From contig JAPLJF010000033.1 in NCBI GenBank assembly GCA_026388715.1, positions 1 through 64,000 on the forward strand: a DNA stretch of 64,000 bases, in the 5' to 3' direction. The notes beneath the pieces were generated by a model. The model saw nothing but the letters and a program-made list of their open reading frames with translations, ran no database searches and was not told where the DNA came from. This document shows positions 1 to 64,000 of the stretch, piece after piece (positions within the stretch are counted from its first letter, which is position 1; every line of letters begins with the position of its first letter). This DNA comes from Deltaproteobacteria bacterium (GTDB taxonomy: Bacteria > Desulfobacterota > Desulfobulbia > Desulfobulbales > Desulfocapsaceae). The position numbers were made by a program, and so were the translations under genes.

Positions 1-28
1 GCCCGACAAATATGGTATTCTTTTTCAT
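1..28 (-). CDS. 5' end of a gene running off the left edge
   Basis: Only nine codons are visible on the minus strand (M-K-K-N-T-I-F-V-G). The call rests on a strong Shine-Dalgarno sequence, AAGGAGG, placed 6 bases before the ATG. The lysine-rich start followed by hydrophobic residues could be the beginning of a signal peptide or of a cytosolic nucleotide-binding protein. The product cannot be named. Confidence 0.45.
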
Positions 29-274
29 GACCTGCCTCCTTGGTTATGGCTCTGCGCCGTAGTGAATTGCTCATCTACAGCATAACCCATGTTTGCAAGG
101 GGCAGGTCTTTTGCTTTTAACTGACAGCCATTATGTCTAACATGCCGGTTGAGTCCGCCGCGAAAAGCATGCGGCTCACCGGCGCGTTAGCTTTTACTTG
201 GCAAGCTTCAATTGAAGAACACACCTCATAGGTTAAGGTTTTTCCTGATTCCCCTCATCGTCATAAAAACGAAA

Positions 275-350
275 GTTGATTCATTCAATCACAGGTGAAA
301 TATTTTTAATAGGAATTTTGAGGAAAGAATTAAAAGAATGCCAGTGGCAA
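275..350 (+). repeat. Direct repeat, left copy, flanking the DUF1566 gene
   Basis: This 76-base stretch resembles bases 1442-1517 in the same orientation. The two share a core TTCATTCAATCAC and a common end TGGCAA, with roughly 70% of positions matching by eye. The copies bracket the DUF1566 gene. The rest of 29-647 is AT-rich and holds no convincing gene or RNA. Confidence 0.55.
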
Positions 351-647
351 GGTCAAGCAATGGTAGGTAAGTAGAAAGAAGAGCTTGTTCCTGACAGGAT
401 TTCACTCCGAGCGAGCAGATTGGCAGTCCATAAAATGTGGGCCGAAATTTAAAGGAACAGTAAGGTTAACCCGAGGACATTGGATAAAATCAGATATTCG
501 ATGTGGCAATCTTAACTTCCGCAATCACATGCCCGCGCTGGAAGTAATCCACAGATTTGTCTGAAGAGGCCCTTTTTCTGATCCCCAGTTTTTCTTTTGT
601 AGCAGCTTTTCCACTTAACGGCTTGTTCAAATTTCCAGGGCCACTTC

Positions 648-1211
648 TCACGGACCTCCGCCACGAACACATCGTGTATAGGTGCCCCAATTTTTACTTA
701 TTCTTTGAACCTCGCCACTGCCGAAATGAACACCCCACGCATAATCCTCATTTCCATTATAATTAATAGCCGTCCAATAATAGGACTCATGACACTGGAA
801 TGAAGGATCTATAGTTGGACTACTCGAATCGTCATTGCACCGAGAATACTGTGGATCTGATGAATCGACATAGACTCCAGTCGAGCACACCCTCAAAGAA
901 GTTAACTCATCCACCGTCGGCAACCGCCAGTCCGTGTGACCTGACAGGGACAGATTTTCACAGTAGGCTTGGGCATCAGCCCAATTATATTTTACATTAT
1001 CGTCACAACGCTGCATCTGTAATCCCCACTCCGTCCCGATGATCTGCATGCCGGAGGAGCAGGTGCCGCCACCATGCCCAATTACCGCGGAAAGTAGCAA
1101 CAAGATCGTGGAGCTATCCTTGGCCTGGACCGCCTGAGAATAGACGGGAAGCAGGAGACTCGCCAGCAGCACAACAGAGCAAGAAAACAGGGCAGCTCTT
1201 TTTCCATCCAT
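648..1211 (-). CDS. Secreted DUF1566 (Lcl C-terminal-like) domain protein
   Basis: A 187-residue protein with an N-terminal signal peptide (basic start, hydrophobic core at residues 8-26, A-x-A-type end). One DUF1566/Lcl_C domain follows, recognised by the block W-R-L-P-T-V-D-E-L near residue 95, the Y-Y-W-T-A block near 147, and a closing R-C-V-R-G-G. Members of this family are exported or surface proteins of unclear role, often present as paralogues. Four paired-looking cysteines suggest disulfides in an extracytoplasmic fold. AAGGAG lies 8 bases before the ATG. The gene stands alone between two direct repeats (275-350 and 1442-1517), so it may be a mobile cassette. Domain identity is fairly sure; function is unknown. 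Confidence 0.75.
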   Translation of the reverse strand: MDGKRAALFSCSVVLLASLLLPVYSQAVQAKDSSTILLLLSAVIGHGGGTCSSGMQIIGTEWGLQMQRCDDNVKYNWADAQAYCENLSLSGHTDWRLPTVDELTSLRVCSTGVYVDSSDPQYSRCNDDSSSPTIDPSFQCHESYYWTAINYNGNEDYAWGVHFGSGEVQRISKNWGTYTRCVRGGGP

Positions 1212-1441
1212 GTTTGAATCTCCTTTTACATGAAAGTCCGATCGTCAGCAGGGGCTGACTCCTACGCAGCTGCCCACGAGGTGCGCTGATAAGTAATCAG
1301 CGGGGTGTGGGATCCAAGGAAATAACGTAAACAGTAATGTTGAAAAACATTTCAAGAAGAAAATCCGTGGTAATGTTAACCATTTAAATAAAACTGCAGG
1401 GTGAACCTTATCCAGTATCCTTTAATTAACCTGAAAATGAA

Positions 1442-1517
1442 GAGTAATTCATTCAATCACGGTCAAAATGTTTTTACCAGGAATCCTGAAAAATATTTTA
1501 AAAGGAGCCATTGGCAA
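1442..1517 (+). repeat. Direct repeat, right copy, flanking the DUF1566 gene
   Basis: Second copy of the repeat at 275-350. Short blocks around TTAACCATTTAA (near 1376 and 1520) also recur here, so 1212-1598 consists mostly of degenerate repeats and has no gene. Confidence 0.55.
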
Positions 1518-1598
1518 TCTTAACCATTTAAGGAAAATTGCAATTTAAGATGTTTCCTGAGTATATCAAATAAGCCCGGTGCCAGCTTCAGGTTCATA

Positions 1599-2513
1599 CT
1601 ATGCCGCAGCAGGCATTTGTTCGTTTTCTATTACTGAAAGACCCACCTTGTCCAGGACAAAGTCTGCAGCGGCCTGCGCCTTGGCAGCAGCGGTAAAGAT
1701 GGCCCTGTTATCTTTTTTAAGGATCTGCAACCAGAAGTTGAGATATTCAGGATGGCGCATTCCTTCAAATGGAATACCGGTACCGGCACCTAAGAAAGCA
1801 GCGCCGATCTCAGCTACCAGCTCCTCAAAGGCATAGTCCTGATCACCGAACCTGATCCCGAGTTTTCGATTCAGTCGGCTTGGATGTCCCGACCAATGCA
1901 AAATTTCATGGTAGGCAGTTGAGAAATAGAAATCAAGATTTTCAAATGCTTCCCGTACCGGCAAAACTATATGATCCTTTGATTGAGAATAATAGGCCCT
2001 ACTCCCCCCATATTTCAAGTTCGGTAAGGAAATGATTTTTTCCGCTTCCAGGTTCTTCGTACCTTCAGGCCCCACAGTTATCTTCAGGGGTGATAGTTCA
2101 ATATTCTCGCATTGCTCCACATTGAACACCGTATACATTCTGACAAAAGGAACCATCTTCTGCTTAGCATCTTCAGAGTCCACAGCGCTACTGCCTTTTT
2201 GTTCCATCGCCTTCAGGAATTGCCAAAAGACAATGCCAGTTCCCTTTTCACCTTTCTTGACATGGCCACCGAGCTTTTCAGCATTTCTGAATGTCATCCA
2301 ACGAGTATCGACAAAACCCTTCATATTGGCCACCAGGTTAAGCAGCATGATATTTACGCCCCGATAGGACCGGTCGGTAACAGCATTTCTCTGTTCACCA
2401 TATCGGGCTGTTTCCCAGGGCCTGGTCCAGGGGATAACTCCTGCCTCCAGAGAATTGATGATTCTTTCGGTGATCTCCTCATAAACACTTTTCTTTTCAT
2501 TGTTTTTTGTCAT
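1599..2513 (-). CDS. ardC: ArdC-like antirestriction / ssDNA-binding zincin protein
   Basis: 304 residues. The N-terminal ArdC/TraC-type ssDNA-binding domain (about residues 8-120) shows the family phrase I-P-W-x-R-P-W and Y-R-G-V-N-I-M-L-L. The C-terminal half is a zincin-like metallopeptidase with the motif H-E-I-L-H-W-S-G-H near residue 205. ArdC proteins are carried by conjugative plasmids and integrative elements, where they protect incoming single-stranded DNA and blunt restriction. Length is normal for the family. AAAGGAG precedes the ATG by 8 bases. It sits with RadC, DUF2958 and an integrase, the usual accessory set of an integrated element. Both domains appear intact. Confidence 0.88.
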   Translation of the reverse strand: MTKNNEKKSVYEEITERIINSLEAGVIPWTRPWETARYGEQRNAVTDRSYRGVNIMLLNLVANMKGFVDTRWMTFRNAEKLGGHVKKGEKGTGIVFWQFLKAMEQKGSSAVDSEDAKQKMVPFVRMYTVFNVEQCENIELSPLKITVGPEGTKNLEAEKIISLPNLKYGGSRAYYSQSKDHIVLPVREAFENLDFYFSTAYHEILHWSGHPSRLNRKLGIRFGDQDYAFEELVAEIGAAFLGAGTGIPFEGMRHPEYLNFWLQILKKDNRAIFTAAAKAQAAADFVLDKVGLSVIENEQMPAAA

Positions 2514-2733
2514 AATAATGGCTCCTTTGGTTTGAATATGAGTTGAATAGCCAGCTTTTGGATGTGACAGATATCGAGCAGACTTGGTTCTATACGAAGA
2601 CGGAAAGCCTTTGCGGAAATCAATGAAGATACGAGGGAACAGATTTTGATTGTAGAAAATGGACGTGACGCATGATCAATGCGCCATTTTGAACAAGAAG
2701 AAAAAGATTGAGTTAAAGCGGGGTGGGTTGGGA

Positions 2734-3339
2734 CTACAAACAATCCATATCAAGCTCGGTTATATCAACATCGGGAAATCCATAATCACGGACTAAATCT
2801 TCAATAGAGAATGACTTTCCTTCCGGGCTAATGATGGCAGCTATAAGTTTATCAATGACCACGATTTGTTCTTTAATTATCCAGATAAATTGCCATATTT
2901 TTTCATAGGTATTCCTCTGTAATTTTGAGTCAATATGATACGCACCGCACCCAAAGGATAAAACATTCTCCATCTCTTTACGGTACGACATTAGAGTAAA
3001 GAAGCATTGTTGCAGGTCGTTATTTCTATCAGATGATAATCTCCCGTCTGATATCATTGCGATTGTTTGTGCATACCGAAAGAGGCTATTGTTACGTTCA
3101 ATGAATTGGCCAGATTCGAAAGAATATAAATCATCAATCTCAAATGCACGGAACATAGCTTCCAACTGTTTAAATCTATACAATCTTGGCGGATTACCAG
3201 AAAGATGTTCCTCTGTGCAATTTTCAATGCCTGGTACTAATCCATCAAACTCCAAATAACAGTGAAGCAGATTGTACGCTGTGATTATCCTTGATTCAAA
3301 CTTGAATGCTGTAATTGTTGGGTCATTTAAATTCTGCAT
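2734..3339 (-). CDS. Hypothetical island protein
   Basis: About 201 residues. I do not recognise it. The open frame extends upstream to 3387, but the ATG at 3339 has AAGGAGG about 9 bases before it, whereas the upstream start has no such signal, so 3339 is preferred. The sequence is soluble, mixed alpha/beta to mostly helical, without signal peptide or membrane segments. It contains a helical stretch rich in isoleucine and tryptophan (about residues 145-175) and an acidic C-terminus. It lies between ardC and radC on the same strand, which suggests an accessory protein of the mobile element. Confidence 0.6.
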   Translation of the reverse strand: MQNLNDPTITAFKFESRIITAYNLLHCYLEFDGLVPGIENCTEEHLSGNPPRLYRFKQLEAMFRAFEIDDLYSFESGQFIERNNSLFRYAQTIAMISDGRLSSDRNNDLQQCFFTLMSYRKEMENVLSFGCGAYHIDSKLQRNTYEKIWQFIWIIKEQIVVIDKLIAAIISPEGKSFSIEDLVRDYGFPDVDITELDMDCL

Positions 3340-3517
3340 CGCTAAATCCTCCTTAATATTTGTTGGTAGAACTACTTGGTTAAACAACTCTTTTTACATG
3401 CAATTAATTCGCTAGCTTTTTACTGAATGCATCAATTTTCATGCAATAAACTGATGAAAGTTGGTGGGTAAAATTGATTAAAAAAGACAAAATAAATGGG
3501 TCTGGGCGGGTTGGTTA

Positions 3518-3991
3518 TTACAGATATCCTGAGTCGGCCATTGACAATACCGTATCGCCAACCACCAAGTGATCAAGCAGCCTGACATCGACAACTCGTA
3601 ATATCTCCTTTAATTTATTGGTGAGTTCGATGTCCTGGGTACTTGGCTCGGTCTCGCCTGAGGGGTGATTGTGGGCCAGGATGACAGCTGAGGCATTCAA
3701 TCGTAAAGCCTCCTTGACCACCTCCCTGGGATGTATAGTTGCACAGTTTATTGAACCTCGGAACATTTCCTGAAAAGCCAGCACCCGATGCTTGCTATTA
3801 AGAAACAGGCAGGCGAACATCTCATATTGATAGTTATTGAGTTTATGTCGAATTGCTTCCTTGGCATTATCGGAAGATTGAATAAACGCACCACGCCTAA
3901 CATGTAAACTACTCAAACGTTTGGCGGCGTTGAATATTGCTTCCTTAGAGGCTGGAAGATAGGTGCCATCTTCGTCCTGAATATAGAGCAT
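3518..3991 (-). CDS. radC: RadC-family JAMM protein, mobile-element type
   Basis: 157 residues holding the MPN/JAMM metal site: E75, H107-x-H109 in A-H-N-H-P-S-G, and D120 in S-T-Q-D. It lacks the N-terminal helix-hairpin-helix part of chromosomal RadC (about 225 residues). This is typical of the short RadC copies on integrative elements and prophages, which are often linked to antirestriction genes. The biochemical role of this family is unsettled. It shares strand and spacing with the ardC side of the island. Confidence 0.85.
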   Translation of the reverse strand: MLYIQDEDGTYLPASKEAIFNAAKRLSSLHVRRGAFIQSSDNAKEAIRHKLNNYQYEMFACLFLNSKHRVLAFQEMFRGSINCATIHPREVVKEALRLNASAVILAHNHPSGETEPSTQDIELTNKLKEILRVVDVRLLDHLVVGDTVLSMADSGYL

Positions 3992-4037
3992 GACTTACCT
4001 CTTTGATTGAAATATTGAATGGAGCCAGGAGATGGAC

Positions 4038-4577
4038 TTATTTCTGGCTGAATTTTCTTTCCAAAAAGAAAGTAGATGTACCGCTGATGAGTATCGGCTT
4101 TTGGGGAATAATCTCTGTTGTGGTGAGATTGTTGCGATTAATGAATTTTCTGCCGCCTGAATCAAAGAGATTGAGCCGTTTATCAGAAATTGACTCCACT
4201 ACAGTCCAATGACCATAGTCCTTTGTTTCAATGCCAATAATTACAGATCGCCGGTTTTCAGCGTTGAGAAAGTCATCAATGCTATCCCATAGCTCAGGCA
4301 GAGGTACTTTGACCCTTCTTCTAAAGGGTCTTGAGTAGATGATATCAAGCTCGGGAGAGATGATTCGCTGCAAAATCTTGCTGACTTTAGAAAGCCCCAG
4401 GCCATGGATAGCAAAATGGACAGATCTTCGCTGTTTAATCTGTTGCCTAAGAATTTTAAGCAAAACAACTTGCCATTCTTCGATGCTTAATTTCTTTGAT
4501 ATGAGTCTTGCGGCATTGATAGTGGCATAGGCACCACAGAGACCGTCCAAATTGCCTTGTTGGTATGGAGTTATCAT
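4038..4577 (-). CDS. Papain-like cysteine peptidase-like island protein
   Basis: 179 residues with no signal peptide. A cysteine in the N-terminal phrase D-G-L-C-G-A-Y-A (C14), a histidine in Y-G-H-W-T-V-V (H123) and an aspartate in L-F-D-S-G-G (D139) are in the order of a papain-like catalytic triad (Cys-His-Asp). The middle (residues 40-95) is basic. The start codon directly abuts the stop of the upstream DUF2958 gene, so the two are probably co-translated. Whether it is a peptidase, deamidase or inactive relative cannot be told from sequence. I know similar proteins only as hypothetical products on mobile elements. Confidence 0.6.
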   Translation of the reverse strand: MITPYQQGNLDGLCGAYATINAARLISKKLSIEEWQVVLLKILRQQIKQRRSVHFAIHGLGLSKVSKILQRIISPELDIIYSRPFRRRVKVPLPELWDSIDDFLNAENRRSVIIGIETKDYGHWTVVESISDKRLNLFDSGGRKFINRNNLTTTEIIPQKPILISGTSTFFLERKFSQK

Positions 4578-4892
4578 TTAGTAACAATTGATTAGAGATA
4601 CTTGCTTAGCCGGTACGATCTGCCAGTGTAAGTCACAATCAATTTCAACAAAGCTCACTCTCACCGATTTGAGTTCACGAAATGATATGTACCCCCATTC
4701 GGCATTAATAAGATCTCCATTCAAAATGGTATATCCAAAGAATAGATCCTCACCATCATATTCAACGATATACCAATCACAACCACCAATGAAGAAATGG
4801 AGATGCACATCCTTTTCTGATAGCGGGATTGACTCAGTTTCATACAATCGAGGAATACGATCAAGTCGCTCCTGGGAGGGTGTGTTCCACAT
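4578..4892 (-). CDS. DUF2958 domain protein
   Basis: 104 residues matching the DUF2958 pattern: F-F-x-G-x-x-D-W-Y-I-x-E-Y-D near residue 33, then F-G-Y, W-G-Y-I-S near 67, and a final D-x-D-L-H-W. DUF2958 proteins are short, of unknown function, and recur beside ArdC, RadC and Rep/Tra genes on plasmids and integrative elements. That matches the setting here. Its stop codon touches the ATG of the papain-like gene. AGGAGA precedes the start. Confidence 0.8.
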   Translation of the reverse strand: MWNTPSQERLDRIPRLYETESIPLSEKDVHLHFFIGGCDWYIVEYDGEDLFFGYTILNGDLINAEWGYISFRELKSVRVSFVEIDCDLHWQIVPAKQVSLINCY

Positions 4893-5049
4893 AATAGTCT
4901 CCTTTAAAAGGTTGAATACAGGTCACTGTTAATTGCAGCGTGTTAATACATCTCTTTTCTATGGGCTTCTTTTGACGCAACAAGGCTGGCGGCATAGTTC
5001 AAAATGAACTGTGCCGTAGTAGTAGGACTATTGAGAGCTGGTATAAAAA

Positions 5050-5688
5050 CTATTTGAGGATCGAGTTTGCGAGGTTTTGATTCAACTCTGGTAGGACATC
5101 GGCGTACAAGGCGGTCATATTTATACTTGTATGGCCGAGCTGTTTTTGGACAAAACGCAAATTATTTGTCTTGGCTAAAAGTATGGTTGCATACGTGTGG
5201 CGGGCACTGTGAATTGAATAATGGTCGGGGATATTTGCTGCCTTAAGGGCTTTTTTAAAACTCAAATAGAGACCGGTGGTCGTGAATTTTCTTCCGCTAT
5301 GACTTGCGAAAAACTGAGCCTCCGGGGCTATTGACTCGTCAAACACCTTTTTCTTGAACTCAATATATTCCCTGATATGTTTGATAATGTCACGATCAAG
5401 GTAAACGTCACGTTTTTTACCATTTTCACCCCTGCCCTTCCCGTGGCGGACAATCAAATACATATCACTGATGCCCTTCAAGAACAGGTCCCCAATCTGG
5501 AGATCCGCTATTTCTGAAACTCGTAGCCCTGTGTTGAATGCAATATGCACCAACATGTACCTCGTGATCCACGTACTACGCCCATAAGCTAAATCAACTA
5601 AAGCTTTTTCCTGGCAAGTCTTGAGTAGTTGACGAGCTTCGATAGGCGATAGAAACTTGTCACGAGTAATTCGATACTCGTTATTCAT
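5050..5688 (-). CDS. Short tyrosine recombinase / integrase
   Basis: 212 residues forming an almost naked catalytic domain. The residues R56 (T-G-L-R), K84 (H-G-K-G), H160-x-x-R163 (H-S-A-R-H), H186 (L-G-H-T-S) and the nucleophile Y195 (A-L-Y-A-D) are all present and correctly spaced. The SAM-like core-binding domain (about 90-100 residues) of XerC or phage integrases is missing, so only some 15 residues precede the catalytic fold. GGAG lies 7 bases before the ATG. It could be the island's integrase, although it sits about 11.6 kb from the attachment site. It could instead be a cassette or resolvase-like recombinase of a nested element. Two similar palindromes lie just upstream. Confidence 0.88.
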   Translation of the reverse strand: MNNEYRITRDKFLSPIEARQLLKTCQEKALVDLAYGRSTWITRYMLVHIAFNTGLRVSEIADLQIGDLFLKGISDMYLIVRHGKGRGENGKKRDVYLDRDIIKHIREYIEFKKKVFDESIAPEAQFFASHSGRKFTTTGLYLSFKKALKAANIPDHYSIHSARHTYATILLAKTNNLRFVQKQLGHTSINMTALYADVLPELNQNLANSILK

Positions 5689-5728
5689 CGCATGTCTCCG
5701 GTGTGGGGTAAGAAGGTGTGAAGGAAAT

Positions 5729-5742
5729 GAAGTGAAAACTTC
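5729..5742. promoter_or_regulatory. Palindrome GAAGTGAAAACTTC upstream of the integrase
   Basis: Dyad GAAGT-N4-ACTTC located 41 bases upstream of the integrase start. A second, perfect version lies at 5822-5835. Repeated dyads at this distance fit operator sites for an autoregulator or recombination-directionality factor. Confidence 0.4.
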
Positions 5743-5821
5743 ATTTTTTATAATAACAGTCTACCAGACTTTGATGCAAAAGTCAACAACTATCTGTAAT
5801 TACACTATTTTTACAAATTTT

Positions 5822-5835
5822 GAAGTTTAAACTTC
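5822..5835. promoter_or_regulatory. Perfect palindrome GAAGTTTAAACTTC
   Basis: A 14-base perfect dyad with the same half-site as 5729-5742. The surrounding region 5689-6612 has no gene that I can support. It is AT-rich and contains this palindrome pair plus the hairpin at 6320-6347 and its degenerate relative near 5928-5965. Confidence 0.4.
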
Positions 5836-6319
5836 TTTTTTGCACGGTTTTGATGTTGAACATAAATTTTATCAAAACGACTGTGATTTCAGTGAAATTA
5901 TGTCAGGGATTCAATATAAGATGGACCCCGCCACCTTATAACCAAAGATGATGTCGATAAATCGAAGAACATATACCATTGAGACCAGCCTGCATTGAAA
6001 TCAAGAATTCAAATTATTTGAAAAATACTGATTTTCTCACAGACCATCGCCTGGGGCATATCCTCTGCAGGGATATACCATTATTTTTCGAGTTGCATTG
6101 TGTGGGTTGACAGGTTGAGCCGATCCCTTACATATCAGTTTTCACGGTTTTGACCGATACAATATTGAAAAACACACGAATAATGTTTGGGATGAGATTG
6201 TTGACGCCAAAGACAATGAGCTTCTGCAGGCAGGAAATGTTGAATCAGCGTTGATCACAAAAAAAATGATTTTACATATTTCTGTCAATCAAGTCGAAAC
6301 TTCATCAGATACCGATAGC

Positions 6320-6347
6320 ACACCACCTTATAAGCCAAAGGTGGTGT
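6320..6347. repeat. Hairpin with 10-bp perfect stem ACACCACCTT / AAGGTGGTGT
   Basis: The stem has an 8-base loop and no T-run, so it is not an obvious terminator. A degenerate relative (CCGCCACCTTATAACC... followed by GATAAAT) occurs near 5928-5965. It could be a recombination, origin or regulatory site. Confidence 0.4.
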
Positions 6348-6612
6348 AAACGATAAATTTGGAAGGGGGTGCTGCGGAACCAAAGCATCCGACTTCAACC
6401 AACAAATGGGCTCTGCGATATACATTGCCTCAACTTTCCGAGTAAATGCGAAAACCAAGGAATGTTACTTTAAAGCCGTGACCATGGTAGTTAGAGCCAT
6501 CAACAGTGATATCTATGGGGTATTGAGTAAGTTGCCATACATAACTATGGGTATATATGACTTTAAAATTAATTTAAATTTCTTTTTTTTTAGAAGATCA
6601 GAAATAAAATTA

Positions 6613-8346
6613 TTATTCAATATTACATAAGAATTTCTCAAATAAATCCTTTTTATTAACACTACATATGGGTTTGATTGTTAGATCTAATTGAGGTAGC
6701 CCTACTTCATTGGATATTTTTCTTACTAATTCTATTGGAATCTTTTTTCCTGTTATAACGCCATCATGTTCATTTTTATAAACCGGGATATCATGTTTTG
6801 CACAGGCAATGGTTAAACTATGTATAAAAAATGCCTCTCTACCTTGTAAGAAAAAAGCGGCTAGTTCACGTTTTAACTTGCCCAAGGTTTTTAAATTTTT
6901 TATAACTTCACCATTATCAGTTTCAACTATTTCAACATTATCATTATCTTTGGTAGCTGCATAACCTTTGAACCTCATATTGCATACATTTCTCCAGTGG
7001 TAGTTATTGTGTTTGTACATGTACCGTTGTGAAACTGAATACAATAAGTAATCTCTCCATTTATTGCAGGCTACCAGCATTTCTTTTATGATCATTAAAA
7101 ATTTTTTATGTATTTTCTTGGCCTGCCTGTAATCTTCAATTTCATTATGAATGTTGTTGAAAATGGCACCGTAAGGCCCAGTTTCTGCCCCCATAATGGT
7201 CGAATAGAAGCATTCTTTCCAGCATTCGACTGTTATCCCAACCTCTTCTGCCAATTTTTCTTTATCTATTTTGCCGGCAATGTAATCATTTAACCAATCG
7301 CACTGAATACCGCCTTCCTTAAGTTCATCAGCCAAAATCATGGCCTGGGAGTTTTTTAAGTCGTAATTAAATGTGTCCGCTTCATTCAGGAGGAGAAGTT
7401 TGCAGGGGGTAGTTATGCCTTGAAATCCTCCGTGAATTTCTGTGACTCTCCCACTACCTTGCGGACTATAAGCAGCCTTGTATTGCATTAATTGTTTTCC
7501 ATCATTTGTATATTTATCAATTAGCTCAGGATTTTGGTTCATAATGGTATTAAATGCAAGATTCATGTTAATGAGTAACCCCTTGGCCTTATTGTATTTC
7601 CGATAAGTAGGGTAATATTTTGGATGCTTACGTTTCTCCTTATATGACATATTTGGAAATTTCTGCTTGAATTGATCTTTGACTTTTATATATTCTTTTT
7701 GGACATGCTTGAACTTTTCTTTGGCACGTTCAAGCCATGGCATTATGTCATGTGGATTAAATGGGCAAGGCAGTAATGATTTTATACTTTCCTTAATTAG
7801 CTCTGGTATCTCAAAATCTGGTTTATTATTGTAACATGTGCTCATTTTGTGTTTCAGGGACGTCGTTACTGGCCTTCCTGTGAAGAGATTAACTTTTTGA
7901 GGATATTTGAAGCCTTCAATAAGGGAATCCCATTCCTGTTTAATATTTCTTACAGCAATTGATTGTGCCTTATTAAATATTTTAACATGCAGCCTGTATT
8001 CTCTGCATTTTCCATTTCCGTTATTCGAGTGATAATGATTTGTAAATCTAATGATATTAAGCTCTCGAAGATATTGAGTTGCAACCGAACGTTTTAATTT
8101 TCCCCAAATGAGACCACTATAAATCGGAACTGTAATATGCGTTTCAAAATCCCGGTTCTTTATTGATTTGAGACATGTACTCACATAGAGATGAACAATA
8201 AATTTGTGATAAAGTTTGCGTATTTTTAAAACCTCCATTTCTGAGCCTGTAATCGGAATCCTTGCGGATATGCTCCATAGATATTTGAATAATTCTCCTG
8301 ATCCCTTATAACTATCCATGAAATAGCCATTGCCTGTGGAACTCAT
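6613..8346 (-). CDS. Divergent family A DNA polymerase with N-terminal winged helix
   Basis: 577 residues from the ATG at 8346, chosen because TAGGAGG lies 4 bases before it; the frame extends to 8385. The C-terminal half carries the ordered motifs of a Pol I/T7-type palm. They are G-R near 299-300 with F-Q-G-I (like the G-R...L-Q-N-I block), motif A Y-D-L-K-N-S-Q (D329), motif B K377-x-x-F-Y381-x4-G-A, the block L-Q-G-R-E-A (Q501-G502), and motif C H527-D528. The spacing matches family A order. No 3'-5' exonuclease domain is visible. Residues 67-127 instead look like a winged helix, and 200-260 is a basic helical stretch. It probably acts in element replication or repair. Low GC and lysine-rich composition differ from the chromosome. 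The family call is my motif reading; the function is inference. Confidence 0.65.
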   Translation of the reverse strand: MSSTGNGYFMDSYKGSGELFKYLWSISARIPITGSEMEVLKIRKLYHKFIVHLYVSTCLKSIKNRDFETHITVPIYSGLIWGKLKRSVATQYLRELNIIRFTNHYHSNNGNGKCREYRLHVKIFNKAQSIAVRNIKQEWDSLIEGFKYPQKVNLFTGRPVTTSLKHKMSTCYNNKPDFEIPELIKESIKSLLPCPFNPHDIMPWLERAKEKFKHVQKEYIKVKDQFKQKFPNMSYKEKRKHPKYYPTYRKYNKAKGLLINMNLAFNTIMNQNPELIDKYTNDGKQLMQYKAAYSPQGSGRVTEIHGGFQGITTPCKLLLLNEADTFNYDLKNSQAMILADELKEGGIQCDWLNDYIAGKIDKEKLAEEVGITVECWKECFYSTIMGAETGPYGAIFNNIHNEIEDYRQAKKIHKKFLMIIKEMLVACNKWRDYLLYSVSQRYMYKHNNYHWRNVCNMRFKGYAATKDNDNVEIVETDNGEVIKNLKTLGKLKRELAAFFLQGREAFFIHSLTIACAKHDIPVYKNEHDGVITGKKIPIELVRKISNEVGLPQLDLTIKPICSVNKKDLFEKFLCNIE

Positions 8347-9196
8347 AATGCCTCCTAAAACAATTTCGTAATATGCGACCCTCATATGCAGAGACCTGTA
8401 ACCCGATACAGATCGAGGGACGGGTTACCAATAAACTGGTAACTTTATATACGGATTGTCTTGGAGGTGGATTGAGCGGGACGATCAGGCATGCTTCGAT
8501 CTTAAGTATTTTGTGATCGCAGGAATTTTCGGTTTGTTTGTTGCGGCGTTCGATAACAGAAAAACCTCATCTGAAATGTTTTTGCATGGGGGGGCAAGAA
8601 GGTCAGAGGTACTTATGGCACCCGCTGATACTGTCTTCATTCTTGATCAAAGCGGTCACCACTGTCAGAGAACCCAATCAAGCTTTTTATCTGGAGAATC
8701 AGTTCTCACTTCGGAATGAAAAAGAGTGTGGGGTCATTGCGTTGATAGTATTGCGCTGGAATCTACGAGGATAGAAGTGAAAAACGACAGGTTGTCGCAT
8801 TTGCAATAAGGATAAAAAGAGGATGTATCGACTACTGCTTGTTTTCAAATGAAAATTTGAAAGAATTCCACAGTAGTATCAGGGGGAAAACAGCTTTTTT
8901 GTTAGTGAAGTTGGTTGTAGTAAAATAGTTATGTTTTTGTGTTGAATTGTTATGGTTATGTCACATAATAGCCTGATCCTGTTAAGAAAATATATATTTA
9001 AATAACTATTTACAACTCCTGTCTCATATTCGGTGGTTCAATATATCTTTTCCCTTGTATTGATATCATACACCTCAGTTTTAGCCTGCTGTTTGACAAG
9101 AAAAGGAATGCTTTGAATCGGAAATATCGGAAAATACCAAGCCAAAGCTAATGCCCTAAGAAATTTGAAAAAATGCTGCAACATCTGGTGTCATCT

Positions 9197-9366
9197 TTAT
9201 ACATGCCTTACCTTGAGAAGCAGGACAGACATTGAGAGAGTAAGACTAATACTGTTTGCCACAATTAATGGAAAATCTTTGAGTATAAATATAAATCCAT
9301 AAATCAGCCAAAGGAACAATCCTGTAGCGAGAATGGCATACACTAGGAGAGAAACATCTGGCCATC
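9197..9366 (-). pseudogene. Relic of a SemiSWEET (PQ-loop) gene
   Basis: Read on the minus strand, this stretch encodes D-V-S-L-L-V-Y-A-I-L, T-G-L-F-L-W-L-I-Y-G-F and L-T-L-S, almost the same as the C-terminal two-thirds of the intact gene at 32763-33023. Nucleotide similarity continues about 20 bases past the stop codon (to 9176). The first helix and start are gone, the junction near 9366 is degenerate, and a 6-base in-frame duplication (TTTATA) follows the Gly codon. The rest of the 1.3-kb gap 8347-9641 is AT-rich and shows no gene that I can support. Confidence 0.8.
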
Positions 9367-9641
9367 TGACTCATCCAACTAAAGCATACTTGGAATAACA
9401 AATCGTTTTTATAGAAAAAACAATACGAAAGAGTATTATAAAACCAAATAATATATTTTAGACTTCCGAAATAATTTACAAAAATGTCTATTCTTAAACT
9501 TCGATAAAAAAAGATTTTCTGTTAATTCCAAATCTTTTTCTCGTACTCTTTTAAGGATAAAAAATAACAACATTTCAGAATGTTACCTTTAGTAATTTTT
9601 TCAGGTCAGGATTAAAGTATGCTTAATCCGGATGAACTTTT

Positions 9642-10361
9642 TTAAAACAAGTTTTTTAAAATTTGTTCATTTTTTCGCATAAAGCTGAGTCGTTTAGGAG
9701 TGCCTATATCGAGACACAGGCGGGATCTGTTATCAAAGGCAAATAGACCGCCAGTATCAATCAGATGAGGAATTATCTCCTGCTCTATGGATACAGAGCC
9801 GGCAAGACGACCATCTTTCAATGCCGTGAGAGGAACGACTATCACCCCAGTACTTGCGCCCAGCCAAGAGCAATATGTATTTCTCCCTCTGGGGTGAAGG
9901 TCTTCCAAGGAACGAAGTACCTGTCCATCTTGTGCTACACGAAAGGCCCCCGCATTCTGAGCGTCTTTTTGTCGTGTCAGAGCAATTGTAGACCCTTTTC
10001 CACGCCTGACATGCTCAAGCAATAGCATCGACAAATTAAGGTCATTAATGGTATCAGCATTGCAAATAATGATGTGTTTCGCATTGATTTCAGTTGTAGC
10101 TTTAATTAAAGCTCTGCCGGTGCCTAAATTTTCATCTTCTAAAAAAAAAATCGATGGCATAGCAGCGACGCCTTCACGAATCGTTGCGACATTACGACCT
10201 GCGGCCACATATACTTCTGCGACCTGCGGGCTAACTCTTTCAATAGCTCTTTGAAGTATAGGTTTTCCCCCAAAAGGGGTTAATGCTTTGGGGATATCGA
10301 GATTTAAAGAAGAAAGTCGGCTTCCCTTCCCGCCTGCTAATATGACAGCCGCTATCCTCAT
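9642..10361 (-). CDS. Sugar-1-phosphate nucleotidyltransferase
   Basis: 239 residues, NTP_transferase fold. The N-terminal signature L-A-G-G-K-G-S-R-L (residues 8-16) with P-K-A-L near 24 binds the nucleotide. I-C-N-A-D-T near 99 is the metal/nucleotide aspartate region, and D-I-G-T-P-K-R-L closes the domain as in RmlA, HddC and GlmU-type enzymes. It is expected to activate a sugar or polyol phosphate to an NDP derivative in the cytoplasm. The short length without a C-terminal left-handed helix argues against GlmU and for an HddC/RmlA-like enzyme. It is the last gene of a five-gene operon that also encodes a phosphohexomutase and a phosphatase. The donor and sugar cannot be deduced. Confidence 0.85.
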   Translation of the reverse strand: MRIAAVILAGGKGSRLSSLNLDIPKALTPFGGKPILQRAIERVSPQVAEVYVAAGRNVATIREGVAAMPSIFFLEDENLGTGRALIKATTEINAKHIIICNADTINDLNLSMLLLEHVRRGKGSTIALTRQKDAQNAGAFRVAQDGQVLRSLEDLHPRGRNTYCSWLGASTGVIVVPLTALKDGRLAGSVSIEQEIIPHLIDTGGLFAFDNRSRLCLDIGTPKRLSFMRKNEQILKNLF

Positions 10362-10409
10362 GGGTATCCCTGCGCCTCCACCTGACCCAGAATTGCGTCT
10401 TCAGCCATC

Positions 10410-12668
10410 TTACACGGCACCAGATGCTAGTTTAATAAATTCTTCTCCAGCCACAAATATCTCCAACTGGCTTATGGATGGTAGAGCAGAAGGCGTAAAT
10501 TCAATCTCTCCAGCAAGCCGACTCATCATGATGATCGCTTCCATGGACCGCGCTCCGCTCTTATATCTATGAATATCCATAAAAGCCTTTAAAACATTAT
10601 CATGAATATTGGGGATCGATAGGCCACTTTCTGACTTATTTCTTGTGTTGCTCCAAATGCTTTGAGCATGATTTTCAAGGAACGCTCTTAGTAGGATAGC
10701 TCGACGGACTTTTTCATGCAATGTACCAGAATCTGTTGAATAGTTAATACCTTTGATTGTCAAATGACCCATAAGTCTACTTGTGAAATCAGTTTTTTTT
10801 GTAAAATCAATTTTCTTGCTGCCCTCCAGAGAGCCTGCAGTCCCTTTTTCTTGTTGTTGACTTATAGAATCGACAAACTTTTCAAAAGAACTATATGTTC
10901 CTCCGGCAAAGATGAATACACAAGAACCGACCGCATGTGTTATTTGTCCATCTTGGAACGTTCCGTCCTGCATCGGTGCAAGGAAATACTTTAGCCATCC
11001 TAATTCATGCCCTCCAAGTGCGGAATCGAACTCATCCCAAAACACAAAGGGAAGTGAACCCTTCAGGACTGCATCCCTGACTTGGTGGAATGCGCCAACG
11101 ATCTCTTTTGGATCAGAAAATTGTGATAGATTAAACTCTAGCATTTCTGGCTTAGGGAACAAGCCGAGAGATTCCGTTAATTGTTTCACTGCGAAAGATT
11201 TCCCAGATCCTGGTTCACCGAACACTGCGATAGAAAGAGGCCTCGCGTGATTGGTTCCAGAACCTCTGCGTTTTTTTTCGAATTCGAGAATAGTGTTGCG
11301 TATACTATGCAGACTTTCGATTTCGTCTCTATCGACTATCAAAAGCTTATTAAACTTACACATGGGAACACCTTTCAATGTGTGCTTAGGGCCGTTTCGT
11401 ATGATATTCTCACAAAGATTAGTTTGGCCCATTGCGGTTTCGACGATTTCCATAAGACTCCATTTTGTGCTAGTATCTTCTGGAAGATGATGAACCGCGA
11501 ACTCGGAATTTAATCGATCCTTACTGTTTTCTGCCGCCATTTTTTGGATCTCTCCTGAAATACGATCAACAGGGAACCTCAACTCAATGTATTTTGCATC
11601 CTCGTCTGTATTCAGATTCAGTGCTGCTTCACATCTCTTTTCATATTGCGGAACTGCTTCATATCCCTTTTCGTATAAATTCTTCATAGCATAAATACCA
11701 AGTCGCGCAGCTACTTTTAATTGTTCAAATTGGTCAGAAGCATTTTTCAAATCAACATCAACTTTTGCAAAACAATGTGCAAGTGCACCTATGAGGCAAT
11801 AGGTATATCCATTCATCCTTCCGTTGCCATAAGGTTGGGCCTGTCCCTCCATCGAAGCCGCATCATAAACAATCGTCCATTTTGTTTCATCATCGTTATT
11901 GGGGGCATAAATCAGAACGCCAGCAGCGTCAAACGAAACTAACACGTATTTGCATTCCGACAGACGTTTCAAATAGTTGTCCGAGTTAAGAGCCTTTCTC
12001 ACATCCCCAATGGTCTGTTCCCAAGAAAGTTCTCTACTGACACGAACATCTGAGTGGCGAAGATCATTCGCGGTAAAGACTACGATTAACTTGTTGGCGT
12101 GTTTTTCTATAAGTTCACTCCATAGTTCACCTACACATAAGTCTCGTGCCATTCTTAACATTATAAGGTTGGCATTATCGAAATCAGGCCACAGATTTTT
12201 AGAATTAGTTTCAAGAGCCTCCGTCTTTTCTTTACCTCTGAATCCAAATCGTTTGTCGTCAATAATGAGAAGGTCTACGTTACTGCTCGGAGTAGACTCG
12301 TTCGGAAAAGGTTCAATTTTCAATCTTGACCTAAGTCCAATATACTTTTCGACACGCCATACATTTTCGTCAGATTTTTTTGTCGGAAACATACTCCACA
12401 TATTATATAGATGATCAATATCAGTTGAATTAATGATCGTCTTCAATTCATCCGCGCCACACGCCCTAACATCGACAGTAGCGGTATCAGCACAAACTTT
12501 TTTTATGATTCTTCCTATCAGCCAAGCACCACCGTCTTCTGGAAAGGCTGAGGCCCATTCCCCTTTTGACTTCCAGAGATTGTGGAGATCTGTAGACCGG
12601 TTCGTTGCTATATTCCAGTCTATGCATACATCACCCGTTATCAATATTTTTTTCATTGCTTTGCTCAT
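10410..12668 (-). CDS. Ribokinase-like domain fused to AAA+ ATPase
   Basis: 752 residues. Residues 6-340 look like a degenerate PfkB/ribokinase fold: an opening I-L-I-T-G-D-V-C-I-D strand and a Y-V-L-V-S-F-D-A-A-G-V-L block near 241. G-R-M-N-G-Y (283-288) stands where kinases have G-A-G-D, so the catalytic Asp appears to be Asn. Residues 440-750 form an AAA+ domain with Walker A G-E-P-G-S-G-K-S (484-491), Walker B V-F-W-D-E-F-D (542-548), sensor 1 near F-I-F-A-G-G-T (585-591) and a candidate arginine finger at R631. The start overlaps the phosphatase stop by 4 bases. A sugar- or nucleotide-sensing ATPase is one possibility. It is neither an ordinary kinase nor a known transporter ATPase. Function unknown. 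Confidence 0.7.
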   Translation of the reverse strand: MSKAMKKILITGDVCIDWNIATNRSTDLHNLWKSKGEWASAFPEDGGAWLIGRIIKKVCADTATVDVRACGADELKTIINSTDIDHLYNMWSMFPTKKSDENVWRVEKYIGLRSRLKIEPFPNESTPSSNVDLLIIDDKRFGFRGKEKTEALETNSKNLWPDFDNANLIMLRMARDLCVGELWSELIEKHANKLIVVFTANDLRHSDVRVSRELSWEQTIGDVRKALNSDNYLKRLSECKYVLVSFDAAGVLIYAPNNDDETKWTIVYDAASMEGQAQPYGNGRMNGYTYCLIGALAHCFAKVDVDLKNASDQFEQLKVAARLGIYAMKNLYEKGYEAVPQYEKRCEAALNLNTDEDAKYIELRFPVDRISGEIQKMAAENSKDRLNSEFAVHHLPEDTSTKWSLMEIVETAMGQTNLCENIIRNGPKHTLKGVPMCKFNKLLIVDRDEIESLHSIRNTILEFEKKRRGSGTNHARPLSIAVFGEPGSGKSFAVKQLTESLGLFPKPEMLEFNLSQFSDPKEIVGAFHQVRDAVLKGSLPFVFWDEFDSALGGHELGWLKYFLAPMQDGTFQDGQITHAVGSCVFIFAGGTYSSFEKFVDSISQQQEKGTAGSLEGSKKIDFTKKTDFTSRLMGHLTIKGINYSTDSGTLHEKVRRAILLRAFLENHAQSIWSNTRNKSESGLSIPNIHDNVLKAFMDIHRYKSGARSMEAIIMMSRLAGEIEFTPSALPSISQLEIFVAGEEFIKLASGAV

Positions 12669-13504
12669 ATGTTTTCCGCCCCAGACATGGAGTCTATGTG
12701 TATTTTTTTAAGTAACTCATTATGATTACATGATGAATCTGTAGCAAGCCAGCCACCACGGTGAATTATGCTTTGCCCTTTGAACGGCATTGACGTACCA
12801 TCGAGAGAAGTCATTTTCCCTCCTGTCTCTGTCACGAGCAGAACAGCTGCTGCATAGTCCCATACATTCGCAGACTTGCCTTCCTGGGGGAAGTAAACTG
12901 CTGCACTAATATACCCCAGAAGCATTGAAATAATCTTGACTGTCAGTGTGGGAATCGGGATTGGATGCAGACAACTTTTACGAATCCTTGTTTGGAATAC
13001 CGCTTCCTGCTGTTGCCGGGGACTCACACCAATCTGTTTTACTCCAGCCGAACAGGCATTTGTTAAGTTCTGACCATTTCTGAAAGCGCCTTTGCCGACA
13101 CGAGCCATGAACCTCAACCCGGTTCGTGGCATAAGCAGCAAACCGACACGGGGTTGCAAATTATGGACTGCAGCGATAGAAATAGACCAATCTGAGCTTC
13201 CATTTGCAAATTCAAATGTCCCATCAATAGGATCAAGAACAAATACCCATCCTTTGTCAGGTAAAGACATCGATTGCCGATAACGTTCCTCTGAGAATAC
13301 AGGAATCCCAGAAAAAGAAGAAAACAGGTGAGCATCGCAGATCGCTTCTATTTCCTTGTCAACTTTGGTAATAATTTCATTGCTTCCGTTTGCACCAGTC
13401 TTGTACATAGGCAATACCGTTGACTGACGGTCTATTTTAAAATAGGAAACTAATATGTCAGCGAGAGCATTAAAGCTCTTCACGATTTCAGTCTCAACGT
13501 ACAT
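12665..13504 (-). CDS. Inositol monophosphatase-family phosphatase
   Basis: 279 residues with the full IMPase metal site: E near F-S-E-E (residue 72), D-P-I-D-G-T (92-97) after W-V-F-V-L, and W-D-Y-A-A-A near 213. It should hydrolyse a small phosphate monoester (inositol phosphate, sugar phosphate or 3'-phosphoadenosine phosphate) with Mg2+ in the cytoplasm. In this operon it is likely to remove phosphate from the same sugar or polyol that the neighbours isomerise and activate. The stop overlaps the AAA+ gene start (ATGA), and only 5 bases separate it from the upstream dehydrogenase. The substrate cannot be read from sequence. Confidence 0.85.
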   Translation of the reverse strand: MYVETEIVKSFNALADILVSYFKIDRQSTVLPMYKTGANGSNEIITKVDKEIEAICDAHLFSSFSGIPVFSEERYRQSMSLPDKGWVFVLDPIDGTFEFANGSSDWSISIAAVHNLQPRVGLLLMPRTGLRFMARVGKGAFRNGQNLTNACSAGVKQIGVSPRQQQEAVFQTRIRKSCLHPIPIPTLTVKIISMLLGYISAAVYFPQEGKSANVWDYAAAVLLVTETGGKMTSLDGTSMPFKGQSIIHRGGWLATDSSCNHNELLKKIHIDSMSGAENI

Positions 13505-13509
13505 GGTTG

Positions 13510-14652
13510 TTAACCATTTGTGAATCGAAGAAGGGACGACCTGATAATATCACAGATATCATTCGACTGAATTTCCCGAGGATTGGACGGAATGTTACTA
13601 CTTTCCTGAGCCTCGGAGGCAATTCTCTCAATTTGCAGATTTTGATTTGCAAGAGCGCTTACTATCATGTCTTTCATCCCGGAATTACTAACTATGGCTT
13701 CTAACCAGGAAAACAAGGAAAGCCCTTCTCTGCCAAGTCCTAGGGTAGCTTCTATATCGAGAAGTAATGCTTTACAGGCAGGTAAGTTGAATTCAAGTGA
13801 GGATTGCAGAAAAACAACAACAGCTAATCCATGGTGAATGTTGGTATGCGCTCCCAATGGATGTGATAAGGCATGAGCAATAGTAAGGCCCGTTCTTGGA
13901 TACAGAAGGCGTGCAGTGAAAGCGATGTTGAGCATGACTTCCAGTGCGTGTATTTCCCTGTTGAAGATGGCTTTTTCAAGAGAAGAACGAATCGAATAAA
14001 GCAGTCCTCGACTCACTAGCCTCGTTAATACTGTGGCCTTTTTGGATAAATGTGACTCAAGTACATGTGCAAAAACATCCATCCCAGTTGCTGCCACCAT
14101 TACTCTGCTGAGAGTCGACAGTGATTCAGGGTCAAGAATCACTGTCGTCGGCATGAGAAATGGATTCTCTACTCCACGTTTTTTTGGGATTAATGGGTCC
14201 ATAATCACCGCAAAAGGACTGCTCTCGGCACCTGTTCCGCAGGTGGTTGGAATGGCAATGAGAGGTACTGGACGGATTTCAGTCTTTTTGCCATGAAAAT
14301 AGTCCTCTACTTGGCCACCATTGGCTGCGACCAAACCCACAACCTTTGCAAGATCAATTGCACTCCCACCCCCGATAGAGACAATGGAGTCACAACCAAA
14401 TTCTATAAAAGCTTGGAGCGCCTTTTCTACATGCACAAACGTCGGATTGGTGACAAAGTCTACAAACCGTTGGTTTTTTGAAGTCTCCATTAAGCTGAGG
14501 ACTTTCAAACCAAAAGCTGTTTTTTCAACTATGGGGTCAATGACCACGAAGGGCCTGCGAAGATGCATCTCGTGCAACAGCAAAGGAAGCTGATCGACAC
14601 TGCCTATGCCCGAAACAAGTCGCTTGGGCGTACTCATTCGCCAATCACTCAT
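13510..14652 (-). CDS. Iron-containing alcohol dehydrogenase-like enzyme
   Basis: About 380 residues. NAD(P)-binding G-G-G-S-A-I-D-L-A-K and I-P-T-T-C-G-T-G-A-E-S-S, plus the metal ligands D and H in T-G-M-D-V-F-A-H and the two histidines in H-A-L-S-H-P-L-G...H-H-G, identify the Fe-ADH/DhaB family. It reduces or oxidises an aldehyde or polyol phosphate; phosphonoacetaldehyde reductases and glycerol dehydrogenases are relatives. The ATG at 14652 is chosen because AAGGGGA precedes it; an upstream TTG at 14670 is less likely. It overlaps the mutase gene by 8 bases, implying translational coupling. It presumably supplies or drains the polyol pool for the operon. Confidence 0.85.
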   Translation of the reverse strand: MSDWRMSTPKRLVSGIGSVDQLPLLLHEMHLRRPFVVIDPIVEKTAFGLKVLSLMETSKNQRFVDFVTNPTFVHVEKALQAFIEFGCDSIVSIGGGSAIDLAKVVGLVAANGGQVEDYFHGKKTEIRPVPLIAIPTTCGTGAESSPFAVIMDPLIPKKRGVENPFLMPTTVILDPESLSTLSRVMVAATGMDVFAHVLESHLSKKATVLTRLVSRGLLYSIRSSLEKAIFNREIHALEVMLNIAFTARLLYPRTGLTIAHALSHPLGAHTNIHHGLAVVVFLQSSLEFNLPACKALLLDIEATLGLGREGLSLFSWLEAIVSNSGMKDMIVSALANQNLQIERIASEAQESSNIPSNPREIQSNDICDIIRSSLLRFTNG

Positions 14653-16063
14653 TGGACTGTCCCCTTTCAATCTTACGCACTATACTCTCTGCGGCTGCGG
14701 CAAGTTTAATAGCACAATGATTGTCTCCTGCTTCAGCATATATTCTTAGCAGCTTCTCAGTCCCTGCTGCCCGGAGGTTGACCCAATCTCCAGACTGAAG
14801 GAGAAATTTTACGCCATCGACGTGACTAACTTCGACAACTTTATGCTTCGCCAACACGTCAGGAGGGTTCTGTTTAATATGATGGATAATGGTGGCAGGT
14901 GAAGTCCTGAGTTTGAGGTTCTTACGACAAAATCCTGATTCTCCCACTATTCTACTTATATCCGTCAAGATCCCCTCAACACCATTTTTATACGTCAGCT
15001 CCGCTTCAACGAGCAAAGCGGCAGCTATCGTGCCATCACGTTCCGGAAGATGGGATCCAAAACCAATCCCCCCATTCTCTTCAGCGGCTATCAAGACGTG
15101 CTCTTTCCTCATGATTTGACATGCATTCCTGAATCCAATAGGTGTTTCAACGTATTTTAGTCCTAGATATTGAGCAAGCTGAGAGACTCGCTTGCTCAAT
15201 GTTACGCTGCCAACAACAGTACCTCTCTCACCCCTTTGTTTAGCCAAGTACCATAATAATGCAACAGAAATATCATGAGGCGACAAATAACCCCGCTCAG
15301 GTATCGCAGCAACAATTCTGTCACCGTCCCCATCATGTGCAACACCAAGACGATAAGGACCGCCAGCAACCATCTCTTGAAGTCTTTTTGTGTTGCTCTT
15401 TTGTGGTTCTGGTGCGACACCTCCAAAATAAGGGTCAGTATCATTATTAATCTCACGAATTTCGCATCTCGTTCCGGCGAGAAGCCTTTCCAGAATACCA
15501 GTGGTTGCGCCATGCATGGTATCAACTACAATCGACAGAGGTCGAAGCTTAAAGACACTCAGGTCCAACAACGTTTTTATTTTTCGCAAATAGTCATTAA
15601 TAGGATCGTCATAATCGATCTCAATATCTGCGATTGTCGAGATGTCTTTAGGAATTTTAATTAATTCCTCAATTTCTTCCACAAAATTGCTGTCAGGGGG
15701 GCCCCCGTATCCTAGGCGTACTTTAATACCATTATAGCAATATGGGTTATGAGAGGCAGTTATGCAAACTCCGCACCCCAATTCTTTTTGATGAGTACGA
15801 TAAGAAACGACCGGTGTTGGTATCGGACGTGGGCTGATCAAGGGTTTAATACCGAAACAAGCTAAAGTCTTATAGGCTGTTTGGGCAAATTCATAACTCA
15901 AAAAACGAGTATCATAACCGATGAAGCAGTTACCGTTTTGATTTCTAAGAAGATAATGCGCCAACGCCACAGACACCTGTTTAACAAACTCGAAAGTAAA
16001 AGAATCAGCAATGACACCTCTCCATCCATCTGAGGTTGAATGTAGATCAATATTCTTGCGCAT
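14645..16063 (-). CDS. Phosphoglucomutase/phosphomannomutase-family enzyme
   Basis: 472 residues, alpha-D-phosphohexomutase fold. The phosphoserine loop T-A-S-H-N-P (residues 102-107), metal loop D-G-D-G-D-R (about 242), sugar-specificity loop E-E-N-G-G-I (about 340) and the C-terminal phosphate-binding loop are all present. That last loop reads R-A-A-G-T-E-K where most homologues have R-x-S-G-T-E-P, an unusual change that may alter substrate preference. It interconverts a sugar 6-phosphate and 1-phosphate, making the substrate for the nucleotidyltransferase at the other end of the operon. First gene of the operon; no strong Shine-Dalgarno is visible. Region 16064-16265 upstream should hold the promoter, but I cannot place one with confidence. 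Confidence 0.85.
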   Translation of the reverse strand: MRKNIDLHSTSDGWRGVIADSFTFEFVKQVSVALAHYLLRNQNGNCFIGYDTRFLSYEFAQTAYKTLACFGIKPLISPRPIPTPVVSYRTHQKELGCGVCITASHNPYCYNGIKVRLGYGGPPDSNFVEEIEELIKIPKDISTIADIEIDYDDPINDYLRKIKTLLDLSVFKLRPLSIVVDTMHGATTGILERLLAGTRCEIREINNDTDPYFGGVAPEPQKSNTKRLQEMVAGGPYRLGVAHDGDGDRIVAAIPERGYLSPHDISVALLWYLAKQRGERGTVVGSVTLSKRVSQLAQYLGLKYVETPIGFRNACQIMRKEHVLIAAEENGGIGFGSHLPERDGTIAAALLVEAELTYKNGVEGILTDISRIVGESGFCRKNLKLRTSPATIIHHIKQNPPDVLAKHKVVEVSHVDGVKFLLQSGDWVNLRAAGTEKLLRIYAEAGDNHCAIKLAAAAESIVRKIERGQSNE

Positions 16064-16265
16064 GATATCAAATGGGGATGGGGATCCTTATCTTATTGGA
16101 CAGAATGAGCATGCGATGGCCGCTACGCCCTTGCAGTTTTCTTCATTTAAAAAAATCGAGCTTTATTCAAAAAACATTTTGGTATAAGAAAGAGGAAACA
16201 GTGTAACTTTTCTTCCTGGGAAGAAATAGTATTATGCCTCTGTACAATTCTCAGCCAGAAGCTAC

Positions 16266-16340
16266 TGAAGTGGTCAAGAAAAATAGACACTTTCTTAAGA
16301 GTGGATTAACTACCAGGTCAGGTCTGAACTAATTCAATTT
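16266..16340. repeat. Dispersed repeat, copy 1 (GTCAGGTCTGAACTAAT family)
   Basis: About 75 bases resembling 24735-24805, with shared blocks GAAGTG, GACACTTT-TTAAG and GTCAGGTCTGAACTAAT. Both copies end 1-3 bases past the stop codon of a minus-strand gene. A shorter relative (GTGGACACTTTCTCAAG) lies near 37179. These may be ends of a decayed insertion sequence or an intergenic repeat. Confidence 0.55.
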
Positions 16341-16342
16341 AT

Positions 16343-16636
16343 TTACTGAGCTTGGCGAACAAAGTTGATTTCAAGTTTATAGCCTGCCGCCTTGGCATAC
16401 TCTTCAATGGTAGATAATTTAGGCGATATTTTGGAATTCACGTTCTCTAACCTGGATATATTACTTTTTTTCGTATGCAGGATTTCAGCGATCTCTTCCT
16501 GAGTAAAGCCAGCACTCTGACGAATTTTAATCAATTGTTTCCTGAGAGCATACGCAGGAGATAACCGATTATACTCTTCTGCAACTTCAGGATTAGACAA
16601 TGCCTTTTTCTTGAACTCTTTCAGCGTTGGTCTCAT
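16343..16636 (-). CDS. XRE-family antitoxin, HigA-like
   Basis: 97 residues. A helix-turn-helix of the XRE type spans about residues 37-75 (F-T-Q-E-E-I-A-E-I-L...S-N-I-S-R-L-E), followed by a short alpha-beta tail ending K-L-E-I-N-F, as in HigA antitoxins encoded downstream of their toxin. Its start overlaps the toxin stop by 4 bases. It should neutralise the toxin and repress the pair by binding the operator at 16965-16982. Such modules commonly stabilise integrated islands. Confidence 0.85.
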   Translation of the reverse strand: MRPTLKEFKKKALSNPEVAEEYNRLSPAYALRKQLIKIRQSAGFTQEEIAEILHTKKSNISRLENVNSKISPKLSTIEEYAKAAGYKLEINFVRQAQ

Positions 16637-16956
16637 GACTTCACCTCTTTTAACCTATTTCTGGCAATTTTCATTTCATTCTTAGGGGTTTTCTGCGATT
16701 TCTTAATGATAGAATGAAGTACGATGACTTCTTTACCTTTCACGGTACAGAAGAATGATCTCCCAATACCTTCTTTTCCTTTGGATCTTATTTCAAAGAG
16801 TCCTTCGCCAAAGGCTTTCGTATATGGCTCTCCCAATAACGGACCATACTCACCTATCATTTCAGCTATATGCAGAAAATTAGCCAAGATACCAGGTGGA
16901 AATGACAGAGTTTCTGCCTCTACCTTCTCATTGTAAAAAGTGATGAACCATTTCAT
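16633..16956 (-). CDS. HigB / Gp49-family toxin
   Basis: About 107 residues of the phage-derived Gp49-like/HigB fold of the RelE superfamily. Recognisable parts are Y-G-P-L-L-G-E-P-Y-T-K near residue 40, G-L-F-E-I-R-S-K-G near 53, R-S-F-F-C near 66 and a basic C-terminal helix with K-K-S-Q-K-T-P. These toxins are ribosome-dependent mRNA endonucleases. The frame also allows a TTG start at 16962, but ATG at 16956 is more ordinary; no clear Shine-Dalgarno is seen. Gene order is toxin then antitoxin, as in higBA. Confidence 0.85.
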   Translation of the reverse strand: MKWFITFYNEKVEAETLSFPPGILANFLHIAEMIGEYGPLLGEPYTKAFGEGLFEIRSKGKEGIGRSFFCTVKGKEVIVLHSIIKKSQKTPKNEMKIARNRLKEVKS

Positions 16957-16964
16957 AATCAAAT

Positions 16965-16982
16965 GTTATCATTTACGATAAC
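16965..16982. promoter_or_regulatory. Operator-like palindrome of the toxin-antitoxin pair
   Basis: GTTATC-N6-GATAAC, a perfect 6-bp inverted repeat lying 9 bases upstream of the toxin start. Its position is that expected for HigA autorepression. Confidence 0.55.
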
Positions 16983-17074
16983 AAAATCAAGCTTTATTTT
17001 TAGGTGGCAGAAGAACTACCATCAAAAAAAGCCTGGCTGAGTGCCATCTTTTATCTCTTTTTGTACTGCGAAAA

Positions 17075-17278
17075 TTTTGCCAAAAAAGTAACATCGAGAT
17101 GTTTTTCAGGCATAATTTCAGTAAAATATGCCCCAGGAGTTTTGCCAAAATTTTGCCAAAACAGATCAAAGCATGAGTAAATCAGAGTAATGAAGGTTAA
17201 ATAGCAACAGAAGGAAATTGCAGTTTAATTGTTTGAAATCACAGTGATTTTGTTTGTTTTAACTACTCTTCATTACTC
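17075..17278. repeat. Repeat cluster next to the attachment site
   Basis: Three copies of TTTTGCCAAAA (17075, 17140 and 17151), an 11-bp inverted repeat GAGTAATGAAG (17185-17195) / CTTCATTACTC (17268-17278) and a 15-base palindrome AAATCACAGTGATTT (17236-17250) sit between the toxin gene and the tRNA fragment. No gene is supported in 16983-17311. The arrangement fits integrase arm-type or excision sites, which is inference. Confidence 0.45.
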
Positions 17279-17311
17279 ATGCCTAACCTGTATAAAAGGG
17301 GCCTGAACTGC

Positions 17312-17356
17312 CTTCTAATCCGTAGGCCGCGCGTTCGAATCGCGCCGGGCGCACCA
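17312..17356 (+). other. attR-like 3' fragment of tRNA-Arg(TCT)
   Basis: The sequence begins in an anticodon loop (CTTCTAA, anticodon TCT). It continues through the variable loop and a perfect T arm (GCGCG-TTCGAAT-CGCGC), then acceptor strand CGGGCGC and ACCA. The 5' half of the tRNA is missing: the bases before 17312 do not pair with the TCCGT stem or supply a GCGCCCG acceptor strand. This is the scar left when an element integrates by crossover in the anticodon loop and the original 3' end stays on the chromosomal side. The intact tRNA should lie beyond the left edge of the window. Confidence 0.85.
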
Positions 17357-17364
17357 GTAAAATC

Positions 17365-17400
17365 AAGCACATACTTCTTTTTGAGGTAGGTGCTTTTTTG
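17365..17400 (+). terminator. Rho-independent terminator of the former tRNA gene
   Basis: Stem AAGCAC / GTGCTT followed by TTTTTT, 8 bases after the CCA end. Confidence 0.7.
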
Positions 17401-17505
17401 TTTGGTTCTAATTTTGTCCAACCACTGTCCAACTTTTATTTTTTTTATCTACTTTTTGGGACTCAGAAAGCTCAGGTTATTTTTCACCAAAACGTTTTCA
17501 CTTGA

Positions 17506-17544
17506 ATAAAAAAAAAGCCGCCTCCCTCGAAAGGAAAGCGGCTT
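17506..17544 (-). terminator. Terminator of the cytochrome transcript
   Basis: On the minus strand the stem AAGCCGC / GCGGCTT is followed by a long T-run. It lies about 250 bases past the cytochrome stop codon. Nothing else is evident in 17401-17794. Confidence 0.7.
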
Positions 17545-17794
17545 GGTAGATTCCGGTTACGTCAGGATCTATAGGAAGTATACGTAACAAGTTCTGATTT
17601 TTCTTTTTAAATTAAATTGTTATCTGTTTCTGAATTCGTTCATTCTATCCAGGATATTAAGATTTTTCTTCCAAAGGTAGCTCTGTTAAGGTCCGGTTGT
17701 GAGAATGGGCTCAACAAATGCTCGTCGGAACAAACGGTAGGGCAGGCGGAGCGGGCTTTGCCTCATATGGCAAGCCCGCCCTCACCCATCCTGT

Positions 17795-20455
17795 TTATGG
17801 ATTTGGTCCGTTATGACAGCTCCAACATGTCACCCGCTCATCCACGGCGAACGTCTTGGTCTGACCATCCTCGGTATTGAAGGTCTTTGCCATCTTGATC
17901 ACGGCCAACGGAGATCCACTGTTCGTGCTGCCATGGCAGACGTAGCAGGTAGTCTTAGGCTCGGTGCTGAATGTGCTGCTGCTATGGTGGCTGCTCACCC
18001 AGGATTGGCCAATAGTGTGCATACCATGTGGACCACCGTTGACGGTGTTGGGCATGGTCGTGTGGCAGACCGTACACTCACGGATCGCCGCTGCATACCC
18101 CTGGGCCTTAATAGCGCTCATGGTGTCGTTCGCCTGGTTACCGTTGGCGCTAGGCTTATTGGTAAACTCGGCGTGGGTTGAGTTGTGGCAGGCCTCGCAC
18201 TGCATATTGCTGTGACCGGTGCTGTAGCGGTAGAGGCTCTTACCCGTCGTGGGTGTATTCATATTAGAGGCAAAGCGCGTGTCGGTCCAAGTCTTGAACG
18301 TGCCGTTAGAATTGATGGCCACAGTTTCCCGCGTGCCGTCATGGTGACAAGACTGACAGGTGGGCATATCAAACCAGCCCATGCGTGCCTTGTTGCCTAC
18401 TGTCGCCATCGAGCCATGGCAGGACTGGCACTCCATGGTGTGCTTGCCGGTCGAATCGACAGGATTGCCCATGGCGCCGCGCAGACACTCGGTTTTCTTG
18501 CCCGGATGGCAGTTGTAGCAGGCGTCGCGGGTACCGATACTGTCCAGGGCCAGGGTCGATCCTGGCAGCTTGGTGTTGGCATGGCGGTTATGCATGGCCG
18601 CTGTCATATTGGAGACACCTGTCTCACCGGTGATCCCCCACACTGCCAGGGCGTTGCTGTTGTGACAGGTATCACACAACACAGGCTTGCCATTGGCAGC
18701 CGAGGACTCCAGGCTGGAACCGTATCCTTTCTTGGTAAGCAAACCGGCATAATTGACATTGCCTTTATTCTTCTCATCATGCAGACGAAGGATATTCATC
18801 CGCCAATCCACTTCAGAACCGGGTGTCAGATTTACCCAACCGGCCGCTGGTTTGGCCGCACTGCTGCCGGTATTGCTGGCATGGCAGGTGTCGCAGTTAA
18901 TTTCGCTGGATATCGGCAGTACGGCGTTGCTGCTGGCGATCGTCTTACCACTGCTGTCAATGGCATTAACTTTGACCATCGGAAAGTAGTTGAGAAGCTG
19001 GTTATCGTCAATCGGGGTGATGGGAATGCCTGTGGCCTCGAACCATTTATAACCATTGCTCCAAGCCATTGGGGCCGGTTGAAGGGATGCCATGGGATTG
19101 CCGGTGAGGCCGAAGTTGGGATTCAGATTGGTACCGAATAAGGCCTGATCGTAGTCCCAGAAGTTGGTCTTATATTGACTGGAGCTGTTGATCGAGCCTG
19201 TGGGGTCGAGCGTGGCCTCATAGGTCAGGGCGTAGCTCGACAGGGTATTGACCAACTTACCGTTCACCACCAACTGGGCGTTTAAGTTATTAAACGGCGG
19301 CAAAAGTGTGAATGTGGAAAAGTCGGAATCAGCACAGTGCATGCCCAGATCGTTCCAGGCAAACAGATGGGTGCCATTGGCTGAGGTGGTGACTGGCGTG
19401 CCCACTGTATAGCTTATCGATTTGTTGGCCGTGTTGCCGGCTTGATCAGTGGCGTTGACACTAAAGCTATTCGTGCCGGCAGTAGAGAGGTTAATGGTGG
19501 TGTTATTTGCCACCGTACCGGTGCATCCTGCAACTCCAGAGGTTGTATCGGTACAGCTGTAATTGGTGGTAATCGTTTGCCCCTGGGGATAGGTAGCACC
19601 GCTTGCCGGTGTGACGAGTGAGACGTTAGGCGGCGTGGCATCGCGTTTGACGGTCACCGATTTGGTGGTGGTGCCGCCGGTGCTCTTGGCAATGCAGGTG
19701 AAGGTGGTCCCGTTTGTGTCGGCACTGACCGTAACGGCGCTGCAACCGGAGGTCGAGGAGATTGCCGATTCAGGGTCCGTCACCGTCCAGCTCAAGCCGA
19801 CATTGCCGGTGTACCAGCCGTTTGCTCCCAAGGTCCCGGTGAGCACGGGGGTGACCACCGGCGGGGTGGTATCGCCAGCCGCAGCGCCCGCCACAGTGTA
19901 GTTAACGGTCTTGGTGACCGAGTTGCCGGCATTATCCTTGGCCGTCACGGTAAAGGATTTCGTGCCTGCGGAGGCGGTGTTGATCGCCTGGCCGTTGGCG
20001 ACAGTTCCTGTGCAACTGGCCACTTTCGACATCGCATCGGTGCAGGTGTAGCTGGCGTTAACCACCTGATTGAAGGCGTAGGTGGCGCTCGCCACTGGGG
20101 TGGTAATCGTCGTAGTCGGTCGGGTTGCATCCCGTTTGACGGTCACCGACTTGGTGGTGGTGCCGCCGGCGCTGGTTGCCTTACAGGTATAGGTTTTACT
20201 GGAGGTGTCTGAGGTAAGGGATACAGTGTCACAACCCGATTTACTGGTAATATTCGATTCGGGGTCGGTCACGGTCCATACCACGCTGACATTGCTCGTA
20301 TACCAGCCGTTGCTCCCCTGTGTGCCGGTTACTGCCGCCTGGATAACAGGGGGAGTCGTGTCGCTGGCACGAGTTCCGCCCTCTGCAAAGGCCTGTCCTG
20401 AAAAACTAGCTCCGAGTACAAGACTCAAAACCGATGCGATCACATGTTTATTCAT
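17795..20455 (-). CDS. Secreted nine-heme cytochrome c with Ig-like repeats
   Basis: 886 residues. A Sec signal peptide ends at A-F-A near residue 24. Residues 30-350 are two copies of a two-module Ig-like repeat, each starting D-T-T-P-P-V and ending near D-N-A-G-N or D-Q-A-G-N with Y-T-V. The C-terminal part (about 530-886) holds nine C-x-x-C-H heme sites: CDTCH twice, CYNCH, CQSCH twice, CEACH, CTVCH, CYVCH and CWSCH. Hemes would be attached in the periplasm, and the Ig modules suggest anchoring or extension at the cell surface. A role in extracellular or periplasmic electron transfer is inferred. AAGGAG precedes the start. A sigma-54 promoter and four upstream repeats suggest control by the adjacent GlrR-like activator. 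Confidence 0.88.
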   Translation of the reverse strand: MNKHVIASVLSLVLGASFSGQAFAEGGTRASDTTPPVIQAAVTGTQGSNGWYTSNVSVVWTVTDPESNITSKSGCDTVSLTSDTSSKTYTCKATSAGGTTTKSVTVKRDATRPTTTITTPVASATYAFNQVVNASYTCTDAMSKVASCTGTVANGQAINTASAGTKSFTVTAKDNAGNSVTKTVNYTVAGAAAGDTTPPVVTPVLTGTLGANGWYTGNVGLSWTVTDPESAISSTSGCSAVTVSADTNGTTFTCIAKSTGGTTTKSVTVKRDATPPNVSLVTPASGATYPQGQTITTNYSCTDTTSGVAGCTGTVANNTTINLSTAGTNSFSVNATDQAGNTANKSISYTVGTPVTTSANGTHLFAWNDLGMHCADSDFSTFTLLPPFNNLNAQLVVNGKLVNTLSSYALTYEATLDPTGSINSSSQYKTNFWDYDQALFGTNLNPNFGLTGNPMASLQPAPMAWSNGYKWFEATGIPITPIDDNQLLNYFPMVKVNAIDSSGKTIASSNAVLPISSEINCDTCHASNTGSSAAKPAAGWVNLTPGSEVDWRMNILRLHDEKNKGNVNYAGLLTKKGYGSSLESSAANGKPVLCDTCHNSNALAVWGITGETGVSNMTAAMHNRHANTKLPGSTLALDSIGTRDACYNCHPGKKTECLRGAMGNPVDSTGKHTMECQSCHGSMATVGNKARMGWFDMPTCQSCHHDGTRETVAINSNGTFKTWTDTRFASNMNTPTTGKSLYRYSTGHSNMQCEACHNSTHAEFTNKPSANGNQANDTMSAIKAQGYAAAIRECTVCHTTMPNTVNGGPHGMHTIGQSWVSSHHSSSTFSTEPKTTCYVCHGSTNSGSPLAVIKMAKTFNTEDGQTKTFAVDERVTCWSCHNGPNP

Positions 20456-20613
20456 GCCCCCTACTCCTTTTTTTGAAACTGCGGAACTGCTAAATCAGCC
20501 CAGGAACAGGACCACCCTATACCAAATGCCAATATGCACATCCTTTTGTCTTTGTTAACGGCTATCCAGGCAAGGATGATGTCTTGCCGGATAACCAGTG
20601 ATACCAACTCCTA

Positions 20614-20629
20614 AGCAAAATGGATGCCA
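20614..20629 (-). promoter_or_regulatory. Sigma-54 (-24/-12) promoter of the cytochrome gene
   Basis: On the minus strand the sequence is TGGCATCCATTTTGCT. GG and GC are at the -24/-12 spacing of the consensus TGGCAC-N5-TTGCW. The predicted start near 20602 leaves a leader of about 147 bases before the ATG at 20455. Confidence 0.7.
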
Positions 20630-20712
20630 CCCTCTATCAAATCAGCAACATACTGATTTGATATAAAAAAAATAAATAATTAAGCTGCCGTAGATTTCGG
20701 AAAACATGACGA

Positions 20713-20960
20713 GTGTATGGTTTTTCCTTCAAGAAGGACCCGACTCACGGCTCGCAGACCGGAAGACAACTGCGCTAATTAAGCAGGTTATGTGGAGTGC
20801 ATGGATTTCCCTTCACGACAAAAGTCGAGTTGCTACCGATTGCAGGAGGCTCAGTGCGTGCAGGTTTTCCTTACAGGCAAAACCCTGCCCACAGGCCATA
20901 AGCAGAAAGACAACAGGGGCAATGAAACAAGGAATGCAGAGTGTATGGATTTTCCTTCAC
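20713..20960. repeat. Four imperfect repeats, candidate enhancer sites
   Basis: The core GTGYATGGATTTTCCTTCAC occurs at 20713, 20797, 20854 (degenerate) and 20941. The segments between copies 1-2 and 3-4 are also alike, so the array seems to have grown by duplication of an 84-87-base unit. It lies about 85-330 bases upstream of the sigma-54 promoter, the usual place for activator binding. Confidence 0.65.
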
Positions 20961-20989
20961 ATTGAAGGGAAGTGTCTGGCAAGAGAGGG

Positions 20990-22351
20990 CTATTTCTTGA
21001 AATCGCCGGGATTTAGCCCGTGCTTCTTGAGAAGGGTGTAAAAGTCGGCACGATAACGACCGGCAATGATCGCGGCATTGCTGACATTCCCCTGGGTGTG
21101 CTCCAGCAGGCGCACAAGATAACCTTTTTCAAAGGTGTCTCGGACCTCTTTAAGCGGCTTTAACGCTTCTATAACTGCACCCGCTTTTCCGGGAAGGATC
21201 AGGTTTTCGGTGATAACATCCTGCACGGTCATGGCTACCGCATATTCAATAGTATTCTCCAACTCCCGCACATTTCCAGGCCACTCATGCAGCATGAGCC
21301 GTTGCACGGCCGCGGGTGCCAGGCCCTTTATCTCTTTGCTCATCTGCGCACTGAATTTCTTCAGAAAATATTCGGCCAGAAGGGGAATATCCTCCCGTCG
21401 TTCCCGCAAGGGGGGCAGCTCGATGGGAATGACGTGGATCCGGTAGAAGAGGTCTTCACGGAACAGATCCTGCTTGACCAGCGCCGCAAGATTCTTGTTG
21501 GTGGCCACGAGGATCCGGACGTCGACGGAGACGGGCTGCTCACTGCCCACGGGATAGAACTGGCGCTCCTGGAGAACCCGGAGCAGCTTAACCTGGAGCG
21601 AAGGCGGCATGTCTCCGATTTCGTCAAGCAAAATGGTCCCTTCATGCGCCTGGGCAAATAATCCCTTGGAACTTTTGATCGCGCCGGTAAAGGCGCCTTT
21701 TTCATGGCCGAAGAGCTCGCTCTCCAGCAGGGTTTCAGGCAAAGCCGCACAGTTAATGGCCACAAATGATTTGTCCTTTCGCGGGCTGGCAAGATGAATC
21801 GCCCTGGCGATAAGTTCCTTGCCCGTGCCGCTTTCGCCGTGGATGTGCACCGTCGAATCCATTTGGGCAATTCTGGACACTGCCTCCAGCACCTGATGCA
21901 TCTTTTCGCTTCGCGCCACAATGTTTTTGAAATCATAGCGCTCCCCCAGCAGCCCCTTGAGCCTGTTGACTTCAGAGGTAAGCCGCCGGTTTTCCAGGGC
22001 CCGGTCCACATGCAGTGTCAATTCACGCGCTTCAAAGGGTTTGGTGAGGTAGGTATAGGCTCCCCGCTTCATCGCCTCCACGGCGCTTTCAATGCTGCCA
22101 TGGGCCGTAAGGATGATGACCGGCAAGTCCGGGCTCAAGAGGTGAATCTCCTCCATAAGTGAGATTCCGTCCTGATTCGCCAGTTGCAGATCAATGACTG
22201 CGAGATCAAAGACCTGCACCATCACGGCCTGTTTGGCTTCTTCTTCTTCCCGGACCGCGGTCACCTCGTACTCCAGGGACTCAAGTCTCATCCTGATTAT
22301 TTCCAGAAGGTTACGGTCGTCGTCCACCACCAAAAGATTCGCCCGTGCCAT
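20990..22351 (-). CDS. GlrR/QseF-like sigma-54 response regulator
   Basis: About 453 residues from the ATG at 22351 (GAGGAGG upstream; a GTG at 22357 is also possible). A receiver domain with phospho-acceptor D in V-I-D-L-Q near residue 54 is followed by an AAA+ activator domain. That domain has Walker A G-E-S-G-T-G-K-E, the sigma-54-contacting G-A-F-T-G-A loop and Walker B L-L-D-E-I-G-D. A Fis-type HTH occupies about residues 405-445. Gene order kinase-lipoprotein-regulator matches glrK-qseG-glrR of enterobacteria. It starts only 6 bases from the lipoprotein stop. The likely target is the divergently placed -24/-12 promoter with its repeat array just downstream. Confidence 0.9.
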   Translation of the reverse strand: MARANLLVVDDDRNLLEIIRMRLESLEYEVTAVREEEEAKQAVMVQVFDLAVIDLQLANQDGISLMEEIHLLSPDLPVIILTAHGSIESAVEAMKRGAYTYLTKPFEARELTLHVDRALENRRLTSEVNRLKGLLGERYDFKNIVARSEKMHQVLEAVSRIAQMDSTVHIHGESGTGKELIARAIHLASPRKDKSFVAINCAALPETLLESELFGHEKGAFTGAIKSSKGLFAQAHEGTILLDEIGDMPPSLQVKLLRVLQERQFYPVGSEQPVSVDVRILVATNKNLAALVKQDLFREDLFYRIHVIPIELPPLRERREDIPLLAEYFLKKFSAQMSKEIKGLAPAAVQRLMLHEWPGNVRELENTIEYAVAMTVQDVITENLILPGKAGAVIEALKPLKEVRDTFEKGYLVRLLEHTQGNVSNAAIIAGRYRADFYTLLKKHGLNPGDFKK

Positions 22352-22357
22352 GAGCAC

Positions 22358-23137
22358 CTACCTCCTCAACTCTCTCTTTTTCTCTTCGATCTCGATGTCA
22401 ATCTGTCTTGTTTTTTCCATGGTTTCAAGCATGCCGACCCAGATCTTGGCCTCTTCCGTGTGCGGGCTTTCGGGAAACTCCTTCACGAGCCGGGAAAAAA
22501 AATGCAGTGCCCACCCGATGTCCCTTTTCGGGTTGGCATAATGGACGTGAATCAGTCCCATGTTGAAAAGCGCTACGTCGCCAGGGGTTTTGTGTGGGAA
22601 CCGGGCAAGTACCTCCTGGTTTTCCCGCAACGCGCCTTCAAAATCACCTTGGGTAAGGAGTTGCTGCCCGCGTCGCAGATGGGCATTCTTCTGTCCCGCT
22701 GACAACTCTTTCATTTTCTTTTCGATCGCAATATCTTTCTGTCTTGCCTTTTCCATGGTTTCGAGAATGCTGACCCAGGTCTTGGCCTCTTCCGTGCGCG
22801 GACTTTCAGGAAACTCCTTCTTGAGCCGGGAAAAATAATGCAGCGCCTGCCCGAAATCTTTTTTCGGGTTGGCATAATGAACGTAAATCATCCCCATGTT
22901 GAAAAGCGCTTCGTCGCCAGGTGGGTTTTGCGGAAACCGGGTGAGTACTTCCTGGTTTTCCCGCAACGCGCCTTCAAAATCACCTTGGACGAGGAGATGC
23001 TGCCCACGCAACAGATGGGTGTTCTCCTCTTCCGTCACCTTGGTTTCGACCGGCGCGCAGGCGGCAAGCAGGGTCATGAGCAGACCGGTAACACAAAAGT
23101 AAAGGAACTGCCTTGTCCCATTTTGCTCTCTACCCAT
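22358..23137 (-). CDS. TPR lipoprotein, QseG-position
   Basis: 259 residues. A basic start and hydrophobic core lead to the lipobox L-L-A-A-C (C near residue 27). The mature part is two nearly identical blocks of about 110 residues (each with R-G-Q, G-D-F-E-G-A-L-R-E-N-Q-E-V-L and E-F-P-E-S-P), each made of TPR-like helices and ending in a charged helix with K-K. The duplication is visible at the DNA level, so it is recent or kept alike by conversion. The start lies inside the kinase gene (64-base overlap). By position it may modulate the kinase at the outer membrane or periplasm, as QseG does. Confidence 0.8.
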   Translation of the reverse strand: MGREQNGTRQFLYFCVTGLLMTLLAACAPVETKVTEEENTHLLRGQHLLVQGDFEGALRENQEVLTRFPQNPPGDEALFNMGMIYVHYANPKKDFGQALHYFSRLKKEFPESPRTEEAKTWVSILETMEKARQKDIAIEKKMKELSAGQKNAHLRRGQQLLTQGDFEGALRENQEVLARFPHKTPGDVALFNMGLIHVHYANPKRDIGWALHFFSRLVKEFPESPHTEEAKIWVGMLETMEKTRQIDIEIEEKKRELRR

Positions 23138-24516
23138 ATCCTTCCTCTGTGCGCTTGCACAATTTGCTTTACGATTGCCAACCCCAAACCCGTACCCTGA
23201 AGCCGACGGGAGTCCGCCGGGGAAATCTGGCGAAATTTTTCGAATATTCCACGGATGTGCTCCTGGGCTATTCCAGGCCCCGTGTCGGTCACCGAGATAT
23301 GTATCCCCTCATCCGTTCGTCGGACCACGACCCGCACTAAACCGCCGCGCGGGGTAAATTTGAGGGCATTGCCGATAAGGTTCCTCAGCACCTGTCTGAT
23401 TCTCTCCGTATCCATCAGAACAAGCGTGACCTCTCCGATCTCCTTTTCGAGCTTGATATCCCTGGACTCGGCCAGGGGCATCAGCTCATGGAGTGATCGG
23501 TCAATCAGGGGCCCTAGGTCTTCTTCTGTAAAATGAAAGGGCACCATCCCTGCCTCCAGCTTGGAGAGGTCCAGCAGGGAGTTGACCAGGTCAATGAGCC
23601 GGTTGCTCTCTTCGGAAATAATGGTCAACAACTTTCGTTGCTTGTCCGTGACTTCCCCTCCCACTCCTTCCAGGAACAGATTGGTTCCCTCTCGAATCGA
23701 GGTGAGGGGCGTCCGCAGCTCATGGGACATGAGGGAGAAGAACTCGGACTTCATCCGGTCCACTTCCTTCAGCTTGGCACACATTTTGTTGAAGGCCTGG
23801 GCAAGCGCCCTTATCTCGGGGGGAGAGGGCAGGTCCAGGTCAGGATCAAGAACCCCCGCGGCAATCTCCACCGTCTTTTTCTTCATGCGGGCAAGCGGCA
23901 CGATTATGCTCCGGGTAATGCTGATCGAGAGGAGCAACCCCAGCAGAAAAGCCACTGCGGTGATAACCACGGCCATCGTCTGCGCCTGAACCCCTGCCTC
24001 ATCCAGCTCCTTGACCTTGCGGAAGATGCTCTGATGGATCAGGGTTTTTAATTGCCCCAGCTCCGCCAACGCCTGATTGAACACCTGCTCCCTTTCTTCT
24101 CTGTTATGATTTTTAGAATGAGGAGTGCTAGCCTCCAGCAAGGCAACCTCTTCCGCAACAAGTGCCTGATAGGCCCGGTGCTTATTTTCCAGCCGAGACA
24201 GCACCCCTTGCATCTCGCCGGGTTCGGCGAGATGCATCGCCTCATCAAGGTATCTCTCGAAATCCTTCTTCGAGGAGATAAAGCTTTTATAGAGATCAGG
24301 ATCCCACATGATAGTGATGTTTTTTTCATAGCGGGATGCCGACAGAAAAGCATCAACCATGTTCTGGTGGAGGTCGAGCAGGTTGGTGTCGAACAGAATG
24401 ATGGAGTGGGTAACCTCCCTCATCTGTCCGAGCTGGAGGATGGAGTATGTGCTCACCCCCGTAGCCATGACCAGCAGGGCGATATAACTTAGCATCAATC
24501 GAGAAAAAATTGTCAA
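23074..24516 (-). CDS. GlrK/QseE-like sensor histidine kinase
   Basis: 480 residues. TM1 (about 7-28) and TM2 (about 178-200) enclose a helical periplasmic sensor region. Then come a HAMP segment (R-M-K-K-K-T near 212), HisKA with the phospho-histidine in S-H-E-L-R-T-P-L, and an HATPase with N-box N-L-I-G-N-A-L-K-F, G1 D-T-G-P-G-I and G2 G-T-G-L-G-L-A. It should autophosphorylate and transfer to the regulator encoded two genes downstream. The signal is unknown. It heads the three-gene operon; the intergenic stretch 24517-24734 contains no other gene. Confidence 0.9.
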   Translation of the reverse strand: MTIFSRLMLSYIALLVMATGVSTYSILQLGQMREVTHSIILFDTNLLDLHQNMVDAFLSASRYEKNITIMWDPDLYKSFISSKKDFERYLDEAMHLAEPGEMQGVLSRLENKHRAYQALVAEEVALLEASTPHSKNHNREEREQVFNQALAELGQLKTLIHQSIFRKVKELDEAGVQAQTMAVVITAVAFLLGLLLSISITRSIIVPLARMKKKTVEIAAGVLDPDLDLPSPPEIRALAQAFNKMCAKLKEVDRMKSEFFSLMSHELRTPLTSIREGTNLFLEGVGGEVTDKQRKLLTIISEESNRLIDLVNSLLDLSKLEAGMVPFHFTEEDLGPLIDRSLHELMPLAESRDIKLEKEIGEVTLVLMDTERIRQVLRNLIGNALKFTPRGGLVRVVVRRTDEGIHISVTDTGPGIAQEHIRGIFEKFRQISPADSRRLQGTGLGLAIVKQIVQAHRGRIWVESKMGQGSSFTFVLPVCS

Positions 24517-24734
24517 TATTCTACCTCCAAATTCAGGATACGTGGAGTGATTACATTGTACGTATGCCCTTCGGTTTTCCGAAAGAAGAAAGTGCTGGAG
24601 GGGAAAAAACGGCAGCGTACGGCAAACAGCCGTGGAAACTGCGGGACATCACTCCAGATCAAGTCCCACCGGTAGATTTAATCGTACACGCTGTCTTCTT
24701 CTGGCATGTTCTAACAGTTTATCTTCACGGGAAG

Positions 24735-24805
24735 TGAAGTGACATGATAAAAATGGACACTTTTTTAAGGGTGGAACTGTCCGGTCAGGTCTGAACTAAT
24801 ACAAA
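24735..24805. repeat. Dispersed repeat, copy 2 (GTCAGGTCTGAACTAAT family)
   Basis: Same element as 16266-16340, again ending at the stop codon of a minus-strand gene (here yjbQ). One copy is inside the island and one outside. Confidence 0.55.
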
Positions 24806-25222
24806 TTACGCACCAATTATTTTCACCAAAACTCTTTTCTTTCGCCCACCATCAAACTCACCATAGAATATCTGTTCCCATGTCCCAAAATCAAGCTGAC
24901 CATCGGTAACAGCAACAACAACCTCTCGTCCCATGACTTGCCGTTTCAAATGGGCATCTGCGTTGTCTTCACCAACGTTATGACGGTATTGACTGACAGG
25001 CTCATGGGGAGCTAACTTTTCCAGCCAAGCCTCATAATCATGATGCAAACCGGATTCATCGTCATTGATAAAAACCGATGCTGTGATGTGCATGGCATTC
25101 ACAAGTATCAACCCCTCGGATATTCCACTTTCATTTAAACATTCCTGAACTTGAGACGTAATGTTAATAAATGCTCTCCGTGTTGACACATTGAACCACA
25201 ATTCTTTACGATAAGATTTCAT
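24806..25222 (-). CDS. yjbQ: YjbQ / UPF0047 family protein
   Basis: 138 residues, the normal family length. Conserved parts are [14 protein letters not shown] near residue 38, N-D-D-E-S-G-L near 53, [12 protein letters not shown] near 79 and the C-terminal [13 protein letters not shown]. Homologues have weak thiamin-phosphate synthase activity, and the three conserved histidines form a metal site. The true physiological role is not settled. Single gene; no operon partner is evident. Confidence 0.88.
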
Positions 25223-25457
25223 TTATTCCTCATCATTTTTTTTAAATGCTTCTATAGGAAATTCAGCTATTACCTCTCTGGGCTTCCGGTTACTCGGGGG
25301 TGACGAAGCATTTAATTGCTGTTGTTCCCGCGCAGGCTGGAATCCAATATTTATGGGGGTGTTCATAAACCTTTAGCTGAGTATTGTATAGAGCCACTTT
25401 TTTTATCATTTACCTTTTCCGGGAATAACAACACACGAAGCAAATTTCCCTGCCGTG

Positions 25458-26192
25458 TCACTTGTTCTCCATCTGAAGGACTTCCACAAGACTCTCCAGC
25501 AGTTGGTGTTGTAATCTCAGCCAATCCGCCTTCCTGACAAGCGGGTAAATCTGGTTTATTTCCAACTCTATGCCAAGATAGTGCTGCGCCGGGAACTTTT
25601 TACGCAAAGCGGTGACAAATCCGTCGCTTGTTCCCCGATACGGATAATTTCTCCGCAAGCGCCATCTCTCATCTCTGTCAGCCAGACCGGCGCGCCATTT
25701 TCCACAAAGCTCTTTTTCCTTGGCGCGACTTGGGTCATAAAGAAAGCCGATATCCGCTGTTCTTTGGGCACCATCCAACACCGGGATAAAGGAATGGATG
25801 GACAGATGCAAAACAGTTTTCTCTTTTCGCAGCTTGCCTTCAATAGCCTCTTCGACCTGTCGACGATAGGGAAGATAATAACGGGCGAGAATGTCTTGTT
25901 TCAAGACAAGGGGAAGATCGTTCCTGGGCCGTATCGGCGGCGAGCGGTGATTGGCACGAGAACGATTCAAATCCACCAGCAGGCGGGAGACGCTTCCGGC
26001 GAACAGAGGAGCTGAAAGTCTGGCGGCCAGCAGCCGCGCAAAATCGAGGGCACCCGGGTCGTATCCTTGATGGGTATTGAGCATATTGAGCTGGTCAATG
26101 CACTCAGGAAAGAGGCTGCGGTATTGGTCAGGAAGATGATTGGTTGCGTGTTCGCAACTGACAATGAGAGCTGGGATTCTCTGTCTGGTCAT
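25458..26192 (-). CDS. N-formylglutamate amidohydrolase-family protein
   Basis: 244 residues. The opening I-V-S-C-E-H-A-T-N-H-L-P, D-P-G-A-L-D-F-A near 44 and H-L-S-I-H-S-F-I-P near 129 are family marks of the zinc amidohydrolases that act on N-formylglutamate and related N-acyl amino acids. It is the downstream member of a cluster with a GCS2-type ligase, a RimK-like ATP-grasp enzyme and a C39 peptidase. That makes a role in trimming or recycling a gamma-glutamyl or acylated peptide more likely than histidine degradation. No hut genes are nearby. Confidence 0.85.
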   Translation of the reverse strand: MTRQRIPALIVSCEHATNHLPDQYRSLFPECIDQLNMLNTHQGYDPGALDFARLLAARLSAPLFAGSVSRLLVDLNRSRANHRSPPIRPRNDLPLVLKQDILARYYLPYRRQVEEAIEGKLRKEKTVLHLSIHSFIPVLDGAQRTADIGFLYDPSRAKEKELCGKWRAGLADRDERWRLRRNYPYRGTSDGFVTALRKKFPAQHYLGIELEINQIYPLVRKADWLRLQHQLLESLVEVLQMENK

Positions 26193-26276
26193 CGTGGAGG
26201 TCTTTCCATCATCGGTAGAGGTGCACTGATTTTGACCTTGTCGCAGCGGTCTTTTTTTACCCGGCGAACTGACAAT

Positions 26277-27524
26277 CTATTCATCTGTGAACATGACACC
26301 TTGGGCCAGGCACTCGCAAAGTCGGCCATAAACACGATTCAAGGCGGGTCGGGACAGGTCATTATTAAGCTGCCTCACAATCCGGCTTGCCAAAGTTCCC
26401 CGTTGCGTAATAATTTGCAGCGGTTCAAGAAAAACCTCCGGCAGGAGATAATGGCTTTTTATTTCCTGCAGAATATGACACCAGAGATCTCCGGCGGTCA
26501 TCTCTCTCCTCTTCTGCAAGCCGAAAATGTTTAAATAGTCACCATTGCTGATCGTGTTTTTCTCTGCGGTCTTAATGGTCTTAAAAAGGATGTCCGCCAA
26601 GGTATCGGTCCGCCATTGTTGTAATTGTACAGGGTCGGACCACAAGCCGTCAACCAGTGCCTTCAGGGTATTGATGATCAGAGAGGCGACGGCCAGATCG
26701 GCCAGGGGACATTCCTGCACATCAAGGATGCGGATCTCAATGGCGGAACGATCAAAACGGGCAATGGCGCCCCGGGCATTAAGCCATTCATTCTGCAGAA
26801 CAGTATCCGGGTCATGGATCTTGATGTCGCGATACATGCGCTGGAAGATCTGAGTGTCATAATCCGCACTGGTGAAAACAGGCTCAGGGATGACATCACC
26901 GGTCAACGAGGGGATTTTTGAGGAATGAGTCCGGTAGACCTCCATCCGATAATCGAGAGAATCCTGGCGACGTCCATCGACAATGGGGGTGCTGGCAGCA
27001 AGGGCTGGCAAAATTGGCAGCAGTACGCGAATAGCGGCGTGGAGGCGGCCGAACTCATCATCGCCTGAAAAGGGCAGATTCAGATGGGCGCTCTGCAGAT
27101 TAGACCAGCCGTGGCCGCGGCAGTCGAATATTTTATTATAGGCCTCGTAGATGGCGCTGTGATGGTGGGGCCAGAGTCTGGTTTCCCGGAAGGGATCCAT
27201 CCAGGGATGGGCGCCGCTGGGCATAAGCCTGGCATTAAAATCCTTGAGGATGGTATTGATCTGCCCGACGTCCTGCTGAAAAAGGCTGATGAAATCGGCA
27301 AGAAACGAAGTCGGTTCGCCGGTTTTCAACTCAATGACATGCAGGGCCAGTTCGTTGGACCAGCACACGCCAGGCTTATTGTAATTTTCATTGTAGGATC
27401 CATTGACAGCCTTCAACACCTCATCAGTTAGAGGTTTCACGTCGAGGGTATCGGCGTCGACGATCATGTATTCCAACTCGACCCCGGCGCCTCCAAATAT
27501 ATGTAAGGGTTCGCTGGTTGTCAT
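26277..27524 (-). CDS. Glutamate-cysteine ligase family 2 (GCS2) protein
   Basis: 415 residues. Near the start G-V-E-L-E-Y-M-I-V carries the metal-binding glutamates of the carboxylate-amine ligase fold. W-S-N-E-L-A-L-H-V-I-E-L-K-T near 55 and S-A-H-L-N-L-P-F near 146 fit the family. GCS2 enzymes join glutamate to an amine through an acyl phosphate. The substrate here is unknown. The start overlaps the ATP-grasp stop by 4 bases, so the two ligases are made together, and 84 bases separate it from the amidohydrolase. Confidence 0.85.
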   Translation of the reverse strand: MTTSEPLHIFGGAGVELEYMIVDADTLDVKPLTDEVLKAVNGSYNENYNKPGVCWSNELALHVIELKTGEPTSFLADFISLFQQDVGQINTILKDFNARLMPSGAHPWMDPFRETRLWPHHHSAIYEAYNKIFDCRGHGWSNLQSAHLNLPFSGDDEFGRLHAAIRVLLPILPALAASTPIVDGRRQDSLDYRMEVYRTHSSKIPSLTGDVIPEPVFTSADYDTQIFQRMYRDIKIHDPDTVLQNEWLNARGAIARFDRSAIEIRILDVQECPLADLAVASLIINTLKALVDGLWSDPVQLQQWRTDTLADILFKTIKTAEKNTISNGDYLNIFGLQKRREMTAGDLWCHILQEIKSHYLLPEVFLEPLQIITQRGTLASRIVRQLNNDLSRPALNRVYGRLCECLAQGVMFTDE

Positions 27525-28990
27525 ATCTGGTCATGCAGCCCCTTTCTGCGTTCAATGCGGGCCAGGAATGATGCCATTATTATGGTGTACAGTTCATCTT
27601 TCAAATACGCGTCCTCACACCCGGCATCGATATTGGGATTGTCATTTATCTCAATTAGATAAACCTTGTTGTCGATCTCTTTGAGGTCAACTCCGTAGAG
27701 GCCATCGCCAATGAGATTTGCCGCTTTCACGGCAGTGCTGAGCACTTTTTCAGGCACATCTTCAAGGCAGAAGGTTTCGTAATTGCCCTCTTTCTTTTTG
27801 CCGTCGGAAGCCCGCTGGATAATCTGCCAGTGGTTATTGACCATAAAATATTTGCAGGCAAAGAGTGGTTTTTTGTCCAGTACCCCGATGCGCCAGTCAA
27901 AGGGAGAGGGTAAAAACTGCTGGGCAATGATCAATTCTGAATCATTGAGAAGCTCCCGGCCATAGTGTATGAGTTCTTCCCTGGTTTTTGCCTTATTGAC
28001 CCCTTGGGAAAACGAGCTGTCAGGCTTTTTGAGGATACAGGGCAGGCCAAGTGCCTGTTCAACCTGAGCAAGGTTGTCGCGATGGACAATCATGGTTTTC
28101 GGCGTGGGAATTTTGTGTCGTGCAAAGAGTTCCGCCAAAAAAACCTTGTTGGTGCAGCGCAGGATTGATTCGGGATCATCGAGGACCACCAATCCTTCCG
28201 CAGCAGCACGCCGGGCGAAGCTGTAGGTGTGGTGATTGACGTTTGTGGTCTCCCGGATGAACAGGGCGTCAAACTCGGAAAGCCGGCCATAATCTTCCTT
28301 CCTGATCAGTTCCGCCTCCATACTTAAGGCCGCAGCGGCCTTGACGAATTTTTTCAGGGCCCGTTCGTTGGATGGCGAGTCTTTTTCTTCCGGGTTGTAT
28401 AGAATAGCCAGATCGAAACGGTTACCGTTTTTTTTGGGCATCGTATAATGCTGTCTGGCAAAAAAAACGTTGGCCACCTCCATGACAAAGGACAGATGGC
28501 TGTCTGGAATGTCATTGCCGGCAATGGGCGAGATATTCTGGAGGATCCATTTTTTATGAAAGACAAAATTCGCCCTGAGAAAGGGGGCATAAAACATATT
28601 GAACAGCCGGGAGCTCAAGCGGTCATAGCGTTTAGCCAGATTCTTGCCGAAATAGATGGAAAGATCGAAACGATCCGACTGGAGTGGGGCAAGGCTGCTC
28701 TGGATCAAATCATCCAGGTCTGCAGAGACGAAACGGATAATGGCGGGCAGCTTCATGTCCTGAATGGTCCATATCGATGGAATGGGCTTGTGGCCCCTGG
28801 CCTCGGCGAGAAGCGAGACATAATACCCTGCGGCCTGATAACGGTATGACTTGCACATATTGAAAACCTTGGCGCGGCGCAGGATGTTGTAATAGGGATC
28901 GGTCAGGTAGGAGCGGGCTGGGATGATTTCCACACCTTTGAGATCCAGGGGCCAGCTTTTAGGGTTGTCGACAATGATCAGGGTGGTCAT
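27521..28990 (-). CDS. RimK-like ATP-grasp ligase
   Basis: 489 residues. An N-terminal region of about 280 residues resembles the RimK-family extension. It is followed by an ATP-grasp domain (about 290-475) with P-C-I-L-K-K-P-D-S-S-F-S-Q-G-V, D-W-R-I-G-V, the C-terminal metal site L-I-E-I-N-D-N-P-N-I, and G-L-Y-G-V-D-L-K before it. Such enzymes add an amino acid or peptide to a carboxylate. Overlaps of 4 bases with both neighbours place it in the core of the operon. The product of the pathway is not known to me. Confidence 0.87.
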   Translation of the reverse strand: MTTLIIVDNPKSWPLDLKGVEIIPARSYLTDPYYNILRRAKVFNMCKSYRYQAAGYYVSLLAEARGHKPIPSIWTIQDMKLPAIIRFVSADLDDLIQSSLAPLQSDRFDLSIYFGKNLAKRYDRLSSRLFNMFYAPFLRANFVFHKKWILQNISPIAGNDIPDSHLSFVMEVANVFFARQHYTMPKKNGNRFDLAILYNPEEKDSPSNERALKKFVKAAAALSMEAELIRKEDYGRLSEFDALFIRETTNVNHHTYSFARRAAAEGLVVLDDPESILRCTNKVFLAELFARHKIPTPKTMIVHRDNLAQVEQALGLPCILKKPDSSFSQGVNKAKTREELIHYGRELLNDSELIIAQQFLPSPFDWRIGVLDKKPLFACKYFMVNNHWQIIQRASDGKKKEGNYETFCLEDVPEKVLSTAVKAANLIGDGLYGVDLKEIDNKVYLIEINDNPNIDAGCEDAYLKDELYTIIMASFLARIERRKGLHDQI

Positions 28991-29709
28991 TTTACCTCTT
29001 TAACGGCGGGTGATACGGGTTCAATGATCAACAGGTTGGCATCGTAGGTAAGAATGCCCAGCAGGATGGAACCCACGAGACGGTCGATATCGACCTCATA
29101 TAACTGGCCTTTCCCCGAAGGATGCATCAGGGGGTCGGCAACAAAGACATGGCGGTTATGGAAATCATAGCCGCAGAGGATCACAAAATGGCCGGTGGCC
29201 ACTCCCCGGATATCATCATAGTCAAGGGTAGGGCCGAACTCGCGGGCGCAATGATACAGATAAGTGGAGGAAAGCCCGCACAGGATCGGTTTATCTTGTT
29301 TGAGATATTTGCTCAACAGAGCGGTGGTAAGGTCCTGGAATCGCAGTTTGCCGCCCAGGGCCAGAAACTCCAGATAGGCCGTGGTGGCGACCTTCAGCTT
29401 TTTACTGGTTTTGACCTTAATCTGCTCTTTGAGCTTTGCACTGAGATCGATCTCGGGGTTCTCAAACCAGGTTGGATCAAAGACCTTTAAATTATAGGTG
29501 TAAATCGTTGCCCTGTAGCCGCGCCGTAAGGCATGACAGGCAAGGAGGACCTCCAGGGTACCGCCTCCTTCAAGCGGATGGGCCTCGGCAACAACCTGTT
29601 TTAATGAAATGTCGTCGCCATAATACCGGTAGACAGCATGCAGACAGGTGGGACCGCAGGTTGTGTCATCAGGTTGCGAAAGTATGTCCAGTGCAAAGCG
29701 GGCTTCCAT
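28987..29709 (-). CDS. C39-like cysteine peptidase
   Basis: About 240 residues from the ATG at 29709, which has AGGA 8 bases upstream; a GTG at 29748 would add 13 residues. The papain-like triad is visible as C in D-D-T-T-C-G-P-T-C (near 18), H in T-G-H-F-V-I-L-C-G-Y (near 173) and D in V-A-D-P-L (near 193). There is no signal peptide and no ABC transporter domain, unlike bacteriocin-processing C39 exporters. First gene of the four-gene cluster. It may cleave the peptide conjugate made by the ligases. Confidence 0.82.
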   Translation of the reverse strand: MEARFALDILSQPDDTTCGPTCLHAVYRYYGDDISLKQVVAEAHPLEGGGTLEVLLACHALRRGYRATIYTYNLKVFDPTWFENPEIDLSAKLKEQIKVKTSKKLKVATTAYLEFLALGGKLRFQDLTTALLSKYLKQDKPILCGLSSTYLYHCAREFGPTLDYDDIRGVATGHFVILCGYDFHNRHVFVADPLMHPSGKGQLYEVDIDRLVGSILLGILTYDANLLIIEPVSPAVKEVK

Positions 29710-30123
29710 ATGGATGGTCCTGTTATTCAATATCCTTCCGGCATTCACATGTCATGCCTTCATCCTGCCAAAAAAGATAACAGAGGAAGAGAAAAATCTT
29801 TCAAGCATATTACATCGGGTGAAAACAGTGCAAACCATTAAAACAGTTTGCCACAAAGTGGGGAGCGCTTGCAACCAAGTTCTCTTCGCCATAAGTTAAA
29901 AAAAAGTGCGTATAAAATAGTTTGTGTAAATGGCCCTTCAGGGGTACGTCAAAGACTTTTCCCCCGAAAACTGAGCCATTGCGAAGTTAGTGATTTCGAT
30001 TATTATACGTTTTATATGGACTTGAGTAAATCACTTAAAAAAACCAAGGCTAATGTTCAAACTAAGGGTGCCACCATATTGATTCACCGTCAGTTTTTGA
30101 TACGGATTTTTTGATTAGCTTAA

Positions 30124-30303
30124 GAGCTTGTCCGTAAATAAGCTTTTCAGGGATCGCGCCGGATTTTGAGACGAATTTGGCCGAGACGATTGAGTAAAAC
30201 CGCAGCCGTAGCAGCGCTACGGCGAGGATTTTGCGATTGAGGAGCGGTCAAATTCAGCCAAAAACCGGATGCGAGCACCAAAGATTTATTTACGGACAAG
30301 CTC
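30124..30303. mobile_element. MITE-like element type 1, copy A
   Basis: 180 bases with terminal inverted repeats GAGCTTGTCCGTAAATAA / TTATTTACGGACAAGCTC and an internal hairpin CCGTAGC-AGC-GCTACGG. The same element, inverted, is at 51745-51924. It has no coding capacity. Its right end abuts the first codons of the SGNH hydrolase gene. The rest of 29710-30123 shows no gene. Confidence 0.85.
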
Positions 30304-30318
30304 TTAGTGGACCTGCAT

Positions 30319-31452
30319 ATGAAACTGCCTAAAAAAACAATTATCTCAGTACTTCCCTCCCTTCTCGTTATTGTATTGCTGGCAACGGGATTTGTTGCCG
30401 GACGTTATTCAATCATCAAAACATTCGACAAGTATATTGAGAATGCCGCCAGGGTATTTACTTTCGGGGGATTCCTGGACCATAAAGAGCAACAGGAACT
30501 GATTCATGTATACCATGATGAAGATCATGTTCTGGATAAGATAGCCAGCTTTTCATACGCTGTTCCGAATATACCTACGCCATTTGTGGGGAATGCGCCT
30601 ATGCCGGGAAGACATGGGAATGCTTCTATCAATTCGGCGCAGTTCAGGTATGAAAAAGAAATCAGGTTGCCAAAACCTGACAATACATTCCGGATATTCA
30701 TAACAGGCGGTTCCACAGCTTATGGTTCAGGAGCTTCACGCCAGGACAGAACGATAGCAGGATATCTGGAAAAAATGCTTACAAAAGAGTTGTCGCCCGT
30801 TACGAAATTAAACTATGAGGTAGTGACGGCGGCCAATCCGGCCTGGGCCTCGACGCATGAACGTATTCTCATTGAGAATAAATTATCAGAACTTGACCCG
30901 GATATGATTATTTCCTTTTCCGGGAACAATGATGTTCACTGGGGATTTCGTGGACGGAATATCCTGTGGTTCAGGTCATATGCCGATGAATTATTTTTAG
31001 ACCTGATCAAAACAGTATATCGCTTTACAGATCAACCTGTTATCCCCGAGATTACCCGAATCGAACCAAAAGAAGTTCCGCCTTCTCTTGTAGCAAAACG
31101 ATTGTACAAAAATGTAAAATTGAGTTCATTTGCACTTTCTCAGGAAGGGATAGACTATGTATTTGTGCTGCAGCCAACATTGGCGGTAACAGGAAAACAG
31201 CTAACGAAGAGAGAGGAGGCCAAGGTCAAGAAAGAGTCTCAGGAATACTTTCAACGGTGTTATACGCAGATTGATGAGGCCCTTGGAGCATTCGATGCCG
31301 AAAATTATCATTATGTGAACCTGGCAAATGTATTTGATACCCTTGGCAACCAGGAAGACATTTTCATAGACTCATACCATTTCGGCGACAAGGGTAATGA
31401 AATAGTCGCCGCTAACATTTTCCTGCATATTAAAGATATTCTTCACCGCTAG
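30319..31452 (+). CDS. Membrane-anchored SGNH/GDSL hydrolase-like protein
   Basis: About 377 residues from ATG 30319; a GTG at 30307 is also open. One N-terminal transmembrane helix (about 8-28) anchors a periplasmic domain. SGNH blocks are visible: I-T-G-G-S-T-A-Y-G-S-G (catalytic Ser, near 130), N-P-A-W-A-S (block II region), F-S-G-N-N-D-V-H-W-G (block III) and D-S-Y-H-F-G-D-K-G-N-E (catalytic Asp/His). The enzyme is probably an esterase or O-acyl hydrolase of a cell-envelope glycan or lipid. No Shine-Dalgarno is apparent. A MITE ends immediately upstream, so native expression signals may have been displaced. Confidence 0.8.
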   Translation: MKLPKKTIISVLPSLLVIVLLATGFVAGRYSIIKTFDKYIENAARVFTFGGFLDHKEQQELIHVYHDEDHVLDKIASFSYAVPNIPTPFVGNAPMPGRHGNASINSAQFRYEKEIRLPKPDNTFRIFITGGSTAYGSGASRQDRTIAGYLEKMLTKELSPVTKLNYEVVTAANPAWASTHERILIENKLSELDPDMIISFSGNNDVHWGFRGRNILWFRSYADELFLDLIKTVYRFTDQPVIPEITRIEPKEVPPSLVAKRLYKNVKLSSFALSQEGIDYVFVLQPTLAVTGKQLTKREEAKVKKESQEYFQRCYTQIDEALGAFDAENYHYVNLANVFDTLGNQEDIFIDSYHFGDKGNEIVAANIFLHIKDILHR

Positions 31453-31567
31453 ATGATTTACTTTTCCGGCAATGATATGGATATTCTTTTGTTCGGAACT
31501 GCTGTTAGCTACCCCATAGCTGTCACACTATGAAACTGAACAGAGAAACCAGTCACTTCCTTTTGCT

Positions 31568-32059
31568 ATGACCAATACCAATATCTGCCCTTGCAACTCT
31601 GATAGACCATATGCTGAGTGCTGCGAGCCATTGCTTTCCGGTGATCATATAGCCTGCACCGCTGAAGCCCTGATGCGATCACGCTATACCGCCTATGTGG
31701 TCCGAAATATCGCTTACCTTCTCAGGTCATGGCATCCCTCGACCAGACCTGAGAAAATTGACCCTGCCACCATCCCCGAATGGCAGAGCCTTCATATTGT
31801 CCGTACTGAAAAAGGGATGGAGACTGACAGCGAAGGTGTTGTCGAATTCCAGGCAACCTCGTTTTCCCCAAAAAAAATATGGCGACTTCACGAAGTCAGT
31901 CATTTTGTGAAAGAGGATGGTCAATGGCTCTATGTCGATGGCGATATCCAAGACGATTCCCATCCTGTCGAAAGAAGGGCCCCAAAGGTTGGCCGGAACG
32001 ATCCCTGTTCTTGTGGCAGCGGCAAGAAATTCAAGAAGTGCTGTGGACTAAGAGATTGA
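31568..32059 (+). CDS. ychJ: YchJ-family SEC-C motif protein
   Basis: 163 residues. SEC-C zinc-binding motifs occur at both ends: C-P-C-N...Y-A-E-C-C near residues 7-19, and [13 protein letters not shown] at the C-terminus. Between them is the YchJ NTF2-like domain ([10 protein letters not shown]). The C-terminal motif is the same type found in SecA. Role unknown, possibly metal- or ribosome-associated. Standalone gene. Confidence 0.9.
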
Positions 32060-32200
32060 TGTAAATTTTTTAATATTTTTTTTGCAAAGCGTTAAAATTA
32101 AACATACACTATTATGGTAATAGTCTCATATCAACTCAAGACATTGAACTGTTAAAGCAACAAGTACAGATGGATAAACAACAGGAAAAGGAGAGACATA

Positions 32201-32314
32201 ATGGGAGATAAAGGCGGAAAGAAAGATAAGGAAAAAGGACAGAAACAGACCACCGCAAAACAAAACCAAAAAACAAAAGATAAGGTTGATAAGCAGCCGG
32301 CCAAAAAGGCTTGA
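32201..32314 (+). CDS. 37-residue lysine-rich small protein
   Basis: A short frame with AAGGAG 8 bases before the ATG. The product starts M-G-D-K-G-G-K-K-D-K and ends Q-P-A-K-K-A, with about 40% lysine, no hydrophobic segment and no cysteine. Its composition suggests a disordered nucleic-acid-associated peptide. I recall similar tiny MGDK-type proteins as conserved hypotheticals, but cannot name a family. Confidence 0.55.
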   Translation: MGDKGGKKDKEKGQKQTTAKQNQKTKDKVDKQPAKKA

Positions 32315-32469
32315 TAGAAAACAGACTGTACGGAGACCTGCACAAACCGTGGGATTTGACGTACCCATGAAAGGCCATTGACACAAGTGATTTTACTGGC
32401 CAGCATGGTGGAATATAGTGCCTACCCCCCTTGGCCCTGAAAACTGACAATCCTACAATTACAAGAATA

Positions 32470-32505
32470 ATCAATGGCTTAGAGGAAACACTCTAAGCCA
32501 TTGAT
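32470..32505. terminator. Perfect 15-bp hairpin
   Basis: ATCAATGGCTTAGAG, a 6-base loop and the exact complement, followed by a weak T-rich stretch (TTCGTTTT). It probably ends the transcript of the small lysine-rich gene. The remainder of 32315-32762 shows no gene. Confidence 0.6.
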
Positions 32506-32762
32506 TTCGTTTTCCGGTCAAATTCCGGTCCTAACTTGAGATTCCTTGTTCAAACTGTTTTTTTCTATCTTTTTTTTCACTCCCTTTTTCCAGCGAACAT
32601 ACACAGCGAACCTCTCTTTGGCCAATAATCTCAAAACACGCGCCATTGGGAGAGTTCCACCTTTTGAGGCTATGCTTCACTGATATAATAAAGTACCCTC
32701 TAATTTTACTGTTAATCCAAACCTTTTAATGGTGGGACCAAACAACTAATGAGTATCGAATA

Positions 32763-33023
32763 ATGAAATTTGACTGGACTACCCTTATTGGATTAATCGC
32801 TGCAATATGTACGACCTCTTCATTCTTGCCTCAGGTGATCAAAATATTGATATCAAAAAGAACCAAAGATGTTTCTTTATTGATGTATGCCATTCTTACT
32901 ACAGGATTGTTCCTTTGGCTGGTTTATGGATTTATACTCAAAGATTTTCCATTGATTTTGGCAAATAGTATTAGTCTCACACTCTCTCTATGTGTCCTGC
33001 TTCTCAAGATAAGACATGGATAA
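32763..33023 (+). CDS. SemiSWEET sugar transporter (PQ-loop/MtN3)
   Basis: 86 residues with three transmembrane helices (about 8-26, 37-56 and 62-82). The PQ motif (F-L-P-Q-V near residue 20) and the K-R-T-K-D-V-S cytoplasmic loop are typical of bacterial SemiSWEETs, which dimerise to pass small sugars down their gradient through the inner membrane. A truncated relic of a close paralogue lies in the island at 9197-9366. Single gene. Confidence 0.88.
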   Translation: MKFDWTTLIGLIAAICTTSSFLPQVIKILISKRTKDVSLLMYAILTTGLFLWLVYGFILKDFPLILANSISLTLSLCVLLLKIRHG

Positions 33024-33098
33024 AGATGACACCAGATGTTGCAGAGATCTTACAACCTGCCGGCTCAGAATTTCCCAACCAGGCCCGGCCGACTGATC

Positions 33099-35537
33099 TT
33101 ACTCAAGGGAAATAATCTGATCCGTTACTTCCGTAAAAGCAACATCGTGGCTGATGAGAAAAAGCTGGTCATACCAGTGTTCGGTCACCTCCTCCCGGCC
33201 GACGTCAATGGCCCGGAAGGCATGGGCCAAATTGGCGCGGCGCGCCGCATCCAGGTTGGAGGTCGGCTCGTCAAAGAAGGCCACCCGGGCGCCGATGGTC
33301 TGCAGTAGGGCCAGACGCAGGGCAACCACGGCGCTCATGGTCTGGCCGCCGGAGAGCTGGTCATCGCTGCGCTCCCTGAGCTCCCCATTCTCCATGTCCC
33401 GCAGCACGATCTGGTATTTGTCGCCCCAGTAAAGCTCTTCATCGGTTTCGGCGATGTTGCGGTAGATCAGGTCCGCCCGTAAACTTATTTCCTCGCGAAA
33501 ACGCTCGGAAAGCTGGGCCGAAACATTATTGAAGATCTGGTTCCGCAGAAATTTAACCAGCTCTTCCTTGTCGGCAAAGCCTTTCTGATCCGCCAACCTG
33601 GCCTTAATCTCCACCTTGATCTGCTTCATTTTTTTGATCTCTGCATCAAGACGGAATCTATCCTTGCCGAGGTCAGCAATCTTCTGCCTGCTGGTGGCAA
33701 GCTCGGCCACCAGCTGTTCTTTAACCAAGCGCACCGCAGCGTGGCGCTTGGGATCATAATCCTGGACCAGCGCGCCAAGCTCTTGCCCTTTGGCCGCCAG
33801 GATCTTTCGCAACTCCTCCAGAAGCGCCACCATCCCGGCCAGGGATTCACGCCGGGCTGGCAGATCAAGGGCGTCTTTCTGATTGGCAAAGAAGGCATCC
33901 CGGGCGGCCTGATGTCCCGCGCGTAATTTTTCGATCGTGGCTATGTCGCCATCAAGATTGCCGTACCTCTTGAGTTCTTCCTTGCGGACCTCACCCTTTT
34001 TCTCGGCCTCTTCCTGTAATTTTTTGGTCCCTTCCAGAGCACCCTGGCGCTTGCTGTTCTCGTCACGGCGCCTGATCAGGGCACTGAGCTGTTTTACCAG
34101 TTCCTCGCCTCGAACCTTCAATGAATCCAGCTCCTGCCGGGCCTTCTCAGCCGCCCCGATCTCCTGGCCCATCCCGGCCAGGCGCCGCTTCAGTTCAAAG
34201 CCTTCTTTGTCCAGTTCCTCAACCCTGGTACTGAAAACATCACGTGGCGCCTTGCCGGCAATGTTTTGGCACTCTTCCTTGAAAAACGGGCAGACTCCTT
34301 CGGCCAGTTTTTCCTTCCCTTCCTGCAGACCGGCCCGCCGCCCTTCCAGAAGGCCCTGGGCCAGACGCAGCTTTTCCGCCTCTGTTCTGAGCGCCGGCAG
34401 GCGGGCCGCCGCTGTAGTCACACCCTCATCAGCAACAAGTCCCTTCTGTTCTACGGTGAGCCGGAGTTCTTCTACTGTCAGCTCTTTGTCGATTTTTTCG
34501 ACTTCCCGCCTTTCGTATGCATAGGCCTGGGCCAGGCGGGTGCTTTCTTTGTCCAAGGCAATTATTTCCTGTTCGATCGCCCTGCGCTGCATCTCCTGCT
34601 CCCGCAAGGACTTGAGGCTCGCCTCAGCCGCTTCAAATGCTTCCTTGCCGGCCCGGCTTTTTCCCACGGTGTCCAAGGCCTGCTCGGCCTCTTTCACCCT
34701 TTTCTGGTTATCGGCGATCATCCCTTCCCCGTCCCGGATCCGATTCTCGAGCACCTGGATATCGGCCTTCACGACATGGGTCGTCTTTTCCTGGCCATCA
34801 AGTTTAGCAAGTTGCACCTCGATTGCCCCCAGGGTCTTTTCCTTGTCTACCACAAGCTTCTGCTGGGATTCCCCTTCAGCAACCAAACCAGTCAATTCTT
34901 TTTCCCGTTCGGGCAGGGCAACAACCTGTTCCTCTTTGCCTTCGATCTCGACAGTCAAGAGATCGATCTTGGTCTTCACCGCCTTGAGCAGGGAGCTGGT
35001 GCCCTTATAGGTCTTGCGCCAGGCATCGATGCCGAGGATCTCGTCAAAGGCCTCCTGCCGCTTGGCCGGCTGCTTGAGGACAAAAGGCCCAAGAAATTCG
35101 TTCTGAAAGGGGCCAATCACCAGTTTGAATTGATCAGCCAGGGGACGGCCGCTATCAAGACCAAGCAGTTCCTTGATCCGGGCCTCTGTTTCCGGGGCGC
35201 CGGCATGGTCTTCAACCTCGAAGGCCCCACCAATCTCCCGGGCCAGCAGCCATTTGGAACCGGCACCGACACTGCGGGTAGCCCGATAAGTATCACCATC
35301 TCCCGGGGCAAAGGTGACGGCGATTTCACCTTTTTTGGCGCCAATAGTAATGAACCGCTCGATGTTCCCGACAAAGTCACGGGCATCAACGCCAAACAAG
35401 GCGTAGCCGATAGCTTCAAAGATCGTGCTTTTCCCGACCCCGTTGACCCCGGACAAAACGTTGATGCCGTTGACAAAATGCAGTTCCTTGTCCCGATGGG
35501 ATTTGATATTTTTGAGCGAGATAGAGAGGATCTGCAT
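33099..35537 (-). CDS. sbcC: SbcC/Rad50-type SMC ATPase
   Basis: 812 residues. Walker A G-V-N-G-V-G-K-S-T (30-38) and the C-terminal signature L-S-G-G-Q with Walker B F-F-D-E-P-T-S-N-L-D make one ATPase head. Long coiled coils (about 190-400 and 430-650) flank a putative hook. The hook has C416 and C423 (C-P-F-F-K-E-E-C) instead of the C-x-x-C of Rad50/SbcC. With SbcD it processes DNA ends and hairpins. It is shorter than E. coli SbcC (about 1,050) and closer in size to Rad50-like archaeal forms. Two bases separate it from sbcD. Confidence 0.88.
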   Translation of the reverse strand: MQILSISLKNIKSHRDKELHFVNGINVLSGVNGVGKSTIFEAIGYALFGVDARDFVGNIERFITIGAKKGEIAVTFAPGDGDTYRATRSVGAGSKWLLAREIGGAFEVEDHAGAPETEARIKELLGLDSGRPLADQFKLVIGPFQNEFLGPFVLKQPAKRQEAFDEILGIDAWRKTYKGTSSLLKAVKTKIDLLTVEIEGKEEQVVALPEREKELTGLVAEGESQQKLVVDKEKTLGAIEVQLAKLDGQEKTTHVVKADIQVLENRIRDGEGMIADNQKRVKEAEQALDTVGKSRAGKEAFEAAEASLKSLREQEMQRRAIEQEIIALDKESTRLAQAYAYERREVEKIDKELTVEELRLTVEQKGLVADEGVTTAAARLPALRTEAEKLRLAQGLLEGRRAGLQEGKEKLAEGVCPFFKEECQNIAGKAPRDVFSTRVEELDKEGFELKRRLAGMGQEIGAAEKARQELDSLKVRGEELVKQLSALIRRRDENSKRQGALEGTKKLQEEAEKKGEVRKEELKRYGNLDGDIATIEKLRAGHQAARDAFFANQKDALDLPARRESLAGMVALLEELRKILAAKGQELGALVQDYDPKRHAAVRLVKEQLVAELATSRQKIADLGKDRFRLDAEIKKMKQIKVEIKARLADQKGFADKEELVKFLRNQIFNNVSAQLSERFREEISLRADLIYRNIAETDEELYWGDKYQIVLRDMENGELRERSDDQLSGGQTMSAVVALRLALLQTIGARVAFFDEPTSNLDAARRANLAHAFRAIDVGREEVTEHWYDQLFLISHDVAFTEVTDQIISLE

Positions 35538-35539
35538 GA

Positions 35540-36784
35540 TTAATCCTGCTCCCCAAAAAGACCGAGCAATTCGTCATCTTCGACATCACCCTTCATGACC
35601 AGATCGCGGATCGACAATGACAACCGGGCCAACTCCCCTTCCCGCCCCTGGTATTTGCTGTGGGCGCCGATCAATTCATGGAGGACATCACTTTCGATCT
35701 CGGAGAGGGACTTCTTGACCACCTCTTCCCCGCCGCTCCGCGCCAGCAGAGAAAGGTGATTCTTTATTTCGACGTGCAAGGGCGAGGCCAACTCCTCAAT
35801 GGCCAGCCGTAACCGTTCGCGGCCCAGCTCAAAGGGATGGAAACCGATCCGTCCAGCCAGTTTCAGTTCCAGTAAGGGGGGCCGCGCATCGATCAATCCG
35901 GCCAGCCTGGCCGTTATCTGTTCCTGGAAGCGGGCCAGGGCGGAATCAGCATCTGTTGCCCCGTCGAGATTGATGACCTCAACCAGCATGGGCCGGGGAT
36001 CGGTTGGCCTGAATTCCAATGAAAATATGCCATCCTCAATGGTCACAAAATAATAGCCCTTCTCATACTTTTCCTCGCCGAAGTTGACCCGTTCCGGAGC
36101 GCCGGGATTGTAGGCATAGGGCTTTCCGTCCGGGGTTTCGATCACATAGGGTTTGTGGCCATGCCCAAGGGCGACGTACCCGAACTTTTCAGCCAGGGGA
36201 TGGGCCTCTTCGATCTTCATGTTGCCGATCTCGACCGGTGAGTACTTCCAGATGCCGACATGAAAAATCAGCAGATTGTTGTCGGTGGTCACCGCCTCAC
36301 AGATGCGCTCCACATGGCTTCCGGCCTGGGCGCCGATATAACCAAGGCCGTAGATATGCAGGCCGCCGATCTCAATATGGCCGCCCTCCCCGGTCGCTTC
36401 ATTGAAGGGCTCAAAATAATAGCCGCCATCTGCGGTCCGGGCTGGCCGCAGCAGGCGGATATAGCCCATTTTGGAAAGGGCCTCCATCCACGAGATATTG
36501 TTGCGCCGGTGAATCCAGTCATGATTGCCCTCGATGGCAATGCAAGGAATGCCCGCTTCCTTCAGGGGCTGCAGGATTTCAATGGTTCTGGCAAAGGTCT
36601 CGGGCAGGATCTGCCCGGTATGAAAAAGATCACCGCCGATCAGGACAAAGTCAACAGATTCACGAACGGCATCTCCGACAATGCCCGCCAGACACCGGAA
36701 AAAATCCTGATAACGATCCGCTTCCCCTGAGGAGCTATGGTAGGTTTTCCCCAGATGGATGTCGGCGGTGTGGATGAATTTCAT
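35540..36784 (-). CDS. sbcD: SbcD/Mre11-type nuclease
   Basis: About 414 residues starting at the ATG at 36784 (M-K-F-I-H-T); an upstream TTG at 36802 is less convincing. Calcineurin-like phosphoesterase motifs are in order: H-T-A-D-I-H-L-G, G-G-D-L-F-H, G-N-H-D-W-I-H, and L-G-H-G-H with its preceding histidine. They bind two Mn2+ ions for exo/endonuclease action. Partner of the SbcC gene immediately downstream. The C-terminal 100 residues are helical and should dock on SbcC. Region 36785-37272 upstream holds only a short repeat relic near 37179. Confidence 0.9.
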   Translation of the reverse strand: MKFIHTADIHLGKTYHSSSGEADRYQDFFRCLAGIVGDAVRESVDFVLIGGDLFHTGQILPETFARTIEILQPLKEAGIPCIAIEGNHDWIHRRNNISWMEALSKMGYIRLLRPARTADGGYYFEPFNEATGEGGHIEIGGLHIYGLGYIGAQAGSHVERICEAVTTDNNLLIFHVGIWKYSPVEIGNMKIEEAHPLAEKFGYVALGHGHKPYVIETPDGKPYAYNPGAPERVNFGEEKYEKGYYFVTIEDGIFSLEFRPTDPRPMLVEVINLDGATDADSALARFQEQITARLAGLIDARPPLLELKLAGRIGFHPFELGRERLRLAIEELASPLHVEIKNHLSLLARSGGEEVVKKSLSEIESDVLHELIGAHSKYQGREGELARLSLSIRDLVMKGDVEDDELLGLFGEQD

Positions 36785-37272
36785 CTTGTTAGTTAAAATC
36801 AATTGATTAGATGTTCAAGCTATGAATATTTTGTCATCAAGCCATCAAAGATGAATGTAACCTTCGAGACCAATTCAACCTTCAATCTTTTTGACTCGCC
36901 CGACTTTCCCACTTTCCAGGAGGACTTTAATGCCATGGGGATGGGTTGGGGATTTTGTCAGGATATCTTTCACAATACAATATGATCGGACAGAAAGAAA
37001 TATCCGAGACTTGCACACCCGCTTTTTATCAAGCCACCACTTTTTTCTATCAATATCGCTCAAAATTAGGGTACAAGTTATGGATCCCTCAAACCAAACT
37101 GAGGTCAGTCGTCAATAATGGAGACCAAATCAGTTATGCTACTTTTTGCAGTTTGTAAAATTAAGGTGGCAGGGTATTAGTGGACACTTTCTCAAGATTA
37201 GATATATAATCCGCAAAAAGGTGTTCAATGAAAAAGCGGTAAAATTGATAACTTCTTGTTTAGTCGAGGTTA

Positions 37273-37662
37273 ATGCCCCCCATGAAGAGCAGAAGAAAAC
37301 ATCCAAGAACCTCAACTCAGCAAGATGTCGACCTATATCTCTATGACAGGAACAACGATTCTCAACTGACAGGTCGGGTGACTGCCTTGCTTTTAGACCT
37401 GTCCAAGCAAGGGGCGAGGTTGGAATTTTCCCAGGTACTCATTGATGGCAAGCATCTCTTTTATGCCACACTTGATTCAGATGCTATATTTATCGCTATA
37501 GTCTTTCCGCCCACGGATGATGATCCTGAGAAAATAACGACTCTCCTGGCACGTCCTGTCTGGTTTGATCGAAACATGGAAGATAGTGCCATGCCTTTCA
37601 AAATGGGAGTTCAATTCGTTAACCAAGCCCCGCCGTCAATTCTAAGTCATTTTATACGATAA
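37273..37662 (+). CDS. PilZ-domain protein
   Basis: 129 residues. R-R-K-H-P-R near residue 6 (R-x-x-x-R-type c-di-GMP motif) and D-L-S-K-Q-G-A-R-L-E near 44 (D-x-S-x-x-G) are the two signature motifs. The fold closes with G-V-Q-F-V-N. It is expected to bind cyclic di-GMP in the cytoplasm and act on an unknown partner. Standalone gene; start chosen at 37273, although 37282 is also possible. Confidence 0.8.
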   Translation: MPPMKSRRKHPRTSTQQDVDLYLYDRNNDSQLTGRVTALLLDLSKQGARLEFSQVLIDGKHLFYATLDSDAIFIAIVFPPTDDDPEKITTLLARPVWFDRNMEDSAMPFKMGVQFVNQAPPSILSHFIR

Positions 37663-37824
37663 CAAGGGCGATCCAAGACCTGAAAACGCCGGCAAAAAAA
37701 ACTATCTCTGGTATCTTTTACCATCCGGAATATTCTTTTATGCCGCTACGATATCGATGGAGAAAAAGCAAACGGTTATCACCTCACCTATCACCCCTCG
37801 CCACAAAAATACCCAGGAAAACCA

Positions 37825-40248
37825 ATGACCATACACAAGATCAGCCAGGAAGAGGCCTATCATCGTTGCGACCCGGACAGCTTTTCTTTTGAAACCACCA
37901 AAGAGGTGGAGGAGCTTTCCCATTTTATCGGCCAGGACCGGGCTCTTGAGGCCGTTGATTTCGGCATCGGCATGCAGCAACAGGGATTCAACCTCTTTGT
38001 TATCGGGCCTGAGGGCTCCGGCCGCCACAGTGTGGTTGAATCTTTCATCCATGACAAGGCGAGCAAGGAGGCGACTCCCAGCGACTGGTGCTATGTCCAT
38101 AATTTCCACCACCCCCATAAACCCCTGGCCCTGGAACTCCCTCCCCGCCAGGGTATCATCTTCAAAGGCGAGATGCATGAACTCATTGATACCCTGAAGA
38201 CCACCATCCCGGCCATTTTTGAAGGGGATGATTACCAGGTGCGGCTCAAGGCCATCAATGATCTCCTCACCCAGAAAATCGAGGCCCGCTACCTCGAGAT
38301 GGAAAAAGAGGCCAAGGCCCAGAGTATTGGCGTGTTGCGCAGCGAACAGGGCTTTCGCTTCTCGCCCATGGACAGCAAGGGCGAGCCCCTCAGCAGCGAG
38401 GATTTCAGCAAGCTGCCCCAGGAGGTAAAAGAGAAGATCGGAGAGACCATTGAGAAGTTGCAGACCATGCTCCAGGAGTCCATCCACCAGATCAGTATCT
38501 GGAAGAGGGAGGCCGAGGAACAGAGCCGCAAGCTCAAGAAAGAGACTGCCGAAATGGCGGTTTCCCATCGCATTGATGCCCTAAAGGACAAGTATAAAGA
38601 CCATGAAAAAATCATCCGTTATCTTGAGGACGTTGAGGAGGTCATCACGGAGGGGGTGGATGATTTCCTCGTTGACAATCAGGCAGAGCATCACCCGCTC
38701 ATTATTGCCATTGGCGGCGGCCGCCTCCCGTCCTTTGAGCAGTTTGAGGTCAATGTCCTGATCAGCCATCAGAACGACCACGGTTCACCCGTGGTCTATG
38801 AAGATCTTCCCACCTATCAGAATCTCCATGGTCGGATTGAACACCAGGCCAGGATGGGCATGCTCACCACCAACTTCACCCTGATCAAGCCTGGCTGCCT
38901 GCATCAGGCCAACAACGGCTATCTCATTCTCGACGCCAGAAGACTGCTCATGCAGCCCTTTGCCTATGAGGGCCTCAAAAGAACCCTACGCTCCCGCAAG
39001 ATCCATATTGAACCGGTGGAGAGGCTCCTGGGTCTGATGAGCACGGTCTCACTCGAGCCGGAGCCCGTGGACCTCAACATCAAGGTGGTGCTCATCGGCG
39101 AGCCCCTGATCTACTATCTCCTGGACGCCTATGATCCGGAATTCATCTCGCTCTTCAAGGTGCAGGCCGATTTTGAGACCGACATGGAGCGCAGCAAAGA
39201 GAGCCAGGGTCTCTTTGCCACCCTCATTGCCAAGCTGGCCAAAGACAAAGAGCTGCTGCCCCTGCACCGCACGGCGGTGGCCCGCCTCATCGAACAGGCC
39301 ACCCGCGATGCCGGTGACCGGGAAAAACTGTCGCTGCGGATCCGGGAGTTTGCCGACCTGATGCAGGAAGCCGACTATCTGGCCAAGAAGGAAAACAAGA
39401 CCACCATTGTCGGTACGGATGTAGAAAAGGCCATTGCTGCCAGCAAACGGCGGGGCGGCAGGATCAAGGACCGTTTATTCGAGGCCATGGAGCACAACAT
39501 CCATTATATCGAGACGCAAGGGGCCAAGGTCGGCCAGATAAACGGCCTCTCCTTCCTCATGCTGGGCCGCGACTCCTTTGGCTGCCCGACCCGGATCACC
39601 GCCCAGACCCGGCCCGGCAAGGGCAAGATCGTCGATATTGAACGGGAGGTGGAACTGGGCGGCCCCATCCACTCCAAAGGGGTGATGATCCTCTCCTCCT
39701 TTTTGAGCAGCCGCTATGCCCGGACCATCCCTCTGAGCCTTGAGGCCAGCCTCGTTTTTGAGCAATCCTACGGCGGCGTCGAAGGCGACAGCGCCTCCTG
39801 CGCCGAGCTCTGCGCCCTGCTCTCCTCACTGGCCAATGTGCCGATCAAGCAGACGCTGGCCATCACCGGCTCGGTGAGCCAGAAGGGCGAGGTCCAGGCC
39901 ATTGGCGGCGTCAACGAAAAGATTGAGGGCTTTTTCGACCTCTGCGAAAACCGGGGCCTCAGCGGCGAACAGGGCGTTATCATCCCGGCCAGCAATGTCC
40001 GCCATCTGATGCTGAAAAAAGAGGTGGCGGCGGCCATGGAGCAGGGCCAGTTCAGCGTGACGGCAGTAAACACAGTGGATGAAGCGGTGGAGTTGCTCAC
40101 CGGCATGACAGCCGGCGAACGAGACAATGAGGGCAACTACCCGGCCGACTCGATCAACGGCCGGGTGGAAACCACCCTGCAGGACTTTGCCATAACTCTC
40201 CAGAAGTTTGATATGGAAGAGGAAGAAGACGACAACAACCACGAGTAA
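37825..40248 (+). CDS. LonB-type ATP-dependent protease (AAA_32 / Lon_C)
   Basis: 807 residues. An N-terminal ATPase region has G-P-E-G-S-G-R-H-S (about 64-72) in place of a normal Walker A, with Arg for the usual Lys. This is known from this Lon-related family, but it makes ATP use uncertain. A long charged helical insertion (about 150-290) follows. The C-terminal Lon protease domain has the catalytic Ser in G-D-S-A-S and the Lys in G-G-V-N-E-K-I-E. It differs from LonA by lacking the LAN domain. It is likely a cytosolic quality-control protease. Convergent with a truncated SufC-like gene whose end is 5 bases away. Confidence 0.88.
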   Translation: MTIHKISQEEAYHRCDPDSFSFETTKEVEELSHFIGQDRALEAVDFGIGMQQQGFNLFVIGPEGSGRHSVVESFIHDKASKEATPSDWCYVHNFHHPHKPLALELPPRQGIIFKGEMHELIDTLKTTIPAIFEGDDYQVRLKAINDLLTQKIEARYLEMEKEAKAQSIGVLRSEQGFRFSPMDSKGEPLSSEDFSKLPQEVKEKIGETIEKLQTMLQESIHQISIWKREAEEQSRKLKKETAEMAVSHRIDALKDKYKDHEKIIRYLEDVEEVITEGVDDFLVDNQAEHHPLIIAIGGGRLPSFEQFEVNVLISHQNDHGSPVVYEDLPTYQNLHGRIEHQARMGMLTTNFTLIKPGCLHQANNGYLILDARRLLMQPFAYEGLKRTLRSRKIHIEPVERLLGLMSTVSLEPEPVDLNIKVVLIGEPLIYYLLDAYDPEFISLFKVQADFETDMERSKESQGLFATLIAKLAKDKELLPLHRTAVARLIEQATRDAGDREKLSLRIREFADLMQEADYLAKKENKTTIVGTDVEKAIAASKRRGGRIKDRLFEAMEHNIHYIETQGAKVGQINGLSFLMLGRDSFGCPTRITAQTRPGKGKIVDIEREVELGGPIHSKGVMILSSFLSSRYARTIPLSLEASLVFEQSYGGVEGDSASCAELCALLSSLANVPIKQTLAITGSVSQKGEVQAIGGVNEKIEGFFDLCENRGLSGEQGVIIPASNVRHLMLKKEVAAAMEQGQFSVTAVNTVDEAVELLTGMTAGERDNEGNYPADSINGRVETTLQDFAITLQKFDMEEEEDDNNHE

Positions 40249-40253
40249 AGACT

Positions 40254-40793
40254 CTAAAACTGGCTGGTGCTACCGGGCATTATATTCCGGATGGAGAGCA
40301 TGTCGATGCCCGAGTCAGGCTCATCGAAAATGGCAAGCCGGGGACGCAATGCCAGGATAGAGGCAAGTTCGATCCGTTTCCTTTCCCCGCCGCTCAGAGA
40401 CCGGTCAACCATCCTCGTCAGGTAACGGCCGGGCTCAAGGCCGACCATCTCCAGAAAAGGGGCCGGATCCAGGTCTCTGTCCTTCAGGGTCAGATACTGG
40501 GCCACGGAGATGCCTTCAAACCGTACCGGCTCCTGCCAGGCCATGGTGATGCCGAGTTGCGCCCGTTCATGAATTTTAGAGGTATGGATGGCCTGCCCGT
40601 CAAAGAGGATCGTGCCTGCGGTCGGGCGGCACCCCTCACACCCGACGATGAGATAGGCCAGGGTACTCTTGCCTGTGCCGTTCGTCCCCAGCAGGGCATG
40701 GACCTCTGCGGCCTCGACTGACAGGCAGAGATCATCCATGATCTTTGCGCCGTCCACCTGGAAAGAAAGATTCTTTATCTCAAGCAGCGGCAT
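40254..40793 (-). CDS. Truncated SufC-like ABC ATPase
   Basis: 179 residues against about 250 for SufC. Walker A G-T-N-G-T-G-K-S-T, Q-loop W-Q-E-P, signature L-S-G-G-E-R-K-R and Walker B A-I-F-D-E-P-D-S-G-I-D are intact, and this wording is SufC-specific. The protein then runs into ten unrelated residues and stops, so the switch histidine (H-loop) and the last 65-70 residues are missing. A deletion joining it to the 3' end of the LonB gene would explain this. No SufB or SufD is nearby. Probably a pseudogene; I keep the CDS limits because the frame is open. Confidence 0.75.
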   Translation of the reverse strand: MPLLEIKNLSFQVDGAKIMDDLCLSVEAAEVHALLGTNGTGKSTLAYLIVGCEGCRPTAGTILFDGQAIHTSKIHERAQLGITMAWQEPVRFEGISVAQYLTLKDRDLDPAPFLEMVGLEPGRYLTRMVDRSLSGGERKRIELASILALRPRLAIFDEPDSGIDMLSIRNIMPGSTSQF

Positions 40794-40927
40794 TTTTTGT
40801 TTATCAGCTCTTGGGCAGACGATTCATGGCGTCATTGTATCCGGCAGAGGATGCGTGCACAATTAATCCCGGGAGCCCCCTCTTTTCCCTGCACCGGTTC
40901 AAGAGCGGGTGTCCGATACAAATGGGC

Positions 40928-41380
40928 TCAACTAGCCCTGGTTCGAGCTTCACGTGCCTGTTCGCGCGGGGCGACCTTGGCCAGTTCTGTCAGCTCCTCA
41001 GCCAGAAGGTCCATCATGTCATCTACCGATATAATGCCTGCAAGCCCTCCCCCTTCATTGATCACCGGGATACGGCGTATGCCATTGGCACGCATGAGCC
41101 GAATTGTTTCAATCACCCCTTCTGTTTCCGGCACGCTAATGAGCTGCTGGCTCATGATATCACCGACGGTAAAGTCATCAACCGACAAGGACTCCCCAAT
41201 GATCTCGATAACGATGTCACGGTCAGTGACGATGCCGACCGGCACCCGCTTACCCTTGACCAGGTCCATGACCACCAGATCACCCACATGATACTGGCGC
41301 ATGAGTTGCGCTGCCTCTGTGATGCTGGTTTTTCTTGTGGCAAACACTACTGCCCGGTTGCAAAGTTCTCCAATAGGCAT
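40928..41380 (-). CDS. CBS-domain pair protein
   Basis: 150 residues made almost wholly of two CBS motifs, about 10-65 (H-V-G-D-L-V-V-M...V-G-I-V-T-D-R-D-I) and 75-130 (G-I-R-R-I-P-V-I...G-I-I-S-V-D-D). Such pairs bind adenine nucleotides. The first repeat ends with the T-D-R-D phrase typical of ribose-phosphate binding. No catalytic domain. Role unknown; a soluble energy sensor is the usual guess. Confidence 0.87.
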   Translation of the reverse strand: MPIGELCNRAVVFATRKTSITEAAQLMRQYHVGDLVVMDLVKGKRVPVGIVTDRDIVIEIIGESLSVDDFTVGDIMSQQLISVPETEGVIETIRLMRANGIRRIPVINEGGGLAGIISVDDMMDLLAEELTELAKVAPREQAREARTRAS

Positions 41381-41913
41381 GGCAATTCCTCCCGATACGT
41401 TGGTGAGCGGCTACATACGCTCGGTTTGTGCACCCGACACTTTGTTCCACAGTTCTTGATATCTCCAGCTTGGCAAGGTACTCGGTGAACATCTCCCATG
41501 TGATACCCCATTCTTAAATAGAGTATCACATTTTTGAAGTTGTATTCCAGGTGAATATTCTTAACCGGTTTTGCCTGGGCATTGATCCACGATCAGGGCA
41601 AATAGATGGCACGCCATAGATAGCTCTGGCTCAAGCCCTGCGAATCGCCGTATTTTTTGCCGAGACGGTTTCCGACCATCTGCAACACAGGTGGAAGCCT
41701 AGGCCAGTAAAGTTTCAAGGGCTTATGAGACAACCCCGCTTTCTTGTTTGCTTATGTGACATTTTTGCCCTGTGGATTTTTTTGTTTGACAAAGGTTTTT
41801 TTTCTTGAGGTAATTAAATATCAGGGATCTTCGTTCGGCTGTCTGTATATCATGCCCTTTGGCCGCTCCGGATATTGATGGATTCAGATACTAACGACTC
41901 CGCAGTTTTAATA

Positions 41914-42054
41914 GGGTACCTTGAAAAATCAGGATTTTTGTTCAAGATCAAGGCGTGAGAAAAAATTTACCGCAGGCATATAGTTAATATTTCGAGGATA
42001 AATTCTTTTGAACAACGCAGAGATTGGGCAAAAAGACAATTTTTCAAGGCACCC
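41914..42054. mobile_element. MITE-like element type 2, copy A
   Basis: 141 bases with terminal inverted repeats GGGTACCTTGAAAAAT and (from the right) GGGTGCCTTGAAAAAT, flanked by the 4-base direct repeat AATA on both sides. A direct-orientation copy about 90% alike is at 48206-48347. There is no coding capacity. The remaining part of 41381-42134 has no gene. Confidence 0.85.
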
Positions 42055-42134
42055 AATAATAAAACGACTCCATTTTTTTATACATCACACAATTAACGCC
42101 TGAAACCAAATCATTGTGAACTGGGAGGAAGTGT

Positions 42135-42503
42135 ATGAGTGAAAAAGATTTAACACATCTGAAGAATTTGCTCTTAAGGCAGCGTCGTGAAATTCTTGAC
42201 CGCCTGCAGGGACTTGAATCGGATTGGCAGACCTTGAGTGAGCATGACATTGAGCGGGAAGAAGAGGCACAGAAAGCGGATCTGGCCAGCCTTTTTGACC
42301 AGTTGGAGGAGCGGGAAAGGCTGGAGCTTGAGGATATTGAGCTTGCGTTAACGAAAATGGGAAATGCCACCTATGGGATTTGTGAAAAATGCCATAAAGC
42401 GCTCGCCCTGGAGCGGCTGGAAGTCCTGCCGGCTACCCGTTTTTGTCGAAAATGTGAAGCCGCTATGGAGGAAAAACAAAAGAAACCCGCCTTTCTCCCG
42501 TAA
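42135..42503 (+). CDS. DksA/TraR-family zinc-finger protein
   Basis: 122 residues. A helical N-terminal hairpin (about 5-75) rich in charged residues is followed by a four-cysteine zinc finger: C-E-K-C-H-K near 85 and C-R-K-C-E near 109. GGGAGGAAG precedes the start. DksA-like proteins act in the RNA polymerase secondary channel. The acidic tip D-x-x-D/A of true DksA is not clear here, so it may be a DksA paralogue rather than the ppGpp co-factor itself. Confidence 0.85.
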   Translation: MSEKDLTHLKNLLLRQRREILDRLQGLESDWQTLSEHDIEREEEAQKADLASLFDQLEERERLELEDIELALTKMGNATYGICEKCHKALALERLEVLPATRFCRKCEAAMEEKQKKPAFLP

Positions 42504-42804
42504 CGGCTACTCGCACGACAAGCTAGTCACAATTTCCCAACCTCCATGTGCGGGTAAGTTTAAAGGGTGCATCTGCTGAGGAATCTTCCCGTCTCAACGG
42601 GCCTGACCCTGATGCCTTTGGCAGAAAAACAGTTGCTGTTGCCCGTATCGAAGCCGGGCTGATTTGCCAGAGGAAAGAGTTATATCGTGCCCGCACAGCT
42701 TACCCTCCCTTTTAATTACAACCACCGGATTCTGCCTTATGGAAAAGCACGTCTGGGCCAGCCAGGAAGGAGAAACGCCCCCAGGGAATAAGAAAGATGA
42801 TCAA

Positions 42805-43938
42805 ATGGAGGCGAGCCATTCTCTCCGGTCAGAGAGTATAACCCTCTTTCTATCCGGTGATGTGATGACCGGCAGGGGAATCGACTAGGTACTCCCCCAC
42901 CCGGCTGATCCGGTGATTGATGAACCCTATATGTGTAGTGCCTATGGCTACGTGGAGCTGGCTGAACAGAAAAACGGTCTCATCCCCAAACCGGTCGACT
43001 ATTCCTATATCTGGGGCGATGCCCTGACGGTGCTGGAGGCAATCAAACCCGACCTGCGGATTATCAACCTGGAAACCAGCGTCACGAAGAGTGACGATTA
43101 TTGGCCAAGCAAGGGGATCAACTACCGGATGCATCCCCAGAATATTGGCTGCCTCACCGCCGCCCGCCTCGATTGCTGCGTGTTGACCAACAATCACGTC
43201 CTTGACTGGGGGCGTGCAGGTCTTGTGGAGACGCTTGCCGTCTTAAAACACGCAGAGATAAAGGGCGTGGGGGCTGGTCGGGACAGGCCGCAGAGTCAGG
43301 CTCCTGCGGTATTGGAACTCCCGGGCAAGGGCCGCGTCCTCATCTTTGCTTACGGTTCCGGCACCAGTGGCGTTCCTCCCAGCTGGGCCGCCACGGATGA
43401 GAGGCCGGGCGGCAATCTGCTCTCCGACCTGTCCGACCACACGGTTTTACGGATCAAAAAAGATGTGGCAACAATAAAAGAACCGGGCGATCTGGTCCTG
43501 GTCTCTCTTCATTGGGGGGGAAAACTGGGGCTATGCTATTTCCCCATGGAGAGCCATTTTACCCATAGACTTATCGACGATGCGGGGGTTGTTGTCATTT
43601 ACGGCCACTCCTCCCACCATGCCAAGGGAATCGAGGTCTACCAGGGCAGACTTATCCTTTACGGCTGCGGAGACTTTCTCAACGACTACGAAGGAAGCAG
43701 GCTATGAGCACTATCACGGCGACCTCACCCTGATGTGTTTCCCAACCTTTGAGCCATCATCGACCGCAGGCTTGTCTCGATGCGCCTGATACCCATGCAG
43801 ATAAGACGTTTTCAGACCATCCATGCCAGGCCCGATGACAGCCAGTGGCTCATGCGGGTATTGAACAGGGAGGGTGAACAGTTCGGCACCCGGCTACTCC
43901 TGGCCAGGGACGGCTCTCTTGCTCTCAAATGGGATTAA
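42805..43938 (+). pseudogene. Decayed CapA-family (poly-gamma-glutamate synthesis-like) gene
   Basis: The frame begins with L-F-L-S-G-D-V-M-T-G-R-G-I-D, then a TAG (42886-42888) where homologues have Gln. It continues through L-E-T-S-V-T, N-N-H-V-L-D-W-G and H-S-S-H-H to 43707. A frameshift near 43690 moves the reading to G-Y-E-H-Y-H-G-D-L. A second near 43760 moves it to M-R-L-I-P-M-Q-I-R-R-F and finally L-A-L-K-W-D plus stop at 43938. One nonsense and two frameshifts indicate a dead gene. Calcineurin-like metallophosphatase family. The gap 42504-42804 also contains a short open segment with D-A-F-G-R-K-T-V-A-V-A-R that may be another gene remnant. Confidence 0.85.
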
Positions 43939-44012
43939 AAGAGGGTACACCTTTACAGTTCAGGACCAGCTGCGGGCTATATCAAAGCCCCTGAAGAACG
44001 GGAGGACGGAAG

Positions 44013-45191
44013 ATGAAACAGAATCCATCATTACCCCTTGTCCGGCAGATCATGATGGAGTTTGCCGAGCAGACCGGACTGTCACCGGTCAGGAGGCCGC
44101 CATCCCGTTACCTGTGGACCGACGCCTTTGCCGTCTGCAATTTCCTTGAGCTTTATCGCCAGACCGGTGATGACAGCTTCAAGTCCCTTGCCCTCTCCCT
44201 GGTGGATCAGGTCCATGAAACCCTCGGCCGACATCGTGAAGATGACACCCGAAGCGGGTGGATCAGCGGTCTGGGCGAGGACGAGGGGAGATTGCATCCT
44301 ACCGCCGGGGGCTTACGCATCGGCAAGGAGATGAACGAACGTGGCCCGACCGACCCCTTTGACGAGCAAATGGAATGGGACCGTGACGGACAGTACTATC
44401 ATTACCTGACCAAATGGATGCACGCCCTCCAATGCGTGGGCACTGCCACCTCTGACCGGACCTACAACAGATGGGCCAGAGAGCTTGCCAGGAAGGTGCA
44501 TGCCGGCTTCGTCTTTACCTCGGCCCTTGACGGGCGGAAATATATCCACTGGAAGATGAGCATAGACCTCTCCCGTCCCCTGGTCCCATCAATGGGCCTT
44601 CACGATCCCCTTGAAGGATTCATCATCTACAGCCAGCTGCAGACAGACAGGAGCGATGAGCCGCAAGAATCGCCCCAACTGGATCTCTCCAATGAGATCA
44701 AAGAGCTGGCCGAGATCTGCAAAGGGAGAAGCTGGGCAACCGAAGACCCGCTGGGCATTGGCGGCCTGTTGTGTAATGCACTCCAGGTGGCACAGCTGAT
44801 GGTCAGAGACAGGTCCGGGCAGGACAAGCTGCTGTTGGCCCTGCTTGACTCTTCCCTTCTGGGGCTGGAATCCTATCTCAATATGAACACCTTGCTGCTT
44901 CCCGCACATTACCGTCTCGCATTCAGGGAATTCGGTCTGTCCATTGGCCTGCATGCGGTTGAAAGGCTTCAGAGGTTGGTCCAGAAGGAGAAAGACTCCT
45001 TTAAAGAGATCGCTGAACTCTCTATACGTATCGAGAAGCTCATGCGCTACCAGCCGGTGGGCGAACAAATTGAGAAATTCTGGCAGAATGAGGCCAACAG
45101 AGAGGGAGACACCTGGCTGGAACAGCGTGCCATCAATATGGTAATGCAGGCAACCAGTCTGGCCCCTGATGGGTTTTTGCAGGTTTCTTGA
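44013..45191 (+). CDS. Uncharacterised alpha/alpha-toroid-like protein
   Basis: 392 residues, no signal peptide and no transmembrane segment. Tryptophan- and aromatic-rich helices recur (W-T-D-A-F-A-V-C-N-F near 36, M-E-W-D-R-D-G-Q-Y-Y-H-Y-L near 120, G-R-K-Y-I-H-W-K-M near 180), the look of six-hairpin glycosidase-like toroids. I do not recognise a specific family. GGAGG precedes the ATG by about 7 bases. It follows the dead CapA gene by 74 bases and probably belonged to the same operon. A 36-base segment closely resembling an internal part of the LonB gene (38509-38544) lies just past its stop, near 45208. Confidence 0.65.
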   Translation: MKQNPSLPLVRQIMMEFAEQTGLSPVRRPPSRYLWTDAFAVCNFLELYRQTGDDSFKSLALSLVDQVHETLGRHREDDTRSGWISGLGEDEGRLHPTAGGLRIGKEMNERGPTDPFDEQMEWDRDGQYYHYLTKWMHALQCVGTATSDRTYNRWARELARKVHAGFVFTSALDGRKYIHWKMSIDLSRPLVPSMGLHDPLEGFIIYSQLQTDRSDEPQESPQLDLSNEIKELAEICKGRSWATEDPLGIGGLLCNALQVAQLMVRDRSGQDKLLLALLDSSLLGLESYLNMNTLLLPAHYRLAFREFGLSIGLHAVERLQRLVQKEKDSFKEIAELSIRIEKLMRYQPVGEQIEKFWQNEANREGDTWLEQRAINMVMQATSLAPDGFLQVS

Positions 45192-45277
45192 GGGAGGGAA
45201 GGAGGGAAGCCGAAGCACAGAGCCGCAAGCTCAAGAAGGGCAGCACCTGGGCATTCTATGTGTTTACGGTCTGGAGA

Positions 45278-45333
45278 TGAATGAATCTTCCCCCAACAAC
45301 CAATAAAAACCAAGAGCGGACTTGACCCCTTTT
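45278..45333. repeat. Dispersed repeat (GAGCGGACTTGACC family), copy A
   Basis: Contains CCCCCAACAACCAATAAAA and AAGAGCGGACTTGACCCC. Related copies are at 52098-52160 and 56011-56115. All are intergenic. Confidence 0.6.
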
Positions 45334-45373
45334 TTGCTTTGACTTTGTCCACACCGTTTTTTTTTCTTTCAAT

Positions 45374-45403
45374 TTGACAAAATCCTATCGGTTGCCCTAT
45401 TCT
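45374..45403 (+). promoter_or_regulatory. Sigma-70-type promoter for the small peptide gene
   Basis: TTGACA (45374-45379), 18-base spacer, TATTCT (45398-45403). It lies 54 bases upstream of the precursor ATG. Confidence 0.55.
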
Positions 45404-45457
45404 ATATATATGGACTTACGGCATGGTGCCGTGTCAAAACATTGGAGGTGATTTGGC

Positions 45458-45562
45458 ATGAAAAAGATCCTCAGCAAAGAAACCCTGGTTAAGGAGGCTG
45501 CCTTCTGGAAAAAGATGGGCAAGGCCATTAAAAAAAATCGCGGTAGGCTTTGCCACAAATGA
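45458..45562 (+). CDS. Candidate RiPP precursor with possible selenocysteine codons
   Basis: 34 residues to the first UGA (45560-45562), opening M-K-K-I-L-S-K-E-T-L and rich in lysine, with a single Cys in R-L-C-H-K just before the stop. GGAGGTGA precedes the ATG. The same frame continues K-G, a second UGA (45569-45571), K-T-E and then UAA at 45581-45583. The hairpin 45584-45599 begins 12 bases after the second UGA, with the loop 18 and 27 bases from the two UGAs. Readthrough would give a 41-residue peptide with two Sec. A radical SAM/SPASM maturase follows 135 bases downstream, the usual layout for a modified peptide. The coding call is moderate; the Sec reading is a hypothesis. Confidence 0.6.
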   Translation: MKKILSKETLVKEAAFWKKMGKAIKKNRGRLCHK

Positions 45563-45583
45563 AAGGGCTGAAAGACTGAATAA

Positions 45584-45599
45584 GTTGCCGGTCGGCAAC
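45584..45599 (+). promoter_or_regulatory. SECIS-like hairpin
   Basis: GTTGCC-GGTC-GGCAAC, a 6-bp stem with loop GGUC. The bacterial SECIS of E. coli fdhF, as I recall it, has GUUGCAGGUCUGCACC starting 12 bases after the UGA. The stem, loop and spacing are the same here. Confidence 0.55.
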
Positions 45600-45609
45600 G
45601 AAGCCCAAC

Positions 45610-45650
45610 GGGCAGATGTGATCGGACGATGCATCTGCCCATTTTTTTTC
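45610..45650 (+). terminator. Rho-independent terminator between precursor and maturase
   Basis: Stem GGGCAGATG / CATCTGCCC with a following run of eight T. It would let the precursor be made in excess over the downstream enzyme. Confidence 0.8.
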
Positions 45651-45697
45651 ATTATGAAGTGAATATCATCTTCTGTTGAACAGAGGTCAAAAAACCG

Positions 45698-46747
45698 ATG
45701 CCCATTAGCAGTTTCCAGGAATTCTTTGTCCAATGGCACCTGACCGAAAGATGCAACCTGCGCTGCAGCCACTGCTATCAAACGGGCGGCAAGATCGCTG
45801 AACTTTCCCTGGCCGAGATCCGGGAGGTGCTGGACGAAATTGTCGAGATGCTTGCGGCCTGGAGCAAGGCTTACCAGGTTGAGTTTTCCCCGAGTTTTAA
45901 CGTCACCGGCGGCGAGCCCTTCCTTCGCGATGACCTTTTCGATATTCTCCACGACATGAGATCCCGGGGGTTCGCCACCTATCTGCTGACCAACGGCACC
46001 CTGATAGATGCCCAAAAGGCGGCGGCGCTGGCCGAGTGCGGCGTAAAAGGCGTCCAGGTGAGTATCGAGGGGCCGGAAGAAATTCACGACCAGATCCGGG
46101 GCCAGGGCAGTTTCAGTGCTTCCTGCCAAGGCGTCGCCCATCTTCTTGCCGCCGGTCATAAAGTGACCCTGAATGCCACCCTGTCGGAGATCAATGCTGA
46201 AAAATTCCACGACCTGGTTGATATTGCCACCTTGCTCGGGGTCCAGCGGCTGGGATTTTCACGACTGGTGCCTTCTGGCCGGGGCCTGGACCTGGTCGAC
46301 CAGATGATCGGCCGGGACAAGCTCCGGGAAATATATGAGGCTATCTTTGCCCTCTCCACCCCTGGTCTTGAGATCGTCACCGGTGACCCTGTGGCCTCGC
46401 AGATGAGAAATGGGGACGGAGCGGATGATTGCGGATCGATAGCGACCGGCGGTTGCGCCGCCGGGGTTGCGGGCCTGACGCTCCTCCCTGACGGCACCGT
46501 CACCCCCTGCCGGAGGCTGGCAGTTCCAATCGGCAATGTACGGGAGGATTCGTTAAGGGAGATCTGGGCTGGTTCCGAGATTCTTGAACAACTTCGGGAC
46601 CGTAGCCGATATAAAGGTCGATGCGGCAGTTGCGCCAGGTGGGCTCATTGTCGGGGCTGCCGGGCAATCGCCTACGCCCATTCTCTTTCCCGGGGCAGGG
46701 GTGACCTCCTGGCCGAAGACCCCCAGTGTTTTATCAATTGTGCTTAA
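45698..46747 (+). CDS. Radical SAM/SPASM peptide maturase
   Basis: 349 residues. The 4Fe-4S radical SAM motif C19-x3-C23-x2-C26 (C-N-L-R-C-S-H-C) is followed by G-G-E-P-F near residue 72. The C-terminal SPASM region has C-R-R-L-A-V-P-I-G-N and C-G-S-C...H-C-R-G-C-R, ligating auxiliary clusters. This architecture is that of peptide-modifying enzymes such as those acting on RiPP precursors. It lies directly after a tiny lysine-rich gene. Selenobiotic-type (SbtM-like) maturases are a possible match given the UGA codons, but I cannot confirm the subfamily. Confidence 0.85.
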   Translation: MPISSFQEFFVQWHLTERCNLRCSHCYQTGGKIAELSLAEIREVLDEIVEMLAAWSKAYQVEFSPSFNVTGGEPFLRDDLFDILHDMRSRGFATYLLTNGTLIDAQKAAALAECGVKGVQVSIEGPEEIHDQIRGQGSFSASCQGVAHLLAAGHKVTLNATLSEINAEKFHDLVDIATLLGVQRLGFSRLVPSGRGLDLVDQMIGRDKLREIYEAIFALSTPGLEIVTGDPVASQMRNGDGADDCGSIATGGCAAGVAGLTLLPDGTVTPCRRLAVPIGNVREDSLREIWAGSEILEQLRDRSRYKGRCGSCARWAHCRGCRAIAYAHSLSRGRGDLLAEDPQCFINCA

Positions 46748-46768
46748 CCAATACCAAGGAGAAGTTTC

Positions 46769-47302
46769 ATGGCGAAATGGAATATTGATCCTGATCATTC
46801 GGTAGCGGCATTCAATGTGCGGCACATGATGGCCGCCCATGTCCGCGGCCAGTTCAACAAATTAAGCGGTTCGGCCCGGTTCGACCCGGCTGATCGCTCC
46901 TCTTTTTCCCTGGAAGTTACCATTGATGCCACCGGTCTTTATACTGGTATCGCACAACGGGACGCACATCTTTCCAGTCCCGATTTTTTCGACCTGGCAA
47001 TCTACCCGACCATATCCTTTAAAAGTACTGGCTTCAAGGCGTCAGATGGTGGCGGAAGGCTCGCCGGCGATTTGACCATTCACGGTGTCACTCAACCGAT
47101 CACCCTGGATGTCAAGTTTTCAGGACCCGTGACCTGTCCTGAGGACTTCGGCGGAGAGACCATCCTCGGCATCACAGCTACAGCCTCGATAAATCGTGAA
47201 GAATTCGGCATGTCCTGGAACATGCCCATGAATGACGGGGGCGTGGTGGTCGGCAAGGATATCTGGATTGATCTTGATATCGAGGCCGATCTGGAAGAAT
47301 AA
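46769..47302 (+). CDS. YceI-family lipid-binding protein, cytoplasmic form
   Basis: 177 residues. The YceI lipocalin-like barrel is recognised by W-N-I-D-P-D-H-S, F-N-V-R-H-M, G-Q-F-N-K-L-S-G, the H-L-S-S-P-D-F-F-D block near 68 and G-D-L-T-I-H-G-V-T. These bind polyisoprenoids or amphiphiles. No signal peptide is present, unlike E. coli YceI. AAGGAGAAG precedes the start. It is 21 bases after the radical SAM gene, so possibly co-transcribed with it. Confidence 0.9.
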   Translation: MAKWNIDPDHSVAAFNVRHMMAAHVRGQFNKLSGSARFDPADRSSFSLEVTIDATGLYTGIAQRDAHLSSPDFFDLAIYPTISFKSTGFKASDGGGRLAGDLTIHGVTQPITLDVKFSGPVTCPEDFGGETILGITATASINREEFGMSWNMPMNDGGVVVGKDIWIDLDIEADLEE

Positions 47303-47318
47303 ATCCTATTGGACAGAA

Positions 47319-47350
47319 AAGGGGTCTTTTAAAGACTGACCCCTTTTTCA
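47319..47350 (+). terminator. Rho-independent terminator after the YceI gene
   Basis: AAGGGGTC / GACCCCTT stem followed by TTTTT, 17 bases after the stop codon. Confidence 0.85.
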
Positions 47351-47370
47351 TTTTTTATGTCACTCAAGAA

Positions 47371-47820
47371 TTACGTAAGATATTCCCGGTCCTTCTTTTC
47401 GGCCGGTTCCCGCAGCCAGGTGTAATAGAGTGCCGCCCCCACCAGAAAATCCGCCCAGGCCAAACCGATATCCGGCAGAGTCGATTTGAAAAGCAGCTGA
47501 TAAAAGGGCTGGGGTGGCTCCGCGGCCAGCTTGACGATGGAGATGTGCGCCATCAGCACCGTGCCGAAAATAACCAGCATCCCGTTCAGAACGTAGCCGT
47601 AAACGGCGGTCCGGCGAGTGGTGAAGAGCAGGCTCACCACCACCAGGTCCAGCAGGGGAAAGATGCTGGCCGCCAGAAAGGAGCCATTGAACAGGGTCTG
47701 CCCTGGATTGGCCTTGTCTGGCACCAGGAAGGGGTGAATGCGGAGATGGAGATAGAGCGCGACTGCCGCCATCAGGACCAGGGCGGTAAGAAGCAGATGT
47801 CTTATGGTTCGGTCATTCAT
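47371..47820 (-). CDS. Four-helix membrane protein of unknown function
   Basis: 149 residues from the ATG at 47820, which overlaps the stop of the preceding tiny gene by 4 bases; the open frame reaches 47886. Four hydrophobic helices (about 9-28, 48-66, 75-95 and 115-137) and a charged C-terminus. L-R-I-H-P-F near 26 and several histidines could be cofactor ligands. I do not recognise the family. It is the last of three small membrane-protein genes, suggesting a small inner-membrane complex. Confidence 0.65.
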   Translation of the reverse strand: MNDRTIRHLLLTALVLMAAVALYLHLRIHPFLVPDKANPGQTLFNGSFLAASIFPLLDLVVVSLLFTTRRTAVYGYVLNGMLVIFGTVLMAHISIVKLAAEPPQPFYQLLFKSTLPDIGLAWADFLVGAALYYTWLREPAEKKDREYLT

Positions 47821-47921
47821 GGCGTGAACCTTGTAATGGAGCCGAGCCAGAAGGTCAGCCCGATAACGATCAGATGCAGAATCCACCAGCCCGGCTGGTA
47901 ACGCATAAAGTATTTGAGCAT
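47817..47921 (-). CDS. 34-residue single-helix membrane protein
   Basis: M-L-K-Y-F-M-R-Y-Q-P-G-W-W-I-L-H is followed by a hydrophobic helix, I-V-I-G-L-T-F-W-L. Its start has GGAGG within the end of the previous gene, and its stop overlaps the next start (ATGA). Such single-helix subunits usually belong to multi-subunit membrane complexes. Not assigned to a family. Confidence 0.6.
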   Translation of the reverse strand: MLKYFMRYQPGWWILHLIVIGLTFWLGSITRFTP

Positions 47922-47925
47922 GGTT

Positions 47926-48039
47926 TCAGCCTCCGTAGATTAGATGACCGAGGGTGTAGACGGTGGCGATGGCCACGGTGTGCAGCAACCACCAGCGGAC
48001 CGAGAGAAAGGGCGTCAGGTTTCGGAAAGGTGGTTTCAT
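47926..48039 (-). CDS. 37-residue single-helix membrane protein
   Basis: M-K-P-P-F-R-N-L-T-P-F-L-S-V-R-W-W opens a helix that runs through H-T-V-A-I-A-T-V-Y-T-L-G-H. GGAGA lies upstream of the ATG. First gene of the three-gene cluster; 4 bases separate its stop from the next start. The R-W-W and paired histidines resemble the next gene's layout, so the two may be distant relatives. Confidence 0.6.
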   Translation of the reverse strand: MKPPFRNLTPFLSVRWWLLHTVAIATVYTLGHLIYGG

Positions 48040-48205
48040 GGGCAGTTCTCCAGAAGAATTGGACGGACGACAGAAAGTAATTATTAAAAGACTATCATAT
48101 TTCCCAGGCAGACAACAAAAATTTTCAATCCAACTCTACCCATATTTTCAAGGTTATCTCAATCTTGCCCCAATTCTGTATTGACATCAGTATGGTGGCG
48201 ATAAA

Positions 48206-48347
48206 GGGTACCTTGAAAAATCAGGATTTTTGTTCAAGATCAAGGCGTGAGAAAAAATTTACCGCATGCATATAAGTTAATATTCCGAGGATAAAATTTT
48301 TTGAACACCGCAGAGATTGGGCAAAAAGACAATTTTTCAAGGCCCCC
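48206..48347. mobile_element. MITE-like element type 2, copy B
   Basis: 142 bases, same element and orientation as 41914-42054, flanked on both sides by TAAA. A 4-base target duplication seen in both copies supports true transposition. The rest of 48040-48630 has no supported gene. Confidence 0.85.
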
Positions 48348-48630
48348 TAAAGAAAGACGGAACCGTAGATCGTATTGATAGCCCCCCATCCCTCTTCCCT
48401 TGCTCAATCAAACTGGTTATGCTCTATGAGGCAGGTCATTATTCCTCCCTTTTGGTTTGAGGGGGTTCATCAGGGTCCGAAAGGATACTTCACGGCCTGC
48501 TTTCAGCTGGCCCAAATCAAATTTACAGAAGAATATTGCCATACCTTAACTATTAAAGAGTGTGTGACTTCATGGCACTTGTGATGAAACAATGGAAGCC
48601 TGAAGTGATATGTCTTACCTGGAGGTTATT

Positions 48631-49278
48631 ATGAAAGTACTTGGTGTTTCCGGTTCACCCATTAAAAACAGCAATACAGATCGGGCCTTAAAAATTGTCC
48701 TTGAGGCCACCTCTCTGAAAAGTGAATTCATCAAATTAAGTGATTATAATTTGGGGCCGTGTGATGCCTGCCTGGGTTGTATCAAAACCAACAAGTGTAT
48801 TAAAAAAGATGACGGGGTCATGCTCGCTGAAAAGACCTACAAGGCCGACGCCATCATCATCGCCGGCTTTACTCCCTATTCTTCACTTGATAGCCGCACC
48901 AAGGCCTATATGGAACGGCTTTATCCTCTGCGACATCGCCATGGTTTGATGGCAGGCAAACCTGGTGGGGCCATTATTACCAGTGCCATTCCCCATGGAC
49001 ATGAAGGATGGCCTCCTGCCACTGAAATTGGCATTCAGGCCATCAAGGATTTCATGATGGAAGAAGGGATGAAGTTTATTGGCGGGGTGTCTTTACTTAG
49101 CAATGTCCCCTGTATACGTTGCGGTCAGGATGGCCAGTGTCAGATGTCTAGCTTAAAGATGATCCATGGCCAGGATGCCACCCCGGAAAGCGTGGGCATA
49201 AATGATTTTGAAAATGACCCGAAAAAGGTCGCCGAGTTGGAACAATTGGGAGAAGCAATCAGAAATTCTCTTTATTAG
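48631..49278 (+). CDS. NADPH-dependent FMN reductase / flavodoxin-fold iron-sulfur flavoprotein
   Basis: 215 residues from the ATG at 48631 (GGAGG 5 bases upstream). The flavodoxin-like FMN-binding start is M-K-V-L-G-V-S-G-S-P. It is followed by a cysteine cluster C-D-A-C-L-G-C...C near residue 45, which in iron-sulfur flavoproteins binds a 4Fe-4S cluster. A second pair occurs in C-I-R-C-G-Q-D-G-Q-C near 170. It probably transfers electrons in anaerobic metabolism. Standalone gene. Confidence 0.85.
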   Translation: MKVLGVSGSPIKNSNTDRALKIVLEATSLKSEFIKLSDYNLGPCDACLGCIKTNKCIKKDDGVMLAEKTYKADAIIIAGFTPYSSLDSRTKAYMERLYPLRHRHGLMAGKPGGAIITSAIPHGHEGWPPATEIGIQAIKDFMMEEGMKFIGGVSLLSNVPCIRCGQDGQCQMSSLKMIHGQDATPESVGINDFENDPKKVAELEQLGEAIRNSLY

Positions 49279-49348
49279 CAACAAGTGAAAGCAAACATAA
49301 AAATTCACACTGGCCCCTGGCCCCTCTCAGCTGTTTCGAGGCAGCCCC

Positions 49349-51703
49349 CTAATGGACGTGGAAATAGTAACGGTTCATATCAAAGAGTCCGCCCAGCACC
49401 GGCTCATCTTCATTAAAGCGCTTTTGAAACCAGTCATAGGTCTCCCATAATCGGTCGTCCGCCCTGTTCACGCCATACTTGGCCAACCGCGCCAGGTCTT
49501 TGGGACTGGCATCAAAATGGGCAAGGAAATCGATAAAATCGGGCAGGTCCTTCTCCTGCACATCAAAGAAATAGTTCGGGTAGGAGCCGATGAGACCATT
49601 AATGAAATCGGCGCTGTCCTTTGATGGATCAAGGCGGTCATCCTCATTCAACAGGAATGCGACATTGTCATGCCAGCGATTGATCACTATGGAAAATGCG
49701 ATATCACGCCCCTTCTCCCGTCGTATCCTCATAAAGGCGAGATTGGCGTTGCTATTATTGACCATGGCGAAAAACGGTGTTCCGGGCCGGGAAAGAGCGC
49801 GAAAGGCCCGCATATAGTCGTCAGTTGTTTCATACTTGTCAGGCAGCTGCGGATAATCGGCCCCTGCCCGCAGGTAATTCACCTTGTCGAAGGCGATCTT
49901 TGTCGCCGGCAGGAGGTGGCTGTCCACGACATGCTCGACGAACTCGCGTTTCGGGTCATCCGTTTTGTAGGATATTTTCGCCGGCAGGGCGGAAGGATAG
50001 TAGCCGATCTTCTCGGGATCGACCCCTTTGTACCACGACTGCATGATCTCCTGCCGGCTTCCCGGGGGAAGAAAATCCAGGAAATTGCTCTCCCCTTCGA
50101 CGCGCAGCTCATCCATGTAGAGCCGGATCGCCAACATGTGGCCGGCCGTGCCATAGACGTCAAAACCGGCAACGAGGGCATAATAGATCCGCTCCAGCAG
50201 TGGATAGTCGAGGACCCACAGGGTTTTGGGCAGATTGCCCAAGGCCCCCTTGTGCACCGAGGCGCTTTGGTAATGGCGATAGATGGTCAGCAGCGGGGCA
50301 TCGGCGGCCCGATTCCCCTTCCAGATGGACTCATAGCCGAGGCCGGCGTAGTTTAATGTGGTATAGAGATCCTGTCTGGCCTTGTAGAACTCCGCAGCCA
50401 ACTTGCGGTGCTCGTCGGTGAGCGCCGAAAAGATGCGCATGTCGCTCCCCTTCTCAATGGGCATCCGCAGCTTGTCGCTGTACAGCTTCAGAAAACCGGG
50501 ATAGGCCACGCTCGGATCATGGTCCGGGTCCACAAACATGACCCAGAAATGGTCATCGATGACATTGAGGGCGATCTGGCCCTTGCAGACCGGGCCGTGG
50601 ATGAAGGTCATGATGGCGTAGTGGGCATTGTCCAGCAGGAATTGATAGCGCGAGCGCGGCGGGATCTGCTCAAAGGTGACAAACGGGTTGGCGCTCAATT
50701 TCGGGTCATAGCCCATCAGGTGCGGCGACTGCAGCCATTCCGGCTGGATGAACAGCTCGTTGAAACGCTGCAGTTGGGCGTCATCAAAATTAAAGACCAT
50801 ATGGGTCTTGTAGACGATGGTGGAGTAGATCTTGCGGAAGCGGTAATAGACCCGCTCGACGCCGGGATCGTCATAGGGACGGACGGTGGCAATCAGGTCC
50901 AGGGGCTGGCCGGGGGCCGTCCGCGAGCGCACCAGTTCATAAAACTCATTGGTCGGGGTGCCGAACTTCAGGTGGGCCAGGAACAGATGTTCGTAGAGGT
51001 AGCGTGCCGTCATGGCATGCTTGGCATCGTCCTGGTTCAGAAAGGCTTCCCACTGCACGACGGCCCGCGCGTCGCTCGCTTTCGGCGTCGTCAGTTCCGC
51101 CTGCTGGGCGGCATCCGGCCCCTTTGCGCCCTGGACCAGCCAGCCGGCTATGAGGTCAAACTCATCCTGCTTGAGCGGGGGGAATCCAAAGGGCATGCCG
51201 TTGTTTGGATGCTTTTCCAGATAGCTGCCAAGCTCTTTCCCGTTTTCCGAGCAAGTCAGATCGTCCGCTTCAGCCCGGTACTCCCCCACGCTCTTCGGGT
51301 TTTTCATCTTATGGGACAGTATCTGAATCATGAGCGAGTCATTCAATCCATTGGCAACGGTGCTCTCGGTAACGCTGACGAATTTTTTCTTGCGCCATTC
51401 CGCGGTTGTCTGCGCATCGGTAAAGAGACGGGTCGGATCCATGGCGATGAGTCGCGAGGAATTATAAATGGCTCTCTTTGTGGCCCCGCGATCCACCCCC
51501 TCAAAGGAGTCGATCTTAAGCTGACAGGGCGAATTATAGCAGGAGTGGCAGACCGTGCAGCGCTTGTCGAGAAGCGGCTTAACTTCCCTTTGGTAATCAA
51601 TGGTCCTGGTCGGGATCTTGAACGCCACAGGCGGGAGGGCTTTGGCGGCACATCCGGCAAGGAACAAGGCCAGCACGAAAACTGGAAGGAATGTAATTCT
51701 CAT
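49349..51703 (-). CDS. cti: Fatty acid cis/trans isomerase, heme c type
   Basis: 784 residues, normal for Cti. A lipobox-like signal (L-A-G-C near residue 18) precedes a c-type heme site C-T-V-C-H near 49. The long C-terminal part shows family phrases such as D-R-L-D-P-S-K-D and Y-P-N-Y-F-F-D-V. The enzyme converts cis- to trans-unsaturated phospholipid acyl chains in the periplasm under membrane stress. Standalone gene with a MITE about 40 bases upstream of its start. Region 51704-52196 holds the MITE and a dispersed repeat but no gene. Confidence 0.92.
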   Translation of the reverse strand: MRITFLPVFVLALFLAGCAAKALPPVAFKIPTRTIDYQREVKPLLDKRCTVCHSCYNSPCQLKIDSFEGVDRGATKRAIYNSSRLIAMDPTRLFTDAQTTAEWRKKKFVSVTESTVANGLNDSLMIQILSHKMKNPKSVGEYRAEADDLTCSENGKELGSYLEKHPNNGMPFGFPPLKQDEFDLIAGWLVQGAKGPDAAQQAELTTPKASDARAVVQWEAFLNQDDAKHAMTARYLYEHLFLAHLKFGTPTNEFYELVRSRTAPGQPLDLIATVRPYDDPGVERVYYRFRKIYSTIVYKTHMVFNFDDAQLQRFNELFIQPEWLQSPHLMGYDPKLSANPFVTFEQIPPRSRYQFLLDNAHYAIMTFIHGPVCKGQIALNVIDDHFWVMFVDPDHDPSVAYPGFLKLYSDKLRMPIEKGSDMRIFSALTDEHRKLAAEFYKARQDLYTTLNYAGLGYESIWKGNRAADAPLLTIYRHYQSASVHKGALGNLPKTLWVLDYPLLERIYYALVAGFDVYGTAGHMLAIRLYMDELRVEGESNFLDFLPPGSRQEIMQSWYKGVDPEKIGYYPSALPAKISYKTDDPKREFVEHVVDSHLLPATKIAFDKVNYLRAGADYPQLPDKYETTDDYMRAFRALSRPGTPFFAMVNNSNANLAFMRIRREKGRDIAFSIVINRWHDNVAFLLNEDDRLDPSKDSADFINGLIGSYPNYFFDVQEKDLPDFIDFLAHFDASPKDLARLAKYGVNRADDRLWETYDWFQKRFNEDEPVLGGLFDMNRYYFHVH

Positions 51704-51744
51704 GAATAATTCATCTCTGAGGAAAAGTTTGGATCAGACACTTC

Positions 51745-51924
51745 GAGCTTGTCCGTAAATAAATCTTTGGTGCTCGCATCCGGCTTTTGGCCGTCTTTGA
51801 CCGCTCCTCAATCGCAAAATCCTCGCCGTAGCGCTGCTACGGCTGCGGTTTTACTCAATCGTCTCAGCCAAATTCGTCTCAAAATCCGGCGCGATCCCTG
51901 AAAAGCTTATTTACGGACAAGCTC
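51745..51924. mobile_element. MITE-like element type 1, copy B
   Basis: Inverted copy of 30124-30303 with identical termini, bracketed by TTC on both sides (51742-51744 and 51925-51927), a candidate 3-base target duplication. Confidence 0.85.
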
Positions 51925-52097
51925 TTCATCATTTACTGCGTGTTAAACTTTTCCAGGTTGCCCTTCACAGGGTGCTGAATCATAAAGAACTTGGATAAAG
52001 GCGTGGTAATCTTCGGGAGAATAAAAGAGCTCCTCTCTCCTGCGTCCCCGGTTCATGACATGATACCAGGCACCGGGGAATTATTCTATGCGTAAAG

Positions 52098-52160
52098 GTC
52101 TGGGCAGGAATGAATTTTCCCCCAACAATCAAGAAAAGCCAGGAGCGGACTTGACTTCAT
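52098..52160. repeat. Dispersed repeat (GAGCGGACTTGACC family), copy B
   Basis: Shares GAATGAATTTTCCCCCAACA and GGAGCGGACTTGAC with copy A at 45278-45333. Confidence 0.55.
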
Positions 52161-52196
52161 TTTCACCTAGTTAAAATTTTTTCTTTGATTCTCCCC

Positions 52197-53216
52197 TTAT
52201 CCCATCGGGTAAAGAATCTCTTGATTGACGCGGTCACACTCTCTCAGGAGTTCTGTTGAGAGGACAGTTTCCGATGCCTTGAGGGTATCGTCAAGTTGCG
52301 ACGGATTAGTCGCCCCGACGATCGTGCTTGGCACAAAATCAAAGCTGAGCGTCCATGCCGCCGCCATCGTTGCCGGAGCAAGCCCATGTTTTTGGGCGAT
52401 GGCAGCATATTTCTGGGCCGCGGCCAGCGCTCGGTCGTTGGCAAACCGTCCGGCTTGCGCTTTCATCCTCGGATCAGGATTGGCCAGGTAATCCCCGAAG
52501 CGAAAGCCGTCCCACTGCCTGTCCGGCGTATACTTGCCGCTCAATACTCCGCCGGCCAACGGCGAATAAGGGAGGAGGCCGACCTGCTCTTTTTGACAGA
52601 CGATCGCAATTTCATCAAGGAAGCGCCGATTGAGCATGGAAAAGTTGTTCTGGATGCTCTCAAAACGCTTGAAGCCCCGATAACGGCTGGTCTCAAGGGC
52701 CTTCGTCAAACCGTAGGCGTTCTCATTCGATGTCCCGATATATCGCACCTTGCCGCTGCGCACCAGTTGATCGAGAGCTTCAAGGCTCTCTTCAATGGGA
52801 ACGACGTTGTCGGGCCAGTGGATCTGATACAGATCGATGTAATCGGTCTTGAGTCTCCGCAAGCTCCCTTCGACGGCGGTCGTGATATGAAACGCATCGA
52901 TGGCTGTCAGGCCGTACCGCACCGGCGGCACGAACCAGCCATTGGCCGCCCCCGCGACTTTCGTGGCAATGATCATTGAATCTCTTGGCTTATCTGCCAG
53001 CCACTCGCCAAAGATCTCTTCCGTGACCCCATATGTTTCCGCCGTCGGAGGAACGGGATAGACTTCAGCCATATCAAAAAAGTTGACCCCGTTGGCATAG
53101 GCTTTATCAAGGATTTCAAACGATATTTTTCTATCGCATTTTTTCCCGAAGGTCATCGTCCCCATGCAGATGTTGGAGACTCTCAGGCCGCTTTTTCCGA
53201 TATAGTTGTATTTCAT
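52197..53216 (-). CDS. Aldo/keto reductase
   Basis: About 339 residues from the ATG at 53216 (M-K-Y-N-Y-I-G-K-S-G-L-R-V-S). The frame is open 39 codons further but without family similarity. The catalytic tetrad is visible: D and Y in F-F-D-M-A-E-V-Y, K in I-A-T-K-V, H in Y-Q-I-H-W-P-D. The C-terminal I-V-G-A-T-N-P-S-Q binds NADPH. It resembles the Tas/YghZ-type oxidoreductases; substrate unknown. No strong ribosome site is seen. Confidence 0.9.
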   Translation of the reverse strand: MKYNYIGKSGLRVSNICMGTMTFGKKCDRKISFEILDKAYANGVNFFDMAEVYPVPPTAETYGVTEEIFGEWLADKPRDSMIIATKVAGAANGWFVPPVRYGLTAIDAFHITTAVEGSLRRLKTDYIDLYQIHWPDNVVPIEESLEALDQLVRSGKVRYIGTSNENAYGLTKALETSRYRGFKRFESIQNNFSMLNRRFLDEIAIVCQKEQVGLLPYSPLAGGVLSGKYTPDRQWDGFRFGDYLANPDPRMKAQAGRFANDRALAAAQKYAAIAQKHGLAPATMAAAWTLSFDFVPSTIVGATNPSQLDDTLKASETVLSTELLRECDRVNQEILYPMG

Positions 53217-53337
53217 AGAGGTACTAGGAATGTGTTTGAAAATTTTTGAATGGAAATTACCCTTCCACTCGCATTCGGTTGATCGCTGCTGCCACCTCGT
53301 GAAGCCGGGGCAGAGCGAGTGTCCAGGCTTCATCTTT

Positions 53338-53381
53338 ATTGGCGCATTACGTCAACAAATGCGCCAATAAAATGGCGCATT
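53338..53381. repeat. Clustered inverted repeats of GGCGCATT
   Basis: ATTGGCGCATT, AATGCGCCAAT and AATGGCGCATT follow each other within 44 bases, about 120 bases upstream of the aldo/keto reductase ATG. Could be an operator or a REP-like element. Confidence 0.4.
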
Positions 53382-53520
53382 AATAATTTGTGGGCCAATA
53401 GAGGTGGCACAATTTATATTGAAAGGTGCATAATTCGTACGGTTTGCGTTTTTGGCCTTAAAAACGTCATTATAGCTCCGAAAAAGACCTACCTTCAACA
53501 ATGATTATCAATGTTCTCAG

Positions 53521-54270
53521 TTAGTTAGCGCAGCCAGGCCCCATTCCCTTTTCCAAAAAATTATTGTTCCCTTCATTCAGCAAAGGCAGTTCCCAGTTAA
53601 TTGGTGATTTTGACTGATCCTGCAGATATGAATTTGCTTTGGAAAAATGCTTATTACCAAAAAAACCACGATGCGCAGATAATGGGGAAGGGTGCACCGA
53701 CTGCAGAACCAGGTGACGCTTTTTATCAATAATCGCACCTTTCTTTTGAGCATAACTGCCCCACAAGAAAAACACCAGCCCGGAATGTTCGCTGTTCAGC
53801 GTCTGAATAATGGCATCAGTGAAACGTTCCCACCCCTTTCCCTGGTGAGAAGCCGCCCTGTTTTGTTCCACTGTCAGCACACTGTTTAACAGAAGGACAC
53901 CCTGTTCTGCCCAGCCGTTCAGATATCCATGATTGGCCGGAGTGATACCAAGATCGGCATGGATTTCCTGAAAAATATTTTTAAGGGATGGAGGAGGTGC
54001 TACCCCAGGCATGACTGAAAAACACAAGCCGTGTGCCTGTCCCGGCCCATGATACGGGTCCTGCCCGATTATCACGACCTTCACTTCCTCAAAAGGAAGC
54101 AGGTTCATGGCATTAAAAATATTTTTACCTTCCGGGTAAATGATCTTTCCGGCCCCTTTCTCCTGAATCAGGAACTGTCTGAGGTCTTGCATATACTCTT
54201 TTTCAAATTCACCTCCTACCCGACTCTTCCAGGAAGGTTGCAACTGAACTCGATCTTGTATCTCAGACAT
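53521..54270 (-). CDS. ung: Uracil-DNA glycosylase, family 1
   Basis: 249 residues. [16 protein letters not shown] contains the catalytic Asp. P-S-L-K-N-I-F is the binding loop, L-L-N-S-V-L-T-V follows, and [11 protein letters not shown] has the catalytic His and Leu intercalation loop. Removes uracil from DNA. It has about 20 extra C-terminal residues (ending G-P-G-C-A-N) beyond typical Ung. Standalone. Confidence 0.95.
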
Positions 54271-54460
54271 TGCACAATACCTTTGTGTGGTTATATTCCG
54301 ACCCCATTATCCGTTTTCCCTCCCTGCTTGCGACGGCACAGATTGAGCATCACCCACAATCTGGACGTGCCAATCTTAGAAATTTCTGGCTTCCGATGTG
54401 CTGTTCTCGGAACTGATCCGGATGAATAGAGGGGAAACAGGGAAGTGTCCCGAATTTCCT

Positions 54461-55948
54461 TTAATCATTCAGGATCTCCCAATGGCCACTCTTGCGTGAG
54501 CCAACCCTTTTGAGTCGTTCCAACTTGCACAATTCCCGGATAGCCCGTTCTATAGTGCTTTCCGATTTTTCGAGTTTGGCGGCTAACTCAGAGACAGTCA
54601 GGGCGTTATTTAAGACCAGCAGGTCAAAAACCTTTCCCGTCATTTTCCCCGTCATTTTTCCCGTCATTTTTCCCGGCGTTGCACCGCCATCATCCTGCAT
54701 GGCACCCCATGTCATTTCCAGCCGGGTCTGGTCATACGGTTCAAATGAATCAAAAAGCTGTATCGTGCCGCCTTCTATTTCCCAGCCCTGGCGAATCTTG
54801 GGCAATCCAGAGCCGGCGCGCTCACCGAGATTGATCATCAAAAACATCTGATGCAGCGTTCGATTGCGGCAATCGCTTTCCCCGCCGCGCAGGGCCTGTT
54901 CTGGAGGCACGCGCATCATCCCCGGATTACGAAAGACAAAACCTGCTGGGTCTTTCACCACCAGAATCGACGCCCGGCCTGCATAGTCGGCATGAACAAG
55001 GGCATTGACCAGCGCCTCACGCAGGGCACGGTGCAGGGGGGTATCATCCTGGCGAAAGTTACCCTTGAGGACAAATGGCACCTTCAGATCAGCCACCAGC
55101 TTGCGCGACACTTTGCGGTAAAAATCAAACAGGTTACCGGACCAGGTTCCATCAGGGACCACCCTGTCCAGCCAGCGGGTTTGAGATGTCTTGTCTTCCG
55201 GCTGCTCCTGATAATCAACAAAGTAAAAGGGAACTCCTTCCTGAATAGCAGGCCACTTCCCAAAGAGAAGCAGCCCGGCCAGGGTGAGACCGGCATCCTC
55301 CTGTAAACGGTCCTGACGCCAGCAGCCGGTAACCTGCAGAAACTCCTGATCATCAAGGGCTATCCACGGATGGTCAGGCCGGTGAACCGCCAGCATGTTG
55401 CGGTAGGCGTGCAGGCTGTCCAGATCCAGATCCTTCAGGCCGAAGCCGATCAGGATGCGGCTGTCCCGGCTGTCTTCCACCTGTTCGGCCAGCATGCGCT
55501 TAACGGTTTCGTCGTCACAGCGGCGGTCACCGTCATGCAGACGACGGTAGGTACCCTGAAAGGGGTTGCCGTTCAGATAGACAGGTTTCTGTTTGCGGCG
55601 GGCCGCAGGTACGGAAATCGTAACGAGGCTTTTCCCATCAATGGTGAGGATGGAGACATCCTGGTCACTGAGCAGATTAACACTGACCTTCTGCGGATTA
55701 TTGACGGTGTTAAAGAGATCGGTGATGATCCGTTCAGGCTGGTTCACACCCTGGAGAGAAAAACGGCCCTTATTTTCCTGCACGCCAAGCAGGATGATGC
55801 CGCCATGGCTGTTGGCAAAGGCGCTGTATGTCGGCCAGAAGTCGGCAGGAAGCTGTCCTTTACCGTCCCGTCCTGCTGCCAGTTTGCATTCCAGACCAAG
55901 GGTTTCAGAAAGGGTGGCAATGTCTTCAAGAGTATGAATATTGGTCAT
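54461..55948 (-). CDS. AlbA_2 (Schlafen-like) and RecG-like C-terminal regulator protein
   Basis: 495 residues. The N-terminal AlbA_2 domain begins E-T-L-G-L-E-C-K-L-A and contains F-A-N-S-H-G-G-I-I-L-L-G-V. The middle is an HSP90-like ATPase region of the COG2865 type (R-E-A-L-V-N-A-L-V-H-A-D-Y, then G-E-R-A-G-S-G-L-P-K-I). A winged helix closes the protein (V-S-E-L-A-A-K-L-E-K-S-E-S-T-I). Between them is a linker with G-K-M-T repeated (54637-54675, 12-base tandem DNA units). Family members are predicted transcription regulators; targets are unknown. Confidence 0.85.
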   Translation of the reverse strand: MTNIHTLEDIATLSETLGLECKLAAGRDGKGQLPADFWPTYSAFANSHGGIILLGVQENKGRFSLQGVNQPERIITDLFNTVNNPQKVSVNLLSDQDVSILTIDGKSLVTISVPAARRKQKPVYLNGNPFQGTYRRLHDGDRRCDDETVKRMLAEQVEDSRDSRILIGFGLKDLDLDSLHAYRNMLAVHRPDHPWIALDDQEFLQVTGCWRQDRLQEDAGLTLAGLLLFGKWPAIQEGVPFYFVDYQEQPEDKTSQTRWLDRVVPDGTWSGNLFDFYRKVSRKLVADLKVPFVLKGNFRQDDTPLHRALREALVNALVHADYAGRASILVVKDPAGFVFRNPGMMRVPPEQALRGGESDCRNRTLHQMFLMINLGERAGSGLPKIRQGWEIEGGTIQLFDSFEPYDQTRLEMTWGAMQDDGGATPGKMTGKMTGKMTGKVFDLLVLNNALTVSELAAKLEKSESTIERAIRELCKLERLKRVGSRKSGHWEILND

Positions 55949-56010
55949 ACCGCCTCCTTGATTAAGATACGGGCACAGTCTGAGCCCGCCTTGGCCATGT
56001 AAGTTGCGAC

Positions 56011-56115
56011 GCTATATTTGCGTTTTGGCCTTAAAAACGTCATGATAGCCAAAAAAAAAATGCCTGCTTTCACACAACAACCGATAAAAGCCAAGAGCGG
56101 ACTTGACCCTTTTTT
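56011..56115. repeat. Dispersed repeat, longest copy
   Basis: Combines GTTTTGGCCTTAAAAACGTC (also at 53446-53469) with ACAACCGATAAAAGCCAAGA and GCGGACTTGACCC (also at 45278 and 52098), so these shorter copies look like parts of one element of at least 105 bases. Confidence 0.6.
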
Positions 56116-56119
56116 TATT

Positions 56120-56791
56120 TTATTTGACAGAAATCTTCTTACAGTAACTCTCAATCGGGCAAATACTACATTTTGGTTTACGTGGCAGACATATTTCTCT
56201 CCCCAGCGACACCATATTCACATGAAGAGAGAACCTAAGTTCTGGGGGAATTTTTTTCTGTAACCGATCCATATCTCTTTGGGATGGTTTTTGCTCTTTA
56301 GTTGTTCTTCTTACCCAGCCGAGCCTTCTGCAGATTTTCCAGCAGTGAGAGTCCACCGGAAAAACCTGCCTATTGAGCGAATATAACATTACACAGCGAG
56401 CAACCTTTTTGCCTACCCCCGGCAAAACCGTTAAAAACTGTTCGCACTCACTATCTGACATTTCCCGCAATGGCGCTAAAGTTGGTTTGCCAAAACGCTC
56501 GATTATCATGTCGATTGCTTTTTTAAAAGCAATCGATTTTTGTTTGGCTAAGCCTCCGATAGCAAGTGTCTTAGCAATATATTCCGCCGGGGCCTCTGCA
56601 ACCATTTCAAAGCGGGGGAATTCCTTGCGAAAGGCTCGGTAAGTATTATGGTATTTGGCCATATTCGTTTTCACACTGCAAAGTATGAAGAAGAGCTCTT
56701 CGAGAGGGTTCTTTTTATTATTGTGGGAATAGTCTTTATAGCGATCTGTCAGGACTGATGAGACATAGAAAATGTTTTTTGAATAATTCAT
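56120..56791 (-). CDS. HhH-GPD DNA glycosylase with iron-sulfur cluster
   Basis: 223 residues of the endonuclease III/MutY superfamily. The hairpin L-P-G-V-G-K-K-V-A-R (near 122), the catalytic Asp in F-P-V-D-S-H (near 142) and the Fe-S loop C-x6-C-x2-C-x5-C (C-L-P-R-K-P-K-C-S-I-C-P-I-E-S-Y-C) are intact. It is more divergent than housekeeping Nth. Its place 79 bases beyond a methyltransferase cluster suggests a mismatch glycosylase that repairs T:G arising from 5-methylcytosine, or a component of that system. Inference only. Confidence 0.82.
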   Translation of the reverse strand: MNYSKNIFYVSSVLTDRYKDYSHNNKKNPLEELFFILCSVKTNMAKYHNTYRAFRKEFPRFEMVAEAPAEYIAKTLAIGGLAKQKSIAFKKAIDMIIERFGKPTLAPLREMSDSECEQFLTVLPGVGKKVARCVMLYSLNRQVFPVDSHCWKICRRLGWVRRTTKEQKPSQRDMDRLQKKIPPELRFSLHVNMVSLGREICLPRKPKCSICPIESYCKKISVK

Positions 56792-56869
56792 TTTGTAATC
56801 AGGCTAAATGGATAAGCATTTACTTGAATTCAGATTCTCATTTTGACCTCGACTCGTGTGACTCCAATT

Positions 56870-57601
56870 TCAGTCTGTCTGTGCTATACACTCCTCCAAA
56901 ATGTGCATAATTCTTGTTTCGGAAAGCGCACCCAGGAGCTTAACGCCCCCCCTGATATTAAGTCCTTTCATAACTGAGCGAAACCTCTCCCGATTGAATA
57001 GGGATTTGTCTGAGTTGTATGATTCGTTAAGTTTTTTCAATACCGCCGAAAATACACGCACATTCTGCGATGTTGTCGGACGTTCAACGATATTCGCACG
57101 AACATCGGACTGATGCAGAAAGCAGGTCAATGCGTCTTCGAGTGTTATGTCAGCCGTTCTGTTGCACAAGGAGGCCATCCACCATAGGCGAGAGGCCACA
57201 TTGTCTCTCTCCACACCACGCGCACCCACACAGAAAAAGTGTGCTTTGATGTGTTTGGTGGCCTCTTCGTCGTCTGCTGGGATGGGCCATCGGGTACGCG
57301 CGTAGCCCAACAAGAAGGTATGGGACAGATAAACCCACAGGCGCTCATCCCTGGCAAGGTAGTGCGAAACTGCGCCCAGAGCCTGATACATCTGTATGCA
57401 ACATTCCACTTCTTTGGGATCGTCTTTGTCGCAACTGATTGCCGACAGCGTGTCTTCTTGGATGTCTAAATCAGTTTCAAAATAATGAGCAGGGTCATTG
57501 GTCATGAAATCGAAATTGCCATTCCGGTATAATTCCAGATTTTCACTGATTTTAGACATGAGTTCTTGTACTTTGATTGACTTTAAGAACCGCGCTTTCA
57601 T
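56870..57601 (-). CDS. DUF6339-like protein of the methyltransferase cluster
   Basis: 243 residues, helical, no signal peptide. The central phrase A-R-D-E-R-L-W-V-Y-L-S-H-T-F-L-L-G-Y-A-R and the following R-W-P-I resemble what I recall of DUF6339. N-V-A-S-R-L-W-W-M-A near 135 is a further conserved-looking block. The start overlaps the upstream gene by 4 bases. Last gene of a five-gene coupled operon with a cytosine methyltransferase and a GHKL ATPase. Function unknown. Confidence 0.6.
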   Translation of the reverse strand: MKARFLKSIKVQELMSKISENLELYRNGNFDFMTNDPAHYFETDLDIQEDTLSAISCDKDDPKEVECCIQMYQALGAVSHYLARDERLWVYLSHTFLLGYARTRWPIPADDEEATKHIKAHFFCVGARGVERDNVASRLWWMASLCNRTADITLEDALTCFLHQSDVRANIVERPTTSQNVRVFSAVLKKLNESYNSDKSLFNRERFRSVMKGLNIRGGVKLLGALSETRIMHILEECIAQTD

Positions 57602-58431
57602 TGGCTTACTCCTTTAAACACATAGGCATTCAGAAGCATAATGGGCTGTTGCATCAGGAGTTCGGCGATGTAATAGGCATCATGTTTATCCAGACTTACG
57701 CCTTTGTTGTGCGCCTGCCTGCGGATGACCTCCGCCCACTTTTTTCCTTCAAAGCTTTCATTGGGGTCTTTCAGCTTTTGAACGGCCTGCATCACGGCTG
57801 CAAAATAGATGGAATTCAAAAGCACGATCCGCTTGTTATGATCATTCCTTGCCACATCTATGGACTCTTTCATTTTGGGGCTGACTTCGATTTGAATGTG
57901 GTTCTCTTCAAAGCCAACCGTCCACATACCATCCTCCAGTTCATCCTTTTTCACCAAGTCGAACACCGAGGTAATGGGCCTAAACAGGTCTCGGTCGAAA
58001 TAAAAAATTTGGGCTTCGTCTTGCGCCAGTACTTCGCCTTCCACAAACTTAAAGGGACCTGGGCCGAATTCCGCGTTAATGTCGGGCGACGTGAATGCGG
58101 AGATGTCTTTTTTGACTACCACATAGGGATTGACTCGTACCTCTCCACGCAAGGCGCCACTATCAAAATTCACTTCCAAATTTCTTTCAGAGGTCGAGAT
58201 GACCTGCTGAAAATAGGTGTCGCGACAAGAAATCATGCAGACGTATGCGGCATTCTCCTTGGCTATCTCATCTGTGATTTCTGTAGCCGATAGAGCATAG
58301 CCAATGGAGGCTTTGATATTGTTCCCATCTATGGCGAATTCTACAGTAGCTTGAAATTCACCATCTGTGTAATCGTCGCTACCGGGGCGTAAAACCGGGT
58401 ATGGAAAAGCCTTGTATTTGTCAAATTTCAT
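57598..58431 (-). CDS. Uncharacterised protein of the methyltransferase cluster
   Basis: 277 residues, soluble. The N-terminal half is mostly beta (Y-P-V-L-R-P-G-S-D-D-Y, C-M-I-S-C-R-D-T-Y), the C-terminal half helical with N-S-I-Y-F-A-A-V-M-Q-A-V. I do not recognise a family. Overlaps of 11 bases with the GHKL gene upstream and 4 with the DUF6339-like gene downstream show strict co-expression. No nuclease motif is evident. Confidence 0.65.
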   Translation of the reverse strand: MKFDKYKAFPYPVLRPGSDDYTDGEFQATVEFAIDGNNIKASIGYALSATEITDEIAKENAAYVCMISCRDTYFQQVISTSERNLEVNFDSGALRGEVRVNPYVVVKKDISAFTSPDINAEFGPGPFKFVEGEVLAQDEAQIFYFDRDLFRPITSVFDLVKKDELEDGMWTVGFEENHIQIEVSPKMKESIDVARNDHNKRIVLLNSIYFAAVMQAVQKLKDPNESFEGKKWAEVIRRQAHNKGVSLDKHDAYYIAELLMQQPIMLLNAYVFKGVSQ

Positions 58432-60328
58432 GGGCCACCACCTTCAATGCTCCTAAAAACTCCTGATTCAATTCGATATCCAGGTTAATTCGCGTTCCTG
58501 CCTGTACGGATAGAATTACGCCGCCCTTATCAAGATTGCCTTGCTCCGATTTCACAATGGCAACATCGTAATCACTATCGGCTCCGGCTTCCTTCACATG
58601 GAGCACAATCTTACCAGATGACACCGGGGTGAAGGCTATTTTTCTAGTTTTTGCGCCGGTCAAGATGGCGCGTACATTGTTTATGTCCACCATGGATTTA
58701 TACGTTCCGCCACCTTCACCGCCGTCGCCATCGCCCTTACCACCAAACCCGTCTCCACCGCCACCGCCGGTTCCGCCACCGCCACCTTCTTCACCTTCAC
58801 CTTCACCATCGCCACTGACGTCGACATCCCCTGATTTCTCACCGACTTTCACACTGGTTCGGATGGGTTTGGCTTGAAAGATGACCTTGCCATACGGATT
58901 GATTTCTTCCGTACCTTTTCCGCCGTCTCCATCACCTTCATCCCCGAAAAAATCCTTCAACTCATCAATAGTGGTCACCTCGGATATCGGGTCTTTGGCA
59001 TGTTTTTTGAGCATATCTTTCACCCAATCGGCTATATCTTCCAGCGCCTTTTTGCCACGCCTCCTATCCTCTTTTGTTGGGAGGAGGGCAGGCTCAAAAT
59101 TATCGTGTCTTGGCGGTTCCATCGACCGTAATAATTCATTACCTTTAGTGCTCTGACAGTGAAAGACCGCCACAAAATTCTTGAAGTCGGAAAACATTTT
59201 AAGGCGGTTCAAGCTGTCCGTGATGAACATCCCATTCCGTAGCGCACAAACTTTTTTGGGTAAGTTGTCGTCGATCAATATTTTGAGTTGGCATAGTCCA
59301 AGCTCACGTTGTTGGGATTCTTCGGTGATGACTTCGATACCGCCATTATGCGCCGCCAAATAGTTTTTGCTGTTGTCAAACTGCTCTGGTTCGTCTTTCA
59401 GTTTTTTAATCAGCCCTCTGATGTCAGCGTTTTCGAAGAATGCATGGATGGTGGTCTGGTCCAGAGTGTATTTGTTATCAACTTCGACCCTGAGCTTTCC
59501 ATCGCTAATGGCTCCGAAGAAATTTTCTGCAACGGAAACTGCTAGGTATGCCTGCCAATCCGGAACTGCATCGAAGCCCAGCACGGTCAACTTGCTACCT
59601 TTGCTTTTTGGCATGTCCGCTTCACTGTTGACCCTTTGGATCCATGGAGGCAGGTCCGGGGATACGCCGGAGATTGGTTGGCATTTTTCACGGATGCCCC
59701 AGAATCCCACACCTTGCATGCGTTTGCCGTCTCTGTCGTGAGACATCAGAATCGACTTGCCCTGAGTCAATTGAGCATAGGCTCCCGAATCTTCCTGATA
59801 TACGGTCGAGATGAAAATCGTCCTGATTTTCGATACAGCATAGGGTGCAAATTTTCCGATGCCGTAAGACCCCGTGGCGGTGTCGCTACCCTTGCGAGAC
59901 TGTCCCTTTGCCTTCATGAAAGCAAAGAACGACGTCCCGTTCTCGGAAGGCCCCTTCATCCCCCGTGTGTGGTAGTCAGAAATCTCCAGCACAAAGATTT
60001 TGGGCTTAGCCAGCTCGGCCAGGGCAACATTGAAAAATATCTCGGCCTTCTTGCTTTCCTTTGGTGCTGCCTCATGGCAAGAAGTTAGGTTCTCCCGGAG
60101 CTCAGAAATGCCGGGTATTTGTGAAACTTCTACGGTATGGAGTCGTATTCTGACATCAACAATGCCGGTATCAGTATCCCCGGCGTCCAAGGCGTTTTGA
60201 TTCACTTCCCGGGCAAGGTGTCGAATAGGACTTCCAGCAAAATGCGCTATCCCGGGTTCATTGAATCCGTCCCATTGGTCTGATTCATCTACCGGGTGAT
60301 GCCACCCTATATCAACTGCTGATGTCAT
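58421..60328 (-). CDS. GHKL (MutL/Hsp90-like) ATPase of the methyltransferase cluster
   Basis: 635 residues from the ATG at 60328 (AAGGAG 5 bases upstream, overlapping the methyltransferase stop by 4). Bergerat-fold motifs are E-V-N-Q-N-A-L-D-A (41-49), I-S-D-Y-H-T-R-G-M (116-124) and G-S-Y-G-I-G-K (153-159). Residues 300-450 are helical. Residues 497-543 are a striking Gly/Asp/Glu-rich linker, and a beta-rich domain ends the protein. ATPases of this type act as clamps in mismatch repair and in several restriction or phage-defence systems. Here it probably couples DNA state to an effector. Partners are the adjacent unknown genes. Confidence 0.82.
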   Translation of the reverse strand: MTSAVDIGWHHPVDESDQWDGFNEPGIAHFAGSPIRHLAREVNQNALDAGDTDTGIVDVRIRLHTVEVSQIPGISELRENLTSCHEAAPKESKKAEIFFNVALAELAKPKIFVLEISDYHTRGMKGPSENGTSFFAFMKAKGQSRKGSDTATGSYGIGKFAPYAVSKIRTIFISTVYQEDSGAYAQLTQGKSILMSHDRDGKRMQGVGFWGIREKCQPISGVSPDLPPWIQRVNSEADMPKSKGSKLTVLGFDAVPDWQAYLAVSVAENFFGAISDGKLRVEVDNKYTLDQTTIHAFFENADIRGLIKKLKDEPEQFDNSKNYLAAHNGGIEVITEESQQRELGLCQLKILIDDNLPKKVCALRNGMFITDSLNRLKMFSDFKNFVAVFHCQSTKGNELLRSMEPPRHDNFEPALLPTKEDRRRGKKALEDIADWVKDMLKKHAKDPISEVTTIDELKDFFGDEGDGDGGKGTEEINPYGKVIFQAKPIRTSVKVGEKSGDVDVSGDGEGEGEEGGGGGTGGGGGDGFGGKGDGDGGEGGGTYKSMVDINNVRAILTGAKTRKIAFTPVSSGKIVLHVKEAGADSDYDVAIVKSEQGNLDKGGVILSVQAGTRINLDIELNQEFLGALKVVAHEI

Positions 60329-61341
60329 AGTCGCTCCTTTTCGATTTTTTCTTTGACTGCTTTGGCCAGTAGGGCCGCAACCGGCACCGCGATGGAATTT
60401 CCCGCCTGAATGTACCTTTTTGCTCTGGGCACATCTTCGGGGAATGTATACCCTTCCGGAAAGCCTTGTAGCCTTAGACACTCAAGCTCTGTCAACTTCC
60501 GCAACCCCTTGGCGTCATGGATGAAAGGGACGTTATGCCCCCCAAGGCCCATATTTGCCGTCAAAGTCGGACATACACCCGATTCTTTTACTCGCACCAA
60601 AAATTTTCGGAGTTGGTAGATGCAGGTTTTATCTTCAACCTCATTACTAATCATTTTGTGGTAACGATTTTCTTCGTGCAAATAGTAGCTGTCATCATCC
60701 AGCGAGCTGGAGAAATCTATGTAATCGGCAAGGTTTTTGGGATTCTCATCTTTTTGGTTGGGAAAGAGCATCTTGCCATTTTTAAAGTGATCAATGGACA
60801 ACGCCACCATGAAAAGTCGCTTCCTTTTCTGAGGTAGTGGCGTCAGAACGTAAGGATCCAGTTCCGCGCAATTAGTATCCCGGAACCAGTAACCCGCTTT
60901 CTTTATCTCCTTTGTCAATTCAATAAACCAACTTCCACCGTCGCCATTGCGTATATGCGGAGAATTCTCAAGTACGATAACGGAAGGTTTGCGGTCCTTG
61001 AATTCATTCACGATACGTATGATTTCAAAAAAAAGCTGGCCTCGCGGGTCCTCGAATCCTTTTCTTTCTCCAGCCTGGGAGAAACTTTGACATGGGAAGC
61101 CAGCATGCAGAATATCTACAGGCTCAAGGTTATCCTTCTTAACAGTTACGTCTTTAATGCTTGCAGGCTTACCATCATGCTCCACTATGCGAACACCTTT
61201 TATGTTGTGTGCATAGGTCTTCACCGCCATCCGGTCATTCTCGACTGCCCACGCTGTTTTTATTCCTGACTGATCGAAACCAAGACAAAACCCACCTATC
61301 CCGGAAAATAAAGCCCCTGCTTTTAATGGACTATCACTCAT
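60325..61341 (-). CDS. C5-cytosine DNA methyltransferase
   Basis: 338 residues with the ordered motifs of Dcm-type enzymes: I, F-S-G-I-G-G-F (about 13); IV, G-F-P-C-Q-S-F (catalytic Cys near 82); VI, E-N-S-P-H (near 125); VIII, Q-K-R-K-R-L-F (near 172); X, Y-I-Q-A-G-N-S-I-A-V-P-V near the end. The target-recognition region (about 200-270) is short. It methylates cytosine at C5 in a sequence I cannot predict. No classical restriction endonuclease gene is nearby. The downstream GHKL and unknown genes take that place. Confidence 0.93.
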   Translation of the reverse strand: MSDSPLKAGALFSGIGGFCLGFDQSGIKTAWAVENDRMAVKTYAHNIKGVRIVEHDGKPASIKDVTVKKDNLEPVDILHAGFPCQSFSQAGERKGFEDPRGQLFFEIIRIVNEFKDRKPSVIVLENSPHIRNGDGGSWFIELTKEIKKAGYWFRDTNCAELDPYVLTPLPQKRKRLFMVALSIDHFKNGKMLFPNQKDENPKNLADYIDFSSSLDDDSYYLHEENRYHKMISNEVEDKTCIYQLRKFLVRVKESGVCPTLTANMGLGGHNVPFIHDAKGLRKLTELECLRLQGFPEGYTFPEDVPRAKRYIQAGNSIAVPVAALLAKAVKEKIEKERL

Positions 61342-61360
61342 TAGACTTACGTTTTACCCC

Positions 61361-61588
61361 TTATAGCCTGAAATCATTACGTCCAGTCTCGCCTGTGTGT
61401 TGAAAATTTTGTTTGATTATGTCAATTTCTTGCTGAAGCGCTTTTACTATTTTTTTCGCTTGTTCCTCGGTAAATTCATAATTCTGCCTATTGGATAAGT
61501 TGCTAATTAACTGCAAGTCTTTCAAGGCCTTATTCACTCGCTTGTTCGCCAGCTCAATGAACTTTTCGGCCTTATTCCTAGTAGCCAT
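61361..61588 (-). CDS. Small helical protein preceding the methyltransferase
   Basis: 75 residues, predicted as two helices with the phrase L-I-S-N-L-S-N-R-Q-N-Y-E-F-T between them. GGAGG precedes the ATG. It is 19 bases upstream of the methyltransferase start. I recall similar small proteins next to methyltransferases of defence clusters, without a known role. Region 61589-61895 upstream shows no gene, only AT-rich DNA near 61620-61670 that may be the promoter area. Confidence 0.65.
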   Translation of the reverse strand: MATRNKAEKFIELANKRVNKALKDLQLISNLSNRQNYEFTEEQAKKIVKALQQEIDIIKQNFQHTGETGRNDFRL

Positions 61589-61895
61589 AGCACCTCCAAA
61601 CTGAATACAAGAAGCGAATATTGTAAGTATATATACAAAATATATTATACAATATTAAAATATATTGCAAGGAATGTTCGGAAAAAACATTTCATGACCA
61701 ATAGAAGGGGAAAAACCTCATCCAGCTAACGCGAGTATGCTCAGGGTAAGGTCTTGAAATATCAAAAACCGAGGGGTTGGTCATCCGTGAACACAGGAAT
61801 CGATGCTGCTTCCAGCAGAGAAACGTGGCTACACTGAGCAAGTGTAGCACCAGGCCTTATAGCTTTTTTATGAAACAATAGAAAAGGGGACAAAA

Positions 61896-62699
61896 CTATC
61901 TTACCTTGAGATATCTTGTTATCTCTTCCGCTCCTGTCGAATAGAGCTGGTCCAGGAACGCGACCTGAAAACTGCCGGGCTTATTGCTTGCTTGAACCGC
62001 TAAATCACCGCAGAGGCCATAAAATCCGAAGGCTGCAGCCGTTGCCTTGGCCATGTTTTTCTCTTCAACTGCACAAAACGCAGCGGTAACGGCTGTCAGG
62101 CCGCAACCGGTCCCTGTCACCCTGGTCATTATCGGCTGGCCATTCCGCACTCGGAATACCTGATCGCCATCCGTTACGAAATCTTCTTCTCCGGAAATGG
62201 CAATGACACATTCATTGTCAATGGCCATCTGTTTGGCCACTTCCATCATCTCATCGGATAATGACAGGGTTGAATCCACCCCTTTGGTCTTGATATCAGA
62301 AGCAGCGAGGGAAAGAATCTCTGAGCAGTTCCCGCGCAGGACGGTGACAGAGCAATTCTCCATGATTTTCCTGACTGCTTCGGTACGGAGTCTGGTTGCT
62401 CCTGCCCCGACAGGATCAAGGATTACAGGAATGCCAAGAGTATTGGCAGTTTTGCCGGCCAAAATCATGGATTCAAGCCAATCCTCTTCAATTGTCCCTA
62501 TGTTGAGGACCAAGGCACTGGCTAAAGAAGTCATCTCTTCCATTTCCGCCAGGCAATGGGCCATGACAGGAGAAGCGCCGATGGCCAGCAATATATTGGC
62601 GGAACTGTTCATCACCACAAAATTGGTGATGTTATGAATAAGGGGAGCTCTCTGCCTGATCCGGGCAATAGCTTCAATGGTATAGGGTATCATTTCCAT
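61896..62699 (-). CDS. thiM: Hydroxyethylthiazole kinase
   Basis: 267 residues, full length. Family marks: P-L-I-H-N-I-T-N-F-V-V-M-N near residue 19, L-N-I-G-T near 65, P-V-G-A-G-A-T near 96, G-N-C-S-E-I near 122, and T-G-T-G-C-G-L-T-A near 196 with the catalytic Cys. Phosphorylates 4-methyl-5-hydroxyethylthiazole in thiamin salvage. No thiD or thiE next to it, and I found no TPP riboswitch upstream. A RhuM fragment overlaps its first codons. Confidence 0.93.
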   Translation of the reverse strand: MEMIPYTIEAIARIRQRAPLIHNITNFVVMNSSANILLAIGASPVMAHCLAEMEEMTSLASALVLNIGTIEEDWLESMILAGKTANTLGIPVILDPVGAGATRLRTEAVRKIMENCSVTVLRGNCSEILSLAASDIKTKGVDSTLSLSDEMMEVAKQMAIDNECVIAISGEEDFVTDGDQVFRVRNGQPIMTRVTGTGCGLTAVTAAFCAVEEKNMAKATAAAFGFYGLCGDLAVQASNKPGSFQVAFLDQLYSTGAEEITRYLKVR

Positions 62700-62967
62700 C
62701 CTGAATCCTTTTTAACATGCATGAATATGCATGGGTTTTGCCGTCGATGGCAGTTGTCCGGGATTTCCGGACAACTGCATTTTCGACAAGCTCACCTTCC
62801 TTAAAGACATTACGGATATGCTCGGAAATTGTCCTTTTATCCCGCTCAAACAGCGCCGTCATCTGCGCCTGGGTGAGCCAGACCGTGTCTTCAATTAGAT
62901 GCACATCAAACCGGGCCTGACCGTCATTTGACTGGTAGATGATTATTTTGTCTTGTTCGTTCTTCAT
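62674..62967 (-). pseudogene. N-terminal fragment of a RhuM-family protein
   Basis: About 97 residues (M-K-N-E-Q-D-K-I-I-I-Y...). It contains the RhuM start V-W-L-T-Q-A-Q-M-T-A-L-F near 32 and F-K-E-G-E-L-V-E-N-A-V near 55, then breaks into unrelated residues and ends inside thiM. Full RhuM proteins have about 330 residues. Truncated remnant of a defence- or virulence-island gene. Confidence 0.7.
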
Positions 62968-63090
62968 GCTACGCCCCGGTATCAAAAATTCGGAAAGAAA
63001 AAATAGTGATCACAGCAGGTCATTGGCTGCCATGCATCAATTCCGGCGACACAATGCTCAATTGCTGGCAACCAGATCAAATGATCCGAC

Positions 63091-63249
63091 TCAGTCAGCT
63101 TCAAAAAAATCTTCTTTGGCGGCACCACATTTAGGACAAACCCAGTCTTCCGGGACGTCTTCCCACGGGGTACCAGCATCTACTCCATGCTCATAATCTC
63201 CTTCTTCAGGATCGTAAATATAGCCGCAAGGGCATTCCCACTTTTGCAT
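63091..63249 (-). CDS. Rubredoxin
   Basis: 52 residues. The two iron-binding pairs are C-P-C-G-Y (near residues 6-8) and C-P-K-C-G (near 39-42), with Y-I-Y-D-P-E-E-G-D and the W-E-D-V-P-E-D-W-V block between. The first site reads C-x-C rather than C-x-x-C, an unusual knuckle. AGGAGG lies about 8 bases before the ATG. Single-electron carrier in anaerobes. Confidence 0.9.
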
Positions 63250-63354
63250 GACACGCCTCCTCTTGAGAAAAGATGAATAAATTCAAAGTTGTTTTATAAT
63301 TGAGGCTCTGGCAAAAAGCTAAAAAATTCCTTTCCCGCTTGTTTGCTCACGATC

Positions 63355-63446
63355 GTGCCCCCACCCCGGCCCTCCCCCGCAAGCGGGGGAGGGAAAAATG
63401 GCCCCCACCCTTGCGCACAGCGCGGGGGAGGGTTGGGGTGGGGGCA
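63355..63446. repeat. GC-rich intergenic palindromic repeat
   Basis: CCCCCACCCCGGCCCTCCCC and its inverted counterpart GGGGGAGGGTTGGGGTGGGG with internal GCAAGC loops. This type of sequence is widespread in intergenic DNA of many proteobacteria. The neighbouring 63250-63354 holds nothing recognisable. Confidence 0.6.
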
Positions 63447-63523
63447 AGAAGCTAAATTATAAGGTTTTTTTTCGTACTGTTAAGAAGATGGCAGATCAAC
63501 AAAGAGCCACGTCAATCTCTGCA

Positions 63524-64000
63524 CTATTTCTCCAATGGCACCTTGCACAGGTAATGGAGATTGAAAAGATCATATTCCATCTCGGCAACCTCAATCTGTT
63601 CAAAGCCGGCTTCTCTGAGCAGGGCTTCCGCCTTTTCCCGCCCCCACATCATTCCCAACCCGCTACCCTGGTCGTTCAGTCCCACCGGCAGACAGTGCAT
63701 CAGGCTCACAGTATAGAGAAAGGGTCCCATGGGGTGATCCATATTGCCAGCCTGGTTTGAACCGGCTTTAATCTCAATCATTGAAAACAGCCCGCCAGGA
63801 GCCAGCATGCGCCTGATTCCCTGCAAAACTTCCAACGGATGGCTTTGATCGTGGATGGCATCAAAGGCACAGATATAATCAAAGACGCTGAAAAATTCTT
63901 TTTTGCCGTGGATTGCCGCAGCATCCAGAACCTTGTAAACCGCGTTGCCGATGCCTGTCTCCTGCGCCGCTTCCGCAGCTTTCCTGACCGCATCCCCGTG
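63524..64000 (-). CDS. Class I SAM-dependent methyltransferase, partial
   Basis: The frame is open to the window edge, so the N-terminus (with the SAM-binding G-x-G-x-G) is outside. Visible are F-D-Y-I-C-A-F-D-A-I-H-D (motif II/III region), L-A-P-G-G-L-F-S-M-I-E-I (motif post-III) and the M-M-W-G-R-E-K-A cap near the end. It looks like a small-molecule methyltransferase of the Methyltransf_25/31 type. Substrate unknown. Confidence 0.78.
   Translation of the reverse strand, partial: HGDAVRKAAEAAQETGIGNAVYKVLDAAAIHGKKEFFSVFDYICAFDAIHDQSHPLEVLQGIRRMLAPGGLFSMIEIKAGSNQAGNMDHPMGPFLYTVSLMHCLPVGLNDQGSGLGMMWGREKAEALLREAGFEQIEVAEMEYDLFNLHYLCKVPLEK

Follow-up and report, generated by a model that had tools for sequence, protein, structure and literature searches.

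SbtA and SbtM reportedly form a thio(seleno)oxazole RiPP system, and the work is said to be that of Lewis et al. in 2021. In the available text of two sources, the system appears as a thio(seleno)oxazole RiPP or 'selenobacteriocin', represented by the models TIGR04081 and TIGR04082 (PMC13188914, PMC11002830). SbtM takes four hydrogens off peptides containing Cys or selenocysteine (Sec), and for the Cys substrate NMR established a thiooxazole, according to the accessible part of PMC11002830. Table 1 of PMC13188914, as far as it is available, holds one selenoprotein of the RiPP type, the selenobacteriocin TIGR04081, and has no entry for a short CxxUxxU peptide that neighbours a radical SAM gene. 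The UxxU spacing of two Sec residues occurs there in a Prx-like thiol:disulfide oxidoreductase, the metal-binding protein NF041115 and an FmdB-family protein. These are listed in other protein families (PMC13188914).

A second group of relatives are the maturases of ranthipeptides (PapB, CteB) and sactipeptides (SkfB), which share a SPASM fold and a small Cys-bearing substrate. Their natural substrates bear Cys, not Sec. When the PapB substrate is substituted with Sec, it contacts the auxiliary cluster and gives a selenoether in vitro (available text of PMC10470005).

Here we describe a locus within a 64,000-nucleotide stretch of DNA, called the window throughout. Like SbtA/SbtM, it combines a small precursor predicted to contain Sec, a Sec insertion element right after a UGA, and a radical SAM/SPASM enzyme as maturase (PMC13188914 and PMC11002830, available text). 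It thus resembles a Sec-containing radical SAM RiPP, yet fails the tests for TIGR04081 and TIGR04082. SbtA carries the motif SGUG, whereas the window family ends in CxKUKxUK[S/T] at its very C-terminus and lacks SGUG. The preliminary description of this locus had proposed a comparison with SbtM-type maturases, and this turned out negative: the enzyme scores 139 bits against TIGR04082, where the cut-off is 350, and membership was rejected. It aligns to positions 199-507 of the 516-position profile, so that the first ~200 positions have no counterpart. TIGR04081, which we assume to be present in the NCBIfam library searched, matched neither the window peptide (E<=10) nor 28 members of its family (E<=1). 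No model of the June 2026 NCBIfam library matched these 28 peptides convincingly, the best being the membrane protein SkfF with E 0.0033. A literature search by title or abstract returned no paper on this pair of peptide and enzyme; a mention in Haft and Tolstoy 2025 or Lewis et al. 2021 is possible. Such genes are easily overlooked in annotation because the open reading frame (ORF) seems to end at UGA after ~34 codons. The locus seems to represent a new family of natural peptides that contain selenium.

Layout of the locus

The features of the locus are as follows.

45374..45403, + strand: promoter-like site TTGACA-N18-TATTCT upstream of the peptide gene (consensus scan, 10/12 matches; weak evidence)
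45444..45451, + strand: ribosome-binding site GGAGGTGA, 6 nt before the ATG (from the sequence)
45458..45583, + strand: predicted selenopeptide gene, MKKILSKETLVKEAAFWKKMGKAIKKNRGRLCHKUKGUKTE, 41 aa with two Sec (from translation with UGA as Sec, and from homologues)
45560..45562, + strand: UGA1 (position 1), read as Sec35
45569..45571, + strand: UGA2 (position 2), read as Sec38
45584..45599, + strand: bacterial SECIS element GTTGCC-GGTC-GGCAAC, directly 3' of the UAA stop (from fold, covariation and shuffles)
45610..45649, + strand: hairpin followed by eight T, a probable intrinsic or partial terminator between the peptide and enzyme genes (from the fold)
45698..46747, + strand: radical SAM/SPASM enzyme, 349 aa, the proposed maturase (Pfam PF04055, Radical_SAM, and PF13186, SPASM, both over cut-off)
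46769..47302, + strand: YceI-domain protein, 21 nt downstream of the enzyme gene (Pfam YceI)

The peptide frame opens with the ATG at 45458-45460 and runs for 34 codons, translated MKKILSKETLVKEAAFWKKMGKAIKKNRGRLCHK, up to UGA1. Past this codon, Lys-Gly, UGA2, Lys-Thr-Glu and a UAA at 45581-45583 follow in frame. The preliminary description had reported a 34-codon gene with a good ribosome site and a frame running on through K-G-UGA-K-T-E-UAA, which is correct to the base, and the radical SAM/SPASM enzyme that it placed downstream is indeed encoded there. Its terminator behind the SECIS hairpin stood in part: folding yields the hairpin and T-run at 45610-45649, but a simple terminator scan of 45200-45760 listed none, this hairpin included.

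Many of the homologous peptide starts are also preceded by a ribosome-binding site like GGAGGTGA. This is no independent test, since the starts were chosen by a simple score with a bonus for such a site; those of L063, L090, L099 and L112 are among the ones that are probably too short. Promoter-like consensus sites number 3 in the region, counting both strands, against a shuffle mean of 0.4. A gathering-threshold Rfam scan of the window gave no match. A reverse-strand ORF at 45397-45642 was considered as a gene and rejected; it recurs in 5 of the 25 loci compared, and we read it as a shadow of the peptide gene. The YceI gene is possibly co-transcribed with the enzyme in the window but lies outside the conserved system, with a homologue near the enzyme in 3/25 loci (the window, L058 and L145).

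Conservation at and beyond the two UGA codons

We compared 61 non-identical peptide genes, leaving out L094 as a duplicate of L059. The loci are a subset of all enzyme matches; the set takes in L022, which lies at a contig start and has no start codon, and L035, which lies at a contig end with no enzyme and comes from a genome (G142) outside the 70 enzyme-bearing ones discussed below. Position 1 is UGA in 59 of the 61 genes and Cys (UGC) in the other two. At position 2, 60 genes have UGA and one (L020) has UAA. The terminal stop, two or three codons after position 2, serves as an internal control for how freely stops change at these genes, and it is UAA in 25, UGA in 24 and UAG in 12. On a maximum-likelihood enzyme tree of 59 of the 61 loci and 4 outgroup rows, the terminal stop requires a minimum of 22 changes, position 1 two and position 2 one.

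The surrounding residues are conserved as protein. A Cys stands three residues before position 1 in 61/61 genes, and the residue after position 2 is Lys in 60 and Arg in one. The codon after position 2 changes at least 11 times on the enzyme tree, its amino acid once. At the next position, Ser is encoded by AGY codons in 36 genes and by TCN codons in 6. Codon changes under a constant amino acid, together with the two kinds of Ser codon, point to protein-level selection downstream of UGA2. The N-terminal half contains a conserved EAxFW motif, with E13 and W17 invariant in 28/28 peptides, and the tail follows CxKUKxUK[S/T].

Could the UGAs be ordinary stops, so that a 34-residue peptide ends at UGA1 and the remainder is chance? 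UGA does act as terminal stop in 24/61 genes, and one homologue has UAA at position 2. However, position 1 is UAA or UAG in 0/61, its sole replacement being Cys; the residues past both UGAs are kept under synonymous codon change, and the SECIS stem covaries (see below). We regard this explanation as close to refuted. The preliminary description had named a loss of conservation past the first UGA, and UAA or UAG in place of UGA in homologues, as findings that would speak against Sec. Conservation continues past both UGAs, and the second expectation is borne out nowhere at position 1 but once at position 2. Bias from a search motif containing UGA was considered and rejected: when the fetched loci were searched with a profile built on the N-terminal part alone, it recovered the known peptides, none besides them with UAA or UAG at position 1, and one unrelated weak match (E 0.88, in L121).

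The two positions differ in the kind of evidence. Sec/Cys exchange is seen at position 1 only, with UGC in L021 and L026. The reading of position 2 as Sec rests on conservation and spacing rather than on such exchange, as none of the 61 homologues has Cys there. In L021 and L026, where position 1 is Cys, UGA2 could be a plain stop, which counts against both positions being Sec in every member; the UAA of L020 likewise counts against the two-Sec reading. L020, L021, L023 and L026 form one divergent clade on the enzyme tree. L020, L021 and L026 come from two genomes, G194 and G260, and G194 has one copy of each type (Cys at position 1; UAA at position 2). Judged from these comparisons, Sec insertion at both UGAs appears close to certain for most family members, and the window peptide very probably carries two selenocysteines near its end.

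A covarying hairpin behind the stop codon

Exactly 12 bases separate UGA2 from the start of the hairpin, and the distance to the GG of its loop is 18 nt for UGA2 and 27 nt for UGA1. Both the 12-base spacing and the placing of both UGAs 16-37 bases from the loop had been given in the preliminary description and are exact. The stretch from UGA2 through the hairpin folds at -9.2 kcal/mol, with this hairpin as its sole structure. Taken alone, the fold z-score is modest (-1.48; 14/200 shuffles fold as well). The bSECIS model in the available text of PMC13188914 has a loop of 3-9 nt, an upper stem of 4-16 bp, G in the first two loop positions, a distance of 16-37 nt from UGA to loop and an MFE <= -7.5 kcal/mol. 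With a GG loop of 4 nt, a stem of 6 bp, and the distances and energy given above, the window hairpin lies within all of these limits (PMC13188914).

We then scored a hairpin of at least 6 Watson-Crick pairs whose GG-bearing apical loop lies 16-37 nt after UGA2. For the window stretch, this feature arose in 20/5000 dinucleotide shuffles; across all 61 homologous loci it is present at 56, against 19/3050 shuffles. The arrangement of peptide, UGA and hairpin is not due to chance. In a stem-swap test on 57 of the 61 loci, with halves exchanged only between loci with different 5' hexamers, stems of at least 6 Watson-Crick pairs formed from 52/57 own halves and from 3/2436 swapped halves. Variants include GTTGCC/GGCAAC, GTTGCT/AGCAAC, GTTGCA/TGCAAC and ATTGCC/GGCAAT, and the 5' hexamer changed at least 13 times on the enzyme tree. 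The hairpin stem covaries across homologues, as the preliminary description had suggested checking.

Four loci were left out of the swap test: L010 and L011, with a 7-bp stem and the loop TGGAT; L016, with GCCGCC-AGGT-GGCGGC; and L119, whose hairpin lies 38 nt from UGA2, just beyond the usual range, and was counted against the reading. In the 59 loci whose loop starts with GG, this GG follows UGA2 by 16-23 nt in 56 (mostly 16-18), by 15 in two and by 38 in one. Where the terminal stop is itself UGA (24 loci), it lies 5-13 nt from the hairpin loop. This is below the usual minimum of 16, so such a codon can presumably remain a stop. An enclosing lower stem, GGGCU/AGCCC, is predicted in the window but was rejected as a part of the SECIS because it is absent from the fold of the 94% relative L057.

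Selenocysteine machinery

Sec machinery, whose absence would have weighed against the preliminary description, is present in the window genome: a tRNA-Sec with anticodon UCA (70.6 bits, at G000:C25:203447), SelB (392.5 bits, cut-off 242.25) and SelA (614.3 bits, cut-off 267.9). SelA is over cut-off in 20/20 enzyme-bearing genomes tested, and SelB in all three genomes of L057-L059. SelB is also over cut-off in 353/395 genomes of the window's phylum, and its presence is therefore not discriminating. Among the 17 enzyme-bearing genomes of that phylum, the best matches of G009 (85% complete) and G113 (76%) were far too weak for SelB, which counts against the two-gene selenopeptide reading.

The window genome has a second tRNA-Sec match over the Rfam cut-off, at G000:C4:19021-19119 on the minus strand (L002:1501-1599; 58.5 bits, UCA anticodon), for which ARAGORN made no call. 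A genome with two tRNA-Sec genes would be unusual.

Distribution and pairing of peptide and enzyme

Searches with the enzyme found it in 17/395 genomes of the window's phylum (E<=1e-60), in 6/29, 19/46 (E<=1e-70) and 3/5 genomes of three orders, in 32/245 genomes of the phylum of a Nitrospirae record (E<=1e-80) and at 3 loci of a contig collection. As these sets overlap, the total of 70 enzyme-bearing genomes, from two phyla, is a hand count over them. A break in the scores delimits the family, from E 3e-73 to 4e-54 in the 46-genome order and from E 3e-87 to 6e-70 in the 245-genome phylum.

The window's two nearest records are Desulfobulbaceae MAGs with enzymes 94% and 84% identical. In the 395-genome search, the other two genomes of the window's genus and the single one of its family gave no enzyme match. 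This absence from close relatives, and the way in which the two phyla intermingle in the tree, suggest that the system was transferred horizontally.

A peptide gene was found in 65/70 enzyme-bearing genomes, as expected of a RiPP, in which a small precursor gene is paired with a modifying enzyme, and in agreement with the peptide-modification layout that the preliminary description had seen in the window. In 62 genomes the peptide gene lies on the same contig near the enzyme or an enzyme fragment. The gap reaches 649 nt in G118; in G652 the peptide adjoins an enzyme fragment, and in G401, at the edge of a contig, only part of it matches (E 0.044). In G417, peptide and enzyme lie near the ends of separate contigs. 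The five genomes without a peptide gene include G413 and G400, where contig breaks may hide it, and G425, G439 and G444, where a genome-wide search found none; these three count against strict pairing.

The pairing also bears on whether the ORF, UGAs and hairpin are a mere regulatory leader, a selenium-sensing attenuator that acts on the radical SAM gene via the intervening terminator. A terminator-like hairpin is present in the window and in 28 of the 49 homologous gaps longer than 60 nt, as judged by a loose heuristic that had no shuffle control. However, at 10 loci the two genes are separated by 5-28 nt, too little for such a terminator, and G581 and G660 carry the enzyme on one contig and an intact peptide gene, hairpin included, on a different one. 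The N-terminal half is, moreover, conserved as protein through E13 and W17. A pure attenuator was rejected on the peptide genes in trans and the short gaps, and we hold the attenuator reading to be highly improbable. The stand-alone genes of G581 and G660 (L151 on G581:C19, L154 on G660:C81) have different neighbour genes.

A conserved gene neighbourhood was looked for in 25 loci and rejected. The enzyme itself clusters in 22/25. Next comes an ABC-type ATPase, identified by eye, which occurs in 6 loci at varying distances; the shadow ORF follows with 5 loci, and YceI and four further families are each present in 3. No conserved protease, exporter or immunity gene was found beside the pair in these loci. 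The lack of conserved neighbours speaks for a role inside the cell rather than for an exported antimicrobial.

Eight Nitrospirota genomes have more distant enzyme matches (37-43% identity, E 1e-58 to 1e-70), with no such peptide in the fetched loci (L120-L127). At seven of the eight, an upstream frame ends in a Cys/Gly/Ser-rich tail, and in L121 a 321-aa protein ending in CSGCGGGGGD overlaps the start of the enzyme ORF. These frames may encode another Cys-rich substrate.

The radical SAM/SPASM enzyme

The cysteines C19, C23 and C26 (CxxxCxxC) and the SPASM cysteines C253, C271, C309, C312, C318, C321 and C344 are invariant in 17/17 aligned enzymes. With a radical SAM core that starts inside the first dozen residues, the enzyme has no space for an RRE-type domain at its N-terminus. 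Two family enzyme genes, in L076 (G436) and L098 (G666), contain one internal stop codon each (TAG and TAA), a sign of gene decay or of an error in the assembly.

No NCBIfam model reaches its own cut-off against the window enzyme. The best are AhbD (186.7/500 bits), NirJ2 (178.9/500) and the ACGX system (167.8/400); NirJ reaches 158.1 of 515.45, PapB 77.1 of 340 and SkfB 68.8 of 300. The AhbD, NirJ and ACGX-system enzymes share the domain layout of the window enzyme, and the AhbD, ACGX, NirJ2 and SbtM models match all 17 enzyme members, the window enzyme below their cut-offs. Membership among the AhbD/NirJ haem enzymes was rejected since the cut-offs are missed by far. That haem-pathway models (AhbD, NirJ2) outscore those of peptide maturases, all of them far below cut-off, counts against the maturase reading.

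A profile search of PDB sequences yielded 11 matches led by SkfB, PqqE, 5wgg (which we take to be CteB) and anSME, with cytosylglucuronate decarboxylase, MoaA and a lipid enzyme further down. The AlphaFold model of the enzyme (pLDDT 87.1) is nearest in fold to SuiB, PqqE, SkfB and anSME, with ChlB, BlsE and MoaA also within the first 20. The closest solved folds are thus mostly peptide- or protein-modifying enzymes.

These results bear on a further possibility, that the two-Sec peptide is no RiPP but already complete as translated, a miniature selenoprotein (C-x-x-U-x-x-U) for redox reactions or metal binding. The enzyme would then have some other substrate, and the peptide would donate electrons to the enzyme or carry metal, sulfur or selenium for it. 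CxxU and UxxU are usual selenoprotein motifs (Table 1 of PMC13188914, as available), accessory genes such as a protease or exporter are not conserved nearby in the 25 loci, and the best NCBIfam models are haem-pathway SPASM enzymes. Against this stand the near-strict pairing with one enzyme clade (65/70 genomes), the position of a ~40-residue gene directly before a SPASM enzyme, which is the usual layout of precursor and maturase, and the nearest solved folds. We consider a finished selenoprotein of this kind unlikely.

Proposed mechanism and implications

We consider it probable that the locus encodes a two-gene selenopeptide system, comprising a peptide with two Sec residues, its SECIS, and a radical SAM/SPASM enzyme that modifies the Sec-rich tail. 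In a first step, a 41-residue peptide would be made with Sec at both UGAs by the host SelA, SelB and tRNA-Sec, the one hairpin just behind the stop codon directing both insertions. Sec at both UGAs is strongly supported by the sequence comparisons. Where a third UGA ends the frame (24/61 homologues), it would be too near the hairpin and act as a true stop.

In a second step, the N-terminal half with its EAxFW motif may serve as leader and recognition region for the radical SAM/SPASM enzyme. The possible leader and core would be the conserved N-terminal EAxFW part and the C-terminal Sec tail; no conserved protease lies nearby in the 25 loci. The enzyme's radical SAM cluster and its SPASM auxiliary clusters would then bind and oxidatively modify the C-x-K-U-K-x-U-K tail. 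That the enzyme acts on CxKUKxUK[S/T] is our inference; it is also the RiPP part of the preliminary description, whose interpretation is otherwise supported. The products would most likely contain Se-C bonds, perhaps S-C bonds, for example as selenoethers. Se-C bond formation is most likely the chemistry, although any single product falls short of even probability. The final Sec-rich, modified peptide may be used within the cell, perhaps as a cofactor for redox reactions or metal binding, since no exporter, protease or immunity gene was seen to accompany the pair.

On balance, we lean narrowly towards a fuller reading of this two-gene system. The peptides would form an undescribed, widespread double-Sec family in which Sec is the substrate of a dedicated radical SAM enzyme and ends up in a selenium-crosslinked cofactor. 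One SECIS would serve two UGAs nine bases apart, while a third, nearer UGA stays a stop.

In the available text of PMC13188914 and PMC11002830, natural Sec-containing RiPPs otherwise amount to one family, SbtA/SbtM. The locus would add a second precursor family with another motif, spread over two phyla, with UxxU close to the C-terminal end and a layout reduced to two genes. Such a family would open the questions of how a radical SAM/SPASM enzyme handles selenium and why a cell would pay two Sec per 40-residue peptide. It would also let one ask how a single SECIS decodes two close UGAs and leaves the third as a stop.
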